DNA from: a virus
Length of the DNA: 64,000 bases
Strand: one strand, 5' to 3'
IMG/VR virus record: IMGVR_UViG_3300007508_000607
Coordinates: 1-64,000 of that record
The translations under genes were made by a program, and so were the position numbers. Under the pieces are notes generated by a model, which did no database searches, was not told the origin of the DNA, and was given only the letters and a program-made list of their open reading frames with translations. Position 1 is the first letter of the stretch; the number at the start of each line of letters is the position of its first letter. Below, in pieces: positions 1-64,000 of this stretch.

Positions 1-921
1 GATTCTGGTAATAGTTATAATAATACAAGTACGATTCGATTGAATAATGGACGAACTTCAATAATCTCTCAAATTGTAGATGGTACAGCTTATGGTGATA
101 CTGATATACAGTTTGCCACCCGTGTATCTGGTACAACAGCTACAAGAATGATTGTTGACCATTTCGGCAGAGTCGGCATCGGAACGACTAGTCCTTCTGA
201 AAAGCTACATATTGATGATTCTGGTGGTGGGATGATTAAACTTACAAGAACAACTGGTGGGGCTGCAGGAGAATTAGGGGCTATTCAATTTGGAAATGTA
301 GATGTTGATAGTTATCTTGCAAGTATTAGGGCTTTTCAAGATGGTGGCACTGATGGGGCAAGACTTACATTTTATACAGAAGAAAGTGGGGGTGTTTTAT
401 CTGAAAAAATGAGGATAGACCCTAATGGTAATGTAGGCATCGGGACAACATCGCCTTCGCAAAAACTCCACGTCAATGGAATAGGTCAATTTGACAGTGG
501 TATTAAACCTAACTCTTCATCTTCCACACTCGATGACTACGAAGAAGGGACTTGGACTCCAACTTTTGATGTTGGGACTGCAACTGCAAGCCTTGCGTAT
601 TATATAAAAATTGGGAATCTCGTTCATGTGAGCTTAAAAATTGCTTCAATTAGTGCGAGTGGTTCTACAAGCTACACAATAGGAGGATTGCCATACAATC
701 CAAGCGGTACTACATATAGAATTGCAGGAGGAAATGTCATGGTGAATAAGGTTACAAACCCATCTAAATCGCTTTCTTTAATCCCTTACATTAACGGGAA
801 TACTAATAAGATATATTTCTATTGGCAGAAAGGTGCTAATCTGAATTGGTCTGCATTGACAGCTTCTGAAATAGGAACTTCGGCAACGATGTATCTATCA
901 ATAACGTATGACACATTATAG
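1..921 (+). CDS. Tail fibre protein, C-terminal part (cut by window start)
   Basis: The frame is open from base 1, so the gene begins upstream; about 306 residues are visible. It carries two copies of the VGIGTTSPS...LH repeat, separated by about 85 residues, which is typical of phage tail fibre shafts. A beta-rich C-terminal domain follows, opening with a DDYEEGTWTP motif common at receptor-binding tips. The role in host-surface recognition is inferred from the repeat type. All Trp codons in the visible part are TGG. It stops with TAG and is followed after 11 bases by a small gene with a good ribosome binding site. Confidence 0.8.
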   Translation, partial: DSGNSYNNTSTIRLNNGRTSIISQIVDGTAYGDTDIQFATRVSGTTATRMIVDHFGRVGIGTTSPSEKLHIDDSGGGMIKLTRTTGGAAGELGAIQFGNVDVDSYLASIRAFQDGGTDGARLTFYTEESGGVLSEKMRIDPNGNVGIGTTSPSQKLHVNGIGQFDSGIKPNSSSSTLDDYEEGTWTPTFDVGTATASLAYYIKIGNLVHVSLKIASISASGSTSYTIGGLPYNPSGTTYRIAGGNVMVNKVTNPSKSLSLIPYINGNTNKIYFYWQKGANLNWSALTASEIGTSATMYLSITYDTL

Positions 922-932
922 GAGAGAAAATA

Positions 933-1232
933 ATGGCATTAAAAAAAGAAGTAACGAATGACAAATACGAGATTGTAACACCCTTCAAGCATATACAAGT
1001 GCGTGAAGCGACTGTTATAACTGAAGGAACTGCAAGTGCAGGGTACACAGAATTGTCTCGTTCATTCAAACGAAGAGTACTTACGCCCGATATGGATGTA
1101 TCAAGTGAAAGTGCTGAAATACAAGCATTAGCAAGTGCATTATGGACAGATGAAGTTAAGCAGGCTTGGACTGACCATGTAGCAAGTGTTAATACTGAAT
1201 TAGAACCCGAAGTAGTAACAGAAGGAGTATAA
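933..1232 (+). CDS. Conserved-looking small protein downstream of tail fibre, unknown function
   Basis: This 99-residue hydrophilic protein has no signal peptide and no membrane segment. A GGAGAG-type ribosome binding site precedes the ATG. It follows the tail fibre at a distance of 11 bases and is probably co-transcribed with it. Similar small proteins often follow fibre genes in phages, but I recognise no family. Trp codons are TGG only. A fibre-assembly or virion role would be a guess from position alone. Confidence 0.7.
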   Translation: MALKKEVTNDKYEIVTPFKHIQVREATVITEGTASAGYTELSRSFKRRVLTPDMDVSSESAEIQALASALWTDEVKQAWTDHVASVNTELEPEVVTEGV

Positions 1233-1233
1233 C

Positions 1234-1296
1234 GTGAAAAACGGAGCAGTTAAAATTAAAGCAAGGGATTTAGAGGACCCTTTAGGAGTGAAATAG
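1234..1296 (+). CDS. Possible 20-residue peptide gene
   Basis: A GTG start lies seven bases after a GAAGGAG ribosome binding site that sits inside the end of the preceding gene. The frame reads 20 residues, Lys-rich, and ends in TAG. It could be a real micro-gene, a decayed remnant, or the translated leader of the glycosyltransferase cluster. The ribosome binding site is the only positive evidence. Confidence 0.3.
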   Translation: MKNGAVKIKARDLEDPLGVK

Positions 1297-1335
1297 TTAG
1301 AGTCATTGTCTATAAAATAAACCAGAAAAATAAAC

Positions 1336-3000
1336 TTGAAGAAAACTTTATTGTTTGTGGCCCCACACCTGTCAACAGGGGGATCACCTGAGTGGCTGAG
1401 AAAAGTAATAAACACTCTAAAAAATAATTTTAATATATATGTAGTAGAGTTCTCTAATATTTCTCCTAAGTATGTTATTCAAAGAAATAAGATAATAGAA
1501 TTGGTAGGAGAAAAAAATTTTTATTCTTTGGGCAATACTGAAGCAGGCAGTAAAGGGTACTACGACAGTAAATATAAAATACTAGAAATAATTAATATAA
1601 TCAATCCGGACATTATTCACTTAAATGAGATGCCTGAATTATTTACTTACGGTGGTTTTCCTGAGTCTATTTTAGAAATACTATATAGAAAAAAAAGGCC
1701 GTATAAAATATACGAAACTAGTCACACATCAGCTGGCGAACCTGATAGTAAGAAAGTATTCCTCCCTGACGGGTTTATACACCCCAGTATTTTACATTTC
1801 AAACATTACAGAAATTTTGAAATTCCCCAGTATTTAGCTGAGTACCCCATAGAGAAAAGAGAAAAAAAAGACAGACATCTATCTTTAAAAAAACTTAACT
1901 TAGACCCTGAAAAAATACATGTTTTACAAGTGGGACTTTTTTCATCTTGAAAAAATCAAGCATATACTTTTAAGTTGGCTAAAGAGACAGAATCTTTAAA
2001 TATACAGTATCATTTTGTTGGTAATAAATGTTTTTTAGAGGAGAGTGGACTACCTGAGTATTTTTTAGATTTAAAAAACTGCAAGATTTGGGGAGAAAGA
2101 GGTGATGTCCATTCTTTCTATTCGGCTATGGATTATTTAGTTTTTCCTTCTACTTGGGAATTAAACCCTATTGTGTTAAAAGAAGCACTGTCCTGGGAAA
2201 TGAGTATACTATTAAATAATTTACCGTCTTACTATGGTTCGTATGATTGTAATAAAAAGGTACAGTTTTTAACTTTAGACCCGTCTAAAGATAAACACAT
2301 ACTTACAGAAAATTTCAAAGGAATGTTAAGTAAGTCATCTCCATTACTAATCCCTATATATAGTTTTGAATCATTTCCATTATATATGAAATCTTTATCA
2401 AAGTCATGCAGATCATCTCTCACAGTATCTAAACAGGATAAAATAATGTCATCTAAAAATCTTCAATTTTACCACGGGACTTTCGAATACATTACTATAG
2501 AATCTTTTATGAAAATGTGGACTAACCAAAAAATACATGAAGGATACCCGAGATGAGGTAGCTGGTCAATAGAATATTTAAAATATTTATTTAATGAAGG
2601 TGTTTTAGAGTGTTTTTATATGAAGAAAAAAGGAAAGGTTATATCGGTACATTTTTTATTTAAATGGGGGGACTATGTATACTGTAATTCACCATTATAC
2701 GATAAAAGTAAGTACGACTCAATATCTTTAGGTAAGTTAATGTGGTTTCAATTAATTAAGTACTCTATAGGCCAGAAATTTTGTAAGTATTTAGACTTAG
2801 ATGGAAATAACCGGGGCGATACTTTCAAAAATGTCATAAGTGCACAAGAGACCCCTGGAACTCCCGGAGATTTTGGGTATAAGTGGTTCTTTATTCCTGA
2901 AAAAATAAAGAAAATGGATAATGGGTATAAAAATTTATACAATATAGAAATAGTAACAGATAAGAATAGTAAGCAGATAGAATTTAAAACCAGTGGATAG
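1336..3000 (+). CDS. Glycosyltransferase fused to a GNAT-like domain (TGA read as Trp)
   Basis: Reading TGA as Trp at residues 205 and 407 joins three same-frame ORFs into a 554-residue protein. Residues 1-380 look like a GT4-type glycosyltransferase: an N-terminal VAPHLSTGGSPEW nucleotide-sugar fold opening, then a second Rossmann half with DYLVFPSTWE and NPIVLKEALS. Residues about 385-540 resemble a GNAT/FemAB-like acyltransferase, with a slG-like helix and a YLDLDG strand. The start is uncertain: a TTG at 1336 is the first usable codon after an in-frame TAA and has no clear ribosome binding site. It overlaps nothing and is 1 base from the next gene. The likely role is surface or virion glycan modification. 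Confidence 0.75.
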
Positions 3001-3001
3001 T

Positions 3002-5500
3002 ATGAGTAAAAAGTTGATGATAGTAGCACATCCAGACGATGAAAGTATATTTGGGTTCTCTGAGTTAATATCAGACAATAATTGGAAGGTTGTGTCAGTA
3101 TCTGACCACCTAAGACCAAATAATGAGTCTGGATTAGTGGAGTTTAAGAAAGCTATGTCGTTTTATAACATTATTGATTTCGAAATATGGGATTTTACAG
3201 CCAGTTTAATAAAGCACTTCCCTAGTAAAGAGTTGGACAAAAAAATAAAAATCCTAATCCAGTCGTCAGATTGAGGAAAAATAGTTACACACAATCCTAT
3301 AGGAGAATATGGACACATACAGCATAAGGACGTTTTTGATTCGGTACAAAAAGTAACATTTGATTTTTTTGTATTTTGTAAAGATCAGGTAAAATTAAAT
3401 AGTGAAAGATTAAAACTAAAAAATGAAGTTCTTAGTATTTATAGTGGAACACAAGACTCTTTTTTAAAAGCCGATTGTCCTTGATGGGTAAGTCCAGACA
3501 ACTCATCTAATTATATAGAATATGGGAATGTATCAAAATATTCTGAAGAAAAAAATACATCAGAATTTATTAATTGTTTAGAAAAAGAATATGGGAGTTG
3601 GGAACATAATTTGAGTCTTAAAAAGAGAAAAAGCTTAAAAGTAGATTTAAAGGGGTTTAGTAAATTAGATGATTTGTTTAATGGGGTTGAAATGGGCAGT
3701 AGTAGTAATTTAATTATAAAAGATTTTTTTCCATCATTTAGAGATAATGTAAATATTTCTTTTTTGGACGGACCTAAGGTTAGCATTTCAGGGAACTCAA
3801 ACTGCGAGTATAATATCAGGTTTATAGACTCCGACTCAGAAAAAATTATATTTAACTCTACTATAACTTCTGGGATGTGGTCACAAGCTAATCAAAAATT
3901 TTTTGTAAGATGATTAATTGAGGTTGAGGACACATCATCAAGAATAGTAGAATCCTTTAATTTCGATTGCTCAGGAAAAATAGTTTATATAAAGTTTTCC
4001 AGTAAAGCGATAGGGGACACTATCGCTTGAATACCTTATGTTGAAGAATTTAGATTACAGAATAAATGTAAAGTTATATGCTCGACCTTTCATAATGACT
4101 GGTTTAAAGATATTTATCCTAATGTGACGTTTGTTCCGCCTGGTTCGTCCCAAGATCAGGTGTATACATCTTTTAGTATTGGATGGTACTATGATAAAAC
4201 AATGAACCCAGGAGACGTCAGAACCATACCGCTGCAACGAACGGCTTCTGACATTTTAGGCTTAAGGTACAGAGAAATAAAGCCAAGTATAAAGGGGGTA
4301 AGCGATGACCGACCAATTAGTCAAAAATACGTCTGTATTTCAGTACAATCAACTGCACAAGCAAAATATTGAAATTGGCCAGGAGGTTGAGAGAAGATTG
4401 TAGAATACTTACATGATAAGGGGTACAAAGTGGTTGTCATAGACAAATCTTTTGATTTTGGAAACCAATTAGTTAGAAATGTAGCGCCAAAAAATGCTAT
4501 TGATAAAACTAACGGAAGCCTAGACATGGCCATGAATTACATAAAACATGCAGAACTTTTTATAGGGCTTGGGTCAGGACTAGCTTGAATGTCGTGAGCT
4601 ATAGGGACCCCTGTAATTTTAATATCATCTTTTTCAAAACCGTGGTGTGAGTTTTCATCTGGGTGTGAGAGACTATATAATGATAATGACATATCCGGAT
4701 ACTATAATAATTTAAATAATAAATTAGATCCTTCTGATTGAAATTGAAATCCTATAAAAGTCTGTAAAACAAAAGAGGATTGGTATGAAATGGAGACTAT
4801 TTCCCCGTTACAAGTAAAGATAGCTATTGATAAATATTTGGATTTTAATACAGAAGATATGTCTGATGAACAGTTAAAAGAAGTTGGAGGATATTTTAAA
4901 TATTTTGAGGTTAATGACAGCGACATTGTAGTTGACTTAGGTGCTTGTATTGGTTCTTTTGCTAAAGAAGCATTAAAACGGAATCCTAGTAAGTGTTATT
5001 GCGTTGAAGGGTCTAAAACAATGTTTGATATTTTAAAAAAAGAAATGTCCGTTTATAGCAATGTAAAACTTTTTTACAAGTTTATAGGTGATAATATACA
5101 AGATGAGAATTTATTCTTTACCAGTAATACTGAAGTAGAAGTTATGACATTTTATACCTTCGTAACTGAAAATAATATTAAAAAAATTGATTTTTTAAAA
5201 ATAGATGTAGAAGGGTCCGAGTTCGATATCATCAGAGATAGAGATAGCTTGAATTGGATATCCCGTAATGTACGTAAAATAGCTGGTGAGCTGCATTTAT
5301 TAGGCAGCGACAGGTCAACACAAATATATAGTTTTATTAAATCTATAGAATCGAGCGGATTCAACCTAGTTTTTAATAGTTTGGACGGGGCCGATATAAC
5401 TGAAAACATAGTTAGTAATAAGTACTTAAAGTCAGAGGCAACTAGCTCTTTTAATTATTATGATGAAGTGTTATTTTTTGCTTCAAGGGATGAGGTGTAA
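3002..5500 (+). CDS. Three-domain fusion: PIG-L deacetylase, TibC-like O-heptosyltransferase, FkbM methyltransferase
   Basis: Ten in-frame TGA codons (residues 91, 161, 304, 343, 457, 463, 529, 532, 580, 582) read as Trp give one 832-residue protein. Residues 1-170 are an LmbE/PIG-L N-deacetylase, with AHPDDE at 9-14 and THNPIGEYGH after W91. Residues 250-590 match autotransporter O-heptosyltransferases of the TibC type: DTIAWIPYVEEF, LQRTASDILGL, STAQAKYWNWPGGW, GLGSGLAWMSWAIGTPV, then Cys residues and a DWNW segment. Residues 597-832 are an FkbM methyltransferase, with VVDLGACIGSF and FLKIDVEGSEFDI. Several TGAs sit at family-conserved Trp positions. Separate genes normally supply these three activities. 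It probably builds and caps a sugar on a protein or surface glycan. Confidence 0.85.
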
Positions 5501-5503
5501 ATT

Positions 5504-5893
5504 ATGCAAATTGAAGTATCAAATGGAGAGATTGTAGATAAAATAACGATTTTAAAAATAAAATTAAGAAATATTAAAAGTAAAGATAAGCTGGTAAACA
5601 TAAAAAAAGAACTGTTTGAGTTACTCCCTAATTTACGAAAAATAGGGTTAAAACAAAAAAGTTCTTTATTTAAAAAGTTAGAAAGTATCAACTTGACTTT
5701 ATGAGAAATTGAGGATAAATTAAGAGAGAAGGAGTTACGAGAAGAGTTTGACAGTGACTTCGTAAAATTAGCTAGAAAAGTATACTATACTAATGATGAG
5801 AGGTCAGAAATTAAAAGAAAAATAAACATAGAGACTGGATCTTCCTTTATAGAAGAAAAAGGTTACGCTGATTATAAGAAGCAGGAGATTTAG
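5504..5893 (+). CDS. DUF6165-like protein (one TGA as Trp)
   Basis: This 129-residue protein opens with IEVSNGEIVDKITILKIK, the hallmark of DUF6165, a small helical family usually found beside sugar-biosynthesis or glycosyltransferase genes. One TGA at residue 67 is read as Trp; without it only 66 residues remain. It starts 3 bases after the fusion gene above and ends in TAG 2 bases before the next gene, so it belongs to the same transcript. Its function is unknown. The neighbourhood suggests a helper of glycan assembly. Confidence 0.75.
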
Positions 5894-5895
5894 AC

Positions 5896-6390
5896 ATGCC
5901 AACAAGATCTGAGATGATAACAAATTACATATCGTTCGATGACCAATTATTTGTAGATAGGTTAAGAAAGTGGTTGAATGATACAGTAGAACTGAATGTA
6001 CTAGAAGAGGTACAAGAGTCCTCAGATGAGGAACTACATCACGCTCTACAAGATACGTTGGATGAAATAAATTACGAATTTTCTCCATCCTCAAATTATA
6101 AAACCTTTGGACAAGTTCCTAGCTGGAATCTTCTAAAGCTAGGAGCTACCCTGCAGGTTTTAACAAGTAAAGGAATCATGTCTTCCCGCAACACCATCAC
6201 ATATAGGGACGGAGGAGGAGTAACTGTACAAGACATGGATAAGTATGGAAGATACATTAATTACTTCAATATTCTTATCACAAAGTATTCTAGAGGCGTA
6301 ATGAATATGAAAAGAAGTGCTAATATAGACGCAGCCTATGGAGGAGTAGGGTCTGAGTACGGCACAGACTACTGGGAAACTATAAAATAG
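5896..6390 (+). CDS. Probable virion connector protein, unknown
   Basis: This 164-residue soluble protein has a helical acidic N-terminal half and a Gly/Tyr-rich C-terminus. It is tightly packed between the glycan cluster and the neck/tail genes. Trp codons are TGG only. I recognise no named family. Position upstream of further connector-type proteins, the sheath and the tube suggests a head-completion or neck protein, but this is inference. Confidence 0.6.
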   Translation: MPTRSEMITNYISFDDQLFVDRLRKWLNDTVELNVLEEVQESSDEELHHALQDTLDEINYEFSPSSNYKTFGQVPSWNLLKLGATLQVLTSKGIMSSRNTITYRDGGGVTVQDMDKYGRYINYFNILITKYSRGVMNMKRSANIDAAYGGVGSEYGTDYWETIK

Positions 6391-6391
6391 A

Positions 6392-7177
6392 ATGCTAACA
6401 TTAAAATCATTGGATGTCAATTCTTTTGATATAAATAGTTTCACACTTACTTGAGAATTTGATCCCACATTTGAACTTATATCTGATTATAATATTGATG
6501 TATATAGATCAGAGTCCCCCAATCTAGGAGAAATAACAGACTACGATCACGTAGCGTCAGGCATTGCAGCAACCAACTACTCTTACACAGACATAGGCGT
6601 ATCTGGGCTTTACGACCCACACCGTAGTTGGTACTATAAAATAAAACTTACAGACACAGATACAGCTGAGACAAATGTAGTACCATATATGCCCGCATAT
6701 GTAAAAGACATAAGTATTGATAAAGTAACAAAACATGTATTAAGAAGAAAGTCTTTAGCTCTAAGGAAGTATTCGGGACGTACATTAAAAGTTTTAAAAA
6801 AGAGGTCCTGAGGAACCAGGTGTACAGAATGTTGGGACGACACCCTTATGAGGGTGACTGATGACTGTAACACATGTTATGGAACTGGGTGGCTAGAAGG
6901 GTACTTTACACCAATAGAAATAAAAGGAATGTTAAGCCCGTCTCCTAAAATAAACCAGATTACTATGTTTGGGGAATGGATGCCAAGTGACACTTTACTT
7001 ACTATGTTAAATTTTCCCCCACTGAAGCCTAGAGACATTATAGTAGATGATGTAAATAAACGATGGATCGTAAAAAATATAAGAACTATTGAGAAGGATG
7101 GTTTTATAATTGAACAGAGTGCCCAACTAAACTTAATTTCTCAAGATGACCTTATTTATACTATACCAGTCGTTTAA
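6392..7177 (+). CDS. Neck/connector-type virion protein with a four-Cys zinc-ribbon-like motif (two TGAs as Trp)
   Basis: TGA at residues 21 and 140 read as Trp gives 261 residues from the ATG two bases after the previous stop. Residues 1-110 look like a fibronectin-III-type beta domain. Residues about 143-160 hold CTECW and CNTCYGTGW, a Cx2C-x(n)-Cx2C metal-binding motif. The C-terminal 90 residues are beta-rich. Under the standard code only the last 109 residues would be called, with the start inside the zinc motif. Genes with such a zinc motif occur in myovirus neck regions; the exact role is unknown. Confidence 0.7.
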
Positions 7178-7185
7178 AATAAAAC

Positions 7186-7214
7186 TTGACAATTTTTTGC
7201 ATCTTGGGTACATT
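7186..7214 (+). promoter_or_regulatory. Sigma-70-type promoter, TTGACA - 17 bp - TACATT
   Basis: A perfect -35 hexamer at 7186-7191 is followed by a 17-base spacer and TACATT (4 of 6 consensus) at 7209-7214. The predicted start of transcription falls at or next to the ATG at 7220, so the message would be almost leaderless. It could drive the 65-residue gene and the sheath region. Sequence match only. Confidence 0.45.
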
Positions 7215-7219
7215 TAACT

Positions 7220-7417
7220 ATGAAGTTCATTATAGACGATCTAGATATGAAAGATGAAGGGGAGACTATCTTAAAAGAAGCAGAAATGGAAGTGGTCTCT
7301 GAAGCGGAAGGAGGCATGAAAGATAGTATCGAGTCTACTACTAATATACAAGTAACTCATAACCACATACCAACAGATTTAAAAACTTACCTATTTAAAG
7401 AAATAGAGGGTTTATAA
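7220..7417 (+). CDS. Small acidic protein, unknown
   Basis: This 65-residue, Glu-rich protein has no recognisable domain. The ATG lies just 5 bases after a promoter-like -10 box and has no Shine-Dalgarno site, so either the message is leaderless or the true start is the Met at codon 10. It ends in TAATG, overlapping the next start. Its place between connector and tail genes suggests a minor virion or assembly protein. Confidence 0.55.
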   Translation: MKFIIDDLDMKDEGETILKEAEMEVVSEAEGGMKDSIESTTNIQVTHNHIPTDLKTYLFKEIEGL

Positions 7418-8319
7418 TGGCAGTTAGCACAGGAAACTTAAGTTTAGATGTAAAATATCTATTTATTACTTTTTTACAAGAGCTATTCTCCGAGGATTCA
7501 AAGTTTACTTGGAATTCTAATGTAAGAAACACTAAGTTAATAATATCTGATAAAAATGCTATAGATCTTGGAGTAGTTGAAAAAAAACCGGCCTTAATAA
7601 TTTCAAGAGGTGCAATGGCTTGGACCTTTACAAGTTTTTCTAGATCAGGCGCTAATCCAGAATTTTTGTATAAAGACGGAAAAGAGACGTTGGCCGGGCC
7701 ATTAGGGTCTGCTGACTCAATAAAAAATTCCTCAGTCACTGACTTATTGAGAGCATCAGTTACAATAACGTGTGTAGCAAAACACGGGGTATTGGCAGAA
7801 GAACTTGCAAACTTAGTATTTACGGCTTTAACCGCTAATAAGACAGACTTAAGAGCGAACGGTATTCATAAGATTCAAGCCCTATCTTTTGGGGAAGAAC
7901 AAATTTTAAAGTCTAGTTCTGGTATTGATTTGTCAGCAGTGGCAGTACAAATGCAGTACTTGACGCAAAAGGAAATAAGAAGAGGAGAAAAACAGTACAA
8001 CATACAGATATGGAAAGATGGTGTAGAGCAGTATGAAGGAATAGACTATAGAGTCGAGTTACCTTATGCCACGGATGTCATCTTTGAAGTGGACCCTGGA
8101 AGTGACTCAGTAGTTACCGGATCATACCTAGACGCTATATCAGGAGATTCTCACAACAAAGTTACTTTTGTAAGGGTTTCTTCGGCACACTACTCTGTTC
8201 CAATAAACAGTGTGTATGGGTATTATAGAGTTGTAGAAGGAATGCTTATCGATATACCAGAAGAAAACGATGTCCTTGTGACGTCGGGCGGGCAATTTGT
8301 GCTCGTAGGAGAATCATAA
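7417..8319 (+). CDS. Virion protein upstream of tail sheath, unknown
   Basis: The protein has 300 residues; residues 1-190 are mixed alpha/beta and residues 195-300 are beta-rich. Its start overlaps the preceding stop (TAATG), implying translational coupling. Trp codons are TGG only. Position directly before sheath and tube matches where myoviruses keep a tail-terminator or neck protein, but I see no motif that proves it. Confidence 0.65.
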   Translation: MAVSTGNLSLDVKYLFITFLQELFSEDSKFTWNSNVRNTKLIISDKNAIDLGVVEKKPALIISRGAMAWTFTSFSRSGANPEFLYKDGKETLAGPLGSADSIKNSSVTDLLRASVTITCVAKHGVLAEELANLVFTALTANKTDLRANGIHKIQALSFGEEQILKSSSGIDLSAVAVQMQYLTQKEIRRGEKQYNIQIWKDGVEQYEGIDYRVELPYATDVIFEVDPGSDSVVTGSYLDAISGDSHNKVTFVRVSSAHYSVPINSVYGYYRVVEGMLIDIPEENDVLVTSGGQFVLVGES

Positions 8320-8339
8320 ATACAAGGCTAGAATGTATC

Positions 8340-8395
8340 AAATTGCAGCAAAAGACGTTGCAATTTACATCTGAGCTTATCTAGCTAGAGCTCAG
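8340..8395 (+). promoter_or_regulatory. Two hairpins in the tail sheath leader
   Basis: The 118-base gap before the sheath gene holds two inverted repeats: an 8-bp stem at 8340-8347 with 8359-8366, and a 7-bp stem at 8371-8377 with 8389-8395. Neither is followed by a T-run, so they are unlikely to be terminators. They may be a processing site or a stabilising 5' structure for an abundantly translated message. An AT-rich stretch with a TATAAT at 8396-8401 follows, but no good -35 is in place. Confidence 0.4.
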
Positions 8396-8437
8396 TATAA
8401 TAACAATATTATAATATTATAATTGGAGGAAAAAATA

Positions 8438-10060
8438 ATGGCGTATGTCAAACCTGGAGTTGAAATAACTCAAGTACAAAACACGGCTACACCGGTTTTA
8501 ATTGCTCCCGACTTAGAAGCAGTAGTTGTTGGTAAAGGGTACTATTGGCAGGACCCTACTCTTGATTCATCAGAGTACTCTGTCAGTTATTCTGGAGCCA
8601 GCATGACTATTAACTTAAGTGACATAAACTCAGACTTTAACTCATTAGTTTCTGTAAATGACGAAGATCTCATTGTTGTTGACCTTTATGGTTCTGCAAC
8701 AGTAGGGCAAGGAACAGAAGTGAAGCATCTTGTAAAAGATACTGATTGGAGTTATTCTAACGGTGATGTTACTCTTGTTTCTGGTATTACCACGCCAGGC
8801 TCAGGAAGTGCTTATGAACTTGCTTCTGTAAAGATTGGCTTTAGGGCCGATAATAGCGAAGCTATGGGATTTAAGAAAAGTTTAGCAAGTCCGGACGATA
8901 TTAAAGACGTGTTTGGTGGGGAAATAGTAAGTTGGAACCCACTAGCATATGGTGCGAAGTTAGCACAGGACAATGCATCTGCATCTGTTAATACTTATTG
9001 TATAAGCGGCGTATCAAGTATTTCCACAGAAATGTCCAGTGCAAGATCAGCACTAGCTTTAGAAGAGGTTTATGCTATAGGTGTTTTAGATAGTAAAGCA
9101 GGATCAAGTGGTTGGAAGTCTCATGTAGAGGACTATTCAGACGCAGTAAATAAAAAAGAGAGAATTGTATTCTTGACGGATGACGTAGTATATGGTGACT
9201 ATGAGGGGAACAGTACTAGTGAAAAAACCACTATTGCTGAAACTTTAAGAACTAATAATGCAACATTCCAATCAAAAAGAATGTTTATGGTTCATCCTGA
9301 TGTAGCATATACGGACAGTGGATCACGACACATATCTACAGCACACCCTGACTGGATTGACGCAAGTTTTAAAGAGCACACTGGATTTGATATGTCTAGC
9401 CGAGGTGCTTATGCGTTATTCGCAAAGCCGGAGTCTGTTGGCAATAAAAATTATAAAGTAGGAGATAAAATCACTAGCTCTGTACATGCTGAATTAGTTT
9501 CAGCAGGGTATCATAGTGTATTTGTTTTTTCTCCTATCCCTGGTTTTTATTTTAATGCAGCAAATGCTGGGTTATGTGTAGGAGTTGCTCCAGAAGCACC
9601 CTTATCTAATGTTCCTATCTCAGGAATTTCTAGGACTTACGGATCTCAGGATTACTTTACAGAGGCTCAAATGAACACCATGGCTGAAGGCGGTACTTAT
9701 ATTATGACTCAACTTTCTAGCTCGGCTCCCATTGTATCTAGGCATCAAACTAGTACCGATGTGACGAGTGTAGCTAAAAGAGAGTTAAGTATTACCAAAG
9801 CTTTAGACTATACTGCCAAATTTTTAAGGAAGGGGTTAAATCCTTATATTGGTAGACACGTAGTAACACCTGCATTTTTAAAAATGTTAGAAAGTGTTCT
9901 TATTAGTCAAGGGCTATTCTTAGTACGAGCGGGAGTATTAAACGACTTGCAAGTTGCAAGTGTAAAACAGGATGATGCTAATCCAGATACTATTCAAGTA
10001 GAACTTAGTCTCTTGGTTAAGTATCCTGTTAACTACATTAAAATAAAAATGGTATTTTAG
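8438..10060 (+). CDS. Tail sheath protein
   Basis: This 540-residue contractile sheath subunit opens with MAYVKPGVEITQ, the typical N-terminal arm. Its C-terminus, about residues 450-540, carries the conserved sheath fold: FLRKGLNPYIGRHV, an ISQGLFLVRAG helix, and a final strand ending YPVNYIKIKMVF. The ATG at 8438 is chosen over the upstream in-frame GTG or ATG codons because GGAGG lies 8 bases before it. All Trp codons are TGG. Its presence identifies a myovirus-type contractile tail. The tail tube gene follows after 10 bases. Confidence 0.9.
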   Translation: MAYVKPGVEITQVQNTATPVLIAPDLEAVVVGKGYYWQDPTLDSSEYSVSYSGASMTINLSDINSDFNSLVSVNDEDLIVVDLYGSATVGQGTEVKHLVKDTDWSYSNGDVTLVSGITTPGSGSAYELASVKIGFRADNSEAMGFKKSLASPDDIKDVFGGEIVSWNPLAYGAKLAQDNASASVNTYCISGVSSISTEMSSARSALALEEVYAIGVLDSKAGSSGWKSHVEDYSDAVNKKERIVFLTDDVVYGDYEGNSTSEKTTIAETLRTNNATFQSKRMFMVHPDVAYTDSGSRHISTAHPDWIDASFKEHTGFDMSSRGAYALFAKPESVGNKNYKVGDKITSSVHAELVSAGYHSVFVFSPIPGFYFNAANAGLCVGVAPEAPLSNVPISGISRTYGSQDYFTEAQMNTMAEGGTYIMTQLSSSAPIVSRHQTSTDVTSVAKRELSITKALDYTAKFLRKGLNPYIGRHVVTPAFLKMLESVLISQGLFLVRAGVLNDLQVASVKQDDANPDTIQVELSLLVKYPVNYIKIKMVF

Positions 10061-10070
10061 GAGGTAGAAA

Positions 10071-10742
10071 ATGAAAAATTTACTAAATTGGAACTTCAAA
10101 TCTGGTAATGTACAATCAGTTACGAATTCTACAGATTTTCTTTCGTCTGAGTCAGTTATTCTGTGCGCAGGTACTCCGCGATACGATGATATGGACAGCC
10201 CACTAGCTGAACTTATTCCTGTAGGATTAATTCAGAATGCTACGGTTTCTCAGAATAAACAAATTCAACAGTTGTTTGAAATTGGCTCTAGAGAGCCTGT
10301 GTTTATACCTGGAAGAACAGTAGTGCAGGTTGCTGTATCAAGGATTTTATTTGATGGAGAATCGTTAATGCGTGCATTGTATTCTAACGCCAACCCTGAT
10401 TTCGCTGATTCAGTGTTTAAGGGGGAGGGTGACGATAGAGCACCTGGGTTACCTTATACGACTGCAGGGAGCTCGAGCAAGTTTTTTATAAACTTAGCAG
10501 CAGAGTTCTTTAACAGGCCTATGGGATTAGCTTTTATTCTAGAAGATATGGACAATGACGAAGCTGGGACATCACGATATGGTGGATTTTACTTAGAAAA
10601 TTGTAGAATTCAGTCGCATCAGTTCTCTGTTGCTAGTCAACAAACTATCTTGTTGGAGAATATTGGACTTAGAACTTCTAAGTTAATTCCTATACATGTT
10701 AGTGATCAAATATCACCTGATAAAGTACAAACAGAAGTATAA
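10071..10742 (+). CDS. Tail tube protein
   Basis: This 223-residue protein lies immediately downstream of the sheath, the normal place for the tube subunit. A GGAGG ribosome binding site precedes the ATG. The residues around LIPVGLIQNATVSQNKQIQQ, followed by LFEIGSREPVFIPGR, match tube subunits that form the inner ring. Trp is TGG. It ends before a strong bidirectional terminator, so it is the last gene of this plus-strand transcript. Confidence 0.85.
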   Translation: MKNLLNWNFKSGNVQSVTNSTDFLSSESVILCAGTPRYDDMDSPLAELIPVGLIQNATVSQNKQIQQLFEIGSREPVFIPGRTVVQVAVSRILFDGESLMRALYSNANPDFADSVFKGEGDDRAPGLPYTTAGSSSKFFINLAAEFFNRPMGLAFILEDMDNDEAGTSRYGGFYLENCRIQSHQFSVASQQTILLENIGLRTSKLIPIHVSDQISPDKVQTEV

Positions 10743-10773
10743 TCTTAGAAGACCTTAGGATTTTAAGTTAAAA

Positions 10774-10801
10774 AAATAGGGAGGAGTTTTCCTCCCTATT
10801 T
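10774..10801. terminator. Bidirectional intrinsic terminator
   Basis: A perfect 12-bp stem (10774-10785 with 10790-10801) closes a 4-base loop. A-rich sequence lies on its left and T-rich sequence on its right, so it can work in both directions. It sits between the converging tail tube gene (plus) and the DUF1599 gene (minus), exactly where transcription from both sides should stop. Confidence 0.85.
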
Positions 10802-10810
10802 CTTTATTTT

Positions 10811-11176
10811 TTACTTAGCCCACTTTCCTTCAGACACAATCCTTGAAATAACTCCGTAGACAGACAAATCTCCGAAAGCATCCACAACAGATTCATTCTG
10901 TGGCTCTCTCATTGTTTTCACAACTAAATTCAAAAGTCTCTGAACCTTATCATTCATTCGTATTATAAGACCTGTCATACTCATCCTTATCTCACTTTCA
11001 TCATTCAAACTTGTCCCCAAACTAATATTCCCAGGCCCATAGTCCATCTGTTTCTCACAGAATATCTTATAGTCTTCTGACTGAATCTCTTTAAATCGTT
11101 CCATCATGCTAGGGTATACTCGCTCACAATACGCTATAGCATCTTCTTTTTTACTACTACTTTTATTTCTATTCAT
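10811..11176 (-). CDS. DUF1599-family protein (nucleotide modification associated domain 1)
   Basis: This 121-residue protein matches DUF1599: a KQMDYGPGNIS motif, then RMSMTGLIIRMNDKVQRLLNL, and a C-terminal Asp-rich helix (VVDAFGDLSVYGVISRIV). The family is all-alpha, occurs beside nucleotide-handling genes in phages, and is thought to act in nucleotide metabolism. The ATG at 11176 is preferred over an upstream TTG because it overlaps the polymerase stop as TAATG. It is the last gene of the minus-strand block and ends just before the bidirectional terminator. Confidence 0.75.
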   Translation of the reverse strand: MNRNKSSSKKEDAIAYCERVYPSMMERFKEIQSEDYKIFCEKQMDYGPGNISLGTSLNDESEIRMSMTGLIIRMNDKVQRLLNLVVKTMREPQNESVVDAFGDLSVYGVISRIVSEGKWAK

Positions 11177-12933
11177 TAATGTACCCAATGGTTATCTATT
11201 ACTGCTTCTACTTCCATCGATATGCCAGGACAGTAGTGCTTAAATGCGTCTATCATCTCAATTTCTAGTAATCTTCCTACTTCGTCAGCTTCGTCCTCAT
11301 GGGCTTCCACTAGTATCTCGTCATGAACTACATTTACTATTTTAGCGTCGTAATTACCGCCATCTATAGCCTCCTTTACTTTACATAATGCAAGCTTAGT
11401 AATAGACGCAGAAGCTCCCTGACATATAATATTTTTAGAAATATTTAATGCATGAGATACCTGACGTTTATCATCCCAATCAAAAGAAGATAGGTCTCTC
11501 CTTCTTTTGTCAAGCGGTGATAGTGCGAATTTTCTTTTTTTTGCTGCTGATACTGCTTGGTCTAAAACTTTTTTAATGTTAGGAAAAGTAGAAAAATACT
11601 TATTCATAAGAGTTTTAGCTTCCATAAAGCTTATACCTAAATTCTCTGCAAGCCTCCCAGGCCCAATACCATATATTAATCCGAACGTTAAAGCTTTAGC
11701 AGCATTACGTTGTTTCTTTGTAATTTCCTTGTACGGAATTCCGTAGATTAAGCTTGCCGAGTTAGTATGAAGATCAACTTTATTATTTATAGCGTCTATT
11801 AACCCAGGCTCCTTACTGATATAAGCCAGAACTCTAATTTCCTGGCTAGCATAATCAGCTGCTATAATTTTATACTCCGGGTCTTGCGAAGTAAAAGCCG
11901 CTCTATACCTCTCGTCACTTGGTATGTTCTGTAAATTAGGGCTAGTACTTGAGTATCTTCCAGAATCTGCGCCCAACTGTTTAAAATTGGAGTGTATTCT
12001 ACCGTCGTACTTACTAACGAATTTGTTAAAAAATTCTTCTCCGTAAGTACTGATACGCTTTTGCTTTTCTCGGTAATCTAACAAGAAGTCCACGACCTCG
12101 TGGTTTATTTTTTTTAATTCCTGCTCACCTGTAGAAGTTATATTCAATCCGGTAATCTTATTTAGTATAGGTAGTAGTTGTTTTGGAGATTTATAGTTTA
12201 TATCAACGCTATCAAATAAAGTTAATTGTCCACAGTAAGGCTCAAAGTATTTATCTAAACCATTTTTAGCTTTTTTAGCGGCGGTCTCTGCCTCCTCTCT
12301 TAAAGCTGTCCATCTTTTTTTGTCCAGATATAATCCGTTTAATTCCATGTCCCCTGTAGGAGAAACAGTTCTGTACTCTAATCTTGATAACTCGTCCATG
12401 TCCCTACTTTCTAATAATCTCTGCATGTTTTTATACAAAGGAATTAGATGTTTAGTATCGTCACCAGCATACTTTATTTGACTTTCTGTAAAGGGTGATC
12501 CTAATCTCATATCAACAAAAGATTTCTGTTCGGCTTTACTAACTTCAACCCCTAAGTACTTGTACAAAACTGAGTCTAAACTGCTACTTAACTTTTTACC
12601 TGTAGTCAAAAGTTGGTTAGCGAGCATAGTACACCTCATATTTGTTAGTTCTACCTCAAAGTTTCCTTTTATCATCTTATAATCAAACTTTGCGTTATGT
12701 AAAACCTTAACTAAATCTTTTTCCGCTAACCAATGTAGCACTGTAAAAATTTTAGTACTTAGTTTGAAAACATCAAATACGAATTGCTTGTGCTCAGTAC
12801 CAACCTGAAGTAGTAATACTTTATTTAGCATTGGATCTAGTCCGTTTGTTTCAGTATCAACTGCTACCATACTTTGCGTCTTTAAATAAGACATGGCATC
12901 ACTTAATCCTTCCTCTGTTGTTATGTATCCCAT
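11176..12933 (-). CDS. DNA polymerase I family (family A) with 3'-5' exonuclease
   Basis: The protein has 585 residues. Residues 1-185 are a DEDD exonuclease, with VDTETNGLDP (Exo I) and the YAGDDTKHLIPLY helix (Exo III). Residues about 190-585 are the polymerase: GRYSSTSPNLQNIP, motif A DYASQEIRVLAYIS, the O-helix KQRNAAKALTFGLIYG, and motif C VNVVHDEILVE. No N-terminal 5' nuclease domain is present. It replicates phage DNA. All Trp codons are TGG. It overlaps the sigma gene by 13 bases and the DUF1599 gene by 1 base, so the three are coupled. Confidence 0.95.
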   Translation of the reverse strand: MGYITTEEGLSDAMSYLKTQSMVAVDTETNGLDPMLNKVLLLQVGTEHKQFVFDVFKLSTKIFTVLHWLAEKDLVKVLHNAKFDYKMIKGNFEVELTNMRCTMLANQLLTTGKKLSSSLDSVLYKYLGVEVSKAEQKSFVDMRLGSPFTESQIKYAGDDTKHLIPLYKNMQRLLESRDMDELSRLEYRTVSPTGDMELNGLYLDKKRWTALREEAETAAKKAKNGLDKYFEPYCGQLTLFDSVDINYKSPKQLLPILNKITGLNITSTGEQELKKINHEVVDFLLDYREKQKRISTYGEEFFNKFVSKYDGRIHSNFKQLGADSGRYSSTSPNLQNIPSDERYRAAFTSQDPEYKIIAADYASQEIRVLAYISKEPGLIDAINNKVDLHTNSASLIYGIPYKEITKKQRNAAKALTFGLIYGIGPGRLAENLGISFMEAKTLMNKYFSTFPNIKKVLDQAVSAAKKRKFALSPLDKRRRDLSSFDWDDKRQVSHALNISKNIICQGASASITKLALCKVKEAIDGGNYDAKIVNVVHDEILVEAHEDEADEVGRLLEIEMIDAFKHYCPGISMEVEAVIDNHWVH

Positions 12934-13739
12934 TTTAAAAAATCCTCCAAAGTTTTGGAATGTTTCTTACTCCGCAACTTTTTTAATATCTTTTCTTTTA
13001 TTTGTCTTATTCTTTCTCTTGTTAACCCCATATCTACGCCTATCTCTTTTAGAGTGTACGGCCTAACTTGCTCAATTCCGTAGTACATCTTTAATATACT
13101 CTTTTCCCTTTTAGGGAATGTTTTCAGTACGTGAGTTAGCTCTTTTTTAAACTCTTCATCTGTTTTTAATACGCCATAAGATAAATCAGCGGGTATAACC
13201 TCATTCAAAGTTTCATTATTTTCAGTATGTGGCGTATCAAGCCCAATCACTGTGTAGTTAAATTTTAAATCTCTTATAGCTGTTGTATCTCCTTCTAAAT
13301 ATTCTTCCAACTCATTCATAGAAGGGTACCTTCCTAAAGTATTTTCTAAACTTTCTGAAGCTTTTGTAGCTTTAGTGATGTTAGAAATTTTATTTAAAGG
13401 AAGTCTTATAGTTTTTGCGTTTTCATGTAGTGAATTAAATATAGCTTGACGAATCCACCAAACAGCATAAGTAATAAATTTTACGTCCTTACTTACATCG
13501 AACTTCTCAAATGCTTTTACTAGCCCTAAGTTACCCTCTGATACTAGTTCATCTATTGTAAGTCCTTGATTTTGGTACTTTTTAGCCACACTAACAACAA
13601 ATTTTAAATTAGATATTATTACTTGTTCTCTTGCAGCATTATCACCATTCTTTCCTTTTTTTATTAATGCCCGCTCTTCTTCTTTACTTAAAGGAGTGCT
13701 AGGTATAATAGATTTTAAATAGTAACTGAATGCATCCAT
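12921..13739 (-). CDS. Sigma-70 family RNA polymerase sigma factor
   Basis: This 272-residue protein has a complete sigma layout: a short region 1.2, region 2 (LKFVVSVAKKYQNQG, VWWIRQAI for -10 recognition and melting), region 3, and region 4 helix-turn-helix (LKEIGVDMGLTRERIRQI). It resembles group 2/3 host sigmas. It probably redirects host RNA polymerase to phage promoters. It overlaps the polymerase gene start by 13 bases. A minus-strand terminator lies just upstream, so expression depends on read-through or an unseen local promoter. A second sigma-like gene lies at 42343-43065. Confidence 0.92.
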   Translation of the reverse strand: MDAFSYYLKSIIPSTPLSKEEERALIKKGKNGDNAAREQVIISNLKFVVSVAKKYQNQGLTIDELVSEGNLGLVKAFEKFDVSKDVKFITYAVWWIRQAIFNSLHENAKTIRLPLNKISNITKATKASESLENTLGRYPSMNELEEYLEGDTTAIRDLKFNYTVIGLDTPHTENNETLNEVIPADLSYGVLKTDEEFKKELTHVLKTFPKREKSILKMYYGIEQVRPYTLKEIGVDMGLTRERIRQIKEKILKKLRSKKHSKTLEDFLKWDT

Positions 13740-13753
13740 ATTTATTTTTGATT

Positions 13754-13785
13754 AAAAAAAAGGGCACATCAATGATGCACCCTTT
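13754..13785 (-). terminator. Intrinsic terminator downstream of the holin-like gene
   Basis: Read on the minus strand, a 12-position stem (one 2-base internal mismatch) at 13785-13774 and 13770-13759 closes a 3-base loop and is followed by eight T residues. It lies between the holin-like gene and the sigma gene, and probably reduces transcription into sigma and polymerase. Confidence 0.75.
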
Positions 13786-13804
13786 ATTGTTATAAATGTT
13801 TGAA

Positions 13805-14008
13805 CTAGTTTTTTGCTTGGAAGTATGATCCCATAGCATCAACTACTCCTTGACCTGCGATATACGAAGGTACAATTGTAGTAATAGCTCCAACTAAGTT
13901 TTCAGCCATTGCAGGATCTAGTCCTGCCCAGTCTACGATAAGTACGGATAAAACTCCGCCAAATGCAACCCATAGCTTCCTACTTGATAATTTCTCTTTC
14001 CAATTCAT
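13805..14008 (-). CDS. Holin-like small membrane protein
   Basis: The protein has 67 residues. It starts NWKEKLSSRKLWVAF, a charged N-terminus typical of several phage holin families, then has one clear hydrophobic segment at about residues 13-28 and a weaker one at 38-55. Holins form inner-membrane lesions at lysis. No endolysin is seen nearby and the gene lies in the replication-side block, so a holin role is likely but not proven. It overlaps the upstream gene by 29 bases and is followed by an intrinsic terminator. Confidence 0.6.
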   Translation of the reverse strand: MNWKEKLSSRKLWVAFGGVLSVLIVDWAGLDPAMAENLVGAITTIVPSYIAGQGVVDAMGSYFQAKN

Positions 14009-14273
14009 TTATTTTGCTTGGTTTTTTGTTTACATGGTATGTCTTATTATCAACCTGTCTAACAGCTTTTCCTGTATCTTCCAGTAATTGACAAATAGAA
14101 CAATTTATAGGTCCTCGGCATTCATCGTAATTGTCCCAGTTATGAAATATTTGATCAAACTTATCTCCATAATCAGGACCGACGGGACTTTGAGTATTTC
14201 TAATTTCGCCAAAGTCCTTGCTTTGAGATCTTTTTTGCCTACCATCATCTTGTTTAATTGAGTTTATGTTCAT
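13980..14273 (-). CDS. Cys-containing small protein next to the E1-like gene, unknown
   Basis: This 97-residue hydrophilic protein has a central CRGPINCSIC cluster (three Cys in ten residues) that could bind a metal or act as a thiol carrier. Basic segments flank it. It lies 20 bases downstream of the E1-like gene on the same strand, so it is probably part of the ubiquitin-like cassette. I recognise no family. A role as a substrate, adaptor or E2/E3-like thiol relay is speculation. Confidence 0.55.
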   Translation of the reverse strand: MNINSIKQDDGRQKRSQSKDFGEIRNTQSPVGPDYGDKFDQIFHNWDNYDECRGPINCSICQLLEDTGKAVRQVDNKTYHVNKKPSKINELEREIIK

Positions 14274-14293
14274 ACTTTAATATAATCAATATT

Positions 14294-14887
14294 TTAGAAA
14301 TGAGCAATATAATGTTGAGGATTTTTATCTCCTCTGACCCAGTTTAACAAATACTGAGCTCCAATACTACTTACTATTCTATTTCCAAATTGTATTATAT
14401 TGTTTTCAAACTCCCACTGTCTTTGACAGCTTCCATCCTCTACGTCATCTTTCGGTAAAGTTTTTAACATTACTTCAAGAGTATTTTTTTTATTCTTTGT
14501 GAATACAGCGATATCTCTTCCTTCGCTTCTCATATCCATCCAATATACGTCTTCATTTTTATCCACATAATTAAATAATAATTTTCTGAATTTTGAGTTA
14601 TCGACGCAACATACTATTCCTTCATATCCATTAAGTTGATCTTCCGATTCTATACGAGATGTTATTGACCCAAATCCATATCTTGCAGACAATGATTCAG
14701 ATTTCTCATCCATTATATCCTCCATAAAAAAGTTTTGGTAGGATAAATTTTTATTTTCTACTGTATCGTCATCTGCAAACGTAAATGATACGTTGTCAGA
14801 AAACTGACCGTGAGTATCTAAATTGTATAAATGCTCGGCAAGCCAACTTCCTATTCCACCTGCTCCAACTACCAGTACACGTTTCAT
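14294..14887 (-). CDS. E1-like (ThiF/MoeB/HesA superfamily) adenylyltransferase
   Basis: The protein has 197 residues. It starts with the nucleotide-binding VLVVGAGGIGSWLAEHL, then FADDDTVENKNLSYQNF, the conserved D-x-D/VE-NL-Q block of E1 enzymes that adenylate the C-terminal Gly of a ubiquitin-like protein. IVCCVDNSKFR follows, and DGSCQRQWEF gives a candidate catalytic Cys. The two CxxC zinc pairs of MoeB/ThiF are absent. The ATG at 14887 overlaps the stop of the JAMM gene (TAATG), so the start is well supported. It presumably activates the neighbouring Ubl at 15317-15574. Confidence 0.88.
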   Translation of the reverse strand: MKRVLVVGAGGIGSWLAEHLYNLDTHGQFSDNVSFTFADDDTVENKNLSYQNFFMEDIMDEKSESLSARYGFGSITSRIESEDQLNGYEGIVCCVDNSKFRKLLFNYVDKNEDVYWMDMRSEGRDIAVFTKNKKNTLEVMLKTLPKDDVEDGSCQRQWEFENNIIQFGNRIVSSIGAQYLLNWVRGDKNPQHYIAHF

Positions 14888-15315
14888 TAATTTATCTCCA
14901 TTTCTATTGGTTCCCACCTACGTTCAGACTCATTTCCATCATAGTAGTATGCCTTTGTTTCTTTAAATTTAGGTGAGTGTATTATATACACACCAGTATA
15001 TCCAGCACCCTGTAAATCTGTAATAGAAGGAATAGGTTTATTATTTGGGTGAGAATGCATTATCCCAATAAAGTCATTCTCTGCTTTAGGAGACACGTGA
15101 GTAGTCTCTCGAAGCATACCCATAAATTCATTCGGGTCCGGTATATAATGTACCTCCTTGTTCTCTGTACTAACGTTTGTTAGCGGTATAAACTTTTCAC
15201 ACTTCCATGAGTTTCCTTGTTTTTTACCGACCATAGCCCCGACGATCTCGTCAGGGCTATCATCTGCATAACTTGTCATTTCATAGAGTGTATCTTTTGA
15301 AATGTTAAAGTTCAT
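14887..15315 (-). CDS. JAMM/MPN (JAB) isopeptidase-like metalloprotease
   Basis: This 142-residue protein has the complete JAMM zinc signature: an upstream Glu in DEIVGAMVG and then HSHPNNKPIPSITDL (HxH...S..D). JAMM enzymes remove ubiquitin-like proteins from targets or trim their C-terminal tails. Here the neighbouring Ubl already ends in Gly-Gly, so deconjugation is the more likely job. The ATG at 15315 lies 1 base after the Ubl stop, and the stop overlaps the E1 start. The three genes form one coupled unit. Confidence 0.9.
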   Translation of the reverse strand: MNFNISKDTLYEMTSYADDSPDEIVGAMVGKKQGNSWKCEKFIPLTNVSTENKEVHYIPDPNEFMGMLRETTHVSPKAENDFIGIMHSHPNNKPIPSITDLQGAGYTGVYIIHSPKFKETKAYYYDGNESERRWEPIEMEIN

Positions 15316-15316
15316 T

Positions 15317-15574
15317 TTATCCACCAACTAATGCATTAGCCATCATAATTTCTTCTGCTTCCATTATGTCTTCTAAAGAAATAGTATCAGGAGTTTTATG
15401 CTGCCCGTCTACGTAAGCCCAACGTCCAGTTGTTTCTGACTCGTACTTGATTTTTTCTAATGCAGCTACAGGCATTCCTGACCATTCGTCGTGCCCCTTT
15501 GTAGATACAATTTTTATTGTGACAGGAGTCAACTCTCTTGATAAATCACTTCCGTTATTTTTGTTTTCGCTCAT
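15317..15574 (-). CDS. Ubiquitin-like protein ending in Gly-Gly
   Basis: This 85-residue protein has an unstructured 14-residue tail, then a beta-grasp-like order: strand VTIKIVSTKG, a helix around MPVAALEKI, strand GRWAYVDG, and a final strand running to NALVGG. The protein ends exactly at the double Gly, the form E1 enzymes adenylate without prior processing. The fold assignment rests on this pattern and on the adjacent JAMM and E1 genes rather than on strong sequence identity to ubiquitin. Phage or host targets are unknown. Confidence 0.8.
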   Translation of the reverse strand: MSENKNNGSDLSRELTPVTIKIVSTKGHDEWSGMPVAALEKIKYESETTGRWAYVDGQHKTPDTISLEDIMEAEEIMMANALVGG

Positions 15575-15606
15575 GTTTTCTTACCATGGTTTTTTTGTTT
15601 ATAATA

Positions 15607-17679
15607 TTATAATGTGTGAATGGCACTTGCGACTAAAGCGTCGTTATGAAGTGCATATATTCTATTAACTAACTTATCCATTCCTACCTGACTTGAAGAT
15701 TTGTCTACGATACATATATACTTTCCGTCAGGGAATGAATATACTCCGCACTGTGGGTCATTAGTATTTATCTGCTCCTTACCGCCCGTATCTATAAAGT
15801 AGTTTCGTAAGGATCCTTTAATAAGATACCCAGTTTTTGACTCCCCATCAGACATTATTACTGTCTCTTCTTCAATGCCAAATGTTTTCTCAGTCTCCAC
15901 CAGTAGTTCTTTACTTTTCTCTATAGCATCTATAAAAGCCTTCTTACCAGAAGAGATAATACCTTTTATATCATCAACCTCTACCCCTTCCACTGATTTA
16001 CCATCTAAAAGAGTATTAACCACATCAAGCATAGATCCCTGTCTAGATAACCTTATAATTTTCTGGGTATTTTTTACTCTGTACGACGTATCATTTATAA
16101 CAATGTAGTTGATATTTTTTCTTCTCTCTAGAGGCAGTTTTAAAGATACATTCGTAAAGTCAAATTCATCCCTAACATTTATATCTACACCTATTTGTAA
16201 GTATGTATGCATTTTTAATGAACATTTACTGACAGACTTTATAAAGTAGTCAAAATCATCTTGTTTAGTAAAACACAGACCCCTCTCAATAACAGGTTCT
16301 ACCTCATCAGAATTTATTCGTTTATCGTTTACATACATTCTAGTAGTAGATATTCCAATGCTATTTGTACTTACCCTTTTCTCTACTTTAAAAGAAACTT
16401 CTCCAACACTCCCACTTCCTTCTGTATTTGAGACATAGGATAAAAATATTGGTAGAGCTTGATCAAAGTTAATATCATCTAAGTTGTATGCTTTAGACAA
16501 AGTACTTAAAACTTTATACGGCAATCCAGAGATATCCGATTTTAGCACTTGGTTCTCGTACTCTATTTTATCCTCTGAGTACAGAACACCATTCAATTTT
16601 AATGACTTTCCTGGTATCAATAAAGTATTTAATCTATCCTTTATTTTCTCACGCAGTTTTTCCTGTGATTTTATAGCAGCCTGCTCTCTTGCAGTTCTTT
16701 GTAAATCCCGTTTAGTAATAAGATTTAAAGAATTATTATCTAAAAATTCTACGTGATTGTCGTCCCTACCTCTCAGATAGTTATCAAGAATTTTAATATT
16801 AGGTAATGCTGGATCCAAGTCTGTAAAAATCAAATTTCCAACTGGCACATGGTTTTCGTATCTTTGGTAGTACCCTCTCCTAACGCTATCACTACAAAAG
16901 TAATATCTACCAACGTCTACGTAATTATATGAAGGGTCCGAGTGCGGTATGACTTTTAAAGAAACACTAGTATCGGTACTCCACCTACTATGCTCTCTCT
17001 GCTGTGAAACAAATAGTCTGAAGTTATCTTTTTCTAACACATTTGTTATAAAACTTAGCTTTCTATTGTCGTATAAAAGCCTTTTGTTTTTCTTATCAAG
17101 GCATATTGTTGACTCTTTACCACCTTTGAACACTTCTTTTAATACCAACTCTATATCCTTTTTGTCTATATTCATTCGGATAGATGACCAATTATCCATC
17201 AAGTAATCTTCACATGTAGATACTACATCCTTTACGTTTTTATGTACTTTGTTCGATACCCCAGGTACCTCAATATCGTCCAATATACGTGATAGTACAT
17301 ACATAGACTCAAAATCTGTTTCTTGTATATTTTCAATGTATAGGTTATCTCTGTATGTTATCTTTAACTTGAAAAGGTTTTTCTTATCTCCCCAGTGCTG
17401 GTAATGTCCACCGTCCTCAAATTCCTTATCATTTATTTTTTGTATATTAACTTGGGAGCCGCAGCCAGATGATACTATTACAGAAGATTTACGCACCTCA
17501 TATTCTAAGACATTAAGTATATCTACCGCACTGTCTTTGTAATATTTATTACCTACTGCTGCAGTCATACCTCTTTCTAAATCACTAACTTTTGAATTAA
17601 TATCTTCCATATCTTTGTCGGATAGACCTAATTCATACAACCCGTTTATGGCGGGTAGTAAATGTTGCGTTGTATTCAT
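15607..17679 (-). CDS. Large unknown protein upstream of the Ubl/JAMM/E1 genes
   Basis: The protein has 690 residues with no signal peptide or membrane segment. A charged coiled-coil-like segment lies at about residues 325-350. The C-terminal 80 residues form a compact domain (GYLIKGSLRNYFI, then YICIVD, then a helix ending in ASAIHTL). Trp codons are all TGG. It lies 32 bases upstream of the Ubl gene on the same strand, so it is probably in the same transcript. I recognise no family. It could be the conjugation target, an E2/E3-like partner or an unrelated early protein. Confidence 0.6.
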   Translation of the reverse strand: MNTTQHLLPAINGLYELGLSDKDMEDINSKVSDLERGMTAAVGNKYYKDSAVDILNVLEYEVRKSSVIVSSGCGSQVNIQKINDKEFEDGGHYQHWGDKKNLFKLKITYRDNLYIENIQETDFESMYVLSRILDDIEVPGVSNKVHKNVKDVVSTCEDYLMDNWSSIRMNIDKKDIELVLKEVFKGGKESTICLDKKNKRLLYDNRKLSFITNVLEKDNFRLFVSQQREHSRWSTDTSVSLKVIPHSDPSYNYVDVGRYYFCSDSVRRGYYQRYENHVPVGNLIFTDLDPALPNIKILDNYLRGRDDNHVEFLDNNSLNLITKRDLQRTAREQAAIKSQEKLREKIKDRLNTLLIPGKSLKLNGVLYSEDKIEYENQVLKSDISGLPYKVLSTLSKAYNLDDINFDQALPIFLSYVSNTEGSGSVGEVSFKVEKRVSTNSIGISTTRMYVNDKRINSDEVEPVIERGLCFTKQDDFDYFIKSVSKCSLKMHTYLQIGVDINVRDEFDFTNVSLKLPLERRKNINYIVINDTSYRVKNTQKIIRLSRQGSMLDVVNTLLDGKSVEGVEVDDIKGIISSGKKAFIDAIEKSKELLVETEKTFGIEEETVIMSDGESKTGYLIKGSLRNYFIDTGGKEQINTNDPQCGVYSFPDGKYICIVDKSSSQVGMDKLVNRIYALHNDALVASAIHTL

Positions 17680-17707
17680 TTTGTTTCCTTTGGTTTACTC
17701 AAATGGT

Positions 17708-18103
17708 TTACTCAAATAAGTTTGATTTTTCCAAGTTTTCTTCGTCCATTTTACACGATGTCATAACTAAAAAGTTGTCGTTATCCGGGTATACGCTGAC
17801 TTCCTTGCCGATTAATTCATTTAAATCAGAGATACCATAGTACCTCATTAATTTAGCTAGAGAGCTATTTGGCGATATATTACCTTCATGGTTTAATGAC
17901 AGCCAAAGCCCCTGGATTCTCTTATTTCCTTTATTATCTTCTGTCCATACATCAGAAATTTGAAAGTTTTTTCCGTCCGGCTGCTCCACAGAAAATTTAA
18001 TTTTTTCTGAGGTCTCGCCACGCACGTCCACTTCTACTTTTTCTGCGTTTGTAACAGTAACTTTTCTTAGCTGACTTCCTACTTTTAAATTTAAAAAACT
18101 CAT
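17708..18103 (-). CDS. Probable OB-fold-like phage protein, unknown
   Basis: This 131-residue, strand-rich protein has an N-terminal MSFLNLKVGSQLRKVTV, a central ISDVWTEDNKGNKRIQGLW, a helix SSLAKLMRYYG, and an acidic tail ending in NLFE. Size, strand pattern and acidic tail resemble single-strand DNA-binding accessory proteins, and the DUF669 protein at 24224-24655 ends similarly in SLFE. Assignment is tentative. A 95-110-base leader with a promoter-like box lies upstream. Confidence 0.5.
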   Translation of the reverse strand: MSFLNLKVGSQLRKVTVTNAEKVEVDVRGETSEKIKFSVEQPDGKNFQISDVWTEDNKGNKRIQGLWLSLNHEGNISPNSSLAKLMRYYGISDLNELIGKEVSVYPDNDNFLVMTSCKMDEENLEKSNLFE

Positions 18104-18197
18104 ATGTTTTTTTCGGTTTGTTGTTTATCTTTTATTCCTTCTTATTAGTGTGTTTGATAAACAAAAATGACCCATAAAAATTTTTACAGGCCATTTC

Positions 18198-18235
18198 ATA
18201 GTAAGTCGCATACTTACTATATTATTCTTATACCA
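18198..18235 (-). promoter_or_regulatory. Extended -10 promoter plus 5'-end hairpin
   Basis: On the minus strand, TGGTATAAGAATAAT (18235-18221) carries an extended -10 (TG-N-TATAAG). The same 15-mer, with one base changed, occurs at 34418-34404. The expected transcript start coincides with a perfect 9-bp hairpin (18220-18212 with 18206-18198, 5-base loop), which would shield the 5' end of the message for the 17708-18103 gene. No clear -35 is present. Confidence 0.55.
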
Positions 18236-18239
18236 TATA

Positions 18240-20210
18240 TTATATTATTTCACAGGTATCATTATTACAAAATTTTTCAACAATCGCTTCCTCACCTTTA
18301 ACTGCTCCAAAGTTTAGTTTGGTCAATTGCGAAATCATTTTAGTATATTCAGTTTGTGTAATTTCCTCATAAGGCATCTGAGGGTACGCACCTTTCTCCA
18401 ATCTAGGTAGAAAACTAATTCCCTTCAATTGATATTGAAAGTATTGTAATGCGTACTTTAATTGAGGTCCCTCTATTTTAGGATCAAAGGTCACTGTACA
18501 AGAAACTTGATTATCTGCCCAGTATTTTTGCATAAAGGCAGCTAAGCTTAACTGTTCCCACATAGTAACTTCCTCTAATGTTCTTATACCTTCTCCTACA
18601 TCTACAGGAATATTTACGACTACAGTACTTTCCTCACTACCGAAAGCAGGTTCAATAGAGTAACCAGCTTTTTCTAAAGGTTTAATTAAGGCACTATGTC
18701 TTGACAGTCTCATGCGGCGTATGTAAAACCTAGACTCAGGATAATGTAATCCTGGAGTAGCTCCTGCAAGTAAAGACACTGTTCCAGAAGGCTTTACAGA
18801 CGTAGTTTTAATACTGCGAGGCACTGCTAGCCAATCAGAGTATTTCTTATCATACTCTTGTATTCTATCAAATCCCGTCTCTAACCATTCTCTTAATACA
18901 TGTAAACCACGTACATGTTTGAATTGAGCTATACCTGAAACAGATGTTCCTATACGTCTATTTCGTAACATTACTCGATTAGTTTCGGGCCAATGAGTTT
19001 TCCCTAGAGTAACTGTTTTTGCGTATAGATACGCATACTTAAGTGTTTTTAAATAGTCACCTAAATCTTCATGATTATTTGGAAAGGTTTCTACCAAACA
19101 GCAAAGTTCGTATGACTCTAATGTCTGTTCTAAACATGGATTCCCTCCAGTTGCTCTGTGATCTTTCCAATCTTTACCATTACGCATACGAGAGTATGCT
19201 TGCATATTTTCTAGCCATGCAAACCCTGGCTCACCATTCTTTATAATACGGTTACAAGTCTCGTCATAATCCATACCTAGTTCAGCAAAGACTGAATTAT
19301 TTGATGTCCAGCCATGCTCCATTCTATCAGGGTTCACTTCATAGTTTTTTAAGTCGAGGTATTCATCTGATAAAGGGTCTCCAAAAACTATTTCAGCTGT
19401 TCGTCGTACATTACCTGCGACCACACATTTACCTATATGGTTTTGTATATCCACAATCGCTGTAACTGATAATGGGTTTCCAATCTCATTACGTAAGGTG
19501 TTAGTGACTTGAATATGTAATTCTTTTAAAGGTCTATGCCCACTAGACACACCTCCAAAACCTCTTATAATCTCACCCTCAGCTCTTATTTTAGAGTAGT
19601 CAAAAGTTATAGGAGCCGTACCTTGAAAATATGACTCAATTAATCGTTTAACCGATTCAACCCATCCTTCCCTTGTATCAGGGATCACATATAGGTCTTC
19701 ACTTCTATCTGTGTTAGGACCTTTTACTACCAACTGTCCTGCGCCCTTTGTATCAAATCCAACACCAACACCTAGCATAGACGCATCCATTAAAAATGTA
19801 AATGGCTTCGCTAAATCTTCTTTTATGTTATCTGTTGATACATACGCACAATTGTTTAATGCAGCGTATAATTTACGTTCTTCAGTTATTGGGGAGCCCA
19901 TTGCCCAAATACCTCTTCCTGGAGGTAAGAATTTCATATTAAAAATTCTATCATACATTTCTTGAGCACTTCTCTGTGCTTGCCATGGATTCCATCCTAA
20001 ACTATGGTGATCTATCCAGTCCATTTGCATATTGTAAGTTCCCTCTACTACACGCTGAACTGTTTCCCACCACCTCTCATTTTTGCCACTGTCTTTTATT
20101 CGGCTATAAGTACGCATATAGACTAATTCACCTAAACCATTAAATCCAAAAGGAGGTTTTTTTCTCTTATATTTATTTATAAAGTTTTCTGATAAAGAAA
20201 ATCCACTCAT
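18240..20210 (-). CDS. nrdJ: Class II (adenosylcobalamin-dependent) ribonucleotide reductase, monomeric type
   Basis: The protein has 656 residues, in the size range of monomeric B12-dependent reductases. Visible features are ALNNCAYVS (first active-site Cys), the catalytic NPCLE loop with CCLVE (second redox Cys), the SVKPSGTVSLLAGATPG loop, and a C-terminal CNNDTC pair with the spacing used to reduce the active site. It makes dNTPs from NTPs without oxygen and needs host or environmental cobalamin. The ATG at 20210 is chosen over an upstream Met because it follows GGAGG and lies 1 base after the previous stop. All of about 15 Trp codons are TGG. Confidence 0.93.
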   Translation of the reverse strand: MSGFSLSENFINKYKRKKPPFGFNGLGELVYMRTYSRIKDSGKNERWWETVQRVVEGTYNMQMDWIDHHSLGWNPWQAQRSAQEMYDRIFNMKFLPPGRGIWAMGSPITEERKLYAALNNCAYVSTDNIKEDLAKPFTFLMDASMLGVGVGFDTKGAGQLVVKGPNTDRSEDLYVIPDTREGWVESVKRLIESYFQGTAPITFDYSKIRAEGEIIRGFGGVSSGHRPLKELHIQVTNTLRNEIGNPLSVTAIVDIQNHIGKCVVAGNVRRTAEIVFGDPLSDEYLDLKNYEVNPDRMEHGWTSNNSVFAELGMDYDETCNRIIKNGEPGFAWLENMQAYSRMRNGKDWKDHRATGGNPCLEQTLESYELCCLVETFPNNHEDLGDYLKTLKYAYLYAKTVTLGKTHWPETNRVMLRNRRIGTSVSGIAQFKHVRGLHVLREWLETGFDRIQEYDKKYSDWLAVPRSIKTTSVKPSGTVSLLAGATPGLHYPESRFYIRRMRLSRHSALIKPLEKAGYSIEPAFGSEESTVVVNIPVDVGEGIRTLEEVTMWEQLSLAAFMQKYWADNQVSCTVTFDPKIEGPQLKYALQYFQYQLKGISFLPRLEKGAYPQMPYEEITQTEYTKMISQLTKLNFGAVKGEEAIVEKFCNNDTCEII

Positions 20211-20211
20211 A

Positions 20212-20616
20212 TTATTCCTCCCGTACTGAAGCACTATCCTCTAAAAGAAACTTATATTCTTTAGAAAATATCACTCTTGCTATTGGGTCCCCAGGCAATA
20301 GAGTTATTGGATAAGGCCCTGTGTTAGAAACTACTATGCAGACCTCTGCACCGTTTGTGGAAGTATTTAGTACTCCAGATTTAATAGACAGCGTATGCTC
20401 CAAAGCTACGTCCCTAATATCATATATTTTTCCTACGTACCCAGACGGGACATCCAGCGCTACCCCGGTCTTTATATTCTTTACCGTTTGGCCAGCAACC
20501 ACAACCTTCTCACTCACGTAGAGACATACTTCTGATTGCCCATCCTCACTACATACTGGGTCTACTGCTTTAGAATTTAGTTTCTTGTATTTTACTTTCA
20601 TTGTTCTTTTAGCCAT
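20212..20616 (-). CDS. dUTPase-fold protein with a degenerate active site
   Basis: This 134-residue trimeric-dUTPase-like protein has the order KTGVALDVPSGYVGKI, SGVLN, then NTGPYPITLLPGDPIARVIF, which fits the dUTPase beta-barrel. However, the catalytic motifs are altered. Motif 2 (RSG) reads IRDVA, motif 3 (GVID..Y) reads GVLNTST so the catalytic Asp is Asn and the stacking Tyr is Thr, and the Gly-rich C-terminal arm is missing. It may bind nucleotide without hydrolysis or act as a regulatory protein. It precedes the reductase by 1 base, so a dNTP-pool role is still plausible. Confidence 0.7.
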   Translation of the reverse strand: MAKRTMKVKYKKLNSKAVDPVCSEDGQSEVCLYVSEKVVVAGQTVKNIKTGVALDVPSGYVGKIYDIRDVALEHTLSIKSGVLNTSTNGAEVCIVVSNTGPYPITLLPGDPIARVIFSKEYKFLLEDSASVREE

Positions 20617-20629
20617 TATTTTTTCTTGG

Positions 20630-20857
20630 TTAATTTAAAATCATTATTAATTTAATATTTTGTGTAGGTATTAATATCGTGTATGGTGTAGGCTCCCCAA
20701 ACTCTTTTATAAGTTTTTCGTTCGTATGTGGTTTTAACATCACAAATGTTTCATTATAACTCACAATATGCCCTACCCCTCCACCTACAAGAGAGTCGTG
20801 TACTATTTGTACTACGTTTTTCTTTTTTACTATGTCTTCTATAAATCGTAAATCCAT
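20630..20857 (-). CDS. Small protein between RecU and dUTPase-like genes, unknown
   Basis: This 75-residue protein has a small beta-rich core (GGGVGHIVSYNETFVMLKPH) that could be an SH3- or Tudor-like barrel. It overlaps the end of recU by 19 bases in another frame and is followed 13 bases later by the dUTPase-like gene, so it is part of that operon. No family recognised. Confidence 0.6.
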   Translation of the reverse strand: MDLRFIEDIVKKKNVVQIVHDSLVGGGVGHIVSYNETFVMLKPHTNEKLIKEFGEPTPYTILIPTQNIKLIMILN

Positions 20858-21315
20858 GTGTCTTTGTCGGTTAGTAATGTTAAATAGTCGTCAGTTTCCA
20901 CTAACCACTCTTCTTTAAAGTCCGCGTATGGTATGGATTTTCTACCGTCACCATACCAGTACTTTGACACCAACGATATGGGCGTCACAAATGCACGATT
21001 ATGCATTTTTTTAAAGTGTATGAGAAAGAATGCCAAACCTCCAAGCTCCTCCACTAGTTCTAAATACATGAGCTGATGTTGCTTTATATTCTTTAACGGA
21101 AAGGAAGTCTTAATTTGAGTTTCCTTTGCGTCAAACGCTACAAACCTTCCATCTGGCGGCACTAGTCCTGTGTAATCAACTGTACTAGTCTGCGCTATTA
21201 AACCTTTTCTTGTATAAAGAATAGGAACTGGCACTTTCAATATAAGGGCTTTCTTCTTCTTTCTATATTTCCAATTGGCTGCGTTAGCAGATTTTTCTAG
21301 TTCGTTAGCTTTCAT
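20839..21315 (-). CDS. recU: RecU-type Holliday junction resolvase
   Basis: This 158-residue protein matches RecU. STVDYTGLVPPDGRFVAFDAKET contains the catalytic D...E/D-x-K nuclease core, and FPLKNIKQHQLMYL follows it as in the family. A basic N-terminal stretch (KYRKKKK) fits DNA contact. RecU cleaves four-way junctions during recombination and packaging of concatemeric DNA. It ends in TAG inside the next gene. A second junction-type nuclease lies at 29819-30187. Confidence 0.85.
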   Translation of the reverse strand: MKANELEKSANAANWKYRKKKKALILKVPVPILYTRKGLIAQTSTVDYTGLVPPDGRFVAFDAKETQIKTSFPLKNIKQHQLMYLELVEELGGLAFFLIHFKKMHNRAFVTPISLVSKYWYGDGRKSIPYADFKEEWLVETDDYLTLLTDKDTWIYDL

Positions 21316-21392
21316 TTTTTATTTAATAGTTATGTCGTATCTGTAAGTTTCAGCGTGCTGTAAGAGCATATTCCAATATTTAGATGATACGT

Positions 21393-21914
21393 CTATTTTT
21401 TTAACTCATATTTTTGTTTTGACGGTATATTTGTATTATATTTCTGATTTAAATATAAATTCGTATTAGATGATACCCCAAGTTTTTTTAGCAATTTTGG
21501 TATGTCATGCTCCAGTTTATAATATTCTGGAATAATTTTAGATATTTTTTTGCTCCAATTCGCGACATGAAAAATTGCCTGCTCCACTGGATCTTGCACT
21601 TTTTTTAGTTCTGGCAGATGCTGTACTAAAAACGAATAATGAGGATCACTTTTTTTCATAAAAAATTTTCTAGTTACTCAGCTTTCAATCACTTTCACTG
21701 GATTTCTTACCACATGAAACTTTGGGATATCGTAATTTGCTAAAAAAGGAGCTGCTAACCAACTAACATCACAATCATAATCTTTAATATTCTTTAAGGT
21801 ATCTTTGGTATGAGTAAAAACAGCTTCATGCCCACTTTTAAACCCGTTCAGCTCTAAAGTTTTGTAAGTAAAACCGGTTCCAGATCTCCCTGTTCCTGTA
21901 ATTATAAATTTCAT
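21393..21914 (-). CDS. Sulfotransferase-like P-loop protein (one TGA as Trp)
   Basis: Reading TGA at residue 79 as Trp joins two same-frame ORFs into 173 residues. The N-terminus MKFIITGTGRSGTGFTYKTL has the PAPS-binding loop of sulfotransferases (GTGRSGT), and HVVRNPVKVIESW has the second conserved motif, where R/DP...ESW or S is usual. It is short for a sulfotransferase but typical of small phage or capsule versions. GGGGAG precedes the ATG. It is the first TGA-containing gene in the minus block and sits in a glycan island with the next three genes. Confidence 0.75.
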
Positions 21915-21959
21915 ACTATCTCCCCTGTAATTTAAGTTTCTAGTTAGTTTATTTTCGCT

Positions 21960-22451
21960 TTATAGCACTGAGTATCCTTTCTCTGCCTCTGGGTAAATAT
22001 AGTGACTGGCTTTCTTGCTCAGTAACTCTTCTAAAGAATTACAAAGTTCCATCTCGCGTATCCTATTCGTATCATCTACTATGATAGGAACACGTACATT
22101 AAATATATCAATATTTTTTAAAAATCCTATCCTTCCAATACTTCCAGGAGGCCCATCTATTACTATCAGATCATAATTTTTTGGCAAAGTATTTTTTAAA
22201 ATAGACACATCATACCAAGAATAATCGTTATACTCTCTTATAGGCGCATAAATATAGTTGCTATCTTTGCAAAAGTTTACCCATTCTTTATTATGTTCTA
22301 TAGAGTACACCTCATAGTTTTTAACTAATTCCTTAGTACCTGTACCGCTACCTAACTCAAGTATTGTGCTTCCTTTCGGTACTAATTGCTCTATGTGATA
22401 AAGAAGTTCTTCACTAATAGCCCATCCACCTAAATTTCTTTTATCTATCAT
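21960..22451 (-). CDS. Class I SAM-dependent methyltransferase-like protein
   Basis: This 163-residue protein has STILELGSGTGTKELV (SAM-binding motif I), YSIEHNKEWVNF (acidic ribose-binding strand), and DLIVIDGPPGSIGR (motif IV). It is shorter than most but has the full N-terminal Rossmann half. It lies between a sulfotransferase-like gene and two GT2 genes, so sugar methylation is the most likely role. Trp codons are TGG only. Confidence 0.72.
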   Translation of the reverse strand: MIDKRNLGGWAISEELLYHIEQLVPKGSTILELGSGTGTKELVKNYEVYSIEHNKEWVNFCKDSNYIYAPIREYNDYSWYDVSILKNTLPKNYDLIVIDGPPGSIGRIGFLKNIDIFNVRVPIIVDDTNRIREMELCNSLEELLSKKASHYIYPEAEKGYSVL

Positions 22452-22465
22452 TTATATCTCTGTAA

Positions 22466-23137
22466 TTAATTGTTATCTTTTTTATCAACTCTTCTGCCTC
22501 TACCAGCTCTTTGGTGCTCTGTTGTCGATGATAGCACTTTATCTACCCATAAGGCGTTTCTTTCTCCCCATCTCCCCTTCATAAGATCGTGTATGAAATG
22601 AAAATCTCCACACCCCTTATCTGGAAATAACGTACTTTCTATAAAAGATTTCTTTACTATGAACCCTATCATGGATATTTGTCCTAAAACTAACGGTTTT
22701 TTCCAGTAGCTATTGTTTGGAACTGTGCCACCAGCAGCTCGTACCTTCCAAAAAATTATATCTTTTTTATGCTCCAGTAACATACCCATTGCTGTAGACA
22801 ACGAATCTTTTGATGTATAGTAATCATCATCATCTAGAAAACATACATAATCATTATTAGGAACCATCTCCATAGCCACATTTAGATATAAGTTATAATG
22901 TTTGAAATCTTCTTTTTTTAATTTTAAAAGTTTAACATCATTATAAGAATTTACGTAAGTATCTAAAGGATCGTCTGACGTAACTAAGTGTCTTATATAT
23001 GGGTATGACTGTTCTTTTACGCTACTATAGCACGTACTAAAAAATTTCGGCCTACCAGACGTTCTTGTAATAACGTGTAGTGTTGGGAGCATTTGTGTGT
23101 ACCCTACTTTGTCAATTAATAAGTCCCAGTAAGTCAT
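22466..23137 (-). CDS. Family 2 glycosyltransferase
   Basis: The protein has 223 residues. It starts LHVITRTSGRPKFFSTCYSS (GT-A entry) and carries the metal-binding YVCFLDDDDYYT and an acceptor-side region ending HQRAGRGRR. It transfers a sugar from a nucleotide-sugar donor. It starts 1 base after the stop of the upstream glycosyltransferase, so the two are coupled. Trp codons are TGG. Donor and acceptor are unknown. Confidence 0.82.
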   Translation of the reverse strand: MTYWDLLIDKVGYTQMLPTLHVITRTSGRPKFFSTCYSSVKEQSYPYIRHLVTSDDPLDTYVNSYNDVKLLKLKKEDFKHYNLYLNVAMEMVPNNDYVCFLDDDDYYTSKDSLSTAMGMLLEHKKDIIFWKVRAAGGTVPNNSYWKKPLVLGQISMIGFIVKKSFIESTLFPDKGCGDFHFIHDLMKGRWGERNALWVDKVLSSTTEHQRAGRGRRVDKKDNN

Positions 23138-23138
23138 G

Positions 23139-23828
23139 TTATTTATTAAAAGGTTTTTTAAACTTTTCTTGACCTGGAAGTCCGCCTCATTTTTGAATGA
23201 AGTACCTCCTATTAGAGCTAAAATCTTTATTCAAGTTCGGGTCTTTTTTAATTGTCATTGACTTTCGATAAACCAAGGGATCCAGGCCTTTTATATTACT
23301 GTGCTCTGTATCATTTAATTTTAATCTATAAGCGTAATCATTGTCCTCAAAATAAGCGGGATAAAATTTAGTGTCAAATAACCCTATTTTATTGATGCAC
23401 TCTTTAGATATAAAGAAACATGACCAACATGCCCCCATAGTCAGCACGTTGTAATCTCCAACCTCATCTAGTACGGACTGTACTTGACTAAGACTTTTGC
23501 CCCATATTATATCGTCGTTTAGAATAGCTAGGTGACCTCCAGTAGAAGCGAATTTATTTATAATATAATTCCAACTAGCAGACACCCCTAAATTTTTTCC
23601 AGGTTTATGTATGTGGGTTTTATCCTTTAAATTATTAGGTATATTAAAATTTTGATTTCCATTATCTACTATTATAACTTCTTGTACATCACCCATATTT
23701 TTTGAGATATCTTGCAAGCTCTCCTCCAATAAGTCAGCCTGATTAATAGTAGGTATACCTATTGTTAATTTCAGTTTTTCTACGCTATCGTATTTGTATT
23801 TTTTTGACAACGAAGCCCATATACTCAT
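23139..23828 (-). CDS. Family 2 glycosyltransferase (one TGA as Trp)
   Basis: The protein has 229 residues, with TGA at residue 214 read as Trp. The C-terminal motif then reads YFIQKWGGLPGQEKF, where KWGG is the conserved end of this glycosyltransferase subfamily. LTIGIPTINQADLL opens the GT-A fold, LAILNDDIIW holds the metal-binding Asp pair, and AYFEDNDYAYRL is the acceptor/catalytic loop. The ATG at 23828 is preferred over an upstream ATG that overlaps the previous gene because AAGG lies about 8 bases before it. It ends TAA 1 base before the next glycosyltransferase. Confidence 0.85.
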
Positions 23829-23838
23829 ATCAATGACC

Positions 23839-24144
23839 TTAGTTATTAAAAGCTTTTCTTGCGTCAATTATTTTTTGTATTGTATCTATAAGGCCATCGT
23901 CATTACCACTTATAGCAACATATGAATTATATAAATTATTAACAATACTTACAGTCTCAGAAAAAGAAGAACTAGAGTCCACTACTCCTAAAGTTTCTAA
24001 TAACTTCTTCTCTTTTTTTAAGATATTTTCCTCTTGTTCTTTAACAGAGGCTTCTCTACCATCAATTTCTTCTGCTTTTTCTTTCAGACCGTTTTCAATT
24101 AATTTTAATTTATCTTCAGCTTCCTTTATCTCTTTCTCATTCAT
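23839..24144 (-). CDS. Coiled-coil protein, unknown
   Basis: This 101-residue protein has its first 50 residues as a strongly charged Glu/Lys heptad-like coiled coil, followed by a short helix pair. It has no Trp, signal peptide or membrane segment. It lies downstream of an intrinsic terminator and 10 bases before the glycan island, so it may head that transcript. Function unknown. Confidence 0.6.
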   Translation of the reverse strand: MNEKEIKEAEDKLKLIENGLKEKAEEIDGREASVKEQEENILKKEKKLLETLGVVDSSSSFSETVSIVNNLYNSYVAISGNDDGLIDTIQKIIDARKAFNN

Positions 24145-24170
24145 ATTAAATATCTTTTGTTTTTTAATTT

Positions 24171-24200
24171 AAAAAAGGCGGGCATAAAATACACCCGCCT
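24171..24200 (-). terminator. Intrinsic terminator after the DUF669 gene
   Basis: A GC-only 6-bp stem (24199-24194 with 24182-24177) is followed on the minus strand by six T residues. It lies 24 bases past the DUF669 gene stop and separates the recombination/replication operon from the glycan island. Confidence 0.8.
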
Positions 24201-24223
24201 ATAAACTGCTTTGTTACAAGATA

Positions 24224-24655
24224 CTACTCAAATAAACTTGCCCCAGTCAGCTCTTCGCCCTGAGTAACTTCTCTATATTTAGATAAAGGGTTTGTAGGGT
24301 TACCGTTTGGAGTCTTCCCCGGCTCGGTGTACGCTGATACTTTCAATCCAACAAGTCCGGCTGCTATATCGTTTGGTTCTACATCTTCCTGAGTAACTAG
24401 ATCGCTACCAGCTGCTCGTAAGAACCCAAATAAGAATCCATAAGCTTTAGGAGTCAAAACAAAATTGCTCCATAATTTCCTGTTCTTAAAGCTACCTTCT
24501 GTTACGTGAAATGTAGTTTTTATCATCTCATTACCAGTCGATGCTGTCGTTAACTCAGCGTTTTCTACTACTAAGTTATAACGTCCTTCTGGCAACGGTT
24601 CGAATCCGTCCCCACTCTTCTGAGTTTCTCCTACTTCTTTAAAATTAATACCCAT
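24224..24655 (-). CDS. DUF669-family protein (probable ssDNA-binding partner of Sak4)
   Basis: This 143-residue protein matches DUF669: GDGFEPLPEGRYNLVVENAEL, then MIKTTFHVTEGSFKNRKLWSNF and FLFGFLRAAG. Members are OB-fold-like and commonly sit beside Sak4-type ATPases in phages, where a single-strand binding role is likely. The tail ends in SLFE. Its start overlaps the Sak4-like stop as TAATG, and a terminator follows it. Confidence 0.78.
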   Translation of the reverse strand: MGINFKEVGETQKSGDGFEPLPEGRYNLVVENAELTTASTGNEMIKTTFHVTEGSFKNRKLWSNFVLTPKAYGFLFGFLRAAGSDLVTQEDVEPNDIAAGLVGLKVSAYTEPGKTPNGNPTNPLSKYREVTQGEELTGASLFE

Positions 24656-25593
24656 TATTTATTATTGGTTTTAGTTGTTAAGTCTGACAATAGTAACTCG
24701 GCTTCATCTTGCTTAAGATCAAGTACGCTAGTTACCATGTAATCAGCTTTTAGTTTCTTTTTTAAATCCTTTTGGTCCATGCTGCTAGCAGCTTTCTCAA
24801 GTTTCTCTAAAGTATCTGCCTTTACACCAGCCGTCTTTAGCTCTTTTCCTTTGTACTCTATGTCAACACTTCTACTCATACTTTCATTCTGCTCTAAGTT
24901 TTGTTGTTGATTGAATACTACCGCTTCCCTTTCTAAGCCTTCTATCCCAATATATTGGGTGAAAGATTTGTAATTAAATTCGAACTCATGTGGAAGTTTA
25001 TTAGTCCTATCTTTTACCATTTTAGCCATGTGATTACCGTTTTCATCTGTGTATAATTCAAGCACAATATCAAAATGATAGGGCAAATCTTTAGGCCCTT
25101 CTGGAGTAGTTCCTATTACTTGCATAAATTCATCTTTGTCTGTACTATACAAAGGTTTGGATTTAGCTGTAACTATTATATTCATATCTAACGAAAGCAT
25201 CTTTGTTATTAAGATTTTAACATCAGACTTGATAAACTTGTAGTCAAGTGGCCTAATTTCATAATTAGGGTTACCTGACTTTACTCGCATTTTAGCTACT
25301 TGTTTTTCTATGATAGAGTCGTATAAATTACTAAACGAATCAATTACAAAAGTTTTAAAACCTGTAGGATCCTTTAGTAGCTCATCTACTGCTTTGTTTA
25401 CTTGCTTAGGACTCACTGTTTGGATACGGTGGAAGTCGAAGTACTCCCCGTAATGCTCAGTCCCTCTTTCTGTGTCGATAACAGCCGGCTTAGGAAAGTG
25501 TAAACTTACTACAGATTTTCCAGTTCCAGATGCACCATACACAAGCATTTTTAGCCTCTCAGCTCTAGGCTTCGCTTTTTCAAATAAGCTCAT
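24655..25593 (-). CDS. Sak4-like RecA-fold ATPase (phage recombinase)
   Basis: The protein has 312 residues. The Walker A motif is LVYGASGTGKSVVSL, followed by VIDTERGTEHYG as in AAA_24/Sak4 proteins, and TFVIDSFSNLYDSI is the Walker B-like strand. A C-terminal helical tail is present. Sak4 proteins promote single-strand annealing or strand exchange together with a partner ssDNA-binding protein, here the overlapping DUF669 gene. All Trp codons, if any, are TGG. Confidence 0.85.
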   Translation of the reverse strand: MSLFEKAKPRAERLKMLVYGASGTGKSVVSLHFPKPAVIDTERGTEHYGEYFDFHRIQTVSPKQVNKAVDELLKDPTGFKTFVIDSFSNLYDSIIEKQVAKMRVKSGNPNYEIRPLDYKFIKSDVKILITKMLSLDMNIIVTAKSKPLYSTDKDEFMQVIGTTPEGPKDLPYHFDIVLELYTDENGNHMAKMVKDRTNKLPHEFEFNYKSFTQYIGIEGLEREAVVFNQQQNLEQNESMSRSVDIEYKGKELKTAGVKADTLEKLEKAASSMDQKDLKKKLKADYMVTSVLDLKQDEAELLLSDLTTKTNNK

Positions 25594-25616
25594 TAGTTTT
25601 CTTGGTTATTTTTGTT

Positions 25617-26273
25617 CTACTTTATAAAAGTATAATTTTTTGATATTAAGTACGCATTATACGTTGCTTGAACATCTCTTAAACAGTACTCTTTTATTTC
25701 TTGTATTCTTCCGTCTCTGTACGCAACGGAGACGTTTTCTGCTGTTATTTCTTCTTCTTTTGGAGACGGTATTCCTAGATGATCACAAGTTAGTCTTAGG
25801 CTTGCACCTTTAAATCTATCATAGTCAGCCATGATAACGTGAACATCCCAATGAGGGTACTTGAAGAATTTTTTAGTATTTAAAAAGCTTTGGTTTGTAG
25901 CTTTCAAGTCATGCTTCATTGATCTTTTTATAATCCAAGGCACGTCAAAAGACAGTCCGTTGAATGATATGAACAGACCTCTAAAGCCTGACACTATTTT
26001 CCAAAATCTAGATAAAATATCTTTCTCATCCCCCACTAATCCTATAGTATCGTATTTCCCATCTGAAGTTGTTTTCATGAGACCTATACACACTATTTCT
26101 CCAAAATATGGATTAGTTCCCATTATTAAAGACTTAGCTGATTCGTATTCCTCAGCGGTAGGTTCGTCGGAATTAGCAAACCTTCTCTCTAACTTTTTAT
26201 CCAACTCGTATTGTTGAATATCTGTTAGTTTTGTTTGCGGTATTGTTTCTATATCGAAAGTAATAGTTTCCAT
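25617..26273 (-). CDS. DnaQ-like 3'-5' exonuclease (DEDD, DNA polymerase B exonuclease type)
   Basis: This 218-residue protein has all three exonuclease motifs: ITFDIETIPQT (Exo I), FISFNGLSFDVPWI (Exo II), and IKEYCLRDVQATYNAYL (Exo III with conserved Tyr and Asp). It looks like the stand-alone family PF10108. A proofreading or DNA-end-processing role is likely. It follows the MBL-fold gene on the same strand, separated by 68 bases in which I see no feature. Confidence 0.88.
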   Translation of the reverse strand: METITFDIETIPQTKLTDIQQYELDKKLERRFANSDEPTAEEYESAKSLIMGTNPYFGEIVCIGLMKTTSDGKYDTIGLVGDEKDILSRFWKIVSGFRGLFISFNGLSFDVPWIIKRSMKHDLKATNQSFLNTKKFFKYPHWDVHVIMADYDRFKGASLRLTCDHLGIPSPKEEEITAENVSVAYRDGRIQEIKEYCLRDVQATYNAYLISKNYTFIK

Positions 26274-26341
26274 TTAATTTTATGATTTTTAGTTATATTA
26301 ATTTTATTTACTTCTCTCTTTAATATAACTAATTCATTTAA

Positions 26342-27097
26342 TTAAAGCAACAACGGTTCTGATAGTGGTGCTACTAAAAACAAACTTTCAAACCTTGGAA
26401 AGGTATTTTTCATCAATTCTAATACTATGTCAGGAGTGTTAGTCCTAGAACTCAAGTGTCCAAATGCAATCCATTCTACTTTTTCTAGGTTAACATCATT
26501 TTCTATATACTCTGATATTTGATGGTTACCTAAATGTCCGAAAGGACCTGATATTCTCATCTTAAGTAGCTCATCATATTTTTCATAATCGTCCAGCATC
26601 TGCTGGTCATAGTCAGCCTCTAGAAAGTATGCGTTACAAGACTCTAAAGCTACTCTCATTACTTTTGATATACTACCTGAGTCAGTTAAGTATCCAAACT
26701 TTTTATTTGAGGTAGTATCTGTAATTGTATATCCTAAACTAGCTTTACTGTCGTGTTTAGTAGTATATGCTTTTACTAGCATATCTCCTACTTTAATCTC
26801 ATCCCCACCTCCTATGAATTGTACATCACAATTTTTAAATATTTTTTCCTTTGCAATGAATGATTCCTCTGGTATATAAATAGGGCATCCTTGTTTCCTT
26901 CCTACAACCCCTGCTCCTGCAACATGATCATGATGTTCATGCGTTATAAAAAGGGCTGATATTTCTAAGTCATCTTCTTCAGATGCCTCAAGTATTCTCT
27001 TGTAACTAACTCCTGCGTCTATTAGCAAAGTAGCCTCCGAAGAGGCCACTTTACAACAATTACCAGAGCTGCTACTATACAACGGGTGTATTTCCAT
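26342..27097 (-). CDS. Metallo-beta-lactamase fold hydrolase (YycJ/WalJ-like)
   Basis: The protein has 251 residues. HEHHDHVAG is the dinuclear zinc motif HxHxDH. LIDAGVS comes before it, LTDSGSI gives the bridging Asp, and FGHLSSRTN gives the final His. The opening YSSSSGNCCKV is characteristic of the YycJ/WalJ group, which includes DNA exonuclease-like enzymes. It overlaps the primase stop by one base (TAATG). A role in DNA processing is inferred from its position. Confidence 0.85.
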   Translation of the reverse strand: MEIHPLYSSSSGNCCKVASSEATLLIDAGVSYKRILEASEEDDLEISALFITHEHHDHVAGAGVVGRKQGCPIYIPEESFIAKEKIFKNCDVQFIGGGDEIKVGDMLVKAYTTKHDSKASLGYTITDTTSNKKFGYLTDSGSISKVMRVALESCNAYFLEADYDQQMLDDYEKYDELLKMRISGPFGHLGNHQISEYIENDVNLEKVEWIAFGHLSSRTNTPDIVLELMKNTFPRFESLFLVAPLSEPLLL

Positions 27098-29832
27098 TAT
27101 AAATAACCTGGTTTTACTATTATTACTCGTACAGACCTACCGCGCATTTTTCTTGACTGTACTGTTTTATTATATATCATTCCATTCTCATAAAGCTCAT
27201 GTATTATAGCTTTCTTTGTGTGAGTTAAACTTTCATTTGAAGCTCTTAAAAATGACTGTATTTCTTTAAAAGCTAAGTTAACTACTAAGTACCCTACAGG
27301 TTCCTTAGTCTCTTTGTGCGATCCCCAGTACCCGATTATAGGTGTATGGTTATTTTCTTCGACATCCTCCATATAATTTGGTAACATCCTTACCTTGTTG
27401 CTGGACATTAATTCCTGTAAACCTTTTAAAAATCTATCAGATGCCAACTCTTCTGCAGCTTCCGATGCTACGTCCATGATTTGTACATCAAGAATACGCA
27501 TAAAAGTTTCTTGCGCTTCTATTGCCTTTTTCTTACTCCAAAGAAAGTCCGATATAAATTTAAAACTTGTTGCTAACAATGAAACATTTCTAGCTATTCT
27601 AATATCGTTTGACTGCCCGCCTACTTTCTTATAAAAATGATCCATATTATCTTGCATTACTTTATTTAATAGTACAGGTGCTACATTAAATAAATGGTGC
27701 ATATATCTAGCCGTAAATCCTGGGTAGAATTTTTTCATCTCTTGGATTCTTTTACCACGAACCATGTCTTTATACTTTGTGTTACACGTAACTGGTATTA
27801 ACCTTGCAAGATTTGAAGCTTCACCGGACGGTGTATCCTCACCAGTGGATGCTAGCCACCCTTTGACAACGAATGTTTTTGCTAGTTCCATATTAGCATT
27901 CATCCTTGACCTAGCTGTGTTATCTGCGTAGTTTTGCATAAGGGTTAAGGCACCATCAAAAGCTCCCGGCTTATTGAACATTCTCTTTTTAAAGTCATCA
28001 ATCATAAATAAAGAATCTTTCATAAAATACCCTATCCTCCCCAAGGAATTAGCTGTGGAACTCCAAGTCGGTACAGAGTCAAACTCACCGTAAAAGTTTT
28101 GGAATGCTTGCATTGTATATGACTTTCCTGTTCCTGATTCCCCTCTAACAAAGTAAGTAAACTTTGTTCTATCTCCTTCTAAAAACGGGAATAAGATTGG
28201 TAAGAATGTAAAGGATAAAGCACCATAGGTGACTTCTTCATTTACAACTTTTATTAAATCCTCTTGTATATGTTTTTTTAATGCGATAAAAGTTTCATCG
28301 TCTATTTTTTGTAGATCTAAACACTCCGCAAATTCTTCCCCTTCTAAGCTAACCAACGTGTCGTCATTACTTCTTATACCGTCTTTATCTACAATAACTG
28401 ACGGACTCATATACTTGTACGGATACTTATCGCTGCCCTTTAAATCATTAAATCCAAACTGCTTTAGTATGAATACAGGCTCTGCATCTGCATACTTTTG
28501 AATAGCAGTTTTAATAGATTGTATATTATCTATTAATAGTTTATTTGGCCCTAAAGCCTTATAGATGAAAGCTTTTAATTTCTCGTCATTAGAAAAGTCA
28601 TCCGAAGAAATTTCGAAGTCTATATCATCCTTCTTCTTCTTTATAACCCCCTCAAATAATCTTTTGTCATACTCAGGCATGCCTGTACTAATTGTAGTAT
28701 CTTTAGTTATATCCATTGTAAAACTTGAAAGTTTTTTTATTTTTGTATCTTCCTTACCTGGAAGTCTTTCGTAATATGAGTTCCCTCTCTGAAAAAGAAA
28801 ATCTGATTTATCTAAAGCATTTATATCAACTTCTTTTTCTTGGGTGGACCAGTGGTAGAAAGCTATAGGACTTTTTGCTCTTCCAATAGCCGAGCATTTT
28901 TGAGAACAGATGCTACCATACTTTCCGTCTTGAAGCTTTTCACACGTTATAGGAAGGTAACCTTCTCCCTCTTCACGCATCTTTGTCTTCATAACTCCTA
29001 TATTCTTTTTTGTCAACTCCGAATCATAGTTCTTCATTCTGCTAAAGAAGTTTTGTGTGGCGTATCTTTCAGCCTCCTTCCCCATATTAGTAAACATGTA
29101 CCCAACTATTTCGTTAAAAAAGTTAGGGGACTCTTCTTGCTCTAAACACGTATCCCACATATTTTGCAAAGCTTCGCATTTTTTTAGAGGTTCCGTATAA
29201 GGGGCTGACTCATTAGAAAATGACATAGTATCAGCGTAGTCAATAGTACTTACTGATAAATTATCTATAAATTCACTAAAGACTTTAGACTTATGATGAT
29301 ACCCGTTCGGCCCTTTTACGAGATTTCCAAAAGATCCTTTATTTACTTGAGTTTGTTTAGGGAATATCTCCCACTCAATCCCGTTTGCGGTAGGGCGCAT
29401 ATTTGAAAATATACTTTCAAAACCACTCTTTATGATACTAGACGGAACCGGATTTTCAAAGAAAACCCATACATGGTAACCTTTATTTCCTGAAAACTCA
29501 ATATAAGATGGTATCCCCTTATTGCTAAGAAGTTTTTTTGAAATCTCTGCCTGTTCTAATAACTTATCCTTCCAGTCTTCGATATTAAAACTTTCACTAC
29601 TCCACACTGATTTAGTTAGGTCTATGTCTAAGCAAGCCCATTTAATGGTATTCTCTTCCGGCTTCACTTGGTACAATCCTATTGTCTGTCGTCCAGTCAA
29701 ATGTGCTTCTATTATATCTTCATCAATAGGCTCTTTTACTGGAATATAAGAACCTTTTGTCTGCTGTATAGCATAGACATCGTCCCTGTGGACGAAAAGT
29801 TTTTTAAATATATCTGTACTAATTTTTCCCAT
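27097..29832 (-). CDS. AEP-type primase fused to a superfamily 3-like helicase
   Basis: The protein has 911 residues. Residues 30-215 are an archaeo-eukaryotic primase domain of the LigD/TOTE type: TIGLYQVKPEENT, WACLDIDL (metal-binding DxD), and SGNKGYHVWVFF. A Cys-containing segment lies at about 295-315 (CEKL, CSQKC), which is a possible zinc site. The C-terminal half is an ATPase: GESGTGKSYTM (Walker A) and LFMIDDF (Walker B). It should synthesise primers and unwind the fork. It has at least eleven TGG and no TGA Trp codons. It overlaps the endonuclease gene upstream and the MBL gene downstream. Confidence 0.88.
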   Translation of the reverse strand: MGKISTDIFKKLFVHRDDVYAIQQTKGSYIPVKEPIDEDIIEAHLTGRQTIGLYQVKPEENTIKWACLDIDLTKSVWSSESFNIEDWKDKLLEQAEISKKLLSNKGIPSYIEFSGNKGYHVWVFFENPVPSSIIKSGFESIFSNMRPTANGIEWEIFPKQTQVNKGSFGNLVKGPNGYHHKSKVFSEFIDNLSVSTIDYADTMSFSNESAPYTEPLKKCEALQNMWDTCLEQEESPNFFNEIVGYMFTNMGKEAERYATQNFFSRMKNYDSELTKKNIGVMKTKMREEGEGYLPITCEKLQDGKYGSICSQKCSAIGRAKSPIAFYHWSTQEKEVDINALDKSDFLFQRGNSYYERLPGKEDTKIKKLSSFTMDITKDTTISTGMPEYDKRLFEGVIKKKKDDIDFEISSDDFSNDEKLKAFIYKALGPNKLLIDNIQSIKTAIQKYADAEPVFILKQFGFNDLKGSDKYPYKYMSPSVIVDKDGIRSNDDTLVSLEGEEFAECLDLQKIDDETFIALKKHIQEDLIKVVNEEVTYGALSFTFLPILFPFLEGDRTKFTYFVRGESGTGKSYTMQAFQNFYGEFDSVPTWSSTANSLGRIGYFMKDSLFMIDDFKKRMFNKPGAFDGALTLMQNYADNTARSRMNANMELAKTFVVKGWLASTGEDTPSGEASNLARLIPVTCNTKYKDMVRGKRIQEMKKFYPGFTARYMHHLFNVAPVLLNKVMQDNMDHFYKKVGGQSNDIRIARNVSLLATSFKFISDFLWSKKKAIEAQETFMRILDVQIMDVASEAAEELASDRFLKGLQELMSSNKVRMLPNYMEDVEENNHTPIIGYWGSHKETKEPVGYLVVNLAFKEIQSFLRASNESLTHTKKAIIHELYENGMIYNKTVQSRKMRGRSVRVIIVKPGYL

Positions 29833-30187
29833 GTATTCTCACTTCGTCCCAAAAGACTTGGTTGTTTTCGATTAATTGTTTTATATGTTTTTGCTTTTTT
29901 GATAACCTAGACTTACCAGATTTTACCTCAATAAAAGTAATCTGATTATCTCCATAATGTATATAGTCTATTGGCTGCCCTAAGAATTTTACTTGCTTTG
30001 GGTCATAAGGAAAGTTATCTAAGAAGGGGGCTAGCTGTTCTGCTATATGGCCCGTAACTACTTCACTGCTTTTCTTCTGTGATAAAATCTTAGAGTATTT
30101 AGCCTTTAGACTTCTTACAGTCTTTATAGTATAGTATGTATTTAAACTTAGAGCTATAATTGAAATTATTAAAAAAGCAATTAACAT
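29819..30187 (-). CDS. Membrane-anchored Endonuc_Holl-type nuclease
   Basis: The protein has 122 residues. A single hydrophobic N-terminal helix (about residues 1-20) would anchor it in the membrane. Residues 50-122 match the PF10107 family: FPYDPKQVKFLGQPIDYI, then TFIEVKSGKSRLSKKQKHIK with the nuclease ExK. The family is described as Holliday-junction-resolvase-related, and its biochemistry is poorly known. It overlaps the primase by 14 bases. Together with RecU it gives the phage two junction-type nucleases. Confidence 0.8.
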   Translation of the reverse strand: MLIAFLIISIIALSLNTYYTIKTVRSLKAKYSKILSQKKSSEVVTGHIAEQLAPFLDNFPYDPKQVKFLGQPIDYIHYGDNQITFIEVKSGKSRLSKKQKHIKQLIENNQVFWDEVRIHGKN

Positions 30188-30190
30188 TTT

Positions 30191-31669
30191 TTATTTTGAT
30201 TTTTCTGTATTGTCACATAAGAAGTTACAGAAAACTCCGCACCTTAGCCTACCGTCTGGAAAAATATCAGCACTCCCTTTTTGCTTCTCAGACCAGGTAT
30301 GAAAAAGATGAGGCTTATCTAGTGGGCATCTTATATGATTTATTTTATAAACTGCACGTCTCAAGTTCTGTGGCTTGTTTTGTAATTTACCTATAACAAG
30401 TTTTTGCTCAAGATACTCTCTGACTTTAGTTACAGATCCCTCTACGTTATCAGTAGTCTTTTTTATTATGGACTCAATTTGTGAGTTTGATAACTTAATT
30501 TTTATTTTATCTGGAGAAGACTTAGACAACAGTTTATTAACCTTTTCTCTTAGAATGTCCACAGGTTTCATTGATATATCTGGACGTCCGCATCCCATCC
30601 TATCCGCCACACGTAAATCAAGTAAATTGTGTATATTATTCTCTCCGACTTTAGCAATCAACTTCTTTACTGATGCTTCTGATTTTCTAAAAGATGCATC
30701 AAATAGATGATTCCTTATTAGAAGAGTGACTGTCTCTATAATAGAACTAGGATACCCCCACTGTGTTAGTATTTTCTCAGCTACGAAAGCTCCAACATTT
30801 TCGTGGTTATAAAAATGCATCCCAGTATTAGTATACACCTCAGTAGCAGGCTTACCTATATCATGCAACAGTGCGGATGTTCTTAGTAGTAGGGTATTTG
30901 AATGGTTCAATGGCACAGAGTCAAGCGCATACATAATATGCTGGTATAAGTCTAAGTTCTTTCTTTTATTACTTTGCTCTATACCTACACAAGACTTTAA
31001 TTCAGTAAACAGCTCTTCGTCTAGTTTAGATTTGACCATCAGTGCAAAAAATCTGCTTGGCGTTTCGCACCTAGTAAGAACCTTTTTAAACTCGTTAAAT
31101 ATTTGTTTAGAAGGTGCTCCAGCTATCTTTAACTTATTATCTTGCACAGCCTTTAACGATGTGTCATCTATTTTCCAAGATTTTCCTAATATGCTACATA
31201 GAGATATAGCTCTCAGTAATCTAACCTTAGATTCAAGTATTCTCTGGTAAGGGTCACCGACAAACTTTATAGTCTTATTATTCAAATCTTTAATCCCGTC
31301 GTAAAAATCAAACCACTCATCTTTTAAAGGGTTGAAATAAAGGGCATTCACTGTAAAGTCTTTAGATGCCGCATCATCCTCCAAATTATCTGTAAAAGAA
31401 TAATTGTAGTAAGTATTTTGTAACTTAACTTTTTTTAACGGGTACAAACAATACTCTCTATCTTTGTACTTTATAGTTACAGATGTATCATACTGGTTTA
31501 TTCTTAGTATCTTCGGGGTTAGTGCAGCACGGAGTTCTTTTAAGTTAGCTCTTATAGCAACATCAAATCCGCTTGGCTCCACACCTAGATATATGTCTCT
31601 GGCGGTTCCGCCGCAAAGCCAAGCATCGAACCCGTAAGAATTGAGCATCTTTATAATTTGAGTTCCCAT
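30191..31669 (-). CDS. tRNA nucleotidyltransferase/poly(A) polymerase-like protein with HD domain
   Basis: The protein has 492 residues. Residues 1-200 are a class II nucleotidyltransferase: WLCGGTARDIYLG, SKDFTVNALYFNP, and RILESKVRLLRAI. Residues 260-380 are an HD domain (RTSALLHDIGKP, NHENVGAFVAEK). The C-terminal end has Cys/His residues (CGVFCNFLCDN). The metal-binding DxD pair is altered: the site expected to read D-x-D reads G-F-D, and the usual ED before LR is ES. It may repair host or phage tRNA 3' ends, or it may have drifted. It overlaps the upstream gene as TAATG. Confidence 0.82.
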   Translation of the reverse strand: MGTQIIKMLNSYGFDAWLCGGTARDIYLGVEPSGFDVAIRANLKELRAALTPKILRINQYDTSVTIKYKDREYCLYPLKKVKLQNTYYNYSFTDNLEDDAASKDFTVNALYFNPLKDEWFDFYDGIKDLNNKTIKFVGDPYQRILESKVRLLRAISLCSILGKSWKIDDTSLKAVQDNKLKIAGAPSKQIFNEFKKVLTRCETPSRFFALMVKSKLDEELFTELKSCVGIEQSNKRKNLDLYQHIMYALDSVPLNHSNTLLLRTSALLHDIGKPATEVYTNTGMHFYNHENVGAFVAEKILTQWGYPSSIIETVTLLIRNHLFDASFRKSEASVKKLIAKVGENNIHNLLDLRVADRMGCGRPDISMKPVDILREKVNKLLSKSSPDKIKIKLSNSQIESIIKKTTDNVEGSVTKVREYLEQKLVIGKLQNKPQNLRRAVYKINHIRCPLDKPHLFHTWSEKQKGSADIFPDGRLRCGVFCNFLCDNTEKSK

Positions 31670-32031
31670 TAGTCTTCTCTCACCATCCCGTCTACACCAA
31701 ATTCTACTTCACACCAATCAGACACCATACTTATGTTATAAGCTCTTGACCTTATAACATGGTTTTCACAAACAGTAGTAGCGTGACATTTAGGCCACTC
31801 TTCTTTTATTTGGTTACGTATAGATTCATCATAGCACTCTTTTCTACTCTTGTTTATTTTTTTTAATTTCATTTTAGTTACTCCGCAATTCCCATGTTTT
31901 TTTATTCTTGTGAATGACATAAAATATTTACAGTTACCGCACGTCTTCACAATCCTAAAATTGGGTCTGTTTTTTAAATCGTCGTTATTTTGAGGTGTCC
32001 CTAAATCACTGAAGTCATATTTATTACTCAT
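31669..32031 (-). CDS. Cys-rich metal-binding protein, unknown
   Basis: The protein has 120 residues with eight Cys, including CGNCKYF and HGNCGV, which suggest a zinc ribbon. The middle is basic. The ATG at 32031 is chosen because it lies 4 bases after the deformylase stop; an upstream in-frame Met would overlap that gene. It overlaps the next gene's start. No family recognised. Confidence 0.6.
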   Translation of the reverse strand: MSNKYDFSDLGTPQNNDDLKNRPNFRIVKTCGNCKYFMSFTRIKKHGNCGVTKMKLKKINKSRKECYDESIRNQIKEEWPKCHATTVCENHVIRSRAYNISMVSDWCEVEFGVDGMVRED

Positions 32032-32035
32032 AATA

Positions 32036-32557
32036 TTATATAGTCTTTCCTTGTAAATGATCATACTCATGTTGAATAATAGTAGGTAGGTAGGTAAGGT
32101 TTCCGTACATCTTCATACTACGCCGCTGCTCTGCATCTTCTAGAGTATAGTATGATATTTCAACGTTTTTTCTTCTAATAACCTTTTTAGGTTTTTGACC
32201 AGGGTAGCTGAGACAGCCCTCTTCTGACTTGTACTTTTTACCCGTCCCATTCACAGTCGGGTTAATAAATTCCTTCCACTTCCAGCCGTTTCCGGTGTCA
32301 TCGAGTACTCTAACTACAAACACTGATAAAGGTGGGGACTTCTTATCCCAAATTTGATTAGATGCCAGACCCAAACATTTGTCAGATACAGACTCTGCGG
32401 TATCCTTCAAATCATTTACGATATCAATCGTGTCTTGGTCCCATACTTTAGAGTCATTGCCAGTAACTGGCATCACCAAACTTCCGTTTGTAGTTTTACA
32501 GTCTGTACTTTGTTGTTTTAATTTTAAATTATCAAATGTATTTATCTTTTTAATCAT
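32036..32557 (-). CDS. def: Peptide deformylase
   Basis: This 173-residue protein has all three family motifs: GLASNQI (motif 1, normally GLAAxQ), EGCLSYPG (motif 2 with the zinc Cys) and QHEYDHLQGK (motif 3 HExxH). It removes the formyl group from new N-terminal Met. Phage deformylases are known, mainly from marine phages, and may help fold phage-specific proteins during takeover. It overlaps the upstream 65-residue gene by 8 bases. Confidence 0.92.
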   Translation of the reverse strand: MIKKINTFDNLKLKQQSTDCKTTNGSLVMPVTGNDSKVWDQDTIDIVNDLKDTAESVSDKCLGLASNQIWDKKSPPLSVFVVRVLDDTGNGWKWKEFINPTVNGTGKKYKSEEGCLSYPGQKPKKVIRRKNVEISYYTLEDAEQRRSMKMYGNLTYLPTIIQHEYDHLQGKTI

Positions 32558-32747
32558 CAGAACTAAACTCCCTCATAACTTCGGAGTTATAGTTTGTAAT
32601 TTCAGATAACATACTTTGTGATTTAGGTAGAACCTCTATTGTACCTGATATAGACACATAGTATTGCCTGTCTCCTATCTTTTCTAACTTATTTTTTACT
32701 TCTGTATTTTTGCTGTCATCATGCGACAAAGATTTTATTTCTTTCAT
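32550..32747 (-). CDS. Small unknown protein between helicase and deformylase
   Basis: This 65-residue protein is charged and has one central predicted strand pair (QYYVSISGTIEVLP). It starts 15 bases after the helicase stop and overlaps the deformylase start, so it is translated in the same operon. No family recognised. Confidence 0.55.
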   Translation of the reverse strand: MKEIKSLSHDDSKNTEVKNKLEKIGDRQYYVSISGTIEVLPKSQSMLSEITNYNSEVMREFSSDD

Positions 32748-32762
32748 GTTTAGTTTCCTTTG

Positions 32763-34145
32763 TTATAACTTCTTAAAAATTTTATTTCTATGGTATCCCT
32801 GATACTTTAATATATCAATTTTTTGATCAATAAAGTCAATTATTTTTGCTTTTTTCTTTCCTTTAGACATCCTCATCAGTCTTCCGGCAGCTTGTCTAAG
32901 TTTGACTTCCGACTTTATAGGTGCACAAAGATATAATATTTCCAGTTGTGGAATATCTATTCCAGTCGAGAACAAACCATAAGTAGAGACAACAATTTTT
33001 TTCTCTCCAGCGTACAGTTCACCCATCACTTCTCCTCTCTTTTTCTTAGTCATTTTTGATGTTAACATCACGCTCTTATCCCCTAATGCGTGATTCAGGT
33101 ATTCTACTTGTGATATTCTAGTACAAAGTAGAATACTGTACTTATCTTTATTTTCGTCACTTATTACGTAGTCTAAGATGAAGTCGTTTCTATCATCATC
33201 CTGCGATAGATCAGTAATCATCTCTTGATACTCCTGTGTAGAAAACATTTGAAATTCATACTGAGTTTTTACCTGCTCTACCTCAGGTGTAATTAAGAAA
33301 TTCTCTAGAGCAGACTTAGGTACTTTATGTATTATAGGTCCGGCTGCAAAGTGTATCACTTTAGTTAGGCCGTCGTCCCTTCTAGGTGTCGCTGTAAAAC
33401 CGAATTTATACTTTGCACTAATATTATTCATGGTTCTAAACCAAGTTTCAGCGCCAACGATGTGAATTTCATCTCCAATAACTTGTCCAAATCTTTCGTT
33501 TACTATTTCAAATTTATCTTTTTTTAACTTAGACATAGTTTGGTGTAACCCTATAGTTATAGGTTTTACTTCGAACCTACCATCACCTATAAATCCTATA
33601 TCATCTTCATTCAGATTAGAAAATTTTACAAACGATTTTATAGTTTGATTCGCTAACTCAAGCGTATGCACGAGAATCAATGTAGGTTCCTTTCTTCTCA
33701 AGGTTAAATTAACAAAACATATTGTTTTACCTGACCCAGTCATCGCTTCTACTATTCCTATACTCTTACTCATACAGGATGTCACTATATCTTCCTGGTA
33801 CCCCCTTAACTTGCCTTTAAACTTAAAGTTAGAAAAGTAGTCCGTTTTAGGGTTACTTAGTCTCTTGTCATGAATATCAGATCCATCTACTTTTATCTCG
33901 TGCGAGCGGGCTATTTTAAGAATTTCTCCTAAAGCTCCTACGGGCGCTATTAATAAGTTATCGTTATCATTACCTGTTTCATAGTACTTTAGTGATGAGG
34001 GAATCCCCCAGTTTTGTAACCCTAAGTCCAACCTCTTGTGAAAAAGAGGATTACTTATAGTTAAAAGTTTTTTTATATCGTCTTGAACCTCTTTTGGAAA
34101 TCCAAGAATAGAAACTTTGTTTTTTATTACAATTAGTATCTCCAT
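32763..34145 (-). CDS. Superfamily 2 DNA helicase (UvsW/RadD-like)
   Basis: The protein has 460 residues. LRGYQEDIVTSCM is the Q-like motif, GIVEAMTGSGKT Walker A, VIGDEIHIVGAE motif II, GFTATPRRDD motif III, VVSTYGLFSTGIDIP motif V, and LRQAAGRLMRM motif VI. It fits helicases that remodel forks or recombination intermediates. The ATG at 34145 is chosen because GGAGG sits just upstream (an unusually short 3-base spacing); a longer in-frame start exists at 34196. It is the first gene of the minus-strand replication block. Confidence 0.88.
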   Translation of the reverse strand: MEILIVIKNKVSILGFPKEVQDDIKKLLTISNPLFHKRLDLGLQNWGIPSSLKYYETGNDNDNLLIAPVGALGEILKIARSHEIKVDGSDIHDKRLSNPKTDYFSNFKFKGKLRGYQEDIVTSCMSKSIGIVEAMTGSGKTICFVNLTLRRKEPTLILVHTLELANQTIKSFVKFSNLNEDDIGFIGDGRFEVKPITIGLHQTMSKLKKDKFEIVNERFGQVIGDEIHIVGAETWFRTMNNISAKYKFGFTATPRRDDGLTKVIHFAAGPIIHKVPKSALENFLITPEVEQVKTQYEFQMFSTQEYQEMITDLSQDDDRNDFILDYVISDENKDKYSILLCTRISQVEYLNHALGDKSVMLTSKMTKKKRGEVMGELYAGEKKIVVSTYGLFSTGIDIPQLEILYLCAPIKSEVKLRQAAGRLMRMSKGKKKAKIIDFIDQKIDILKYQGYHRNKIFKKL

Positions 34146-34418
34146 AATCCTCCATTTTATTTTTATTTTAAAATAATAGTAGGAGGCATTAGACAATCAC
34201 ACCTCCCTATTTAATTTAGGCTCTTACGCCATATTTCTTATGATAGCCCTATTCAACTATCCTCATGTGTACCCTTCTTATGCGTAGTCTAAACACAATT
34301 CACCACACAGTCACAGCAAATACCTCCGTCGTGATGAGGTCCTAGGCACCTGACACTCTGCTGGTTGAGTCAGGCAAAAGTGAATTTTACGGCTCACCTT
34401 ACCATTGTTCTTATACCA
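34146..34418 (-). promoter_or_regulatory. Minus-strand promoter and long structured leader RNA
   Basis: The stretch between the divergent helicase and tail-chaperone genes has no gene. On the minus strand, TGGTATAAGAACAAT (34418-34404) matches the box at 18235-18221. The RNA from about 34402 to the helicase would be about 255 bases. It can fold into a three-way junction: a 7-bp closing stem (34386-34380 with 34303-34297) and two internal hairpins (34374-34349 and 34340-34322). A further GGAGG/CCTCC hairpin lies at 34191-34206. It matches no riboswitch class I could recall; it may be a regulatory leader or a free ncRNA. Confidence 0.5.
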
Positions 34419-34437
34419 AATTTTGAGTAAATATACA

Positions 34438-34466
34438 TTGATTTGACGGTGTACAATGTTTATATT
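34438..34466 (+). promoter_or_regulatory. Plus-strand promoter candidate for the tail operon
   Basis: TTGATT at 34438-34443, a 17-base spacer, and TATATT at 34461-34466 give a reasonable sigma-70 promoter pointing at the tail chaperone gene. The transcript would start near 34473 and carry a 50-base leader with no strong Shine-Dalgarno site before the ATG at 34523. Confidence 0.4.
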
Positions 34467-34522
34467 TTAAGTATAAAGAAGTTAATTAATAAAACATGAT
34501 AAAATAAATCAGATAAAAATAT

Positions 34523-34954
34523 ATGAATTTTTTAGAACAGGTATTTGAAAATGGCTACGCTACAAAAGAGGTAGAATTAGCTAATGGGAAGATAAAAGTT
34601 AGTTTGCAGAATTTATCTGCTAAAGACCAGTTAATAATAGAAGACAGTATGAGCGATGTTACAGGATCTTCTGCTTTTGTGCTGCATACTTACAGTCTAA
34701 TGCTGTTATCTTTTACAGTAAAGAAATATAATAAGCATTCATTTAAGTCTACAGACGAAGCAAAAGACTTTCTTGAAAATCAACCAAGTTTTGTATTAGA
34801 TAAACTTACTAAAGAGCACTCGGAATTTGAAAAGGAACTTGGTGAAGCTATAACTGGAGAGGAGATCGAAAAAACTTTTTTCGAAACAAGCTCAATGCCA
34901 AACGACTTAGAGCAAAAGTCAGGGGAATTGAGCTCGGGGAAAGAGGAAGCTTAA
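34523..34954 (+). CDS. Tail assembly chaperone, short (0-frame) form
   Basis: This 143-residue, acidic, helical protein lies directly before the tape measure gene, where phages encode tail assembly chaperones (gpG-like). It has a C-terminal acidic tail. A slippery T-run inside its last 25 codons allows a -1 shift into the next frame (see the longer product). No Trp is present. No clear ribosome binding site is seen before the ATG. Confidence 0.72.
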   Translation: MNFLEQVFENGYATKEVELANGKIKVSLQNLSAKDQLIIEDSMSDVTGSSAFVLHTYSLMLLSFTVKKYNKHSFKSTDEAKDFLENQPSFVLDKLTKEHSEFEKELGEAITGEEIEKTFFETSSMPNDLEQKSGELSSGKEEA

Positions 34955-35295
34955 AAGAACTTATTCTTTTAAGTGGCCTAGACCGCGACATGCAGGGTGA
35001 ATATCTAAAAACAGCGATAATTGCTAAAGCTGCTACCCTTGACACTGGATCTTCGGATCAAGTACAAAAATTTAATGACTTACTAAAGAGATACTATGAT
35101 AATGTATTTTTTGTAGAAGATTCACATAAACAGGATGATGAAATTACAAAAGATAACATAGACGATAAGCTGAAAGGTTTCAGAGGACTTTTTAAAGGAA
35201 AATCTTTGGGAAATGTTTCTAAGAAGGGAACGGACGTAAAGGACGAAGATTTTAGTAATATTAATATAAAAGATATGGGCAATTATACGGAATAG
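34523..35295 (+). CDS. Tail assembly chaperone, long form by -1 ribosomal frameshift (join 34523..34882, 34882..35295)
   Basis: The downstream frame is open from the slippery site through 35295 and has no good start of its own; the first ATG in it, 34990, lacks a Shine-Dalgarno site and would cut a helix (GSLKELILLSGLDRDM). A -1 shift at TTTTTTC joins the chaperone N-terminus to a 137-residue helical extension, giving the gpG/gpGT pair typical of long-tailed phages. The extension is thought in other phages to recruit the tape measure. The tape measure ATG follows 5 bases after the stop. Confidence 0.65.
34876..34882 (+). promoter_or_regulatory. Predicted -1 ribosomal slippery heptamer TTTTTTC
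   Basis: In the chaperone frame the codons are ACT TTT TTC. Slipping back one base leaves both tRNAs paired at TTT TTT, the classic X-XXY-YYZ arrangement. The -1 frame is open from here to 35295. I did not verify a stimulatory downstream structure. Confidence 0.6.
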
Positions 35296-35300
35296 TAGTT

Positions 35301-38300
35301 ATGGCGGAAAAAGTATTAAAGTATAAAATTGAGCTAGATAGCTCTGACTTAGCGGGTCAACTGGACAGTATAAGAGAAAGAGTCTCTCAGGCTGTAAACT
35401 CCCAGTCTGGAGGGGCTTCTACCTTTTCTTCTTTAGGAGGAGGGGCCGCAACTCCATCAGGATTCGCAGTTACAGCGCCATCATTTGCTGTACCAGAAGT
35501 TCTCCAGTCAACGTCGCAGTTTCAAAACACTTTTGCTAATACAGTAAATAACTCTTTAAATGAAGTAAAGGACTTTGCGTCTAGAATTTCTGATGTAGCA
35601 CAAGTCGGGTTTCAACGAATGTCCGGAAGTATGGCGACAAATGCTGGAGACTTCTCACTATCAACTCGAGAGCAGAATATCTCTAACTCATCTTTCCTAG
35701 GACAAGCTATGGGAGGACTAGGGGCAGGGTACGACCCTAACTCCTCTGTAGGTTACAATGAGTATAGGTCAGCGAATGCAGACCAGTTTGCTCGATCTGT
35801 AACAAATTTTGGTATGGATAACTTCAGTAAATTTAGTGGAGCCCTTGGAGGCTTAATGTTGGGCGGTCCTGCGGGTGCTGTTATTGGAGGGCTTGCGGGG
35901 TGAGGACAAGATTTAGCTAAACAAGCAGTAATGTCCCCAGCTAGACAGGCAGAGAGCCTAGCAGGAGGTCTGCAATCATTGGCATCTAGTTCATTTGGAA
36001 ATATGAGCATGGATGATGCTATAGGAATGGCAAATGGAATTTTAAGTAGGCCGAATGGAGTAACTGATAGGCTTCAGGGTATAGATAGTCAAGTAGCCCA
36101 AACAGCTATCATGGATTTTGGAGCTGCTGGTGGATTCAAAGGGGTCAGCAATGCAGAAGAATTTAGAAAAGAAGCAGATGATGTTGTTAGTAACTTAAGA
36201 TTATTTCAGAATGCTTTTAATACTACTATGCAAGAGGCCACACAGATAATGGCATCTATAAAACAATCTGGAGTTCAGGGAACTGACGGTATAGGGGCTT
36301 GAGGAGCGCAGTTTGCAGGAACAGCAAGCTCTATGGGCCAGTCTCCCACCCAATTTTTAAATACCGTAACCCATGCTGGGAATGAGATGCAAGCTATGGG
36401 TCTTTTAGGAGCACAAAATTTAGTAAACCCAGCACAATCTTTCCAGTCTGGGTTAGAAAGTATTCTTAGATCTGGGGCACAATATGAAGGTTTTGCAGGA
36501 CAAATCAATAAAGGTATGAGTATGGGTGACAGAGCAAGTATGGTATCTAGCAGTCAAAATGCGGCTATGATGCAAGGTCCAGGCTCTTTAGGTTTTTGGC
36601 AAGCAGCTGAGTTTGGGACGTCGGGTAATGTTTCAATTATGCCTAGAGATGTACTAAATAGCGCTAGCTCGTTAATGCAAAATCCTATGAATGTGTTGTC
36701 TTCTATGGCAACTCAAGGTATGAACGTTCAAGCCATGGGACCGCAAAATAGGGCGGATGCTGCTTTATCTGACGTAATAGGATTTTTTGAAAGTACTAAT
36801 AGAAGTTTTACTCCACAAGCATTCTTAGGTGCTACAATGCTTATGAAAGGTGTTGATGCAAGAACAGGAATGGGTATGATGATGGATGCAGCCTTTGGAG
36901 CAGAGAACCAAAATTTACAAACAGTGGCTGGAGCATATAATGCTTACCAAGACTTAAATAGTTCGTCTAGATCCGGACCAGTGACTCGTGGAATAGCCAC
37001 AGCTTACGAAGGTATTAGCACAGCAGTGGACAGGGTTTTTGCCCCATTAGGGGCATTAGGAAGATCCATGGTGGGCGGTGGACGAGATTTTACAGAAGGT
37101 TTAGCAGACTGGTGGGGGAATAAAACCACGACCAAATTTACTGGTAGGTATACCGAGAAGCAGTTAAAACAAGGTATAGACATACTAACAGCATCAGACC
37201 CTGTATCGGAAGCTATCAGGGGTTCTGAAGGATACCAGGATGCTAAGGAAGATTATATAGGGTCTATTCTAGGTGAAGCGGTTTACCGCGAAGGGGAGTC
37301 TGAAGTCTATGCAACCCAAGACAAATCTGGGAGGGCCGCTCTTTCAGACTGGGTGGTTAAAAATGAAACTGTTAAAAGTAAGATAGGAGTAAAAGAGTTA
37401 AAAAAAGGCCTCAACTACTCACAAATACTACAAGATACTAGGGATGCTAAGTCAGATGAAGAAGTCCCAGATTTCGCTACAAGAGGGATAGTTGCAAGCA
37501 AAACAAGGCAAAGTAGGAAAGAGTTTGGACAAAGTATGGCAGGTATGGATGCTGCTGTAAGAAAGTATGTAGAAGATAATAACTTACTAGCAGATCCAAG
37601 TAATAAAGGCAAAGTAACTTTTGGGAATGCAGAAGATTATTTATCAGAAGAAGGTAAAAAACAGATTGGAGATATACGATTAGGTGTTTTTTCTGGTTTG
37701 GGTGGTGAAAACAGTTCCATTCTACCAAATTCATCTGAAACAATAGGGTATAATATAGGGTCTGAACAACTAGAAAAAAATGTAGATATTTACTATAATA
37801 ATAGGAATAAGGGAGAGAATATAATTAAGTCAGTAGGAGCGTCTGTTGCTGTAACCAAAAAGCAAATTTCGGGCGGTGACATAGAGAATGCTCTAGAAAA
37901 AATGGGAGAAGAGGGGCTTATATCTAATGTAAGAGATATCCTAGGATTCATGGGTGGTTGGGGTGATATCGACACTGCAGAAGAGTACTCTAAATTTACG
38001 AAAATGTTAATCAACAAAGGAGTCGATATAAACGAACTTTCTGTTAATGTGTCAGCAGTAGGAAGTAAGCAGAGTTCAGAAGCCATGGCAAATATAGCAG
38101 AACAAATTACAAACAATAAAGAAGGTATAGATAGTTATAAAGCTGGCCTTGCTGCTGAAGATTTACAAAAAGCTAGAAGAATGTACACGGCAGCTTTTGA
38201 CGGGAAAAAGTTAAGTGCTGAAGAAGAGAGAGCTGTAAATCAGATGGCCAACCAGCTTGTCGCTGAGGGCGGTGAAATTGTAAGTTATGATGGTGGTGTG

Positions 38301-38558
38301 CCCAATATGGGTAATAACGTTAAAGTAGACATCATGAAGCAGATAAACGATAAAATGGAGGATAACTTATCTAAAGAAAGTTCTGTATTTGGTGGAAAAG
38401 ACTGGCAAGAAAACTTAAGACAATTTGTAAAAAAAGGTGAAGTAAGTGCCATGCAAGCGGCTAAACTTCAAGCGTCCCACAGAACACGGGACGCACTAGA
38501 AAAGTTTAAATTTACAGACGAAGAGGGCTACCTAAAGGTGGTCAACTATCCAAGATAA
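35301..38558 (+). CDS. Tape measure protein (two TGAs as Trp)
   Basis: TGA at residues 201 and 334 read as Trp joins three same-frame ORFs into 1085 residues. The protein is Gly/Ala/Ser-rich with long amphipathic helical stretches, several small hydrophobic segments (LGGLMLGGPAGAVIGGLAG) and a helical C-terminus, as expected for a tail-length ruler. It lies directly after the frameshifted chaperone and before baseplate genes, the canonical order. By the usual rule of about 1.5 angstrom per residue the tail would be near 160 nm. TGA at 201 gives GLAGWGQ, at 334 GAWGAQ. Confidence 0.8.
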
Positions 38559-38561
38559 TAA

Positions 38562-41192
38562 ATGAAGATAACAAATCCAACTATAAATTTATTCGATGAC
38601 TTCGAGCTTTTTCTGGAAGGGGTAAAAGTTCCTTTTGTTTCTGCAAACATATCAGAGAACGAAGTAGGGTTTCCGTCTTTAAATCTTTCTTTTGGGGCCG
38701 GTACTGGGGCACTAAGAGTTTTACCTGGAACTATCGTTCAGTTATTTGGCCCTAATACTACTCCATTAGGAAAGTCTGAATCTGTTCTAATATACGAAGG
38801 AGAGGTCAGTTCTGTGGGATACCAAAAAACAGACTCATCTAGATCAGTTAGCTTATCATGTACAAATTTATTAGTTAGGTGGGGAGACATAGAGCACGTC
38901 TCTAAAGACGTAGTTCCTTTTGACTCCCTAAGCTCCAGTGAGAATGGTATGTATAATTTTATAAATACGGAAACTGACGCTGGACAAGTAACTTCAAGCA
39001 TGTTAAAGAACTCGGGTAATGTACCAGAAAAAACAACATCAGGTAGTTTTGAAAGTATAGCCATGTTAGGTGGAGTGGTAAGTACTATTGATCAGCTAAT
39101 ACAATCACACTCAGAGGGTGAAAATAAAGCGGACTGGCATTCTCTTCTTCGAGACATACTGACGAGTTTTGAAAGTACTGACTTATTTTTTCAATTCTTA
39201 AACTCTTCCATGGGTTTAAAGAATAGTGTAGTAGCTTTCCCAAATAAGTCAAACTTAGATGGCATGAAAAATGCACTTCTTTTAAAGGTTTTACAAACAC
39301 TAGGTAAAAATGCGAGAAAAACAAGTTTACTGTATATAATAATGACGGTTTTAAATGAATTAAAATACTCACTACTAGCACCAGCATCACCAACTTCTGG
39401 ATATTCTCCGTCAGGGGACAATACTAAGATACCTTTTAGATGTTTAGTAGCCCCTTCCCTTGAATGGGGCCCGCCAGCGTTATGTAATGTTTTTTTCTCA
39501 GACCAAGTTACGTCCTTTAGATATAATAGAGCATACCTGGGCGAGCCGACAAGATCTTATACTCAATTAACTTACAGCTACTCCCCAAAAAAGGGAGAGA
39601 CGTACACAGATAGTACAATATATGCAATACCATCCGTTCCGACTGTATACGAAAATCCTACTTTATCCACGTCACACAATATAGAAGAAACATACAGAGG
39701 GATGCGTCCCCACAGAATGAAGTTAAATGATGTAAATATTACAGGGTTAGTCAAACAAGTAATTTCAGATGGGGATGACGAGAGGCCTACTACACGAGAA
39801 GACTACATAGGGAAGGGGTCTGAGGGCGTAAAAATAATTAGAGAGTTATCTCTTCAATCATTTGCTAAGCAAAAATTTTCTTCTAGGTCCCTCACATTAG
39901 ATACAGTATGAAGTCCTAATAGATTTTGTGGAATGCCGGCAGTCATAATAGAGCCAGGAGCTCCTTCGATTGTTGGTGTAATAACTGATATAAAAACTGC
40001 TATTTCTGCACAAGGGGGCGCAAGAAGCTCAATTACTTTTAAAAATACCGTACTAATTTATGATGATAACTTCTCAGGGATATTCTCCCCACCATCCGGT
40101 AGTAGTGAAGAAGGGTCTTGAGAAAAATATGCTATAAATGACTTCTCCGCTGATATGATTCCCGTATCGTTTAGCGGGTACTTTGATAATGAGTTGTATA
40201 GTTATCGTAATGTAGGGACAGATATTTACACGTATATGCTTTTTGGAAAAATATCAGAGAGAAAGAAACTGCAGGATGATTCTGGGTACTCAAAAGAAAT
40301 AAACGAAACTTTAAAAACTAGATCTAAAGAAAAGGACGGTCAGTTCATAAAAACTGATAGATACGATCAGTCTATCTTTAATTATATTCGCGGGAGTAAA
40401 AAAGATAGCTACCCACTTGTGTCTAGAGAGGGTTTTTCTCCGGATGATAATACTGAGTCGGAATCCCTAAAGTACAGTAAGTATCTTTACCAGTCTATAA
40501 TAGAGTTAAAGAAACTGTATAAAAAAGTGGCTGGAACAACAGCATCTCAGTCATTTATGACCAGAGTAAACTACAGACCTATAATAACTCAAGCAGATTA
40601 TTTAAACTTTATTGGTGCTCGTAATAACTACCCAAGTAACGCGAATACCGATTATAAACAACTTTCCACTATTTTACATGATATAAATATTCACAAGAAA
40701 GCAAAAGAAACTACACCGGATCCTGCAACAAATACTTTTGTAGTTACAGAATACGGAAGTGATGATAAAAGTTCTTTTACTGTGAATCAAGTAAACTTAA
40801 AAATAAAAAATTTAAAACGAGACATAAAAACATACGAAGATTGGATTATGGGAATAGAGAGTGACTATCTAGAAATGTTACTTCCACCAGTAATTTCTAT
40901 GGAAAAATCAATAGAGCAGGCTAAAATAAACGCATCTTCCAATTCAGAGCTTATTAATTTGAAAAGTAAGATAAGCGAACAGCAGGAAAAAATATATAAG
41001 TGGTTGAAAGCTATAGCTTCTTTTAAAAGTAATAAAGTAGATAATACAAAAGACGCAGGCCCGTCTCAAGTAGAAGAAACTCTCAGTGAAAATATAGACA
41101 AACCTTACTCTTATGTAAGACTAAACCACGTATTAGAAGCATTTATAAGGAACTCAGAGCGTAAGTCAAATAAAATAAATTTAGTGAGGTAA
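38562..41192 (+). CDS. Baseplate/tail hub-region structural protein (two TGAs as Trp)
   Basis: TGA at residues 450 and 520 read as Trp gives 876 residues. The N-terminal 110 residues are beta-rich (a tail-hub-like entry with VQLFGPNTTPLG). After W450 comes SPNRFCGMPAVIIEPGAPSIVG, a hub-type barrel segment. The C-terminal 250 residues are Lys/Glu-rich helix. It starts 3 bases after the tape measure stop. Position between tape measure and gp25-like genes suggests a hub or inner baseplate protein; I do not see a lysozyme motif. Confidence 0.68.
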
Positions 41193-41195
41193 CAA

Positions 41196-42329
41196 ATGGG
41201 AACTGGACTTTCAGAGCAAAAAAATATAATTGACACAGGAACAAATACCAAGAGTACTACATTCCCTCAAGCCATGAACAAGGTAGGAAGGGATAAAAAT
41301 ATTTTAATTCCATTGGTGAGGAAAGACTCGCCAACTCATTTAGCAGAGTCTATAAATTCTAACAATGAAGGTGTAGGTGCTTTTATAAATGTAAAAGAAG
41401 GAAGTAAAATAATGTATCAAACAAATAAATTTACTTTGCAGGCATTTTCATTTAACCTGCAAGAGAGATCACAAATATTAAACACTTTTGGATCATCCAG
41501 TGTATCTTTCTTCGGTGACTCAGCTAGAGTATACAATTTTTCAGGGGCAGCAGTTGATTATAGATCTACAAGGACAGGAAGAGAGCATGAATACTTTCAC
41601 GGGAGTAGTTTAATAAAAATGTATAATGACGTCTTAAGGGGGACTCAATTAGTGAAGAACAATCAAATAGCATACATCACTATTGGCAATCACCAAGTTG
41701 AGGGATACCCTCTCTCCTTTAGTTCGACATACTCGTCTAATTCAGACAAGATTGTGACGTTTAATATGTCCTGATTAGTTACAAATCATAGTCTTTCAAA
41801 TGGGGCTCCAGATGTTGTATCTGAGAGGGATTTACAAAACATGTATATACCGTCAGTTGACTTAGATAAAGTAACTGCCCAGTATATAAAAAAAATAGAC
41901 TCTATCCTTGATCCAGTAGAGAACTTTTTAGTACTTAGTAAGTACACGGATAAAGTAAAAGATGGACAAGAAATTATAGAATTTATAAATTTTGGGACAG
42001 ACTACTTTTTAATGGTAGACGATAAGTTTAAAAAAATTGATCCTAACATAGACATAGTCAGAGAAATGAAGGAGAGAGCAGTGGTATGTAAAGACGCGAT
42101 ATTAAATTTTTATGATAATCCAGATTCATACTTATCACCTATACTTGGAAGTATGTGAGTATCCAAAGAAAGGGTAGAAGAGTCTTTTACTGGTATTTTA
42201 TCAGGTATAGAAAGTATTTCGACCGACAAGGTATCAGATGTTATCTATGAACTTGGAGACGGGATCCGTTTATTGGGTACCCTTCCAAACAAACTATATT
42301 CTGTAAAAGCACAACATTTAACTCAATAA
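41196..42329 (+). CDS. Baseplate-region structural protein, unknown (two TGAs as Trp)
   Basis: This 377-residue protein has TGA at residues 193 and 321 read as Trp. Residues 60-200 are beta-rich, with a segment resembling tail-hub-associated proteins (RTGREHEYFHGSSLIKMYND, then GNHQVEGYPLSFSSTYSS). The C-terminal 180 residues are helical. It starts 3 bases after its neighbour and ends 13 bases before the sigma-like gene. Without TGA readthrough it would break into three fragments, the last lacking a start codon. Confidence 0.65.
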
Positions 42330-42342
42330 TCACTCATAACTT

Positions 42343-43065
42343 ATGAATACATATTCAAAACAACAGGAATTAGAACTTTTTAATAAGTACAAAGGTGGAG
42401 ATAAGCAAGCCAAAATAGATTTGGTTCAGTCTCTAACTCCGATAGTCATGATGCAATCTAATAAATGGGCTGCATCTGGCTTACCAAAAGCTTACATAGA
42501 GCTAGAAGCAAAAAGATTAGTGGGGGAGGCAATAGATACTTACGATCCAACAATGTCGCAATTAAACACTCATGTAATTAATTATTTAAAAAAACTAAGC
42601 CGTAGTGTCATGAATTATCAAAACGTCGGGCATATACCAGAAAACAGGACATTAATTATAGGTAAATATAATACTGTATACGATAACTTAGAGGATAAGA
42701 AAGGTAGACCGCCCACTGTGGTTGAATTGTCTGACTCTATGAATGTTTCTATTGGGGAGATAGAGAGGTTACAATTAGAGCAACGTAAAGATCTATCCAT
42801 GGCTGAGCTACAAGATTCTGATGATGCAGGAGGTTTTTATTTTTATGCAAGGAACGAAGATGTAGACCCAGTATTAAAGCAGGCAATACAGTTCGTATAC
42901 TTTGATGCTGATCCTGTGGATAAAAAAATAATGGAACATACTTTTGGATTAAGCGGTATGCCCAGAATGACCGCTAAAAACTTGAGATCTAAACTTGGGT
43001 TAAAGGCTGGAGACATGAAAAGACGTCAAAATAACATTGCCAAGGAGATTAAAGGACTAATATAA
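42343..43065 (+). CDS. Sigma-70-like protein within the late operon
   Basis: The protein has 240 residues. The N-terminal helical region resembles sigma region 2 (DLVQSLTPIVMMQSNKWA, LVGEAIDTYDP), and the middle (NLEDKKGRPPTVVELSDSMNVSIGEIERL) is a good match to sigma region 3. The C-terminal helix (MTAKNLRSKLGLKAGDMKRRQNNI) sits where region 4 would be but is divergent. It is an unusual place for a sigma gene, between baseplate genes on the late strand. It may be a late sigma factor or a virion-packaged transcription protein. It overlaps the next start (TAATG). No TGA. Confidence 0.65.
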   Translation: MNTYSKQQELELFNKYKGGDKQAKIDLVQSLTPIVMMQSNKWAASGLPKAYIELEAKRLVGEAIDTYDPTMSQLNTHVINYLKKLSRSVMNYQNVGHIPENRTLIIGKYNTVYDNLEDKKGRPPTVVELSDSMNVSIGEIERLQLEQRKDLSMAELQDSDDAGGFYFYARNEDVDPVLKQAIQFVYFDADPVDKKIMEHTFGLSGMPRMTAKNLRSKLGLKAGDMKRRQNNIAKEIKGLI

Positions 43066-45164
43066 TGGCAGCACCGTTAGAAACACTTGCCCTAACTTTA
43101 GGTAACTTAGGGTTTGAAATAGATGATCCCTGTGATCCATCTAGTATTTTAGAAGTTCTTGCGGACGAGACAGCCAAGATGGTAGAAAGGGTGGAGGACG
43201 CTATAGATGACTTACTAGGGAAATCTGGAGGGTCGGTACTTGCAGCTTTATCTGTAATAGTTGCTCATATGGCAAAAGATGCAGCTAGGGACTATGTAAA
43301 TGGTTTTGTTAGTGACTTAATGTCAAAGGGTTATGGTGCAGTTTTTGGGGCAGTTGCGGCTGCTTTAGGGTCTACAGTTAGAATAGAAATTATTATTCAA
43401 TACTACGCGGTCCAACATTTAATGGCTGAGCTAGAAAAAAGAAAAGAACTTGGGTTTATACTAAAAAATGATGTTGCTTCTGTGGCTGCTGTTCTTTTAA
43501 ATATAAAGAATACTATTCACGGTAGACAAGGTGACGACCCCTTTAAAGAGATAACTAGTAGTCAGCTCCATATAAAAAGGGCCGGTAAGATTGTTAGTGG
43601 GGAGATTAACAGGATGAAAATACAGAGTGGGTCTTTCCCAAGAATGTACTATTTAAAAACTGCATCAACTAACATTGAAGCTGCTATAAATTCATTGTCT
43701 GGAAATTTTTTTACAGAACTAAAAAAAAGAAAAGATGAAGTTACGCCTATTTTTACTAAGTACGGTATGGATGTTTCGTCTGTAGAAGTTTTATCCCCAA
43801 CTTTACTGAAAAATAGTATACAAGACAGATTCTTTAATGTTCCGTCAAACCTAAGTGATTCTGAAAAAGAGGGGTATATAGAGGAGCAAAATACTGCCTT
43901 TACAAATTTTATGTCAGAAGTTACTCCGGTATTACCTAAAGATTTACAAACATTTTTATTGGAAAATTCTATATCAGGTGTTATTGATAGATTGGTAGAG
44001 TTAATGCCAATCACGGCTATTAAGTACACGAGAGATATGTTAAATTTAGGTAGTGGTCCTTCAAACAATTTCTCCAATCAAATAGGATCATCTCTATCAG
44101 GTAAGAAAGAAACTGAAAAGGCTATGAATTATATGAGTGACCCATCAAAAAATAAAACACATTGAAAGAGGATAATGGGGTCTATATCTGTAGCCAACGG
44201 GGCTATAACTTTATTTTTATCTAATTGAGGTATACTAAAGATTTTAGGAAGTTCCACTACATTGCTATTAGAGCCGGCTCTTAATACAATTTCTGAGGTA
44301 AGTGTTGATGTTAGAGGTTTCTTAGATAAGGATACAAAAACAAAGATGGAAGCTTTTGGAAAAAAGAGCTCGTGAGTAACTAAGCTTACTTCTGCACAAA
44401 CACAGTTAAAATCTGTTATAGGAGAAGAAAAAGTAGATGAGGACGGGAATTCAATATTTTCACCTCAAGATGACTTAGAGTCCTTTGACGTAGCACAAGA
44501 AAGGTTCGAAGACTTAAGAATTTATATAAAAGATACTTTCAATAAAAAAGATTCCGCTAAAAATGCTTTTAAACAATCTCAAGTATCTCTAACCCCTGTT
44601 GGTATGGGTATAATGGGCATTGTTTTAGGCGGCATTAATTCTAAAACTATAGGTCAGTTACGAAGTATACAGAGTAGTATAACAAATCAAATAATACATG
44701 ATGATGCTTTGTACGGGTATTGCTCAAACTTCATGTCTTCTGTAGAGCAGGTAAATGACTTCCCCGAATTAAAGAAAAAGTACGATGATTTAATATCCGG
44801 TATGCCCGATTCTATGAAAGGGCCTCTATCTCTTGGAAATATAAGTAATATAGTAGCTACACTCAGTGGAGACTCGTTGGAAGGCAGTGCTCTGGGAGAG
44901 CTTTTAGGATGTTTAAATGTAAAAACTATGGACGGGTTTCCAATAGGAGACCCTACTAGGATAATTAAAGAGAAGGCGCAGGAAGCATCAGCAAAGCTTA
45001 TGGGGTTGGGAGAAGGACTTTCGGACTTCAAAATATGGAATGAAGATGCAGAAGACACTATGAATGAGCTAGAAGATGCATACATTTTAATAAATAAGCT
45101 ATACACGCAAGTAAAAGACGTTATAGAAAAATTAGAGATAGATAGAACTATAGGAGCAAATTAG
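43065..45164 (+). CDS. Large baseplate-region protein with hydrophobic stretches (three TGAs as Trp)
   Basis: TGA at residues 367, 388 and 437 read as Trp joins the ORFs into 699 residues. The protein is mostly helical. It has Ala/Gly-rich hydrophobic stretches near residues 70-110 (LAALSVIVAHMAK, GAVFGAVAAALGSTV), and another near 510 (PVGMGIMGIVLGGI). It might contact the host membrane during injection, but no enzymatic motif is visible. Its start is coupled to the sigma-like gene by TAATG, and the gp25-like gene follows after 2 bases. Confidence 0.6.
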
Positions 45165-45166
45165 TT

Positions 45167-45595
45167 ATGGGATTAGTAGATTTTAAGTTAATTGACTACG
45201 TGGGAACATCTGACAGAAGGATGACAACCTTTTTTCCCGGGACTCCTGAGCAAGTAGACGGAGTTTCTAACTTGATTCAAAGGATAATAAAGCGTATATT
45301 TACAATAGAGGGGTCGGATGCTTTTAATACAGACTTGGGAACAAATTTTTACGGGTTGTTTACCGCACTCTCATTAGATGAAGTAAAACAATTTAAAAAT
45401 ACTTTCTCTATTCTTTTAAAGGACGTAGAAGAAGAACTTATAAATGAACAAAATGATTATTCAAACTTATCAGACTATGAGACATTACAGGAGCTATCTG
45501 TGGAGTCGATAGAGTACGACGAAACTTTTGGTGGGTGGCTTATCACGATAAATGTTTTAACGAACGCAAACAACTCAATACTAGTGACAGTCTAG
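45167..45595 (+). CDS. gp25-like baseplate wedge protein
   Basis: The protein has 142 residues. The size, the NLIQRIIKRIFTIEGSDAFNTDLGTNFYGL core (a loop after an N-terminal helix, with the LGTNFYGLF turn) and the beta hairpin near the end fit the T4 gp25/GPW family, which nucleates the sheath at the baseplate. It lies immediately before a gpJ-like gene, the normal order. No TGA. Confidence 0.82.
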   Translation: MGLVDFKLIDYVGTSDRRMTTFFPGTPEQVDGVSNLIQRIIKRIFTIEGSDAFNTDLGTNFYGLFTALSLDEVKQFKNTFSILLKDVEEELINEQNDYSNLSDYETLQELSVESIEYDETFGGWLITINVLTNANNSILVTV

Positions 45596-45605
45596 AGGAC
45601 ATTAT

Positions 45606-47228
45606 ATGCCAATAAATATTCCAAATTATATAAGAAAAAGAATACAGGAGTTAGATAATACAATAGACGTACGTGAGGGTAGCGTTATATCAGATATTTT
45701 AATTAACCCTTTAACTTCAATACTAACGCCATACCAGTTAGATCATGAAGAATTTCTTAAGAACCAATCTTTGACAGATATTTCTAAGTTAACTGAAGAG
45801 GAGTTAGATGCTATTGCCTCAAATTATTTAATAGAAAGAAAATCTGGTAGTTTTTCATCTGGGTTTATAAACATATATTTTTCAGCCCCTAGGTCAGTAG
45901 GCCTGCCAAAAGGTACTATGTTCACGGATACATCTGGCAGTTTAAAGTTTGAGACAGTAACAGAATTCAATATAACTAAATACCAGATGAGTCAGAATAC
46001 ATCGGACTACCCAAACTATGATACAGGTAAAATTCCAGTTAAATCTGTCAATCCAGGAAATGAGTATAATATGAAGGCCGGTACTATTACAAAATCCAGT
46101 AGTCTTGGATTCACTCCATTATATATAACTAACGTACAAGCTTTTACTGGTGGGGTACAACATGAAGACAACGAAAGTTTTTTAATACGGTTAAAAGATG
46201 AGATAAACAATATTTCACTAGCATCAGCATATGGCATAAAGTCTAAGTTGAAAAGTTCTTACTCCAGTATTGTAGACATAGAGGTAGTTGGAGCAGGACA
46301 TCCGTTAATGAAAAGGGACTTAACAAACCTTGTAGAACAAGTATCTTCTTACGAAGAAGAGGATTTTTATTTAGTTTATTCTGGTAAGCATGACGGACTA
46401 TACGATAAAAAACATGCAGCATACTCCGATGTATTTGTAGATATAGACGAATCAGCAGACGTTGCCTTTCCAAACCCAGCTGGGTGAATAAATGAATTTT
46501 CTGATGCTATGTATGAAGGTTTATACAAAAAAAATGATATAGAATATTCTAGACAAGATCAATTTGTCTTAGTTAGAGAGTACTTTAATTTTATAGGAGG
46601 GGCAGAAACAGCTAACGTACAAGAAGAGTTACAGATGCATTTTGCAACTGTACTTAATTCAGGACAGTGGCAACTTCACGATGGAATTACTCCTAGTAAT
46701 ACGCTAGCATATTTAGATGAAATAGGTCTTGGGTATGATTCTGGCGCAGAAACAGGAGTTTTAAGGTTAGGAAAGTCATTAAGCCAGGATCCAGATTCTC
46801 CAGATTATACAGGAGATATACAAGTTGGGCTAGCTGAATTACAAAACATATACTCCTTAGTTGGGTCGGTAATGGCAGGAACAACTGATGCTGCATATGA
46901 AGAATTATCGAGTATGATAAGTAATGAAAACTATAATAATTTAGCCCCTATTTTTCATAAGCCTTTGTCTCAGCATACCGGTACTACAACAACTTGTAGA
47001 TTTAAAACAAACGATAAATCAGAGAACGGGGAGATGTCCTATATTACATCACTTAGAAACTCTAGCCCACATTTACCACATGATGGGTATGGAATAGCTT
47101 GGAGAAAACAACCAGGATTTTTATTAAGGATGCAAAATAATCAAGTCTTAGGTCCTGGGGAATTCTTAAACGATCCTAACGGAGCTACACATGAAGACAA
47201 TGATAACAACAAAGGAGAAGCTCAATAA
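45606..47228 (+). CDS. Baseplate J-like (gpJ/gp6) protein (one TGA as Trp)
   Basis: This 540-residue protein has TGA at residue 294 read as Trp (PAGWINEF). Residues 20-290 match baseplate J: VREGSVISDILINP, LTEEELDAIASNYLIERKSG, VGLPKGTMFTD, VNPGNEYNMKAGT, and GGVQHEDNESFLIRLKDEI. The family links the baseplate wedges. It follows gp25 after 10 bases and overlaps the next gene (TAATG). The C-terminal half is divergent. Confidence 0.82.
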
Positions 47229-48847
47229 TGCCAGTTTATACATCAAAAGATCCGTACAGCCCTAATTACATGGGAGACCTAGCTATGTTTGCAGAACATA
47301 CTGGAATGACTGTACAAGAAGCATCTGGATACGTAGGGAAGATAAAAGAAAACAAAAATTTTTGAAAGTACAACGTGTACTTAGTAGATAATGATATCTT
47401 ACAAGAAGAGGTATGGGTAGGTCATGATCAGATGTTTGATCAGACATCTGGTAAGAATCAATTTCTACAAGCAGCTAAATCGTGGATAGAACCTAATAAG
47501 TGGTATGATTTTCAAATGAAAGTTTGGCCAAAGATGGCTACCAAAGCTTGAGTATTTGACTCAGAAGAATTTACAGAGTTTGCGGATAACACCGCAATAA
47601 TAGATAGAGGGCAAACATACCCTCCTTACATACCCGTTGCTAATGGGGAACACTTTGGGTTATCTGTTGCACAAACTAGAAATTCTGAGTGGTACTACGA
47701 CAACTTAATTATTGAATCTTTTGAAGAAACATTCCCTATGCAGTTATTTAAGTTTAAACTGGATAGCTTAGAGTTTCCGGATACTGGCCCTTTAACCATA
47801 GACTATTATGGTGTCGGGTATGACCCTGTATTGTATGCTGCAGAGTCTGATAAAGCAACTTATCCACACAGTAAAGTGAAGCTTGGTATTTGGAATGTTA
47901 AGAACTCCGAGTGGGAATCTTTAGGTTACCATTCACACACAATAGACGACGATAGGGACTTACAAAAAATACAAGCATCTGTAGAACCAGTTAGCTGATA
48001 TAAGGATGACAATGGATTTGTAAGCTTGGCTGCAACCGCCGCTAACTCGGGGCCTGACTTTGAATACCCAGGCGCTGACTTAGACAGAGACGTAGAGCAC
48101 TCTCTTGTTACGTATTATATAAAAGTTTCAAATACTAATTTAGACGGCATACACAGAGGAAACTCTACTGACATTTACGTCCATGACCCTAGTAACTATC
48201 AAGTAGGTACAGCTACTGGTACTGTAAATGACAGTAATCAAATAATTACAAATAGCATATCTTCTTTTGACCCTTACGTTGTAGAGATACTATCACTGAC
48301 AGAGCATTACTCTCAAGAAGAGTTTGATCCTTCATCCTACACAGTGTCTATGGTGGACAAATCATTAGCATTTTCAAACAAGGCAAATTTTTTAATACTA
48401 TTTGAAGAGGATAGCGTTGGTACAGAAGTGGATATAACCTACAGACACTGATCTTTTGGGTCTTCTGCTAACTCCCTAATAACTGGAGAAAATTTTAAAT
48501 TCCCAGCATCTGATATGCTAGTAAAAGCAATGCCTCCTCATATAATTCAAATCAATGATTTAGAATATTCTGGTGGTATAGACGAAGTACTTATGAAAGA
48601 TAAGTTTAAAGAGTATATTAACTCACTAGAAGGTACTTCATTTGATAAGTCTGACTTTGTAGACTTATTATATACTAATGGTGCTACTTACGTAAACTTA
48701 GACATGGACGTATCAGTGAAGTATTTTAACACTGAATTTGAGAGTGATACTATAGAATTAAGTTCTCAAACATATGAAATGTCTTTAACTCAAGTTGGGA
48801 GATTCTATGCTAATGACGATAGTGTAGAAGGAATATCACAGGTTTAG
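47228..48847 (+). CDS. Baseplate-associated protein, unknown (four TGAs as Trp)
   Basis: TGA at residues 46, 108, 257 and 408 read as Trp gives 539 residues. Under the standard code the first 170 residues would be missed entirely because the first TGA comes 46 codons in. It is beta-rich throughout, with many aromatic residues, including GEHFGLSVAQTRNSEWYYDNLII, which resembles a concanavalin-type carbohydrate-binding strand pair. Coupled to gpJ-like gene by TAATG. Probably an outer baseplate or fibre-attachment protein. Confidence 0.62.
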
Positions 48848-48848
48848 G

Positions 48849-50756
48849 ATGTTTTCCCCAGACCCAAATATTAATGTTTCAGCTCTATGGGATATATTAG
48901 GAACTTTTTATGGTAAGCTTGATAAAGAAAGTAAGGAAAGAATAGAAGCTTTTTGAACTGCACTGTTCGAAGGAACAGAAGGATTAACATATGATCTGTA
49001 TCAATCTAATCTTACTCAATATTTAGATCTATCAAGAGGGTACATAGAACATGGTCACCAAATTTACGATATAATTTTTGAAGGTGACGAGAAGAACACT
49101 ATAAATATGATTAGTGGTCTCCACTATTACAAACTGCCAGGAGACAATATGTACTTGTCAATTCCTGAATTAAGTGGTATAAACACTGGGCAAGTTTTAC
49201 AAGAAGGCACGGATTACGAGATCCATAACTTACACTATTTAAAATTTTTAACCGATGTAAATTCTTATGAAAACAACGGTAACGAATACACCACTGCCAA
49301 TAGTGGGATAAACTTGGATACAAATCAGATGCCTGGTAACTACGGGGAGTCGTACTACTCTGTTGAGGGAATAAGTTTAGTTCCGTCATTAACCGGAGTA
49401 TTTTTCTCAGCATTTGGTGATCCTAACCCAGAAAAAATTATACTTAGTGGTCGGTACGAACCCTTTGTAAGCGGGTGGCATGAAGAGAATAAGAATTACC
49501 TAGAGAAAAAGAAGGAGTGGGCTTTACATTTAACTAAGCTAACCCAGGCAATGTACTCGACATCTAAAAAACATCCTACCTTAAAAAATTTACAAAACTT
49601 GTACTCTCTTATTTTAGGTGTGCCTTTTAGTTATGAGTCTGGAGTAGTAACTAATTTAACTAGTAATTCTTCCAATAACTACATTACTATATCCGGATTG
49701 ACGGGGGACATAGTTTATGAGGTTACTAGTGACTCTCATTTCTCCCCATCAGTAGGAGATACTGTAGATAAATTCTCTTCATTGGTATCAGGTGTGTCGA
49801 TGTATGATTACAGTAGTGACCCCTCTATGATATCTGGCATACTTACAAGAAACGGAGATACATTTAAAGTGACCACATCCTTAAAAGAAGCGGGAGATGA
49901 TGGATATTACGACGGAGGTAAAAATCAATTTTCTATAAATGGCGAAAAAAGAAAATCTATTTCATTAGTCAGAAGAAAACGCTATAAATTTGAAGTTGAA
50001 TCCAATAACCACGCTTTTTACTTCTCATCAGATGTTAGAGGCGGGTACCCATTAAGGGACGAAGAAAATAGATTAGTTGAAAACGGGAAGTCTGAAGTAG
50101 GGAATGTGTTCTTTACTCCATTGAAAGACACTCCAAGTACGGTTTATTACCAGTGTGCCTATCATGAGAACGAGGGAGGTAAAGTAAATATTATAGACGA
50201 CGAGAGTCGATACTTAGGAGACGTATCAAATCCACAGGAGTTTTACCATACTTTGGGTATACAAGTTACCAACCGTGTGAAGGACGTATTTAAAGGCCAC
50301 AAACTCTTTATAGATAAATTTCTTACTGACAGGGTACCTCCTGGTTTAAAAGCAAATGTTTTTAATTTACCTCCGGAAGTAGTTACTTACTCAGATTATG
50401 AGTGGTATGATCCAACATCATCTTCAGCAAATATTTTACTTTCGGGCTTGGTTTCTGACCCTGAAGACGATATATTAAATTATAAATGAGAGCTTGTAGA
50501 ACCAATAGAAAGTTATGGGGGTTCTGACTTAGGGGTGACTATAGCTAATGATACAAATTTAGAATCGTCGGCTATCGTCTCTAACGTACCACCTACTAAC
50601 AGGCTATATAAATTTAAATTGACAACTTACGATTCAGATAATTCAGTCGAAACTGAGCATTTGGTAAAAGTATCTGGTACAAGCGAGTGAACAACTTGGG
50701 GAGAAGACGGATGAACACTGTGAGATGCAGAACTACCTTATGAAGATTTACCTTAA
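48849..50756 (+). CDS. Tail/baseplate protein with a cupredoxin-like domain (five TGAs as Trp)
   Basis: TGA at residues 36, 547, 614, 622 and 625 read as Trp gives 635 residues. The N-terminal 200 residues are helical then beta-rich. Residues about 376-450 look like a plastocyanin-type domain: NNHAFYFSS, FTPLKDTPSTVYYQCAYHENEGG. The expected copper ligands His, Cys and His are present, while the axial Met position is Glu. The C-terminus after W547 is a PKD-like beta domain. The last 23 residues contain three of the five TGAs (WTTWGEDGWTLWDAE region). Confidence 0.65.
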
Positions 50757-50780
50757 TTTAGATAACGGATAAGAAAAGAT

Positions 50781-53510
50781 ATGGCAAATATAACATTAAT
50801 TACGTCAGGGATGACTCCTAGAGAAGGTATGAATACTATGAATAGTAATATGGCTAGTATTGATGCGGACTTGGATGTATTCGACGTTGACAACGCGACT
50901 TCAGAAACTTACGAAGCTATAGGTCCCAACGCCCCAGCTAGCAGTGTTTTAGTAGGTACGAGTGCAACACAAACCTTAAAAAACAAAACTATTACATCTG
51001 AAAATTCAGTAGATGATTTAGGGGTTTCTGGCGATAATGCACTAAATATAGGTAGAAAAGACTTACACAGCACACTAATAAAATTTGATTCACCGGAAGA
51101 TAACGACAACAACTATTCATCTTACGAGATGGCTGTAGATGATACAAATGAAGTAAGTGTAATTACGGTGTCAGGCTCTAATGGCATAACGACAGACTGA
51201 ACTCCAAATCAACCACACGGAACTCTAGAGATATCTCTTGACTCAGATGCACAACTTGTAAAGACCGGGCAAACTTTAACTTTTGGAGAAGGGAATACTT
51301 TAACGTCTGGATTTAAAATGGATGTTCAAGGTCAAGTATTGATGTCAGAAAACCTATCCATAGGGAACGATGTTACGGGCGTGTCCTCTGATCCACTAAC
51401 TATATATGACTCTAGCGATAATCTTGCAACCTTCGAAAGTTCAGATGCTAGTTCTTACATAACAATAAAAAATTCTTCTTATAAAGCAGTAAAATTTTCA
51501 GATAGTACTGAGACAAAATCTTACGTAGGTAGGCATGATGACGGTACTTTTAGGATTATACAGAACTCTTCGTTTGGTAGTACTGATGGTATAGTAATGA
51601 GTACCACCGGTAATGTCGGTATACAAACTTCAAGTGGTTTAGATACTTATAAACTACATGTGTCTGGAGACACTAAAGTAGACGGAACTCTTCTCTCTAC
51701 AGGTAATGTAGATTTTGACAGTGACTTAAACGTAGATGGTAATTCTTCATTAGTTGGAACTCTGGAAGTTACTGGTGCAACAACTTTATCAAATGACTTA
51801 TATGTATCTGGTAATCAAGGTATAGGTACTACCTCTCCTACCGTTAGTGGTCTAGATATAGACGTGACTAGCGCTAATGGAAATATTATACGAGTAAAGA
51901 ATAGTGGGACAGGTTCCTTTATATCTTTCGAGGACCAGGGATCCACAGCTAATTACAATTGGATAGGAGCAACAAGCAACAACTTAATTTTTAGAGCAAA
52001 TAACGAAGAACGAGTCAGGGTAACATACAACGGTAAAGTAGGAATAAACGAAACTAACCCACAACAAACTTTACATGTTGGTGGACAAATTAGAATAGAA
52101 GATACAGACGCTAGATTAGAAATACATGATACTACTGGGGATAACTACAGAATACAAAACCAAAATGGTACTTTAAAATTTATAAATAGTACTGACTCCG
52201 ATAGGGAAGATATTGCTATTACTGGGGGCGGTCGGGTAGGTATTGATAAGTCAGTTCCGGAGGGTAAGTTACATGTATACTCCTCGGCATCAGAATCCAA
52301 TGATGTATCAGCAGTTTTTGAGGGTGATGATCATTCAATAGTACGGATTAAGGGAACAGGACAAAGAACTATAAACTTTGTAAATAGTAGTAGTGATACT
52401 AACTGGATGATTGGGATGGATGACTCCAACGGTTCCGGAGGAAATGCATCAGACTATATTATTAAACAAGGTGACAATGTAGTGCCGGAGTTTATAGTTG
52501 ATACATCAGGTAATATAGGTATCAATACTAATAACCCTGAACGTAAACTTGATGTTAATGCAACAAACTTAAATAATGCCTTCAGAGTAAGGGACTCATC
52601 GTCATATATAATGACTAATACTATCGGAGGGTCCCCTGTTTTAGAGATGCAGGACGACACAGGATCAGCTTTTATAAAGTTTATAAAAGGATCTGATACA
52701 GAAAACGACGTATTTTTACGTGCATATGATGGAAAGATAGGAATAAGTAATAATCAAGCTGATTCACCAGATGAGTTGCTCCATGTTCGTGGAAATATAA
52801 AAGCTGATGGGTTTACAGTTGCCGGAACTCTTACTATCGGTACTTTAAACGTAACTGAGGCTTATACTACTAACGATATTACAGTAAACAATGCACTCTC
52901 TGTAAATAACTTAACTAAGTTAAGCGGACAAACTGATATTGGGGTATACTCTGATCTACAGTTTCAGCCCAATAAAGACATAAAAGATGTAAGAAAGGTA
53001 ACTGCTGATCAGTTTCAGGTAAACTCAAGTAATGATGTTCCTAATTATTGTGCCCCATTTACCACGATAATTGTTGAGTATAGCTCCGGAAATTCAAGAA
53101 AATTTGCTGATGATACATCACCTGTTCATGGAAGGATAGGCTGGTCAGATACAGACAACGCTACTTCAATAAATGCTCCATTTAATGGGACAGGCTCTTC
53201 ATCTAAGTATACTTACTGACCTAAATCTGGATATTATAGAATAGTAGCTAATGTGGGAGCAAATTATACTTACTCCGGAGATGATGCAAAGTCGTACATA
53301 AAGGCATTAGTAGACAATACTACGGTAGGAGTATCATACTCATCTGATTATAATAGTAATGGTGATACTGTTCAGTATTATTCACTTCACGGGGTGTATC
53401 GTTGCACATCCTCTGGATTTAAACAACTTACTTTTAAACTGGATGACAGGGATCATGTAGATTTTTGTATGTTATTTAATTGTACAGTAGAATGAATAGC
53501 ACCTTTATAA
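50781..53510 (+). CDS. Long tail fibre protein (three TGAs as Trp)
   Basis: TGA at residues 140, 813 and 905 read as Trp gives 909 residues. The N-terminus (residues 1-60) is a short attachment-type segment. Residues 180-680 hold many shaft repeats of the GNVGI...LHVSG type (IGTTSP, VGINETNPQQTLHVGG, VGIDKSVPEGKLHV, IGINTNNPERKLDV, and more). The C-terminal 150 residues form a compact domain with a WPKSGYYRI-type strand made by the second TGA. A ribosome binding site (AAGA) is weak. It is likely the main receptor-recognising fibre. Confidence 0.8.
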
Positions 53511-53527
53511 AATAGGAAGATAAAAAT

Positions 53528-56500
53528 ATGAGAATAAAAATACCATCAGGAACAGTACAGAATTTAGAGAAAGTATTTGACGATCTTCAGGTAGCTGTAC
53601 AATCAAACTTGTCTAAAAGACTGAATACATTATTTAATTCTTTTGCAATTCCAGTCGACTTGGTAAACGGGGACGTTTCTATATCAGACTCTACTTTAAA
53701 AGTTTTTTCACAGCCAACATCCGGGGTACCAACACAATTTTTAGTTCAACCAGGTAAGGCATTTTTTAGTAATGGTAACCTACTAAATTTAGAATCAAAC
53801 ACATATTTTTCTCTCCCGGAATTAGGGATAACTACACAAGCTGATACTATATATCTTATAAAAGGATCATTCCAAGAAGTAGGTAGTAACCCAGTGTCAG
53901 CAATGAATGCTTTTTTATATGATACTTCGGGAGAAACTCCTTATTCTAAAAGAAACACTTTATATACCGATTCATTCATACCTTCTATTAAAGTATTGGT
54001 TTCTGGGGATAACCTAAATTCATCTTTAATTGTAGACCCATTGAATGAAGTTCCATTAGCAATAGTAAAAACTGATAGTACTGGAAAATTAATTAATACG
54101 AGTACTTTCACATTTCTTGACTCATCGAGTAAAACATGGGTATCTGATTCAAATGGTGTTATAGACTTGAGATCTTTATCCTCACTAAAAATATCAAAGA
54201 ATGTTCTTGACGAGAATGATGTAATTTTAAAAGATAGGGATTCTACAGGAAATTTTAAACAGCAAGGTAAGGTTGAGTTTGGTGATGATATACTTGTATC
54301 TGACGATGTTTTTATTGTAAATAAAAGCGAAGGAAAGGTTGGGATAAAAACTGGTACTCCTACTTCAGAGCTAACAATTGATGGTAATATAGAATTTACT
54401 CCTAGTACGTCGAGACGAGTATATATGGGTGGGCAAGCAGAAGCCACTTTTGGAGTTGCTTATTCTACTGATATGCCAGATCACGGTATTTTTTATACGG
54501 AGGGTTCTCCTGATATTATAAACCTGTCCCCTAATGGAAGTTCAGTTGCTGGGGTAGTCACCGTTACTGGTGATGGGAAAGTAGGTATAAATAAAACAAA
54601 CCCTGATGAAGCATTGCACCTAGAAGGAAGTATTAGGGGCGACCAAGATGGCGGATCAATAAGAATTCAAACAGCAAGTGGGTGGACAAATATCGGTTCA
54701 CAAAACAGTAATTGAACTCACATACAAACAGATAGAGAGAGATTTTATTTTAATAAAGAAGTAGTTGTAAATACCGGAAAAATCAGTTCTTATGATGAGA
54801 ATTTAGTTTTGAAGGCTGACTACGATAACTCTATAACGGACAATCAACTATATTTAAAAACAGACGGGTCTATTGGTGTTGGGTACGTACCATCTTCTAC
54901 AGATATATCATCTTTACATATTAAACAGACGTCTGACTTGTGGAAAGCTTTGACTATCCATAACGCTGATGATACTAGTTCTATTAGTGTATATACTGGA
55001 ACAAGCGAATCATTTATAGAGACAGACTCTACCTCAAATTTAGTAATTAAAACTGGTAGTAATGACAGAATTTTAGTAAGATACCTTGATGGCCATGTGG
55101 GAATTAATAATCTATCTCCAGATGAAATGCTTCATGTTATCGGAAACATAAAATCATCGGACACTATTTACTCAAAAGATGCAGACTTGTCTGGAAATCT
55201 TACAGTGAATAAGTTAGGAACAATACAGAATTTAACTGGAGGGTTTGCACAGTTACAAGAAGTTAACATTGTTGGGGACGGCGGACTTTCAGTTTCTGGG
55301 GGGTCAGCATCTATACAAACGTTATATAATGCATATGGGACAATAGAAAATTTAGATGTTAGTAACTCATCAACAATAAATGAAGCATCAATTAAAAGTT
55401 TGAGCGTTCCAACTGCATCTGGTCAAAACTTTACTAATATGGGTGCAGGATTTGATAGGTCTGGAAACCTGGCTTTAGGGGTTAACAAGCCTATAAACAC
55501 TGAAAACTCTAGACTTTTAGTAAAAGGTGACACTAGATTTTTTAATGACTCTGGTAGTGCAGCCAATTTTAATCTTGGTGGCGTTGCAACTTCTGGTGGA
55601 TTTAACTTTCAGGTCAATGGATCAGATATGGAAGTCACAGGCCCTGGAGGACACGTTGCTTCCTTTAGAAGCTTAGACGGAGTTTTATATTCTCCTAAAA
55701 TTCTAGCAGACGATATAGACTTAGTCCAAGACCCAACATTAAGCGGTACCCGTACCTTTGGGTGGGGCTATGCTAACATGAGTATACTTGATATTGATGC
55801 TAATGAAGTTAGGACGGGTGGAGCAAGTATAGGACAATCTTCTGAATTTACTGGAGTGACGACTTTACATGACGCAGTTATATATGGACTTACATTAGGT
55901 GGAGGCGATGAAGGATCCAATGTATATATAAGTGGCGTTACAAATGAAGAATTTTATCTAGGTCTTGGAACTGATAACCAAAGAATGGTAGCTACGGTAG
56001 CAGGAACCCCAACAACATTAACAAATTTCAGACTGTATGATATATACCCGACATCTAATAAAGAAGAGCAGGCTGGATTTGTGTCATTGAAGTGGAATTA
56101 TGATGGATTAAGTTTTGTAGCAGGTCAAGCTCCGTCAGTAGGGGGAAATACCGTGAAGCTTACCCATTTTACTATGTCTAGCAATGATTTACTACTAGCT
56201 TCTGGAAAAACATTGTACTTAGAAGAAACATCTAATTCTTATGAGATATTGTCTATAGTAGATAATAGTACTGACATTGAAGTTACAATAAGAGGAGTCT
56301 TCTCACAAAGTGACCAAGACTCTGCAGCTACTGCTCGCATTGTAGATAGACATGTTACTGATTATGTTTTAAAATGTATCGAGTTAGATTTAAATACATC
56401 ACAACCAACTGGGTATGTAGAAACATATATGCTAGATTCTGAGTTTGTAACTAACCCAAATTATATCGTAAAGTTAAACTTAGGAAAAAGATGGTATTTT

Positions 56501-57184
56501 GAATTAAAGGGTAAAAACTCTTACTTAGAAGGTAGCTTTGAAAGAATGCCAGCAGGTACATATGATCCTGATCATGACGGGGTAGGCTATGTTTCTTACT
56601 CACAAAATTACTTACATGAGCTGCCGGACATAACCACAGCAGCGGGTATATCTTTAACGAGCAGTGTATTTGGATTTAATATTGAGATTGTGGGAAGTGG
56701 TTGGTACGATTCGACAGATGATCAAAATAGCGCGCATGAATTTGAAGTAGTTTACTCAAAAACAGAGAACCCCTCTTTTTCTGCATCTGATACAAGCGTC
56801 ACAAAATTTATAACTGGGAACAAACTTACTCCTGTTACTACTAATACGCCGTCTATGTGGTACGTAAAGGTTAGGCCTTTACAGAATAAACAACCCGTTG
56901 GAACAGAACTTTACAGTGATATAGTCAGTGGTGGTGGTGGTATAGCTCCTGGGGACCAGATTTTGGTGCAGATGCCTGTGAATGTTACAGTAGTTTCAGG
57001 GTTAGTAACCAAAGACGTAGGAACGGGAGACGTTACTTTTAATGCTTTTGATAAAAATGGGGATGAAATTACTATGGGTAACGGCGAACAGACTGGTAAG
57101 GATATTATTATAAAAGACTCCACTGGTAGTACTAATAAGGGAGAAACAAAAATTAACAGGCACTCAACAACCTTTAGCGCATAG
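53528..57184 (+). CDS. Long tail fibre protein (one TGA as Trp)
   Basis: This 1218-residue protein has TGA at residue 396 read as Trp, giving NWTHIQTDRERFYF, a shaft motif seen in other phage fibres where Trp is invariant. The N-terminal 130 residues resemble a baseplate-attachment domain (VFDDLQVAVQSNLSKRL, LNLESNTYF). Shaft repeats (VGIKTGTPTSELTIDG, VGINKTNPDEALHLEG, VGINNLSPDEMLHVIG) follow, then several beta domains including a fibronectin-like region near residues 1000-1130. No S74 chaperone is visible at the C-terminus. It starts 17 bases after the preceding fibre gene. Confidence 0.8.
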
Positions 57185-57193
57185 GAAATAGAT

Positions 57194-57613
57194 ATGGGAT
57201 TTACACAAAAAATGGTTTTAGATAGTGAGCCTTCTGGGCTTACAACCGGAGATAAGTGGTTTTCAGGAATTACAGAAGGAGCTAGAGAGTTACATAGAGA
57301 AAACTTAACTGTTGACTTTACACTCACTAGTATTACTTTTGATTGTAAGGGAGCAGACGGAGTAAGTGGGTCTGATCCAGCAATTATACGAGTCTACCAA
57401 AGTGGTCAAAAGTCTATGGCGGCTATACTAGAAGTTTCTGGTACCGGAATTTTTTCTCAGTCTATAAATGTCGATATCACTGCTGCTCAAGGATCAACAA
57501 GAACTATGATTATTGATGCCTTTGACCCCGATGATACCTCACCAAATAATGATTGTGCATTTACTGGCAGTATTTCCATAACAGGAAAGCCGAAAATATC
57601 AGATAATGGTTAG
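57194..57613 (+). CDS. Small beta-rich fibre-region protein, unknown
   Basis: This 139-residue protein is strand-rich without a signal peptide. A central segment VDFTLTSITFDCKGADGVSG and a C-terminal CAFTGSISITG suggest a beta sandwich. It sits between long fibre genes and an FN3-like protein and may be a fibre tip or fibre-attachment subunit. No TGA. No family recognised. Confidence 0.6.
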   Translation: MGFTQKMVLDSEPSGLTTGDKWFSGITEGARELHRENLTVDFTLTSITFDCKGADGVSGSDPAIIRVYQSGQKSMAAILEVSGTGIFSQSINVDITAAQGSTRTMIIDAFDPDDTSPNNDCAFTGSISITGKPKISDNG

Positions 57614-57619
57614 TAAGTC

Positions 57620-58648
57620 ATGGCTTCTTATAAGGCTAGACTAGACAAAAGTGGTGTAATGGCCTCCATATATAATTCTAATAGCATTAGAGTTGATGTG
57701 GATGTGACTGATAAGTATGGTTTTTATGAGTTTAAAAATTTAGTAACAGGTCCATACCTAATAAAATTTTATGGTATGGGGTACTCGTCAGATGACAATA
57801 TAAATATTAGCATAGTTGACGAATTCGATGCAGAGGACACAGCTCCTTTAACTTTTCAAACTCCACCTGCTTTAGGCGTTACAGAAGGTAACCCATTTTC
57901 AGGACAACAGGGGGAAGGTAGTGAAGGTATATTTGCATTCAGTAATCTACAACCATCCACAGGAATCTTAGGTAAAGTAGATATTTTTTATAAATTATCA
58001 TCATCCTCAGATTATAATGTCCTATTTTCTTTAAGTATAGGAGACGATACTCCCGGTTATGATAAAGCAAATGGATTGCTAGAGACTGACTTTCCAATAG
58101 AATTGGTAGATAAGCCCTCTACTTATGATTTCAAAGTTTTCTTTTTTAACCCTTCCAGTGAGCCAGCTTTAAATTCATCCAACGACACTATTACTGCAGA
58201 TGACACATCTATAACCTTTAACGGTATTCCAGATTTAGACGAGTACATAGGAGTAACAGGTGTAGAAGTCAGTAACAGTAATGCTGCTGGCACAAAAGTA
58301 CCTACTAATGAAATTATAGTTACATGGGATGACATGTCTAATGAATCTGCTGGTACTTACGAAGACGCATCCGGTAGTTCTGTGACCGTATCAGAAAATC
58401 AGTTAAAAAATATATCTTCTTATATTGTATATATGTATGTGAGTGCTGGTACTTCGCCCCCTTCAAACGGTGAAAATTATCCTAATAAAACAGAAACTAA
58501 TGGAGAGTGGTACATGCTGGATACAATTCATTCTAGCCAGCAGAGAGCCAGCCTAAGAGTTCCTCAACAAAAATCAGTTATGCTGTGAATTGGTTTTCTT
58601 ACAGGAGGGACTTCTTCGTCTACTACAAGTAATGAGTACAACTTCTAG
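57620..58648 (+). CDS. Multi-domain beta-sandwich protein, FN3-like (one TGA as Trp)
   Basis: This 342-residue protein has TGA at residue 323 read as Trp (KSVMLWIGF), extending the protein by 20 residues to TAG. Residues 1-75 resemble a carboxypeptidase-regulatory-like beta domain (VTDKYGFYEFKNLVTGPYLIKF). Residues 90-200 and 205-320 look like fibronectin-III repeats. It lies 6 bases after its neighbour. Such modules occur in virion decoration and fibre proteins that bind sugars. Confidence 0.6.
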
Positions 58649-58699
58649 TGGTTCTAAAACTACAGTTGTACAGAAAGCAAAAAATACGTATATTTAATT

Positions 58700-59269
58700 A
58701 TGTCAAGTACAACAAATTTATTAGCAGTCCCAGGCGACGATGATGTCGATTTGCAAACACTTAAAAATTTTGCACTAACAGTTAGTTGGGCTAGTAAAGC
58801 TATACTAGAGGTTTTTTATGATGAGGTGTTAAGACATGAATCTTCGCCAGGAGACTTGGTAGTCAACGGAGGGGAATTAACCACTCCAGTGACAGCTTCG
58901 TCTTTAACTTCGTACACTTGGAATTCAAAATATTTTCCTTTAGTCTCGGGTACAGAATCTTTAACAAAAGCTACAATGGATATTGGTGCAACTACTTATG
59001 GATTAGGCAGTGTAAAAGTTGATGCAACTTTAAACTCCGGCTTAAATTGGTATACTTGGTATGATACGGATACAGCGGGAACAGGGGGAGACTACCCCGA
59101 CGGATTTTTAAACAGGAGTAAGATAGAAAAAACAGCAGATACGGTTTTGACTTCTGGCCAAACAGCTGCTATAAGGGTAACTATTACAACTGACTCATCT
59201 GGGTTTGGCGGAGCAGTTGATTATGTTGCATTACTCACAGACCCAGATCTTTTTGATTACGGGTATTAA
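58700..59269 (+). CDS. Virion-associated beta-rich protein, unknown
   Basis: This 189-residue protein has the pattern of a jelly-roll or beta-sandwich fold (SSLTSYTWNSKYFPLVSG, LNWYTWYDTDTAG). It follows an unoccupied 51-base gap and precedes the glycosyltransferase cluster by 15 bases. Trp codons are TGG. Function unknown; a virion or glycan-binding role is suggested only by location. Confidence 0.55.
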   Translation: MSSTTNLLAVPGDDDVDLQTLKNFALTVSWASKAILEVFYDEVLRHESSPGDLVVNGGELTTPVTASSLTSYTWNSKYFPLVSGTESLTKATMDIGATTYGLGSVKVDATLNSGLNWYTWYDTDTAGTGGDYPDGFLNRSKIEKTADTVLTSGQTAAIRVTITTDSSGFGGAVDYVALLTDPDLFDYGY

Positions 59270-59284
59270 ACCAACTTTGTACTT

Positions 59285-60430
59285 ATGAATGAATATAATA
59301 TACACTTTGTTTCCTACCCAGTGTTACCAGTACAATATTATCATAATGTTTATGGAGGCAACCCCTTCAACCAAAAAACATATTTATTAAGTAGGACTTT
59401 AGTTAAAAACGGGATAAAAACATACTACTACGGATGGGATGATAGTGAGTTTATATGCACTAAGAAATTTAATGTAGATACTCACAAAAAATATATTTAT
59501 AAAAATAGGAGTAATCTTGTGCGCGGGTTATCTCAGAAAGCCATAGAAACCTGAACAGCCAAATTTTTAGATCAATACAAAAAAAATAAGAGCTCAGGAA
59601 TAGTAAATGATAAATCCATTTTTTTATTTTCTGGAAATTGTTCTATCATACCTGCTATAAATGATGCATTAACTAAAGATAACATGATAACATGCGAATA
59701 CCCTGTTGCTTATTTAGTATCATCTAGTCAATACAAAATTTTTGAGTCTACTTCAATCCTACATTTATTCATGGGATGAAATCACTGTAATAATACTAAC
59801 CACATTAGTTGACAAGACATTAGAAAGATAGATACAGCTAATCCAAATTTCTGACTATACAAAAAAATTAGTCCAATAATGGATGTGGATGCTCTTACTT
59901 TTTCTGAAACTTGCTCTGGTTATCATCTATATATTGGGAGGCCTATTGAAACTAAAGGAATATCTATAGTGCTTTCATTGATTAAAGAGTTTCCAAATGA
60001 GAAGTTTGTTTGTATGTTTAACAATGACCACACATACTCCTTCCTAGAGTCTGCAAAAAACGTAACTATTCATAAGTCACCAGAGTTTAGTGATAAAATA
60101 AATATTATAAAAAAAGCAAAATCAATCCTTTCACCAACATTAGCTTCAGAATGTTTTGGGAGTGCCCACGTTGAAGGGCAGTTATGCGGAGTGCCCGCAA
60201 TAACCACTGATTGGGGGGCTTATACAGAAACAGTTAAAAATGGTGTAAACGGTTTTAGGTGTAGAAGTTGGGACGATTTTAAATCTGCTATAAAAAATGT
60301 AGGGAATTTAAACCGGGCTGATATATCAAAAGAAGCGCATATTAAGTATGGGGAAGATCAGTTCAGTAAATTTGACTCTTTTTTTAAGTATATGGTTACA
60401 AATAAATTTAATGGGTGGTACGGAACCTAA
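59285..60430 (+). CDS. Family 4-type glycosyltransferase (four TGAs as Trp)
   Basis: TGA at residues 90, 165, 176 and 190 read as Trp joins five pieces into 381 residues. The C-terminal half carries LYIGRPIETKG, ILSPTLASECFGSAHVEG, and TTDWGAYTETVKNGVNGF, the donor-binding end of GT4 enzymes. It is paralogous to the gene at 61202-62302. The Trp of TDWGAYTE is TGG here (position 60212) but TGA in that paralogue, which is direct internal proof of the code. It probably adds sugar to fibre or host-surface glycans. Confidence 0.85.
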
Positions 60431-60432
60431 CT

Positions 60433-61200
60433 ATGAAAAACTATACTTTTATATTTATAACTGGCGCTTATAATACAGCTTCATACGCAGAAAGATATTT
60501 TAAAAGTATCTTCTCACAGACTTATAAAAATTATAATATCTGGTATGTGTGTGATGGGTGCACTGATGGTACCTATGATATTGCCAAGAAGTATTTACGT
60601 CAAGAAGATACTTTAACTGTGAATCCCTATTCAAATCGAGGGCCTATGGCATCTACATTAAAAAATCTGTCTCACCACAAAAGAGATGAATCTGAAGATA
60701 CCATTTATATATATTTAGATGGGGATGACTGGCTTTGTGATAATAAAGTATTGGAATACTTAAATGATGAATTTCAAAATGAAGACACTTGAATGGTATA
60801 CAATGGAGCTTCTATGGTGACTACTAAAGACTTAGATACTCCATCTGAAGAACGTTTTGGTGTAGAAAGTGCTTATACGAAAGAAGAGTATATGAAAGGA
60901 CTTCGTGGGGTATACTATTGAAAAGGATGGCATTTAAAGGCATGGCGAGCTCCCTTGTGAGATTATATTAATCACTCTAGATATAAAAATCTTTTCCATG
61001 CTGGTGATCGAGCTTGATTCTATGACTTATTCGATCTATGTGGATTTAATAGGGTAAAACCTTTAGAAAAACCTTTAATGGTATATAATCTTCATAACCC
61101 TTTAAATCACCATAAAGTACATGAGTCAGCTGAGAAAGAAATACAATATATAAGCACTATACCTCCTTTAAAAAAACTTAAAAGCTTAACCAAGGTCTAG
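60433..61200 (+). CDS. Family 2 glycosyltransferase (four TGAs as Trp)
   Basis: This 255-residue protein has TGA at residues 120, 163, 176 and 195 read as Trp. YTFIFITGAYNTASYAER opens the GT-A fold, IYIYLDGDDWLC holds the metal-binding DGDDW, and after the first TGA the acceptor side reads YYWKGWHLKAWRAPLWDYI and GDRAWFYDLFDLCG. All W positions fit such loops. The ATG at 60433 is chosen because an upstream GTG in frame overlaps the previous gene. It lies 2 bases after that gene's stop. Confidence 0.85.
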
Positions 61201-61201
61201 T

Positions 61202-62302
61202 ATGAATAAAGTAAGAATACACGTGCACGGGCCAGTAAACACTATAACTAGTAACTCAGATAGACGCTTTATTTCGTGCCCATACACTACGAAAATGTTT
61301 AATATATGTAAAATGTTCCATGAGAATGGGCATGAGGTTTTTCATTATGGGGTTGAAACGTCTAACCCACCCTGTACTGAAAATATAGAGTACATTCCTT
61401 ACTCTGTGTGAGATGCTGCGCATGGGGCAAAATCTATAGAGAAAGACTATGAACAAACAGGTCTTTCTTACTCGTCATATCAGTTTGCAGAGCAACATCT
61501 GTTTAATGAGTTAGAAAAAAGAGTGAAAGGGAAGACTGATGTTATACTAAATGGAATTGGGTGATGGACACACAAATTGGAAGATATAAATAAATTAGCA
61601 CCTCATATTGAATTTGGTATAGGCCATCCGGGAGCTGGAGCGCCCTATCAAGTTTTTGAAAGTTATGCTTATCAGAATCATCAATACGCTGAAGATAAAC
61701 ACTTTTCTAGAAAATGGGTGGGGAATGTAATACCTGGATATATAGATGAACAATACTTTTATTATGATTCAACTATAAAACAAGATGTAAAAAAACCTTA
61801 TCTTTTATTTCTTGGTAGAGTTATAAGTAATAAGGGTGTGGAGTTGGCGGCTCAGTTAGCAAAATACTGTGGAATGACATTAAAAGTTGCTGGTCACGGT
61901 GACTATAGTATACTAAGTGGGTACGAAGATATAGTTGAATACTTGGGAGTTGTAGGGCTGCATGAAAAAATAGACTTGATTAGAAAGGCACATGCAATGA
62001 TGGCCTTAACTTATTATGTGGAGCCTTTTGGCAACAGCCACGCTGAATCTTTGATGCTTGGGACTCCTGTTATAAGCACAGATTGAGGAGTATACACTGA
62101 AACAATTCAAAATGGTAAAAATGGATTCAGGGGAAGATTCTGGTCAGATTTTTTAAAAGGTATAGAGGGCGTAAAGAACTTAAACAGGGAGGAAATATCT
62201 AAATTAGCATATAATAAATTTTCCTTGGAGAGTGTATATCCTAAATTTAATAAGTACTTTTCTGATGTATTAAATATTCATAATAATGGGTGGTATTCAT
62301 AA
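61202..62302 (+). CDS. Family 4-type glycosyltransferase, paralogue of 59285-60430 (three TGAs as Trp)
   Basis: This 366-residue protein has TGA at residues 70, 121 and 295 read as Trp. GRVISNKGVELAAQLAK, then AHAMMALTYYVEPFGNSHAES and STDWGVYTETIQNGKNGF match the paralogue upstream. The end NNGWYS parallels its FNGWYGT. Residues 121-122 read as WW across a TGA-TGG pair. The two enzymes probably act on related acceptors; their adjacency suggests a tandem duplication with insertion of the GT2 gene between them. Confidence 0.85.
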
Positions 62303-62329
62303 TGTATTCTTTACGAAGAGGTGAAACAA

Positions 62330-62830
62330 ATGGGAACTAGCTACTGCGGGTTCAGAAAATTTATTGTTGACTATTTAAAAGACACTTATAGTGAAGATGC
62401 TACTATACTTGATGTTGGGCCAGGGATAGGGACTTATTACTATATACTTAACCATTACTTTAAAAAAATAGATTGCGTTGAAATTTATAAACCATATATT
62501 GACGAGTATAATTTAAAGAGTAAGTACCAAAATGTTTATAATTGTGATATACTGGGCTTTGATCTCTCCAAGTATGATGTAGTTATTATGGGCGATGTTT
62601 TAGAGCATATTTCAATAAAAAATAGTACACTTCTTATAGATAGTATACTTAAAACATGTAAAGAAGTTATAGTAGTAGTTCCTTGGCAATATAAACAAGG
62701 TGAAATTAATGGTAATATATATGAAGCACATAAACAAGATGACTTAACAAAAGATGTTATGTTAAGTCGATACCAAAATTTAAAGTGTATAAAATATAAT
62801 GATCACAGCGGGGTTTTTGTAAAGTGCTAA
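62330..62830 (+). CDS. Class I SAM-dependent methyltransferase
   Basis: This 166-residue protein has ATILDVGPGIGTYYYIL (motif I), IDCVEIYKPYIDEY (acidic strand) and DVVIMGDVLEHISIKN (motif IV). The ATG at 62330 is used because GAGGTG lies 6 bases upstream. It overlaps the next gene by 7 bases. In this glycosyltransferase cluster, sugar or glycan-tip methylation is likely. Confidence 0.75.
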   Translation: MGTSYCGFRKFIVDYLKDTYSEDATILDVGPGIGTYYYILNHYFKKIDCVEIYKPYIDEYNLKSKYQNVYNCDILGFDLSKYDVVIMGDVLEHISIKNSTLLIDSILKTCKEVIVVVPWQYKQGEINGNIYEAHKQDDLTKDVMLSRYQNLKCIKYNDHSGVFVKC

Positions 62831-63870
62831 CTATAAACATAATAGTAAAGAATGAGGAAAGTAATATTGAAAGATGTTTAAACAGTGTAAAAAATATTGC
62901 TGATTTTTGGGTATTAGTTGATACTGGATCTACTTCAGAAGTAACAGCTGACCTTGCGATGCGCGTTATGTCAGGCATCCCTGGTAAAATAATATATTTA
63001 AATGAATTTAAAGATTACTCATATGCAAGAAATATTGCTTTGGATGAATCTTCAAAAAATACTTGGATATTAAGTATTGATGCTGATGAGGAGTTTAGGG
63101 GAGAATTACCTTTTTTAGATGATAGTGCTTCACGATATAAAGTAAAAATATCTGATGGATACCAAGATTTTTGAAACTATAGATTATTTAATAAAAAATT
63201 CGGATCAAATTGGGTAGGCCCAATTCATGAGATAGTAGAATTTGAAAAAGAGGGGCCAATACTCGAGAGCCCTGATTTTTATTTACATCATTATAGATCT
63301 GGTACTGCTATGACCTCTAAAGAAAAATTTAATTTTTATTTCTCTAAACTTTTAGATGATTATGAGTCTACTGGTAGTCCTAGATCATTGTTTTACCTAT
63401 TTAAAACTTTAGTAGAGACCCCATACGAAAGTGTTGACCTAGATAAAATTTTATATTATGGTAAAAAGTGTTTAGACTCAGAAACTATTGGAAACGATGA
63501 GAAGTATATATGTAGTTTTTTTATAGGAGATGTTTACTTTAATAAGGAGTCTTTTAATAACGCCTCTTTTTGGTATGAAAAATCTTTAAATTACAACAGA
63601 AAAAGAAAAGAATCTTTAGCAAGGTTGATGCAAATCCAATGTAATCTTAAAAATTATGAGTACGCCTATAAGATTGGGTGTATTGCTGATATAGAATATA
63701 AGAGTGATTTTTTTGTGAAGTTGAGGGATGTGAACGAAATTTTTTGATTGTACTTTGAGCTAGCATGTTATTATTCTGGGCGACTCAACAAGGCCAAAGA
63801 AATTAATACATATTTACAAGCTACTTATCCAAATAATAAATTATACAAAACTAATGGAGAATTTTATTAG
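62824..63870 (+). CDS. Family 2 glycosyltransferase with TPR-like C-terminus (two TGAs as Trp)
   Basis: This 348-residue protein starts with GTG and has TGA at residues 117 and 308 read as Trp. LTINIIVKNEESNIERCLNSV and TWILSIDADEEF are the typical start and metal-binding segment of SunS/SpsA-like GT2 enzymes with helical repeats. VGPIHEIVEF follows. The C-terminal 150 residues look like TPR helices (KYICSFFIGDVYFNKESF, NASFWYEKSLNYNR). It overlaps the methyltransferase stop and meets the next gene at TAGTG. Confidence 0.82.
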
Positions 63871-64000
63871 TGCCTACTCTTTCTAAAAATATATCGGGAT
63901 ATTGAGAAAAAACTGTATTAGACACCGAGCAAATCGGTCCTCCCGGACCTACTGGAGATACCGGAGCTCAAGGTCAGACAGGAGATCAAGGAGCTCAAGG
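63870..64000 (+). CDS. Collagen-like fibre protein, N-terminal part (cut by window end; one TGA as Trp)
   Basis: A GTG start shares one base with the previous stop. After 11 residues comes TGA (63903), read as Trp, then a linker and from about residue 23 Gly-X-Y triplets (GPPGPTGDTGAQGQTGDQGAQG), the mark of phage collagen-like fibres or tail-spike linkers. Only 43 residues are in the window. The start codon is uncertain. The repeat type suggests a trimeric fibre. Confidence 0.65.

What the first reader, a model, noticed from the sequence alone, without database searches (positions are those of the whole stretch)
3002..5500. Deacetylase, TibC-like heptosyltransferase and FkbM methyltransferase fused in one 832-residue phage protein
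With TGA as Trp, the frame is continuous over 2.5 kb and contains three sugar-active domains that are normally separate genes. TibC-type enzymes add heptose to autotransporter proteins in bacteria, so this one may glycosylate a phage fibre or host surface protein, after deacetylation and followed by O-methyl capping. Ten TGAs in one gene make it the densest recoded gene here.
Basis: partly seen in the sequence, partly recalled or inferred. Interest (0 to 1): 0.75.

Follow-up and report, generated by a model that had tools for sequence, protein, structure and literature searches.

The report
Phage three-enzyme glycan-modifying fusion protein
A phage that reads the stop codon TGA as tryptophan encodes one long protein joining a deacetylase, a relative of the bacterial enzyme that sticks heptose onto surface proteins, and a methylating enzyme; it sits next to a tail fibre in a swappable gene cassette, so it probably decorates the phage's own fibre (untested), and its sugar-transferring part belongs to a phage-only branch that has lost the iron site thought to be essential for the family.

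Summary
With TGA as Trp, 3002-5500 is one 832-codon frame (dinucleotide shuffles reach at most 197). It holds a PIG-L deacetylase, a TibC/Aah-type O-heptosyltransferase ("BAHT", TIGR04414, 287 bits against a cut-off of 200; TibC structure Z 34.7) and an FkbM methyltransferase. All ten TGAs align with Trp in homologues, eight of them at strongly conserved Trp columns.

The trio is a mosaic, not a one-off. L182 has PIG-L, BAHT and FkbM in one 2425-aa ORF. L088 fuses GT4, BAHT, FkbM and DUF6165 in the order of the window's three neighbouring genes.

The new point: the window BAHT, with 11 other unique phage proteins, lacks all four cysteines of the iron finger that TibC needs for activity. They share a replacement motif and keep the catalytic residues. 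The gene lies in a tail-fibre-linked cassette ending at 5896; close relatives carry other genes there.

Best explanation: an accessory glycan-tailoring enzyme, most likely for the phage's own fibre. Target, donor and reaction order are inferred. "Densest recoded gene" is wrong per codon.

The parts
3002..5500 (+). 832-codon fused ORF (TGA=Trp): PIG-L - TibC-like BAHT - FkbM. Residue numbers in this report are for P0001, which starts 3 codons earlier at GTG 2993, unless called model residues
3002..3565 (+). PIG-L-type deacetylase domain; metal-site motifs AHPDDE and GHIQH
   Evidence: Pfam 27.1 bits; 44% to L182, 41% to L256; VIA Z 14.2, 3.0 A over 163 residues to 3wl3
3566..3733 (+). low-confidence linker (model residues 189-244, pLDDT < 50) between deacetylase and BAHT
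3737..4843 (+). TibC/Aah-like BAHT glycosyltransferase domain: N-terminal beta-barrel plus GT-B; keeps counterparts of TibC D110 (D342), T226 (T454), K230 (K458), W305 (W532, encoded by TGA 4586-4588); R286 is A513
   Evidence: TIGR04414; PDB 4rap E 4e-55; VIA Z 34.7; mapping; TibC residues from PMC4358343
4670..4798 (+). region equivalent to the TibC iron finger; C339/C342/C358/C370 are I567/Y570/N586/E599; replacement motif SGYY...WNWNP...EDWYEMETISP
   Evidence: low pLDDT for much of it in both models
4856..5497 (+). FkbM-family SAM methyltransferase domain (VDLGACIGS, FLKIDVEGSE)
   Evidence: 44% to L182; VIA Z about 13.9 to SAM methyltransferases, FkbM 2py6 also listed
1336..3000 (+). upstream gene: GT4 glycosyltransferase fused to a GNAT-like acyltransferase, 2 TGA; its stop abuts ATG 3002
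   Evidence: GT4 40-41% to L088, L095, L002
5504..5893 (+). downstream gene: DUF6165, 1 TGA
   Evidence: 51% to the C-terminus of the L088 fusion
1..921 (+). tail fibre gene, probably truncated at the contig start
   Evidence: PHROG tail-fibre matches, best E 2.7e-16
5896..5896 (.). cassette boundary: 82.5% nt identity with L176-L178 starts exactly here and different genes lie upstream in those phages

Best explanation
The gene encodes one trifunctional glycan-tailoring enzyme, read through ten TGA codons as Trp, carried in an exchangeable cassette next to the tail fibre. Inferred mechanism: in the infected cell the BAHT domain transfers a sugar from a nucleotide donor (ADP-heptose in TibC; donor here unproven) to Ser/Thr of a phage structural protein, most likely the adjacent fibre, with the GT4 and the GT cluster at 59-64 kb adding further sugars. 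The PIG-L domain removes N-acetyl from a sugar of that glycan or its precursor, and the FkbM domain O-methylates it; fusing them keeps the steps together. The BAHT belongs to a phage subclade without the iron finger, so it probably does not assemble or grip its acceptor as the TibC dodecamer does. Shown: frame, TGA=Trp, three domains, retained catalytic residues, loss of the iron-site cysteines, cassette exchange. Inferred: activity, donor, acceptor, order of steps. My odds: one translated protein 0.93; BAHT active as a glycosyltransferase 0.75; acceptor is a phage fibre or other virion protein 0.5; donor is ADP-heptose 0.35.
For: Frame and TGA=Trp. Domains and folds. Catalytic D342, K458, W532 kept. 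Setting: fibre upstream, sheath and fibres on the same strand, cassette replaced in L176-178 by a fibre, a collagen-like protein, an FkbM-like gene and a TPR-like gene, and low GC of the cassette, 0.27-0.35 against 0.35-0.37 elsewhere. Functional linkage: L088 fuses GT4-BAHT-FkbM-DUF6165 in one ORF, L182 FkbM-PIG-L-BAHT, L256 GT4-BAHT-PIG-L. Fibre as acceptor: 52 of 120 phage BAHT loci hold a Gly-X-Y fibre ORF, usually Ser/Thr-rich, against 0 of 66 nrdB control loci, and 0 of 120 hold AIDA-like repeats against 29 of 76 bacterial loci; at one matched site upstream of the sheath it is 8/15 with BAHT and 2/13 without, p = 0.055.
Against: The window has no Gly-X-Y fibre and no AIDA-type repeat, so no acceptor is recognised. 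Iron-finger Cys mutants of TibC are inactive (PMC4358343), so activity of a fingerless enzyme is not assured. R286 is lost. PIG-L is just under the Pfam cut-off. The matched-site association is borderline. No expression or proteomic data.
Confidence: 0.5

Rival explanations
1. The fusion modifies host surface glycans (LPS or capsule), blocking superinfection by other phages, rather than a virion protein.
For: Similar GT-rich hypervariable fibre regions in pelagimyophages are interpreted this way (PMC7029224). PIG-L and FkbM enzymes commonly act on polysaccharides (general knowledge). GT family 9 includes LPS heptosyltransferases.
Against: The closest family by far is the protein-modifying TibC/Aah type, including its N-terminal barrel. 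The gene is close to a fibre gene, and phage BAHT loci often carry Ser/Thr-rich fibre repeats.
Confidence: 0.25
2. The BAHT domain is catalytically dead and serves as a scaffold or fibre-binding module for the deacetylase and methyltransferase.
For: All four iron ligands are lost, which abolishes TibC activity (PMC4358343); R286 is Ala.
Against: Catalytic Asp, donor Lys, Thr and Trp are kept. The fingerless subclade shares its own conserved replacement motif across 12 unique phage proteins, which looks like an alternative fold rather than decay. R286 is also absent from many viral homologues (Arg in 68 of 134).
Confidence: 0.13
3. The enzymes hypermodify phage DNA with sugars to evade restriction.
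For: Phage glycosyltransferases are often DNA modifiers (PMC12619734).
Against: Late, fibre-adjacent location away from the minus-strand replication genes; TibC-type protein O-glycosyltransferase; no base-hypermodification gene seen in the genes scanned.
Confidence: 0.05
4. TGA stops translation, giving separate short peptides or only a separately started FkbM (in-frame ATG 4790, preceded by AGAGGA).
For: An ORF 4790-5500 exists under table 11; no tRNA for TGA found in the window.
Against: TGAs lie inside domains at conserved Trp columns. ATG 4790 lies inside the conserved C-terminal BAHT segment, whose own codons make the purine-rich stretch. Only 11 of 73 phages predicted to use table 4 encode the suppressor tRNA (PMC11210395).
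Confidence: 0.03

Closest known systems
TibC / Aah autotransporter O-heptosyltransferase family (BAHT; TIGR04414; PDB 4rap, 4rb4; PMC4358343)
   Same: Same fold over the whole domain (Z 34.7, 2.9 A over 354 residues, 32% identity), N-terminal barrel, catalytic Asp, donor Thr/Lys/Trp
   Different: No iron-finger cysteines, R286 replaced by Ala, fused to PIG-L and FkbM, phage-encoded, no autotransporter next door
Fingerless phage GT4-BAHT fusions (L190, L188, L189, L197, L199, L200 and others)
   Same: 45-50% identity in the BAHT domain and the shared motif SGY[FY]...WNW.P...EDW[YHF] in place of the iron finger
   Different: N-terminal partner is a GT4-type glycosyltransferase where the ORF is complete; no PIG-L or FkbM in the same ORF; standard code with no internal TGA in the domain
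L182 (IMGVR_UViG_3300009320_000478) 2425-aa ORF
   Same: Holds FkbM (44%), PIG-L (44%) and BAHT (43%) in one protein
   Different: Order FkbM x2 - DUF6625 - FkbM - PIG-L - methyltransferase 24 - BAHT; iron finger present; standard code
L088 (IMGVR_UViG_3300011010_000478) 1585-aa ORF
   Same: GT4 - BAHT - FkbM - DUF6165, the order of the window's three neighbouring genes
   Different: One ORF; no PIG-L found; iron finger present; standard code
Microcystis phage Mel-JY01 WWT39291.1 and UniProt A0A6J5SVC1 'Glycosyltransferase Aah/TibC' (uncultured Caudovirales phage)
   Same: Phage-encoded BAHT in a long multidomain protein, already in databases
   Different: Mel-JY01 keeps the iron finger and has other fused partners; annotated as methyltransferase FkbM
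Mycobacteriophage capsid and tail-tube glycosylation (Freeman et al. 2023, as cited in PMC12619734)
   Same: Precedent for virion protein glycosylation in phages
   Different: Different phages and acceptors; not compared here by sequence

Membership tests
BAHT (TibC/Aah, TIGR04414) | full-length profile match above curated cut-off | tested here: met
   287.3 bits, cut-off 200, profile 12-372 of 374
BAHT (TibC/Aah, TIGR04414) | N-terminal beta-barrel plus GT-B catalytic fold | tested here: met
   VIA Z 33.8-34.7 to 4rap across the barrel and catalytic parts
BAHT (TibC/Aah, TIGR04414) | catalytic Asp110 and donor residues T226, K230, W305 | tested here: met
   D342, T454, K458, W532
BAHT (TibC/Aah, TIGR04414) | donor residue R286 (adenine contact) | tested here: not met
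   A513; Arg in 68/134 viral and 73/84 bacterial homologues
BAHT (TibC/Aah, TIGR04414) | four-cysteine iron finger | tested here: not met
   I567, Y570, N586, E599; Cys in 123/134 viral and 82-84 of 84 bacterial homologues. I therefore call it BAHT-like: a fingerless relative, not a canonical BAHT
BAHT (TibC/Aah, TIGR04414) | adjacent acceptor with strand-loop-strand (AIDA) repeats | tested here: not met
   no match in the fibre-region proteins scanned with NCBIfam; this is a usual neighbour rather than a strict criterion
BAHT (TibC/Aah, TIGR04414) | dodecamer and heptose transfer from ADP-heptose | not testable with these tools
   needs protein
PIG-L deacetylases (PF02585) | profile score above gathering cut-off | tested here: inconclusive
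   27.1 bits against 28.2; homologous L182 and L256 domains 41.5 and 42.3
PIG-L deacetylases (PF02585) | AHPDD and HxxH metal motifs and Rossmann-like fold | tested here: met
   AHPDDE and GHIQH in the sequence; Z 14.2 to diacetylchitobiose deacetylase
FkbM methyltransferases (PF05050/TIGR01444) | profile above cut-off, SAM-binding fold | tested here: met
   44.5 bits (cut-off 22.7) and 50.2 (cut-off 37.7); fold matches
Genetic code 4 (TGA=Trp) | in-frame TGA at conserved Trp | tested here: met
   8/8 in the BAHT domain, 2/2 in the PIG-L domain

The most novel reading that the evidence does not exclude
A phage lineage of TibC-type enzymes has replaced the supposedly obligatory iron finger by a metal-free motif, left the dodecamer/autotransporter mode, and works as a tethered module of glycan-tailoring polyproteins that decorate phage fibres; the window protein is a TGA-recoded member with deacetylase and methyltransferase in the same chain.
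Probability: 0.35. Interest if true: 0.72.

Novelty: new variant of a known kind. Interest (0 to 1): 0.55.

Why it matters
Protein glycosylation of virions is known in few phages. A widespread, modular set of phage TibC-like enzymes tied to fibre loci would give a testable route by which phages coat their receptor-binding parts. The fingerless subclade tests directly whether the iron site is needed for catalysis or only for the dodecamer that handles autotransporters. The recoded gene also shows that table-11 annotation would break such proteins into unrecognisable pieces.

Tried and rejected
Looked for close copies of the whole fusion: none in the three closest relatives' contigs (possibly fragments) and none covering 80% of the query in the phage or plasmid collections. 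Looked for AIDA/strand-loop-strand acceptors in the window: none. Looked for Gly-X-Y fibres in the window: none. Looked for tRNAs in the window and in L176-178: none. Literature searches for phage TibC enzymes found no study, but the library is partial. 'Densest recoded gene' rejected. The free tree did not place the window inside the fingerless clade with strong support, but holding them together gives a slightly higher likelihood (p-AU 0.62), so one origin is compatible, not proven. The nrdB control for the Gly-X-Y association is confounded by genome position; the matched-site control is only borderline. The iron-finger region is too low in confidence in both models to say what replaces the metal.

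Full report
Check of the observation. The window is a 64,007-base virus record. Under TGA=Trp the frame 2993/3002-5500 is open, with 10 TGA and 11 TGG. Dinucleotide shuffles of the same 2.5 kb give a longest TAA/TAG-free run of at most 197 codons against 835 observed. The homology evidence is stronger: eight TGAs lie in the BAHT domain and every one falls at a column that is Trp in 118 to 134 of 134 viral homologues, while only 12 of 377 columns are Trp-majority. The two TGAs in the PIG-L domain align with Trp in L182 and L179. W532, the counterpart of the TibC donor contact W305, is itself encoded by TGA. None of the 62 called genes ends in TGA, though that set was called under TGA=Trp.

Domains. 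Pfam, NCBIfam, PDB sequence search and predicted structure agree: a PIG-L deacetylase (AHPDDE and GHIQH present; 27.1 bits, just under the 28.2 cut-off, but homologous domains in L182 and L256 are well above it), a TibC-like glycosyltransferase (TIGR04414, 287 bits; VIA Z 34.7 to 4rap), and an FkbM methyltransferase. Mean pLDDT is 73.9, with a disordered-looking linker at model residues 189-244 and low confidence in the iron-finger region.

What differs from TibC. In TibC four cysteines (339, 342, 358, 370) hold one iron, and losing any of them breaks the dodecamer and abolishes activity (PMC4358343). Here they are Ile567, Tyr570, Asn586 and Glu599, while catalytic Asp342, Thr454, Lys458 and Trp532 are kept; the adenine contact Arg286 is Ala513. 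Eleven other unique phage proteins, with no internal TGA in the domain, also lack all four cysteines and share the motif SGYF...NWNW.P...EDW[YHF]. In the sampled set 123 of 134 viral and 82-84 of 84 bacterial homologues keep the cysteines. With finger columns left out, the fingerless rows are the nearest relatives of the window, and the tree that holds them together is slightly better than the free one (p-AU 0.62). This is compatible with one loss and a replacement, and speaks against decay of a single gene. The sample was gathered by patterns and capped at 80 loci per scan, so it is not a census.

The fusion in context. Of 137 unique phage ORFs, 63 carry at least 150 extra N-terminal or 120 extra C-terminal residues. 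Partners are mainly GT4 (28 of 36 smaller fusions), but also GT2, sulfotransferase, methyltransferase 24, FkbM, PIG-L and DUF6165. L182 has FkbM, PIG-L and BAHT in one ORF; L256 has GT4-BAHT-PIG-L; L088 has GT4-BAHT-FkbM-DUF6165, the order of the window's genes 1336-3000, 3002-5500 and 5504-5893, at 41%, 43% and 51% identity for GT4, BAHT and DUF6165. So the parts travel and are fused together in other phages, and the window shows one arrangement; the exact PIG-L-BAHT-FkbM order was not found elsewhere in the sample.

Genomic setting. A tail-fibre gene lies just upstream (1-921), and four GT-like genes and a methyltransferase close the other end of the contig (59285-63870). Close relatives L176-L178 align at 82.5% nucleotide identity from exactly 5896 onward; upstream of that, L176 carries a fibre, a collagen-like protein, an FkbM-like gene and a TPR-like gene instead, and P0001 is absent from the three contigs (these may be fragments). 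The cassette is poorer in GC (0.27-0.35) than the rest (0.35-0.37). This is an exchangeable fibre-linked module, as described in general for hypervariable host-recognition regions of marine phages (PMC7029224).

Acceptor. Bacterial BAHTs often stand beside proteins with AIDA-like repeats (29 of 76 loci), phage ones never in the sample (0 of 120). Instead 52 of 120 phage loci hold Gly-X-Y repeats, median 73% Ser/Thr at X and Y. None of 66 nrdB control loci has them, but that control lies in another part of the genome. At a matched site upstream of the sheath the counts are 8/15 with BAHT and 2/13 without (p = 0.055): suggestive only, and one of the eight is not Ser/Thr-rich. The window has no such repeat, so its acceptor is unknown and the adjacent fibre is an inference from position.

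Mechanism. Most likely a cytoplasmic enzyme of the infected cell that O-glycosylates a phage fibre and tailors the glycan by de-N-acetylation and O-methylation. The order of steps and the donor are not known, and no heptose-synthesis gene was recognised among the genes scanned. Rivals are host-surface modification (0.25), a dead BAHT scaffold (0.13), DNA modification (0.05) and TGA as stop (0.03).

Recoding. In-frame TGA makes up 52 of 157 Trp codons on the + strand and 8 of 97 on the - strand (p = 3e-6), resembling the late-gene bias discussed for recoded phages. This gene's own share (10 of 21) is not significantly higher than in other + strand genes (p = 0.14). No tRNA was found, as in most phages predicted to use table 4 (11 of 73 encode the suppressor; PMC11210395), so either the host reads TGA as Trp or the tRNA is on a missing part.

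Noticed in passing
whole window: In-frame TGA is much commoner on the + (structural and glycan) strand than on the - (replication) strand: 52/157 against 8/97 Trp codons, p = 3e-6; no tRNA gene found.
   Followed up: partly
   Followed up: partly
L250:4420-7053: An 878-aa phage ORF fuses a sulfotransferase to a BAHT, another unusual glycan-modifying mosaic.
   Followed up: no
window 1336-3000: The upstream gene is itself a fusion of a GT4 glycosyltransferase with a GNAT-like acyltransferase.
   Followed up: partly
window 59285-63870 and 23139-23867: Several more glycosyltransferase genes and a methyltransferase (weak match to a pseudaminic-acid-associated methylase) near the fibre genes; one GT2 lies among the replication genes.
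   Followed up: no
L176 3743-7311: In the closest relative the cassette site holds a collagen-like protein, a 592-aa gene with an FkbM-like C-terminal part and a TPR-like protein, all without TGA.
   Followed up: partly
window 27097-29832 (-) and 30191-31717 (-): An archaeo-eukaryotic-type primase domain of the TOTE family and a poly(A)/CCA polymerase with HD domain in the replication region.
   Followed up: no
L179 3006-7610: A 1534-aa phage ORF with GT4-like parts and a PIG-L domain 51% identical to the window's, next to DUF6165 and a small iron-finger BAHT-like gene.
   Followed up: partly

What the first reader, a model, noticed from the sequence alone, without database searches (positions are those of the whole stretch)
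13980..15574. Compact phage ubiquitin-like cassette: Ubl ending in Gly-Gly, JAMM peptidase, E1-like enzyme
Three coupled genes (TAA-A-ATG and TAATG junctions) encode an 85-residue Ubl-like protein with an already mature GG end, a JAMM protein with full HxHP...S..D motif, and an E1-like adenylyltransferase with a candidate catalytic Cys. No E2 fold is recognisable. It sits in a replication operon, not with tail genes as lambda gpK/gpI-type JAB/Ubl proteins do. Bacterial Ubl operons (Bil, Bub) defend against phage; a phage-borne set could modify host or phage proteins or counter such defence.
Basis: partly seen in the sequence, partly recalled or inferred. Interest (0 to 1): 0.85.

Follow-up and report, generated by a model that had tools for sequence, protein, structure and literature searches.

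The report
Virus-borne ubiquitin-like gene cassette
This virus carries a compact set of genes resembling the machinery that tags proteins with ubiquitin (a tag, an activating enzyme, a tag-removing enzyme and an unknown partner), and the same set recurs in dozens of uncultured viruses, some probably infecting archaea, so viruses of microbes may run their own protein-tagging system.

Summary
On the minus strand lie a beta-grasp Ubl ending in Gly-Gly (15317-15574), a JAMM protein with a complete active site (14887-15315) and a ThiF/E1-like enzyme (14294-14887), joined as TAA-A-ATG and TAATG. AlphaFold2/Foldseek place the Ubl with SUMO/NEDD8/ubiquitin. BIG-Ubl-JAMM-E1 recurs in order in about 13 further distinct phages. 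The same four families recur, reshuffled, in a second virus group carrying TFIIB-like and chaperonin genes (probably archaeal viruses). GG is invariant; some relatives have 1-3 residues after it or a fused domain, as Ubl precursors do. The E1 SCQ cysteine, the JAMM ligands and one BIG cysteine are invariant. The nearest known kind is PRTRC/operon type 6d, but this is not a member: no E2-D, different Ubl, E1 far below the family cut-off and in a separate clade. Best explanation: virus-encoded, reversible Ubl activation and conjugation during replication, with BIG as transfer enzyme, ligase or main target. The chemistry is inferred. E1 alone was reported before as prevalent in archaeal viruses; I found no description of the set in the papers searched.

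The parts
15317..15574 (-). Ubl, 85 aa, beta-grasp, mature C-terminal Gly-Gly (codons 15325-15320)
   Evidence: 14 orthologs, all end GG; AF2 strand order b-b-a-b-b-a-b; Foldseek PDB hits SUMO, NEDD8, Ubl, prob 0.96-1.0 for the top ones, E 5e-3, TM about 0.46-0.5
14887..15315 (-). JAMM/MPN+ metallopeptidase, 142 aa; E23, H87, H89, S97, D100
   Evidence: PF14464 above cut-off; best NCBIfam match desampylase NF041370, 61.7 bits, below its cut-off of 130; catalytic residues invariant in 14 orthologs
14294..14887 (-). E1-like ThiF-family adenylyltransferase, 197 aa; candidate catalytic Cys154 (codon 14428-14426)
   Evidence: PF00899 above cut-off; TIGR03736 PRTRC_ThiF 47.7 bits, below its cut-off of 144.75; invariant residues
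15607..17679 (-). BIG, 690 aa, cassette partner of unknown fold; C-terminal YICIVDK..QVGxD..VNRxxALxND motif, invariant Cys656 (codon 15714-15712)
   Evidence: adjacent to the Ubl in every window-like relative; motif Cys in 67 of 68 family members, the exception being a split ORF; no PDB fold match
13980..14273 (-). small protein with H-x-W...C...C-x2-C pattern, possibly zinc-binding; optional member
   Evidence: follows E1 in window, L005, L010, L036 and L061, absent after E1 in L019 and L020; alignment
17708..18103 (-). 131-aa conserved protein upstream of BIG in the same transcription direction; role in the cassette unproven
   Evidence: same position in L005 and L010, 94% and 48% identical

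Best explanation
A virus-encoded, E1-driven ubiquitin-like modification system. The E1-like enzyme adenylates the Gly-Gly end of the Ubl and probably holds it on Cys154; the Ubl is passed to lysines of target proteins, directly or through BIG (via its invariant C-terminal Cys), and the JAMM removes it again or trims precursors in relatives whose Ubl has residues after GG. Its place among replication and nucleotide genes suggests that targets are replication-stage viral or host proteins, with BIG itself a candidate target. Shown: genes, order, conservation, Ubl fold prediction, complete JAMM motif. Inferred: activation, thioester, conjugation, targets and the role of BIG.
For: Ubl fold. GG invariant in 14/14 close orthologs. 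Of 45 viral Ubls, 26 end exactly at GG, 18 have 1-3 residues after it and one (L066) is fused to about 150 further residues after its GG: the pattern of Ubl precursors plus a processing JAMM. GG is kept where the JAMM lies 0.8-0.9 kb away (L019, L022, L024), so it is not merely the downstream Shine-Dalgarno. E1 SCQ cysteine in 75/75 and JAMM HxH..S..D in 69/69. Purifying selection. Four families linked in two distant virus groups: Ubl profile match 3e-10, BIG C-terminus 6e-6, E1 one clade apart from PRTRC. No rhodanese on E1, and no sulfur-transfer gene among the window proteins scanned.
Against: No biochemical data. E1 lacks the N-terminal arm that in MoeB gives a trans Arg, and has Tyr at the MoeB-Arg73 position in 74/74 readable sequences (selection of hits by a YQN pattern inflates this), so ATP chemistry may be altered. 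No recognised E2 or E3. The Ubl Foldseek E-value is modest (5e-3). The E1-Ubl interface was not modelled.
Confidence: 0.63

Rival explanations
1. Sulfur-carrier system: E1 makes a Ubl thiocarboxylate that donates sulfur to a tRNA, nucleotide or cofactor, as MoaD/ThiS/CysO do; the JAMM trims or recycles the carrier, as Mec+/QbsD do.
For: E1 belongs to the ThiF/MoeB superfamily; small GG-ended beta-grasp proteins can be sulfur carriers; JAB proteins occur in some thiocarboxylate operons (PMC1779556).
Against: No rhodanese domain on E1; no cysteine synthase, ThiG, MoaE, desulfurase or tRNA thiolase among the window proteins scanned; strict linkage to BIG rather than to a metabolic enzyme. Not every window ORF was scanned.
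Confidence: 0.15
2. Counter-defence module against host Bil/Bub/CBASS ubiquitin-like immunity: the JAMM strips host tags, and Ubl/E1 act as decoys.
For: The JAMM has weak matches to PADLOC JAB models and E1 to E1-E2 models; bacterial Ubl-type conjugation supports anti-phage defence (PMC10097602, PMC11153139).
Against: The complete Ubl, catalytic-type E1 and BIG are all under purifying selection; the set is conserved in a probably archaeal virus group, where the Bil/CBASS relevance is unknown; it sits in a replication operon.
Confidence: 0.12
3. Degenerate or ordinary PRTRC-type (operon 6d) system carried by a phage.
For: Best NCBIfam E1 match is PRTRC_ThiF; Vibrio phage D69 and Salmonella phage Arash, which share the window's tail-sheath family, carry PRTRC-type E1, E2-D and JAB.
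Against: E1 at 47.7 bits against a cut-off of 144.75; no E2-D, PRTRC_C or PRTRC_A match; Ubl against PRTRC_C not significant; viral E1s form a separate group, 100/98, with long branches.
Confidence: 0.07

Closest known systems
PRTRC system / operon type 6d (Iyer 2006, PMC1779556), including phage copies in Vibrio phage D69, Salmonella phage Arash, Bacillus phage KLEB27-3 and Acinetobacter phage ME3
   Same: Small Ubl with terminal Gly, JAB peptidase, standalone ThiF-type E1 with a Cys in its C-terminal region; on mobile elements
   Different: PRTRC has an E2-D protein, a JAB with an N-terminal domain (PRTRC_A), a Ubl ending GxKG and an R in the E1 N-L-x-R-Q motif; here no E2-D, BIG instead, a GG end and Tyr
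Archaeal sampylation (SAMP, UbaA, HvJAMM1 desampylase)
   Same: GG-ended Ubl, single E1, JAMM, no known E2; the JAMM's best NCBIfam hit is the desampylase model
   Different: Scores far below both equivalog cut-offs; E1 lacks the N-terminal arm and Arg; viral operon with BIG
Bil and type II CBASS Cap2/Cap3 conjugation
   Same: Ubl-type conjugation logic with a JAMM
   Different: Those have fused or separate E2s and larger E1s; only weak partial matches here
Lambda-type tail assembly gpK (JAB+NlpC) and gpI (Ubl)
   Same: A phage JAB and Ubl pair; PHROG tail-protein hits for the JAMM
   Different: No NlpC domain, no gpI C-terminal domain, an E1 is present, and it lies in a replication operon
ThiF/MoeB genes reported as prevalent in predicted archaeal viruses (RaFAH, PMC8276007)
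   Same: Probably the E1 of the second virus group seen here
   Different: That report notes E1 alone; Ubl, JAMM and BIG partners are not described in the passages found

Membership tests
Ubiquitin-like beta-grasp protein | beta-grasp fold | tested here: met
   AF2 pLDDT 80 with strand order b-b-a-b-b-a-b; top 50 PDB Foldseek hits dominated by SUMO, NEDD8, ubiquitin and UBL domains
Ubiquitin-like beta-grasp protein | free C-terminal Gly-Gly, or exposable by processing | tested here: met
JAMM/MPN+ peptidase | E...HxH...S..D metal and catalytic residues | tested here: met
   full HxH..S..D in 69/69 viral relatives
E1/ThiF superfamily | PF00899 above curated cut-off, GxGGxG, DxD, Lys, Asp | tested here: met
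E1/ThiF superfamily | Arg at the MoeB-R73 position (N-L-x-R-Q) | tested here: not met
   Tyr in 74/74 readable viral E1s; Arg in known relatives in the alignments
PRTRC / operon 6d | E1 above TIGR03736 cut-off | tested here: not met
   47.7 bits against 144.75
PRTRC / operon 6d | E2-D (PF14460/TIGR03737) gene | tested here: not met
   no match in BIG or the other neighbours scanned; profile comparison not significant
PRTRC / operon 6d | PRTRC_C-type Ubl | tested here: not met
   no NCBIfam match; hhalign E 0.86
Archaeal SAMP/desampylase system | JAMM above NF041370 and E1 above NF047750 cut-offs | tested here: not met
   61.7 against 130 and 17.6 against 450 bits
Archaeal SAMP/desampylase system | isopeptide conjugation by a single E1 | not testable with these tools
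   needs biochemistry
E2 (UBC) enzyme, considered for BIG | UBC fold around a catalytic Cys | tested here: inconclusive
   invariant Cys and predicted a-b-b-b-b-Cys-a order in the C-terminus, but low confidence there, no PDB match and no significant profile match (0.026 at GPICIDN/GSICLDI)
Lambda gpK/gpI type | NlpC-JAB fusion next to a Ubl within the tail operon | tested here: not met

The most novel reading that the evidence does not exclude
BIG is a previously unrecognised Ubl-transfer enzyme (E2 analogue or E2/E3 hybrid) whose single invariant C-terminal cysteine accepts the Ubl from the minimal E1, making this a complete four-gene viral Ubl-conjugation system shared by phages and probable archaeal viruses and independent of host E2s.
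Probability: 0.3. Interest if true: 0.92.

Novelty: new variant of a known kind. Interest (0 to 1): 0.8.

Why it matters
Ubl-tagging systems in bacteria are so far known mainly as weapons against phages. A conserved, virus-owned set in at least dozens of uncultured viruses, with a Ubl that no searched family library recognises and a new invariant-cysteine partner, would mean that viruses of microbes use reversible protein tagging themselves. It makes two open questions directly testable: what viral Ubl tags attach to, and whether a Ubl can be conjugated without a recognisable E2.

Tried and rejected
GG as a by-product of the JAMM Shine-Dalgarno (GGTGGA): rejected, because GG persists where the JAMM is far away. 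A bacterial-genome source of the cassette: the genome-contig scan with BIG found nothing; with E1 it gave 6 loci, mostly small MAG contigs, of which L118 looks viral (sigma, PolA and a gene resembling the window's tail-type neighbour). Cultured and annotated phages: no Ubl, JAMM or BIG match in 50,697 records. Ubl against ubiquitin or PRTRC_C by profile: not significant; only the structure prediction supports the fold. Two key papers (the 2017 magrovirus paper PMC5434244 and a Bil biochemistry paper PMC11476048) were not held, so prior mention there cannot be excluded.

Full report
Observation. The window is a 64,007-base IMG/VR virus record. On its minus strand the three genes are as described: an 85-residue protein ending NALVGG, a JAMM protein and a ThiF/E1-like protein, joined by TAA-A-ATG and TAATG. 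Pfam recognises the E1 (PF00899, 52.1 bits, cut-off 28.1) and the JAMM (PF14464, 48.5 bits, cut-off 25), but no library recognises the Ubl. Of 244 ORFs of at least 40 aa in the window, the Ubl is the only one that ends in GG, and against the 81-84% identical relative L005 dN/dS is about 0.06-0.08 for the three genes.

Fold of the Ubl. With 14 orthologs, AlphaFold2 gives mean pLDDT 80 and strand order b-b-a-b-b-a-b. Foldseek against the PDB returns SUMO, NEDD8, ubiquitin and Ubl domains at the top, mostly with probability 0.9-1.0, although E-values are modest (5e-3 at best) and TM-scores are about 0.45-0.5. Sequence profiles find no ubiquitin or PRTRC_C similarity.

The missed partner. A 690-aa protein (BIG) sits 32 bases upstream of the Ubl. 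Scanning viral contigs with BIG gave 23 loci, about 13 distinct beyond the window type, and in every complete one examined the order BIG-Ubl-JAMM-E1 holds, sometimes with an inserted ORF between Ubl and JAMM. BIG has no PDB fold match; its best matches are three unnamed viral proteins of 416-452 aa. Its most conserved part is the C-terminus, YICIVDK..QVGxD..VNRxxALxND.

A second virus group. Scanning with the E1 alignment found 262 viral contigs (80 returned). Besides window-like phages, nearly all of which carry a sigma factor near the cassette and so probably infect bacteria, there is a group of mostly 80-97 kb contigs carrying a Ubl ending ...TPAIVGG, a roughly 400-aa BIG relative, a protein with a TFIIB zinc-ribbon match and an HTH domain, E1, JAMM and usually a TCP-1/cpn60 chaperonin. 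TFIIB and chaperonin point to archaeal viruses, perhaps magrovirus-like; this is inference. The Ubls of the two groups match over the whole domain to the GG (hhalign E 3e-10), and the BIG C-termini match with E 6e-6.

Conserved chemistry. In 75 viral E1s the SCQ cysteine is present in all; 69 of 69 JAMMs have HxH..S..D. Of 45 Ubls, 26 end at GG, 18 have 1-3 residues after it, and one has its GG followed by about 150 further residues. BIG's motif cysteine is present in 67 of 68, the exception being a split ORF. GG remains where the JAMM is 0.8-0.9 kb downstream, so the glycine codons are not kept just as a ribosome-binding site. All readable E1s have Tyr where MoeB and relatives have Arg73 (74/74; the role of Arg73 in MoeB is from general knowledge); hits were partly selected by a YQN pattern, so this proportion is biased upwards. 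Group-2 loci were not de-duplicated, and in many of them the held stretch was too short to reach the Ubl (41 of 75 E1 loci show all four genes).

Mechanism. Best-supported: E1 activates the Ubl GG, the Ubl is attached to proteins, and the JAMM removes it or matures precursors. The steps beyond gene content and fold are inferred. BIG is tied to the cassette in both virus groups. Its lone invariant Cys and the predicted a-b-b-b-b-Cys-a order (low confidence at the end) would suit an E2-like transfer role, but Pfam, PDB profile, Foldseek and hhalign tests do not establish it. Sulfur transfer is the main rival; no rhodanese or sulfur-pathway gene was seen among the window proteins scanned. Counter-defence is possible but does not explain a virus-owned Ubl and E1.

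Known relatives. E1's best NCBIfam match is PRTRC_ThiF at a third of its cut-off. True PRTRC-like sets with E2-D, PRTRC_A-type JAB and E1 exist in plasmids (L037) and, as weaker family matches, in phages such as Arash, D69 and KLEB27-3; D69 also has a triple Ubl-like protein with repeats ending GTKG. Curiously, D69 and Arash also carry the closest relatives of the window's tail sheath. In a tree, viral E1s and PRTRC E1s separate with support 100/98, with long-branch warnings. The E1 alone was reported as one of the most prevalent auxiliary genes in predicted archaeal viruses (PMC8276007); no paper found in the held library describes the Ubl, JAMM or BIG set.

Verdict. Observation confirmed and interpretation partly supported: a real, widely conserved viral Ubl/E1/JAMM cassette with an unrecognised fourth component; a new variant of prokaryotic Ubl systems. 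Biochemistry is needed.

Noticed in passing
L071, L073-L117 (e.g. L111:2808-8836): A second virus group with Ubl, BIG-like, TFIIB-like, E1, JAMM and usually a cpn60 chaperonin; probably archaeal (magrovirus-like) viruses.
   Followed up: partly
L127:1412-6466 and L125:1526-6424 (crAss-like Kolpuevirus of Bacteroides cellulosilyticus; bajarodcaudo virus 1): Related phages, one with a named host, carry a JAB protein, an E1-like protein and a 250-260 aa protein whose N-terminus looks beta-grasp-like by eye; possibly a third viral Ubl system and a laboratory model.
   Followed up: partly
L012:385-1176 (Vibrio phage D69): Three tandem Ubl-like repeats each ending GTKG, upstream of E2-D, JAB and E1: a phage-borne PRTRC-type poly-Ubl.
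   Followed up: partly
L066:4756-5463: Ubl whose Gly-Gly is followed by about 150 further residues in the same ORF, like a ubiquitin fusion precursor.
   Followed up: no
window:8441-10060: Tail sheath closest to those of Vibrio phage D69/D181 and Salmonella phage Arash, which carry the other (PRTRC) kind of Ubl system; in Arash, E1 and E2-D are annotated as structural proteins.
   Followed up: partly
L005:2350-5331: The RNR of the relative carries an intein-like insertion that the window's RNR lacks (993 versus 664 aa).
   Followed up: no
window:27097-29832: Primase with an AEP-TOTE (TOTE conflict system) domain match.
   Followed up: no
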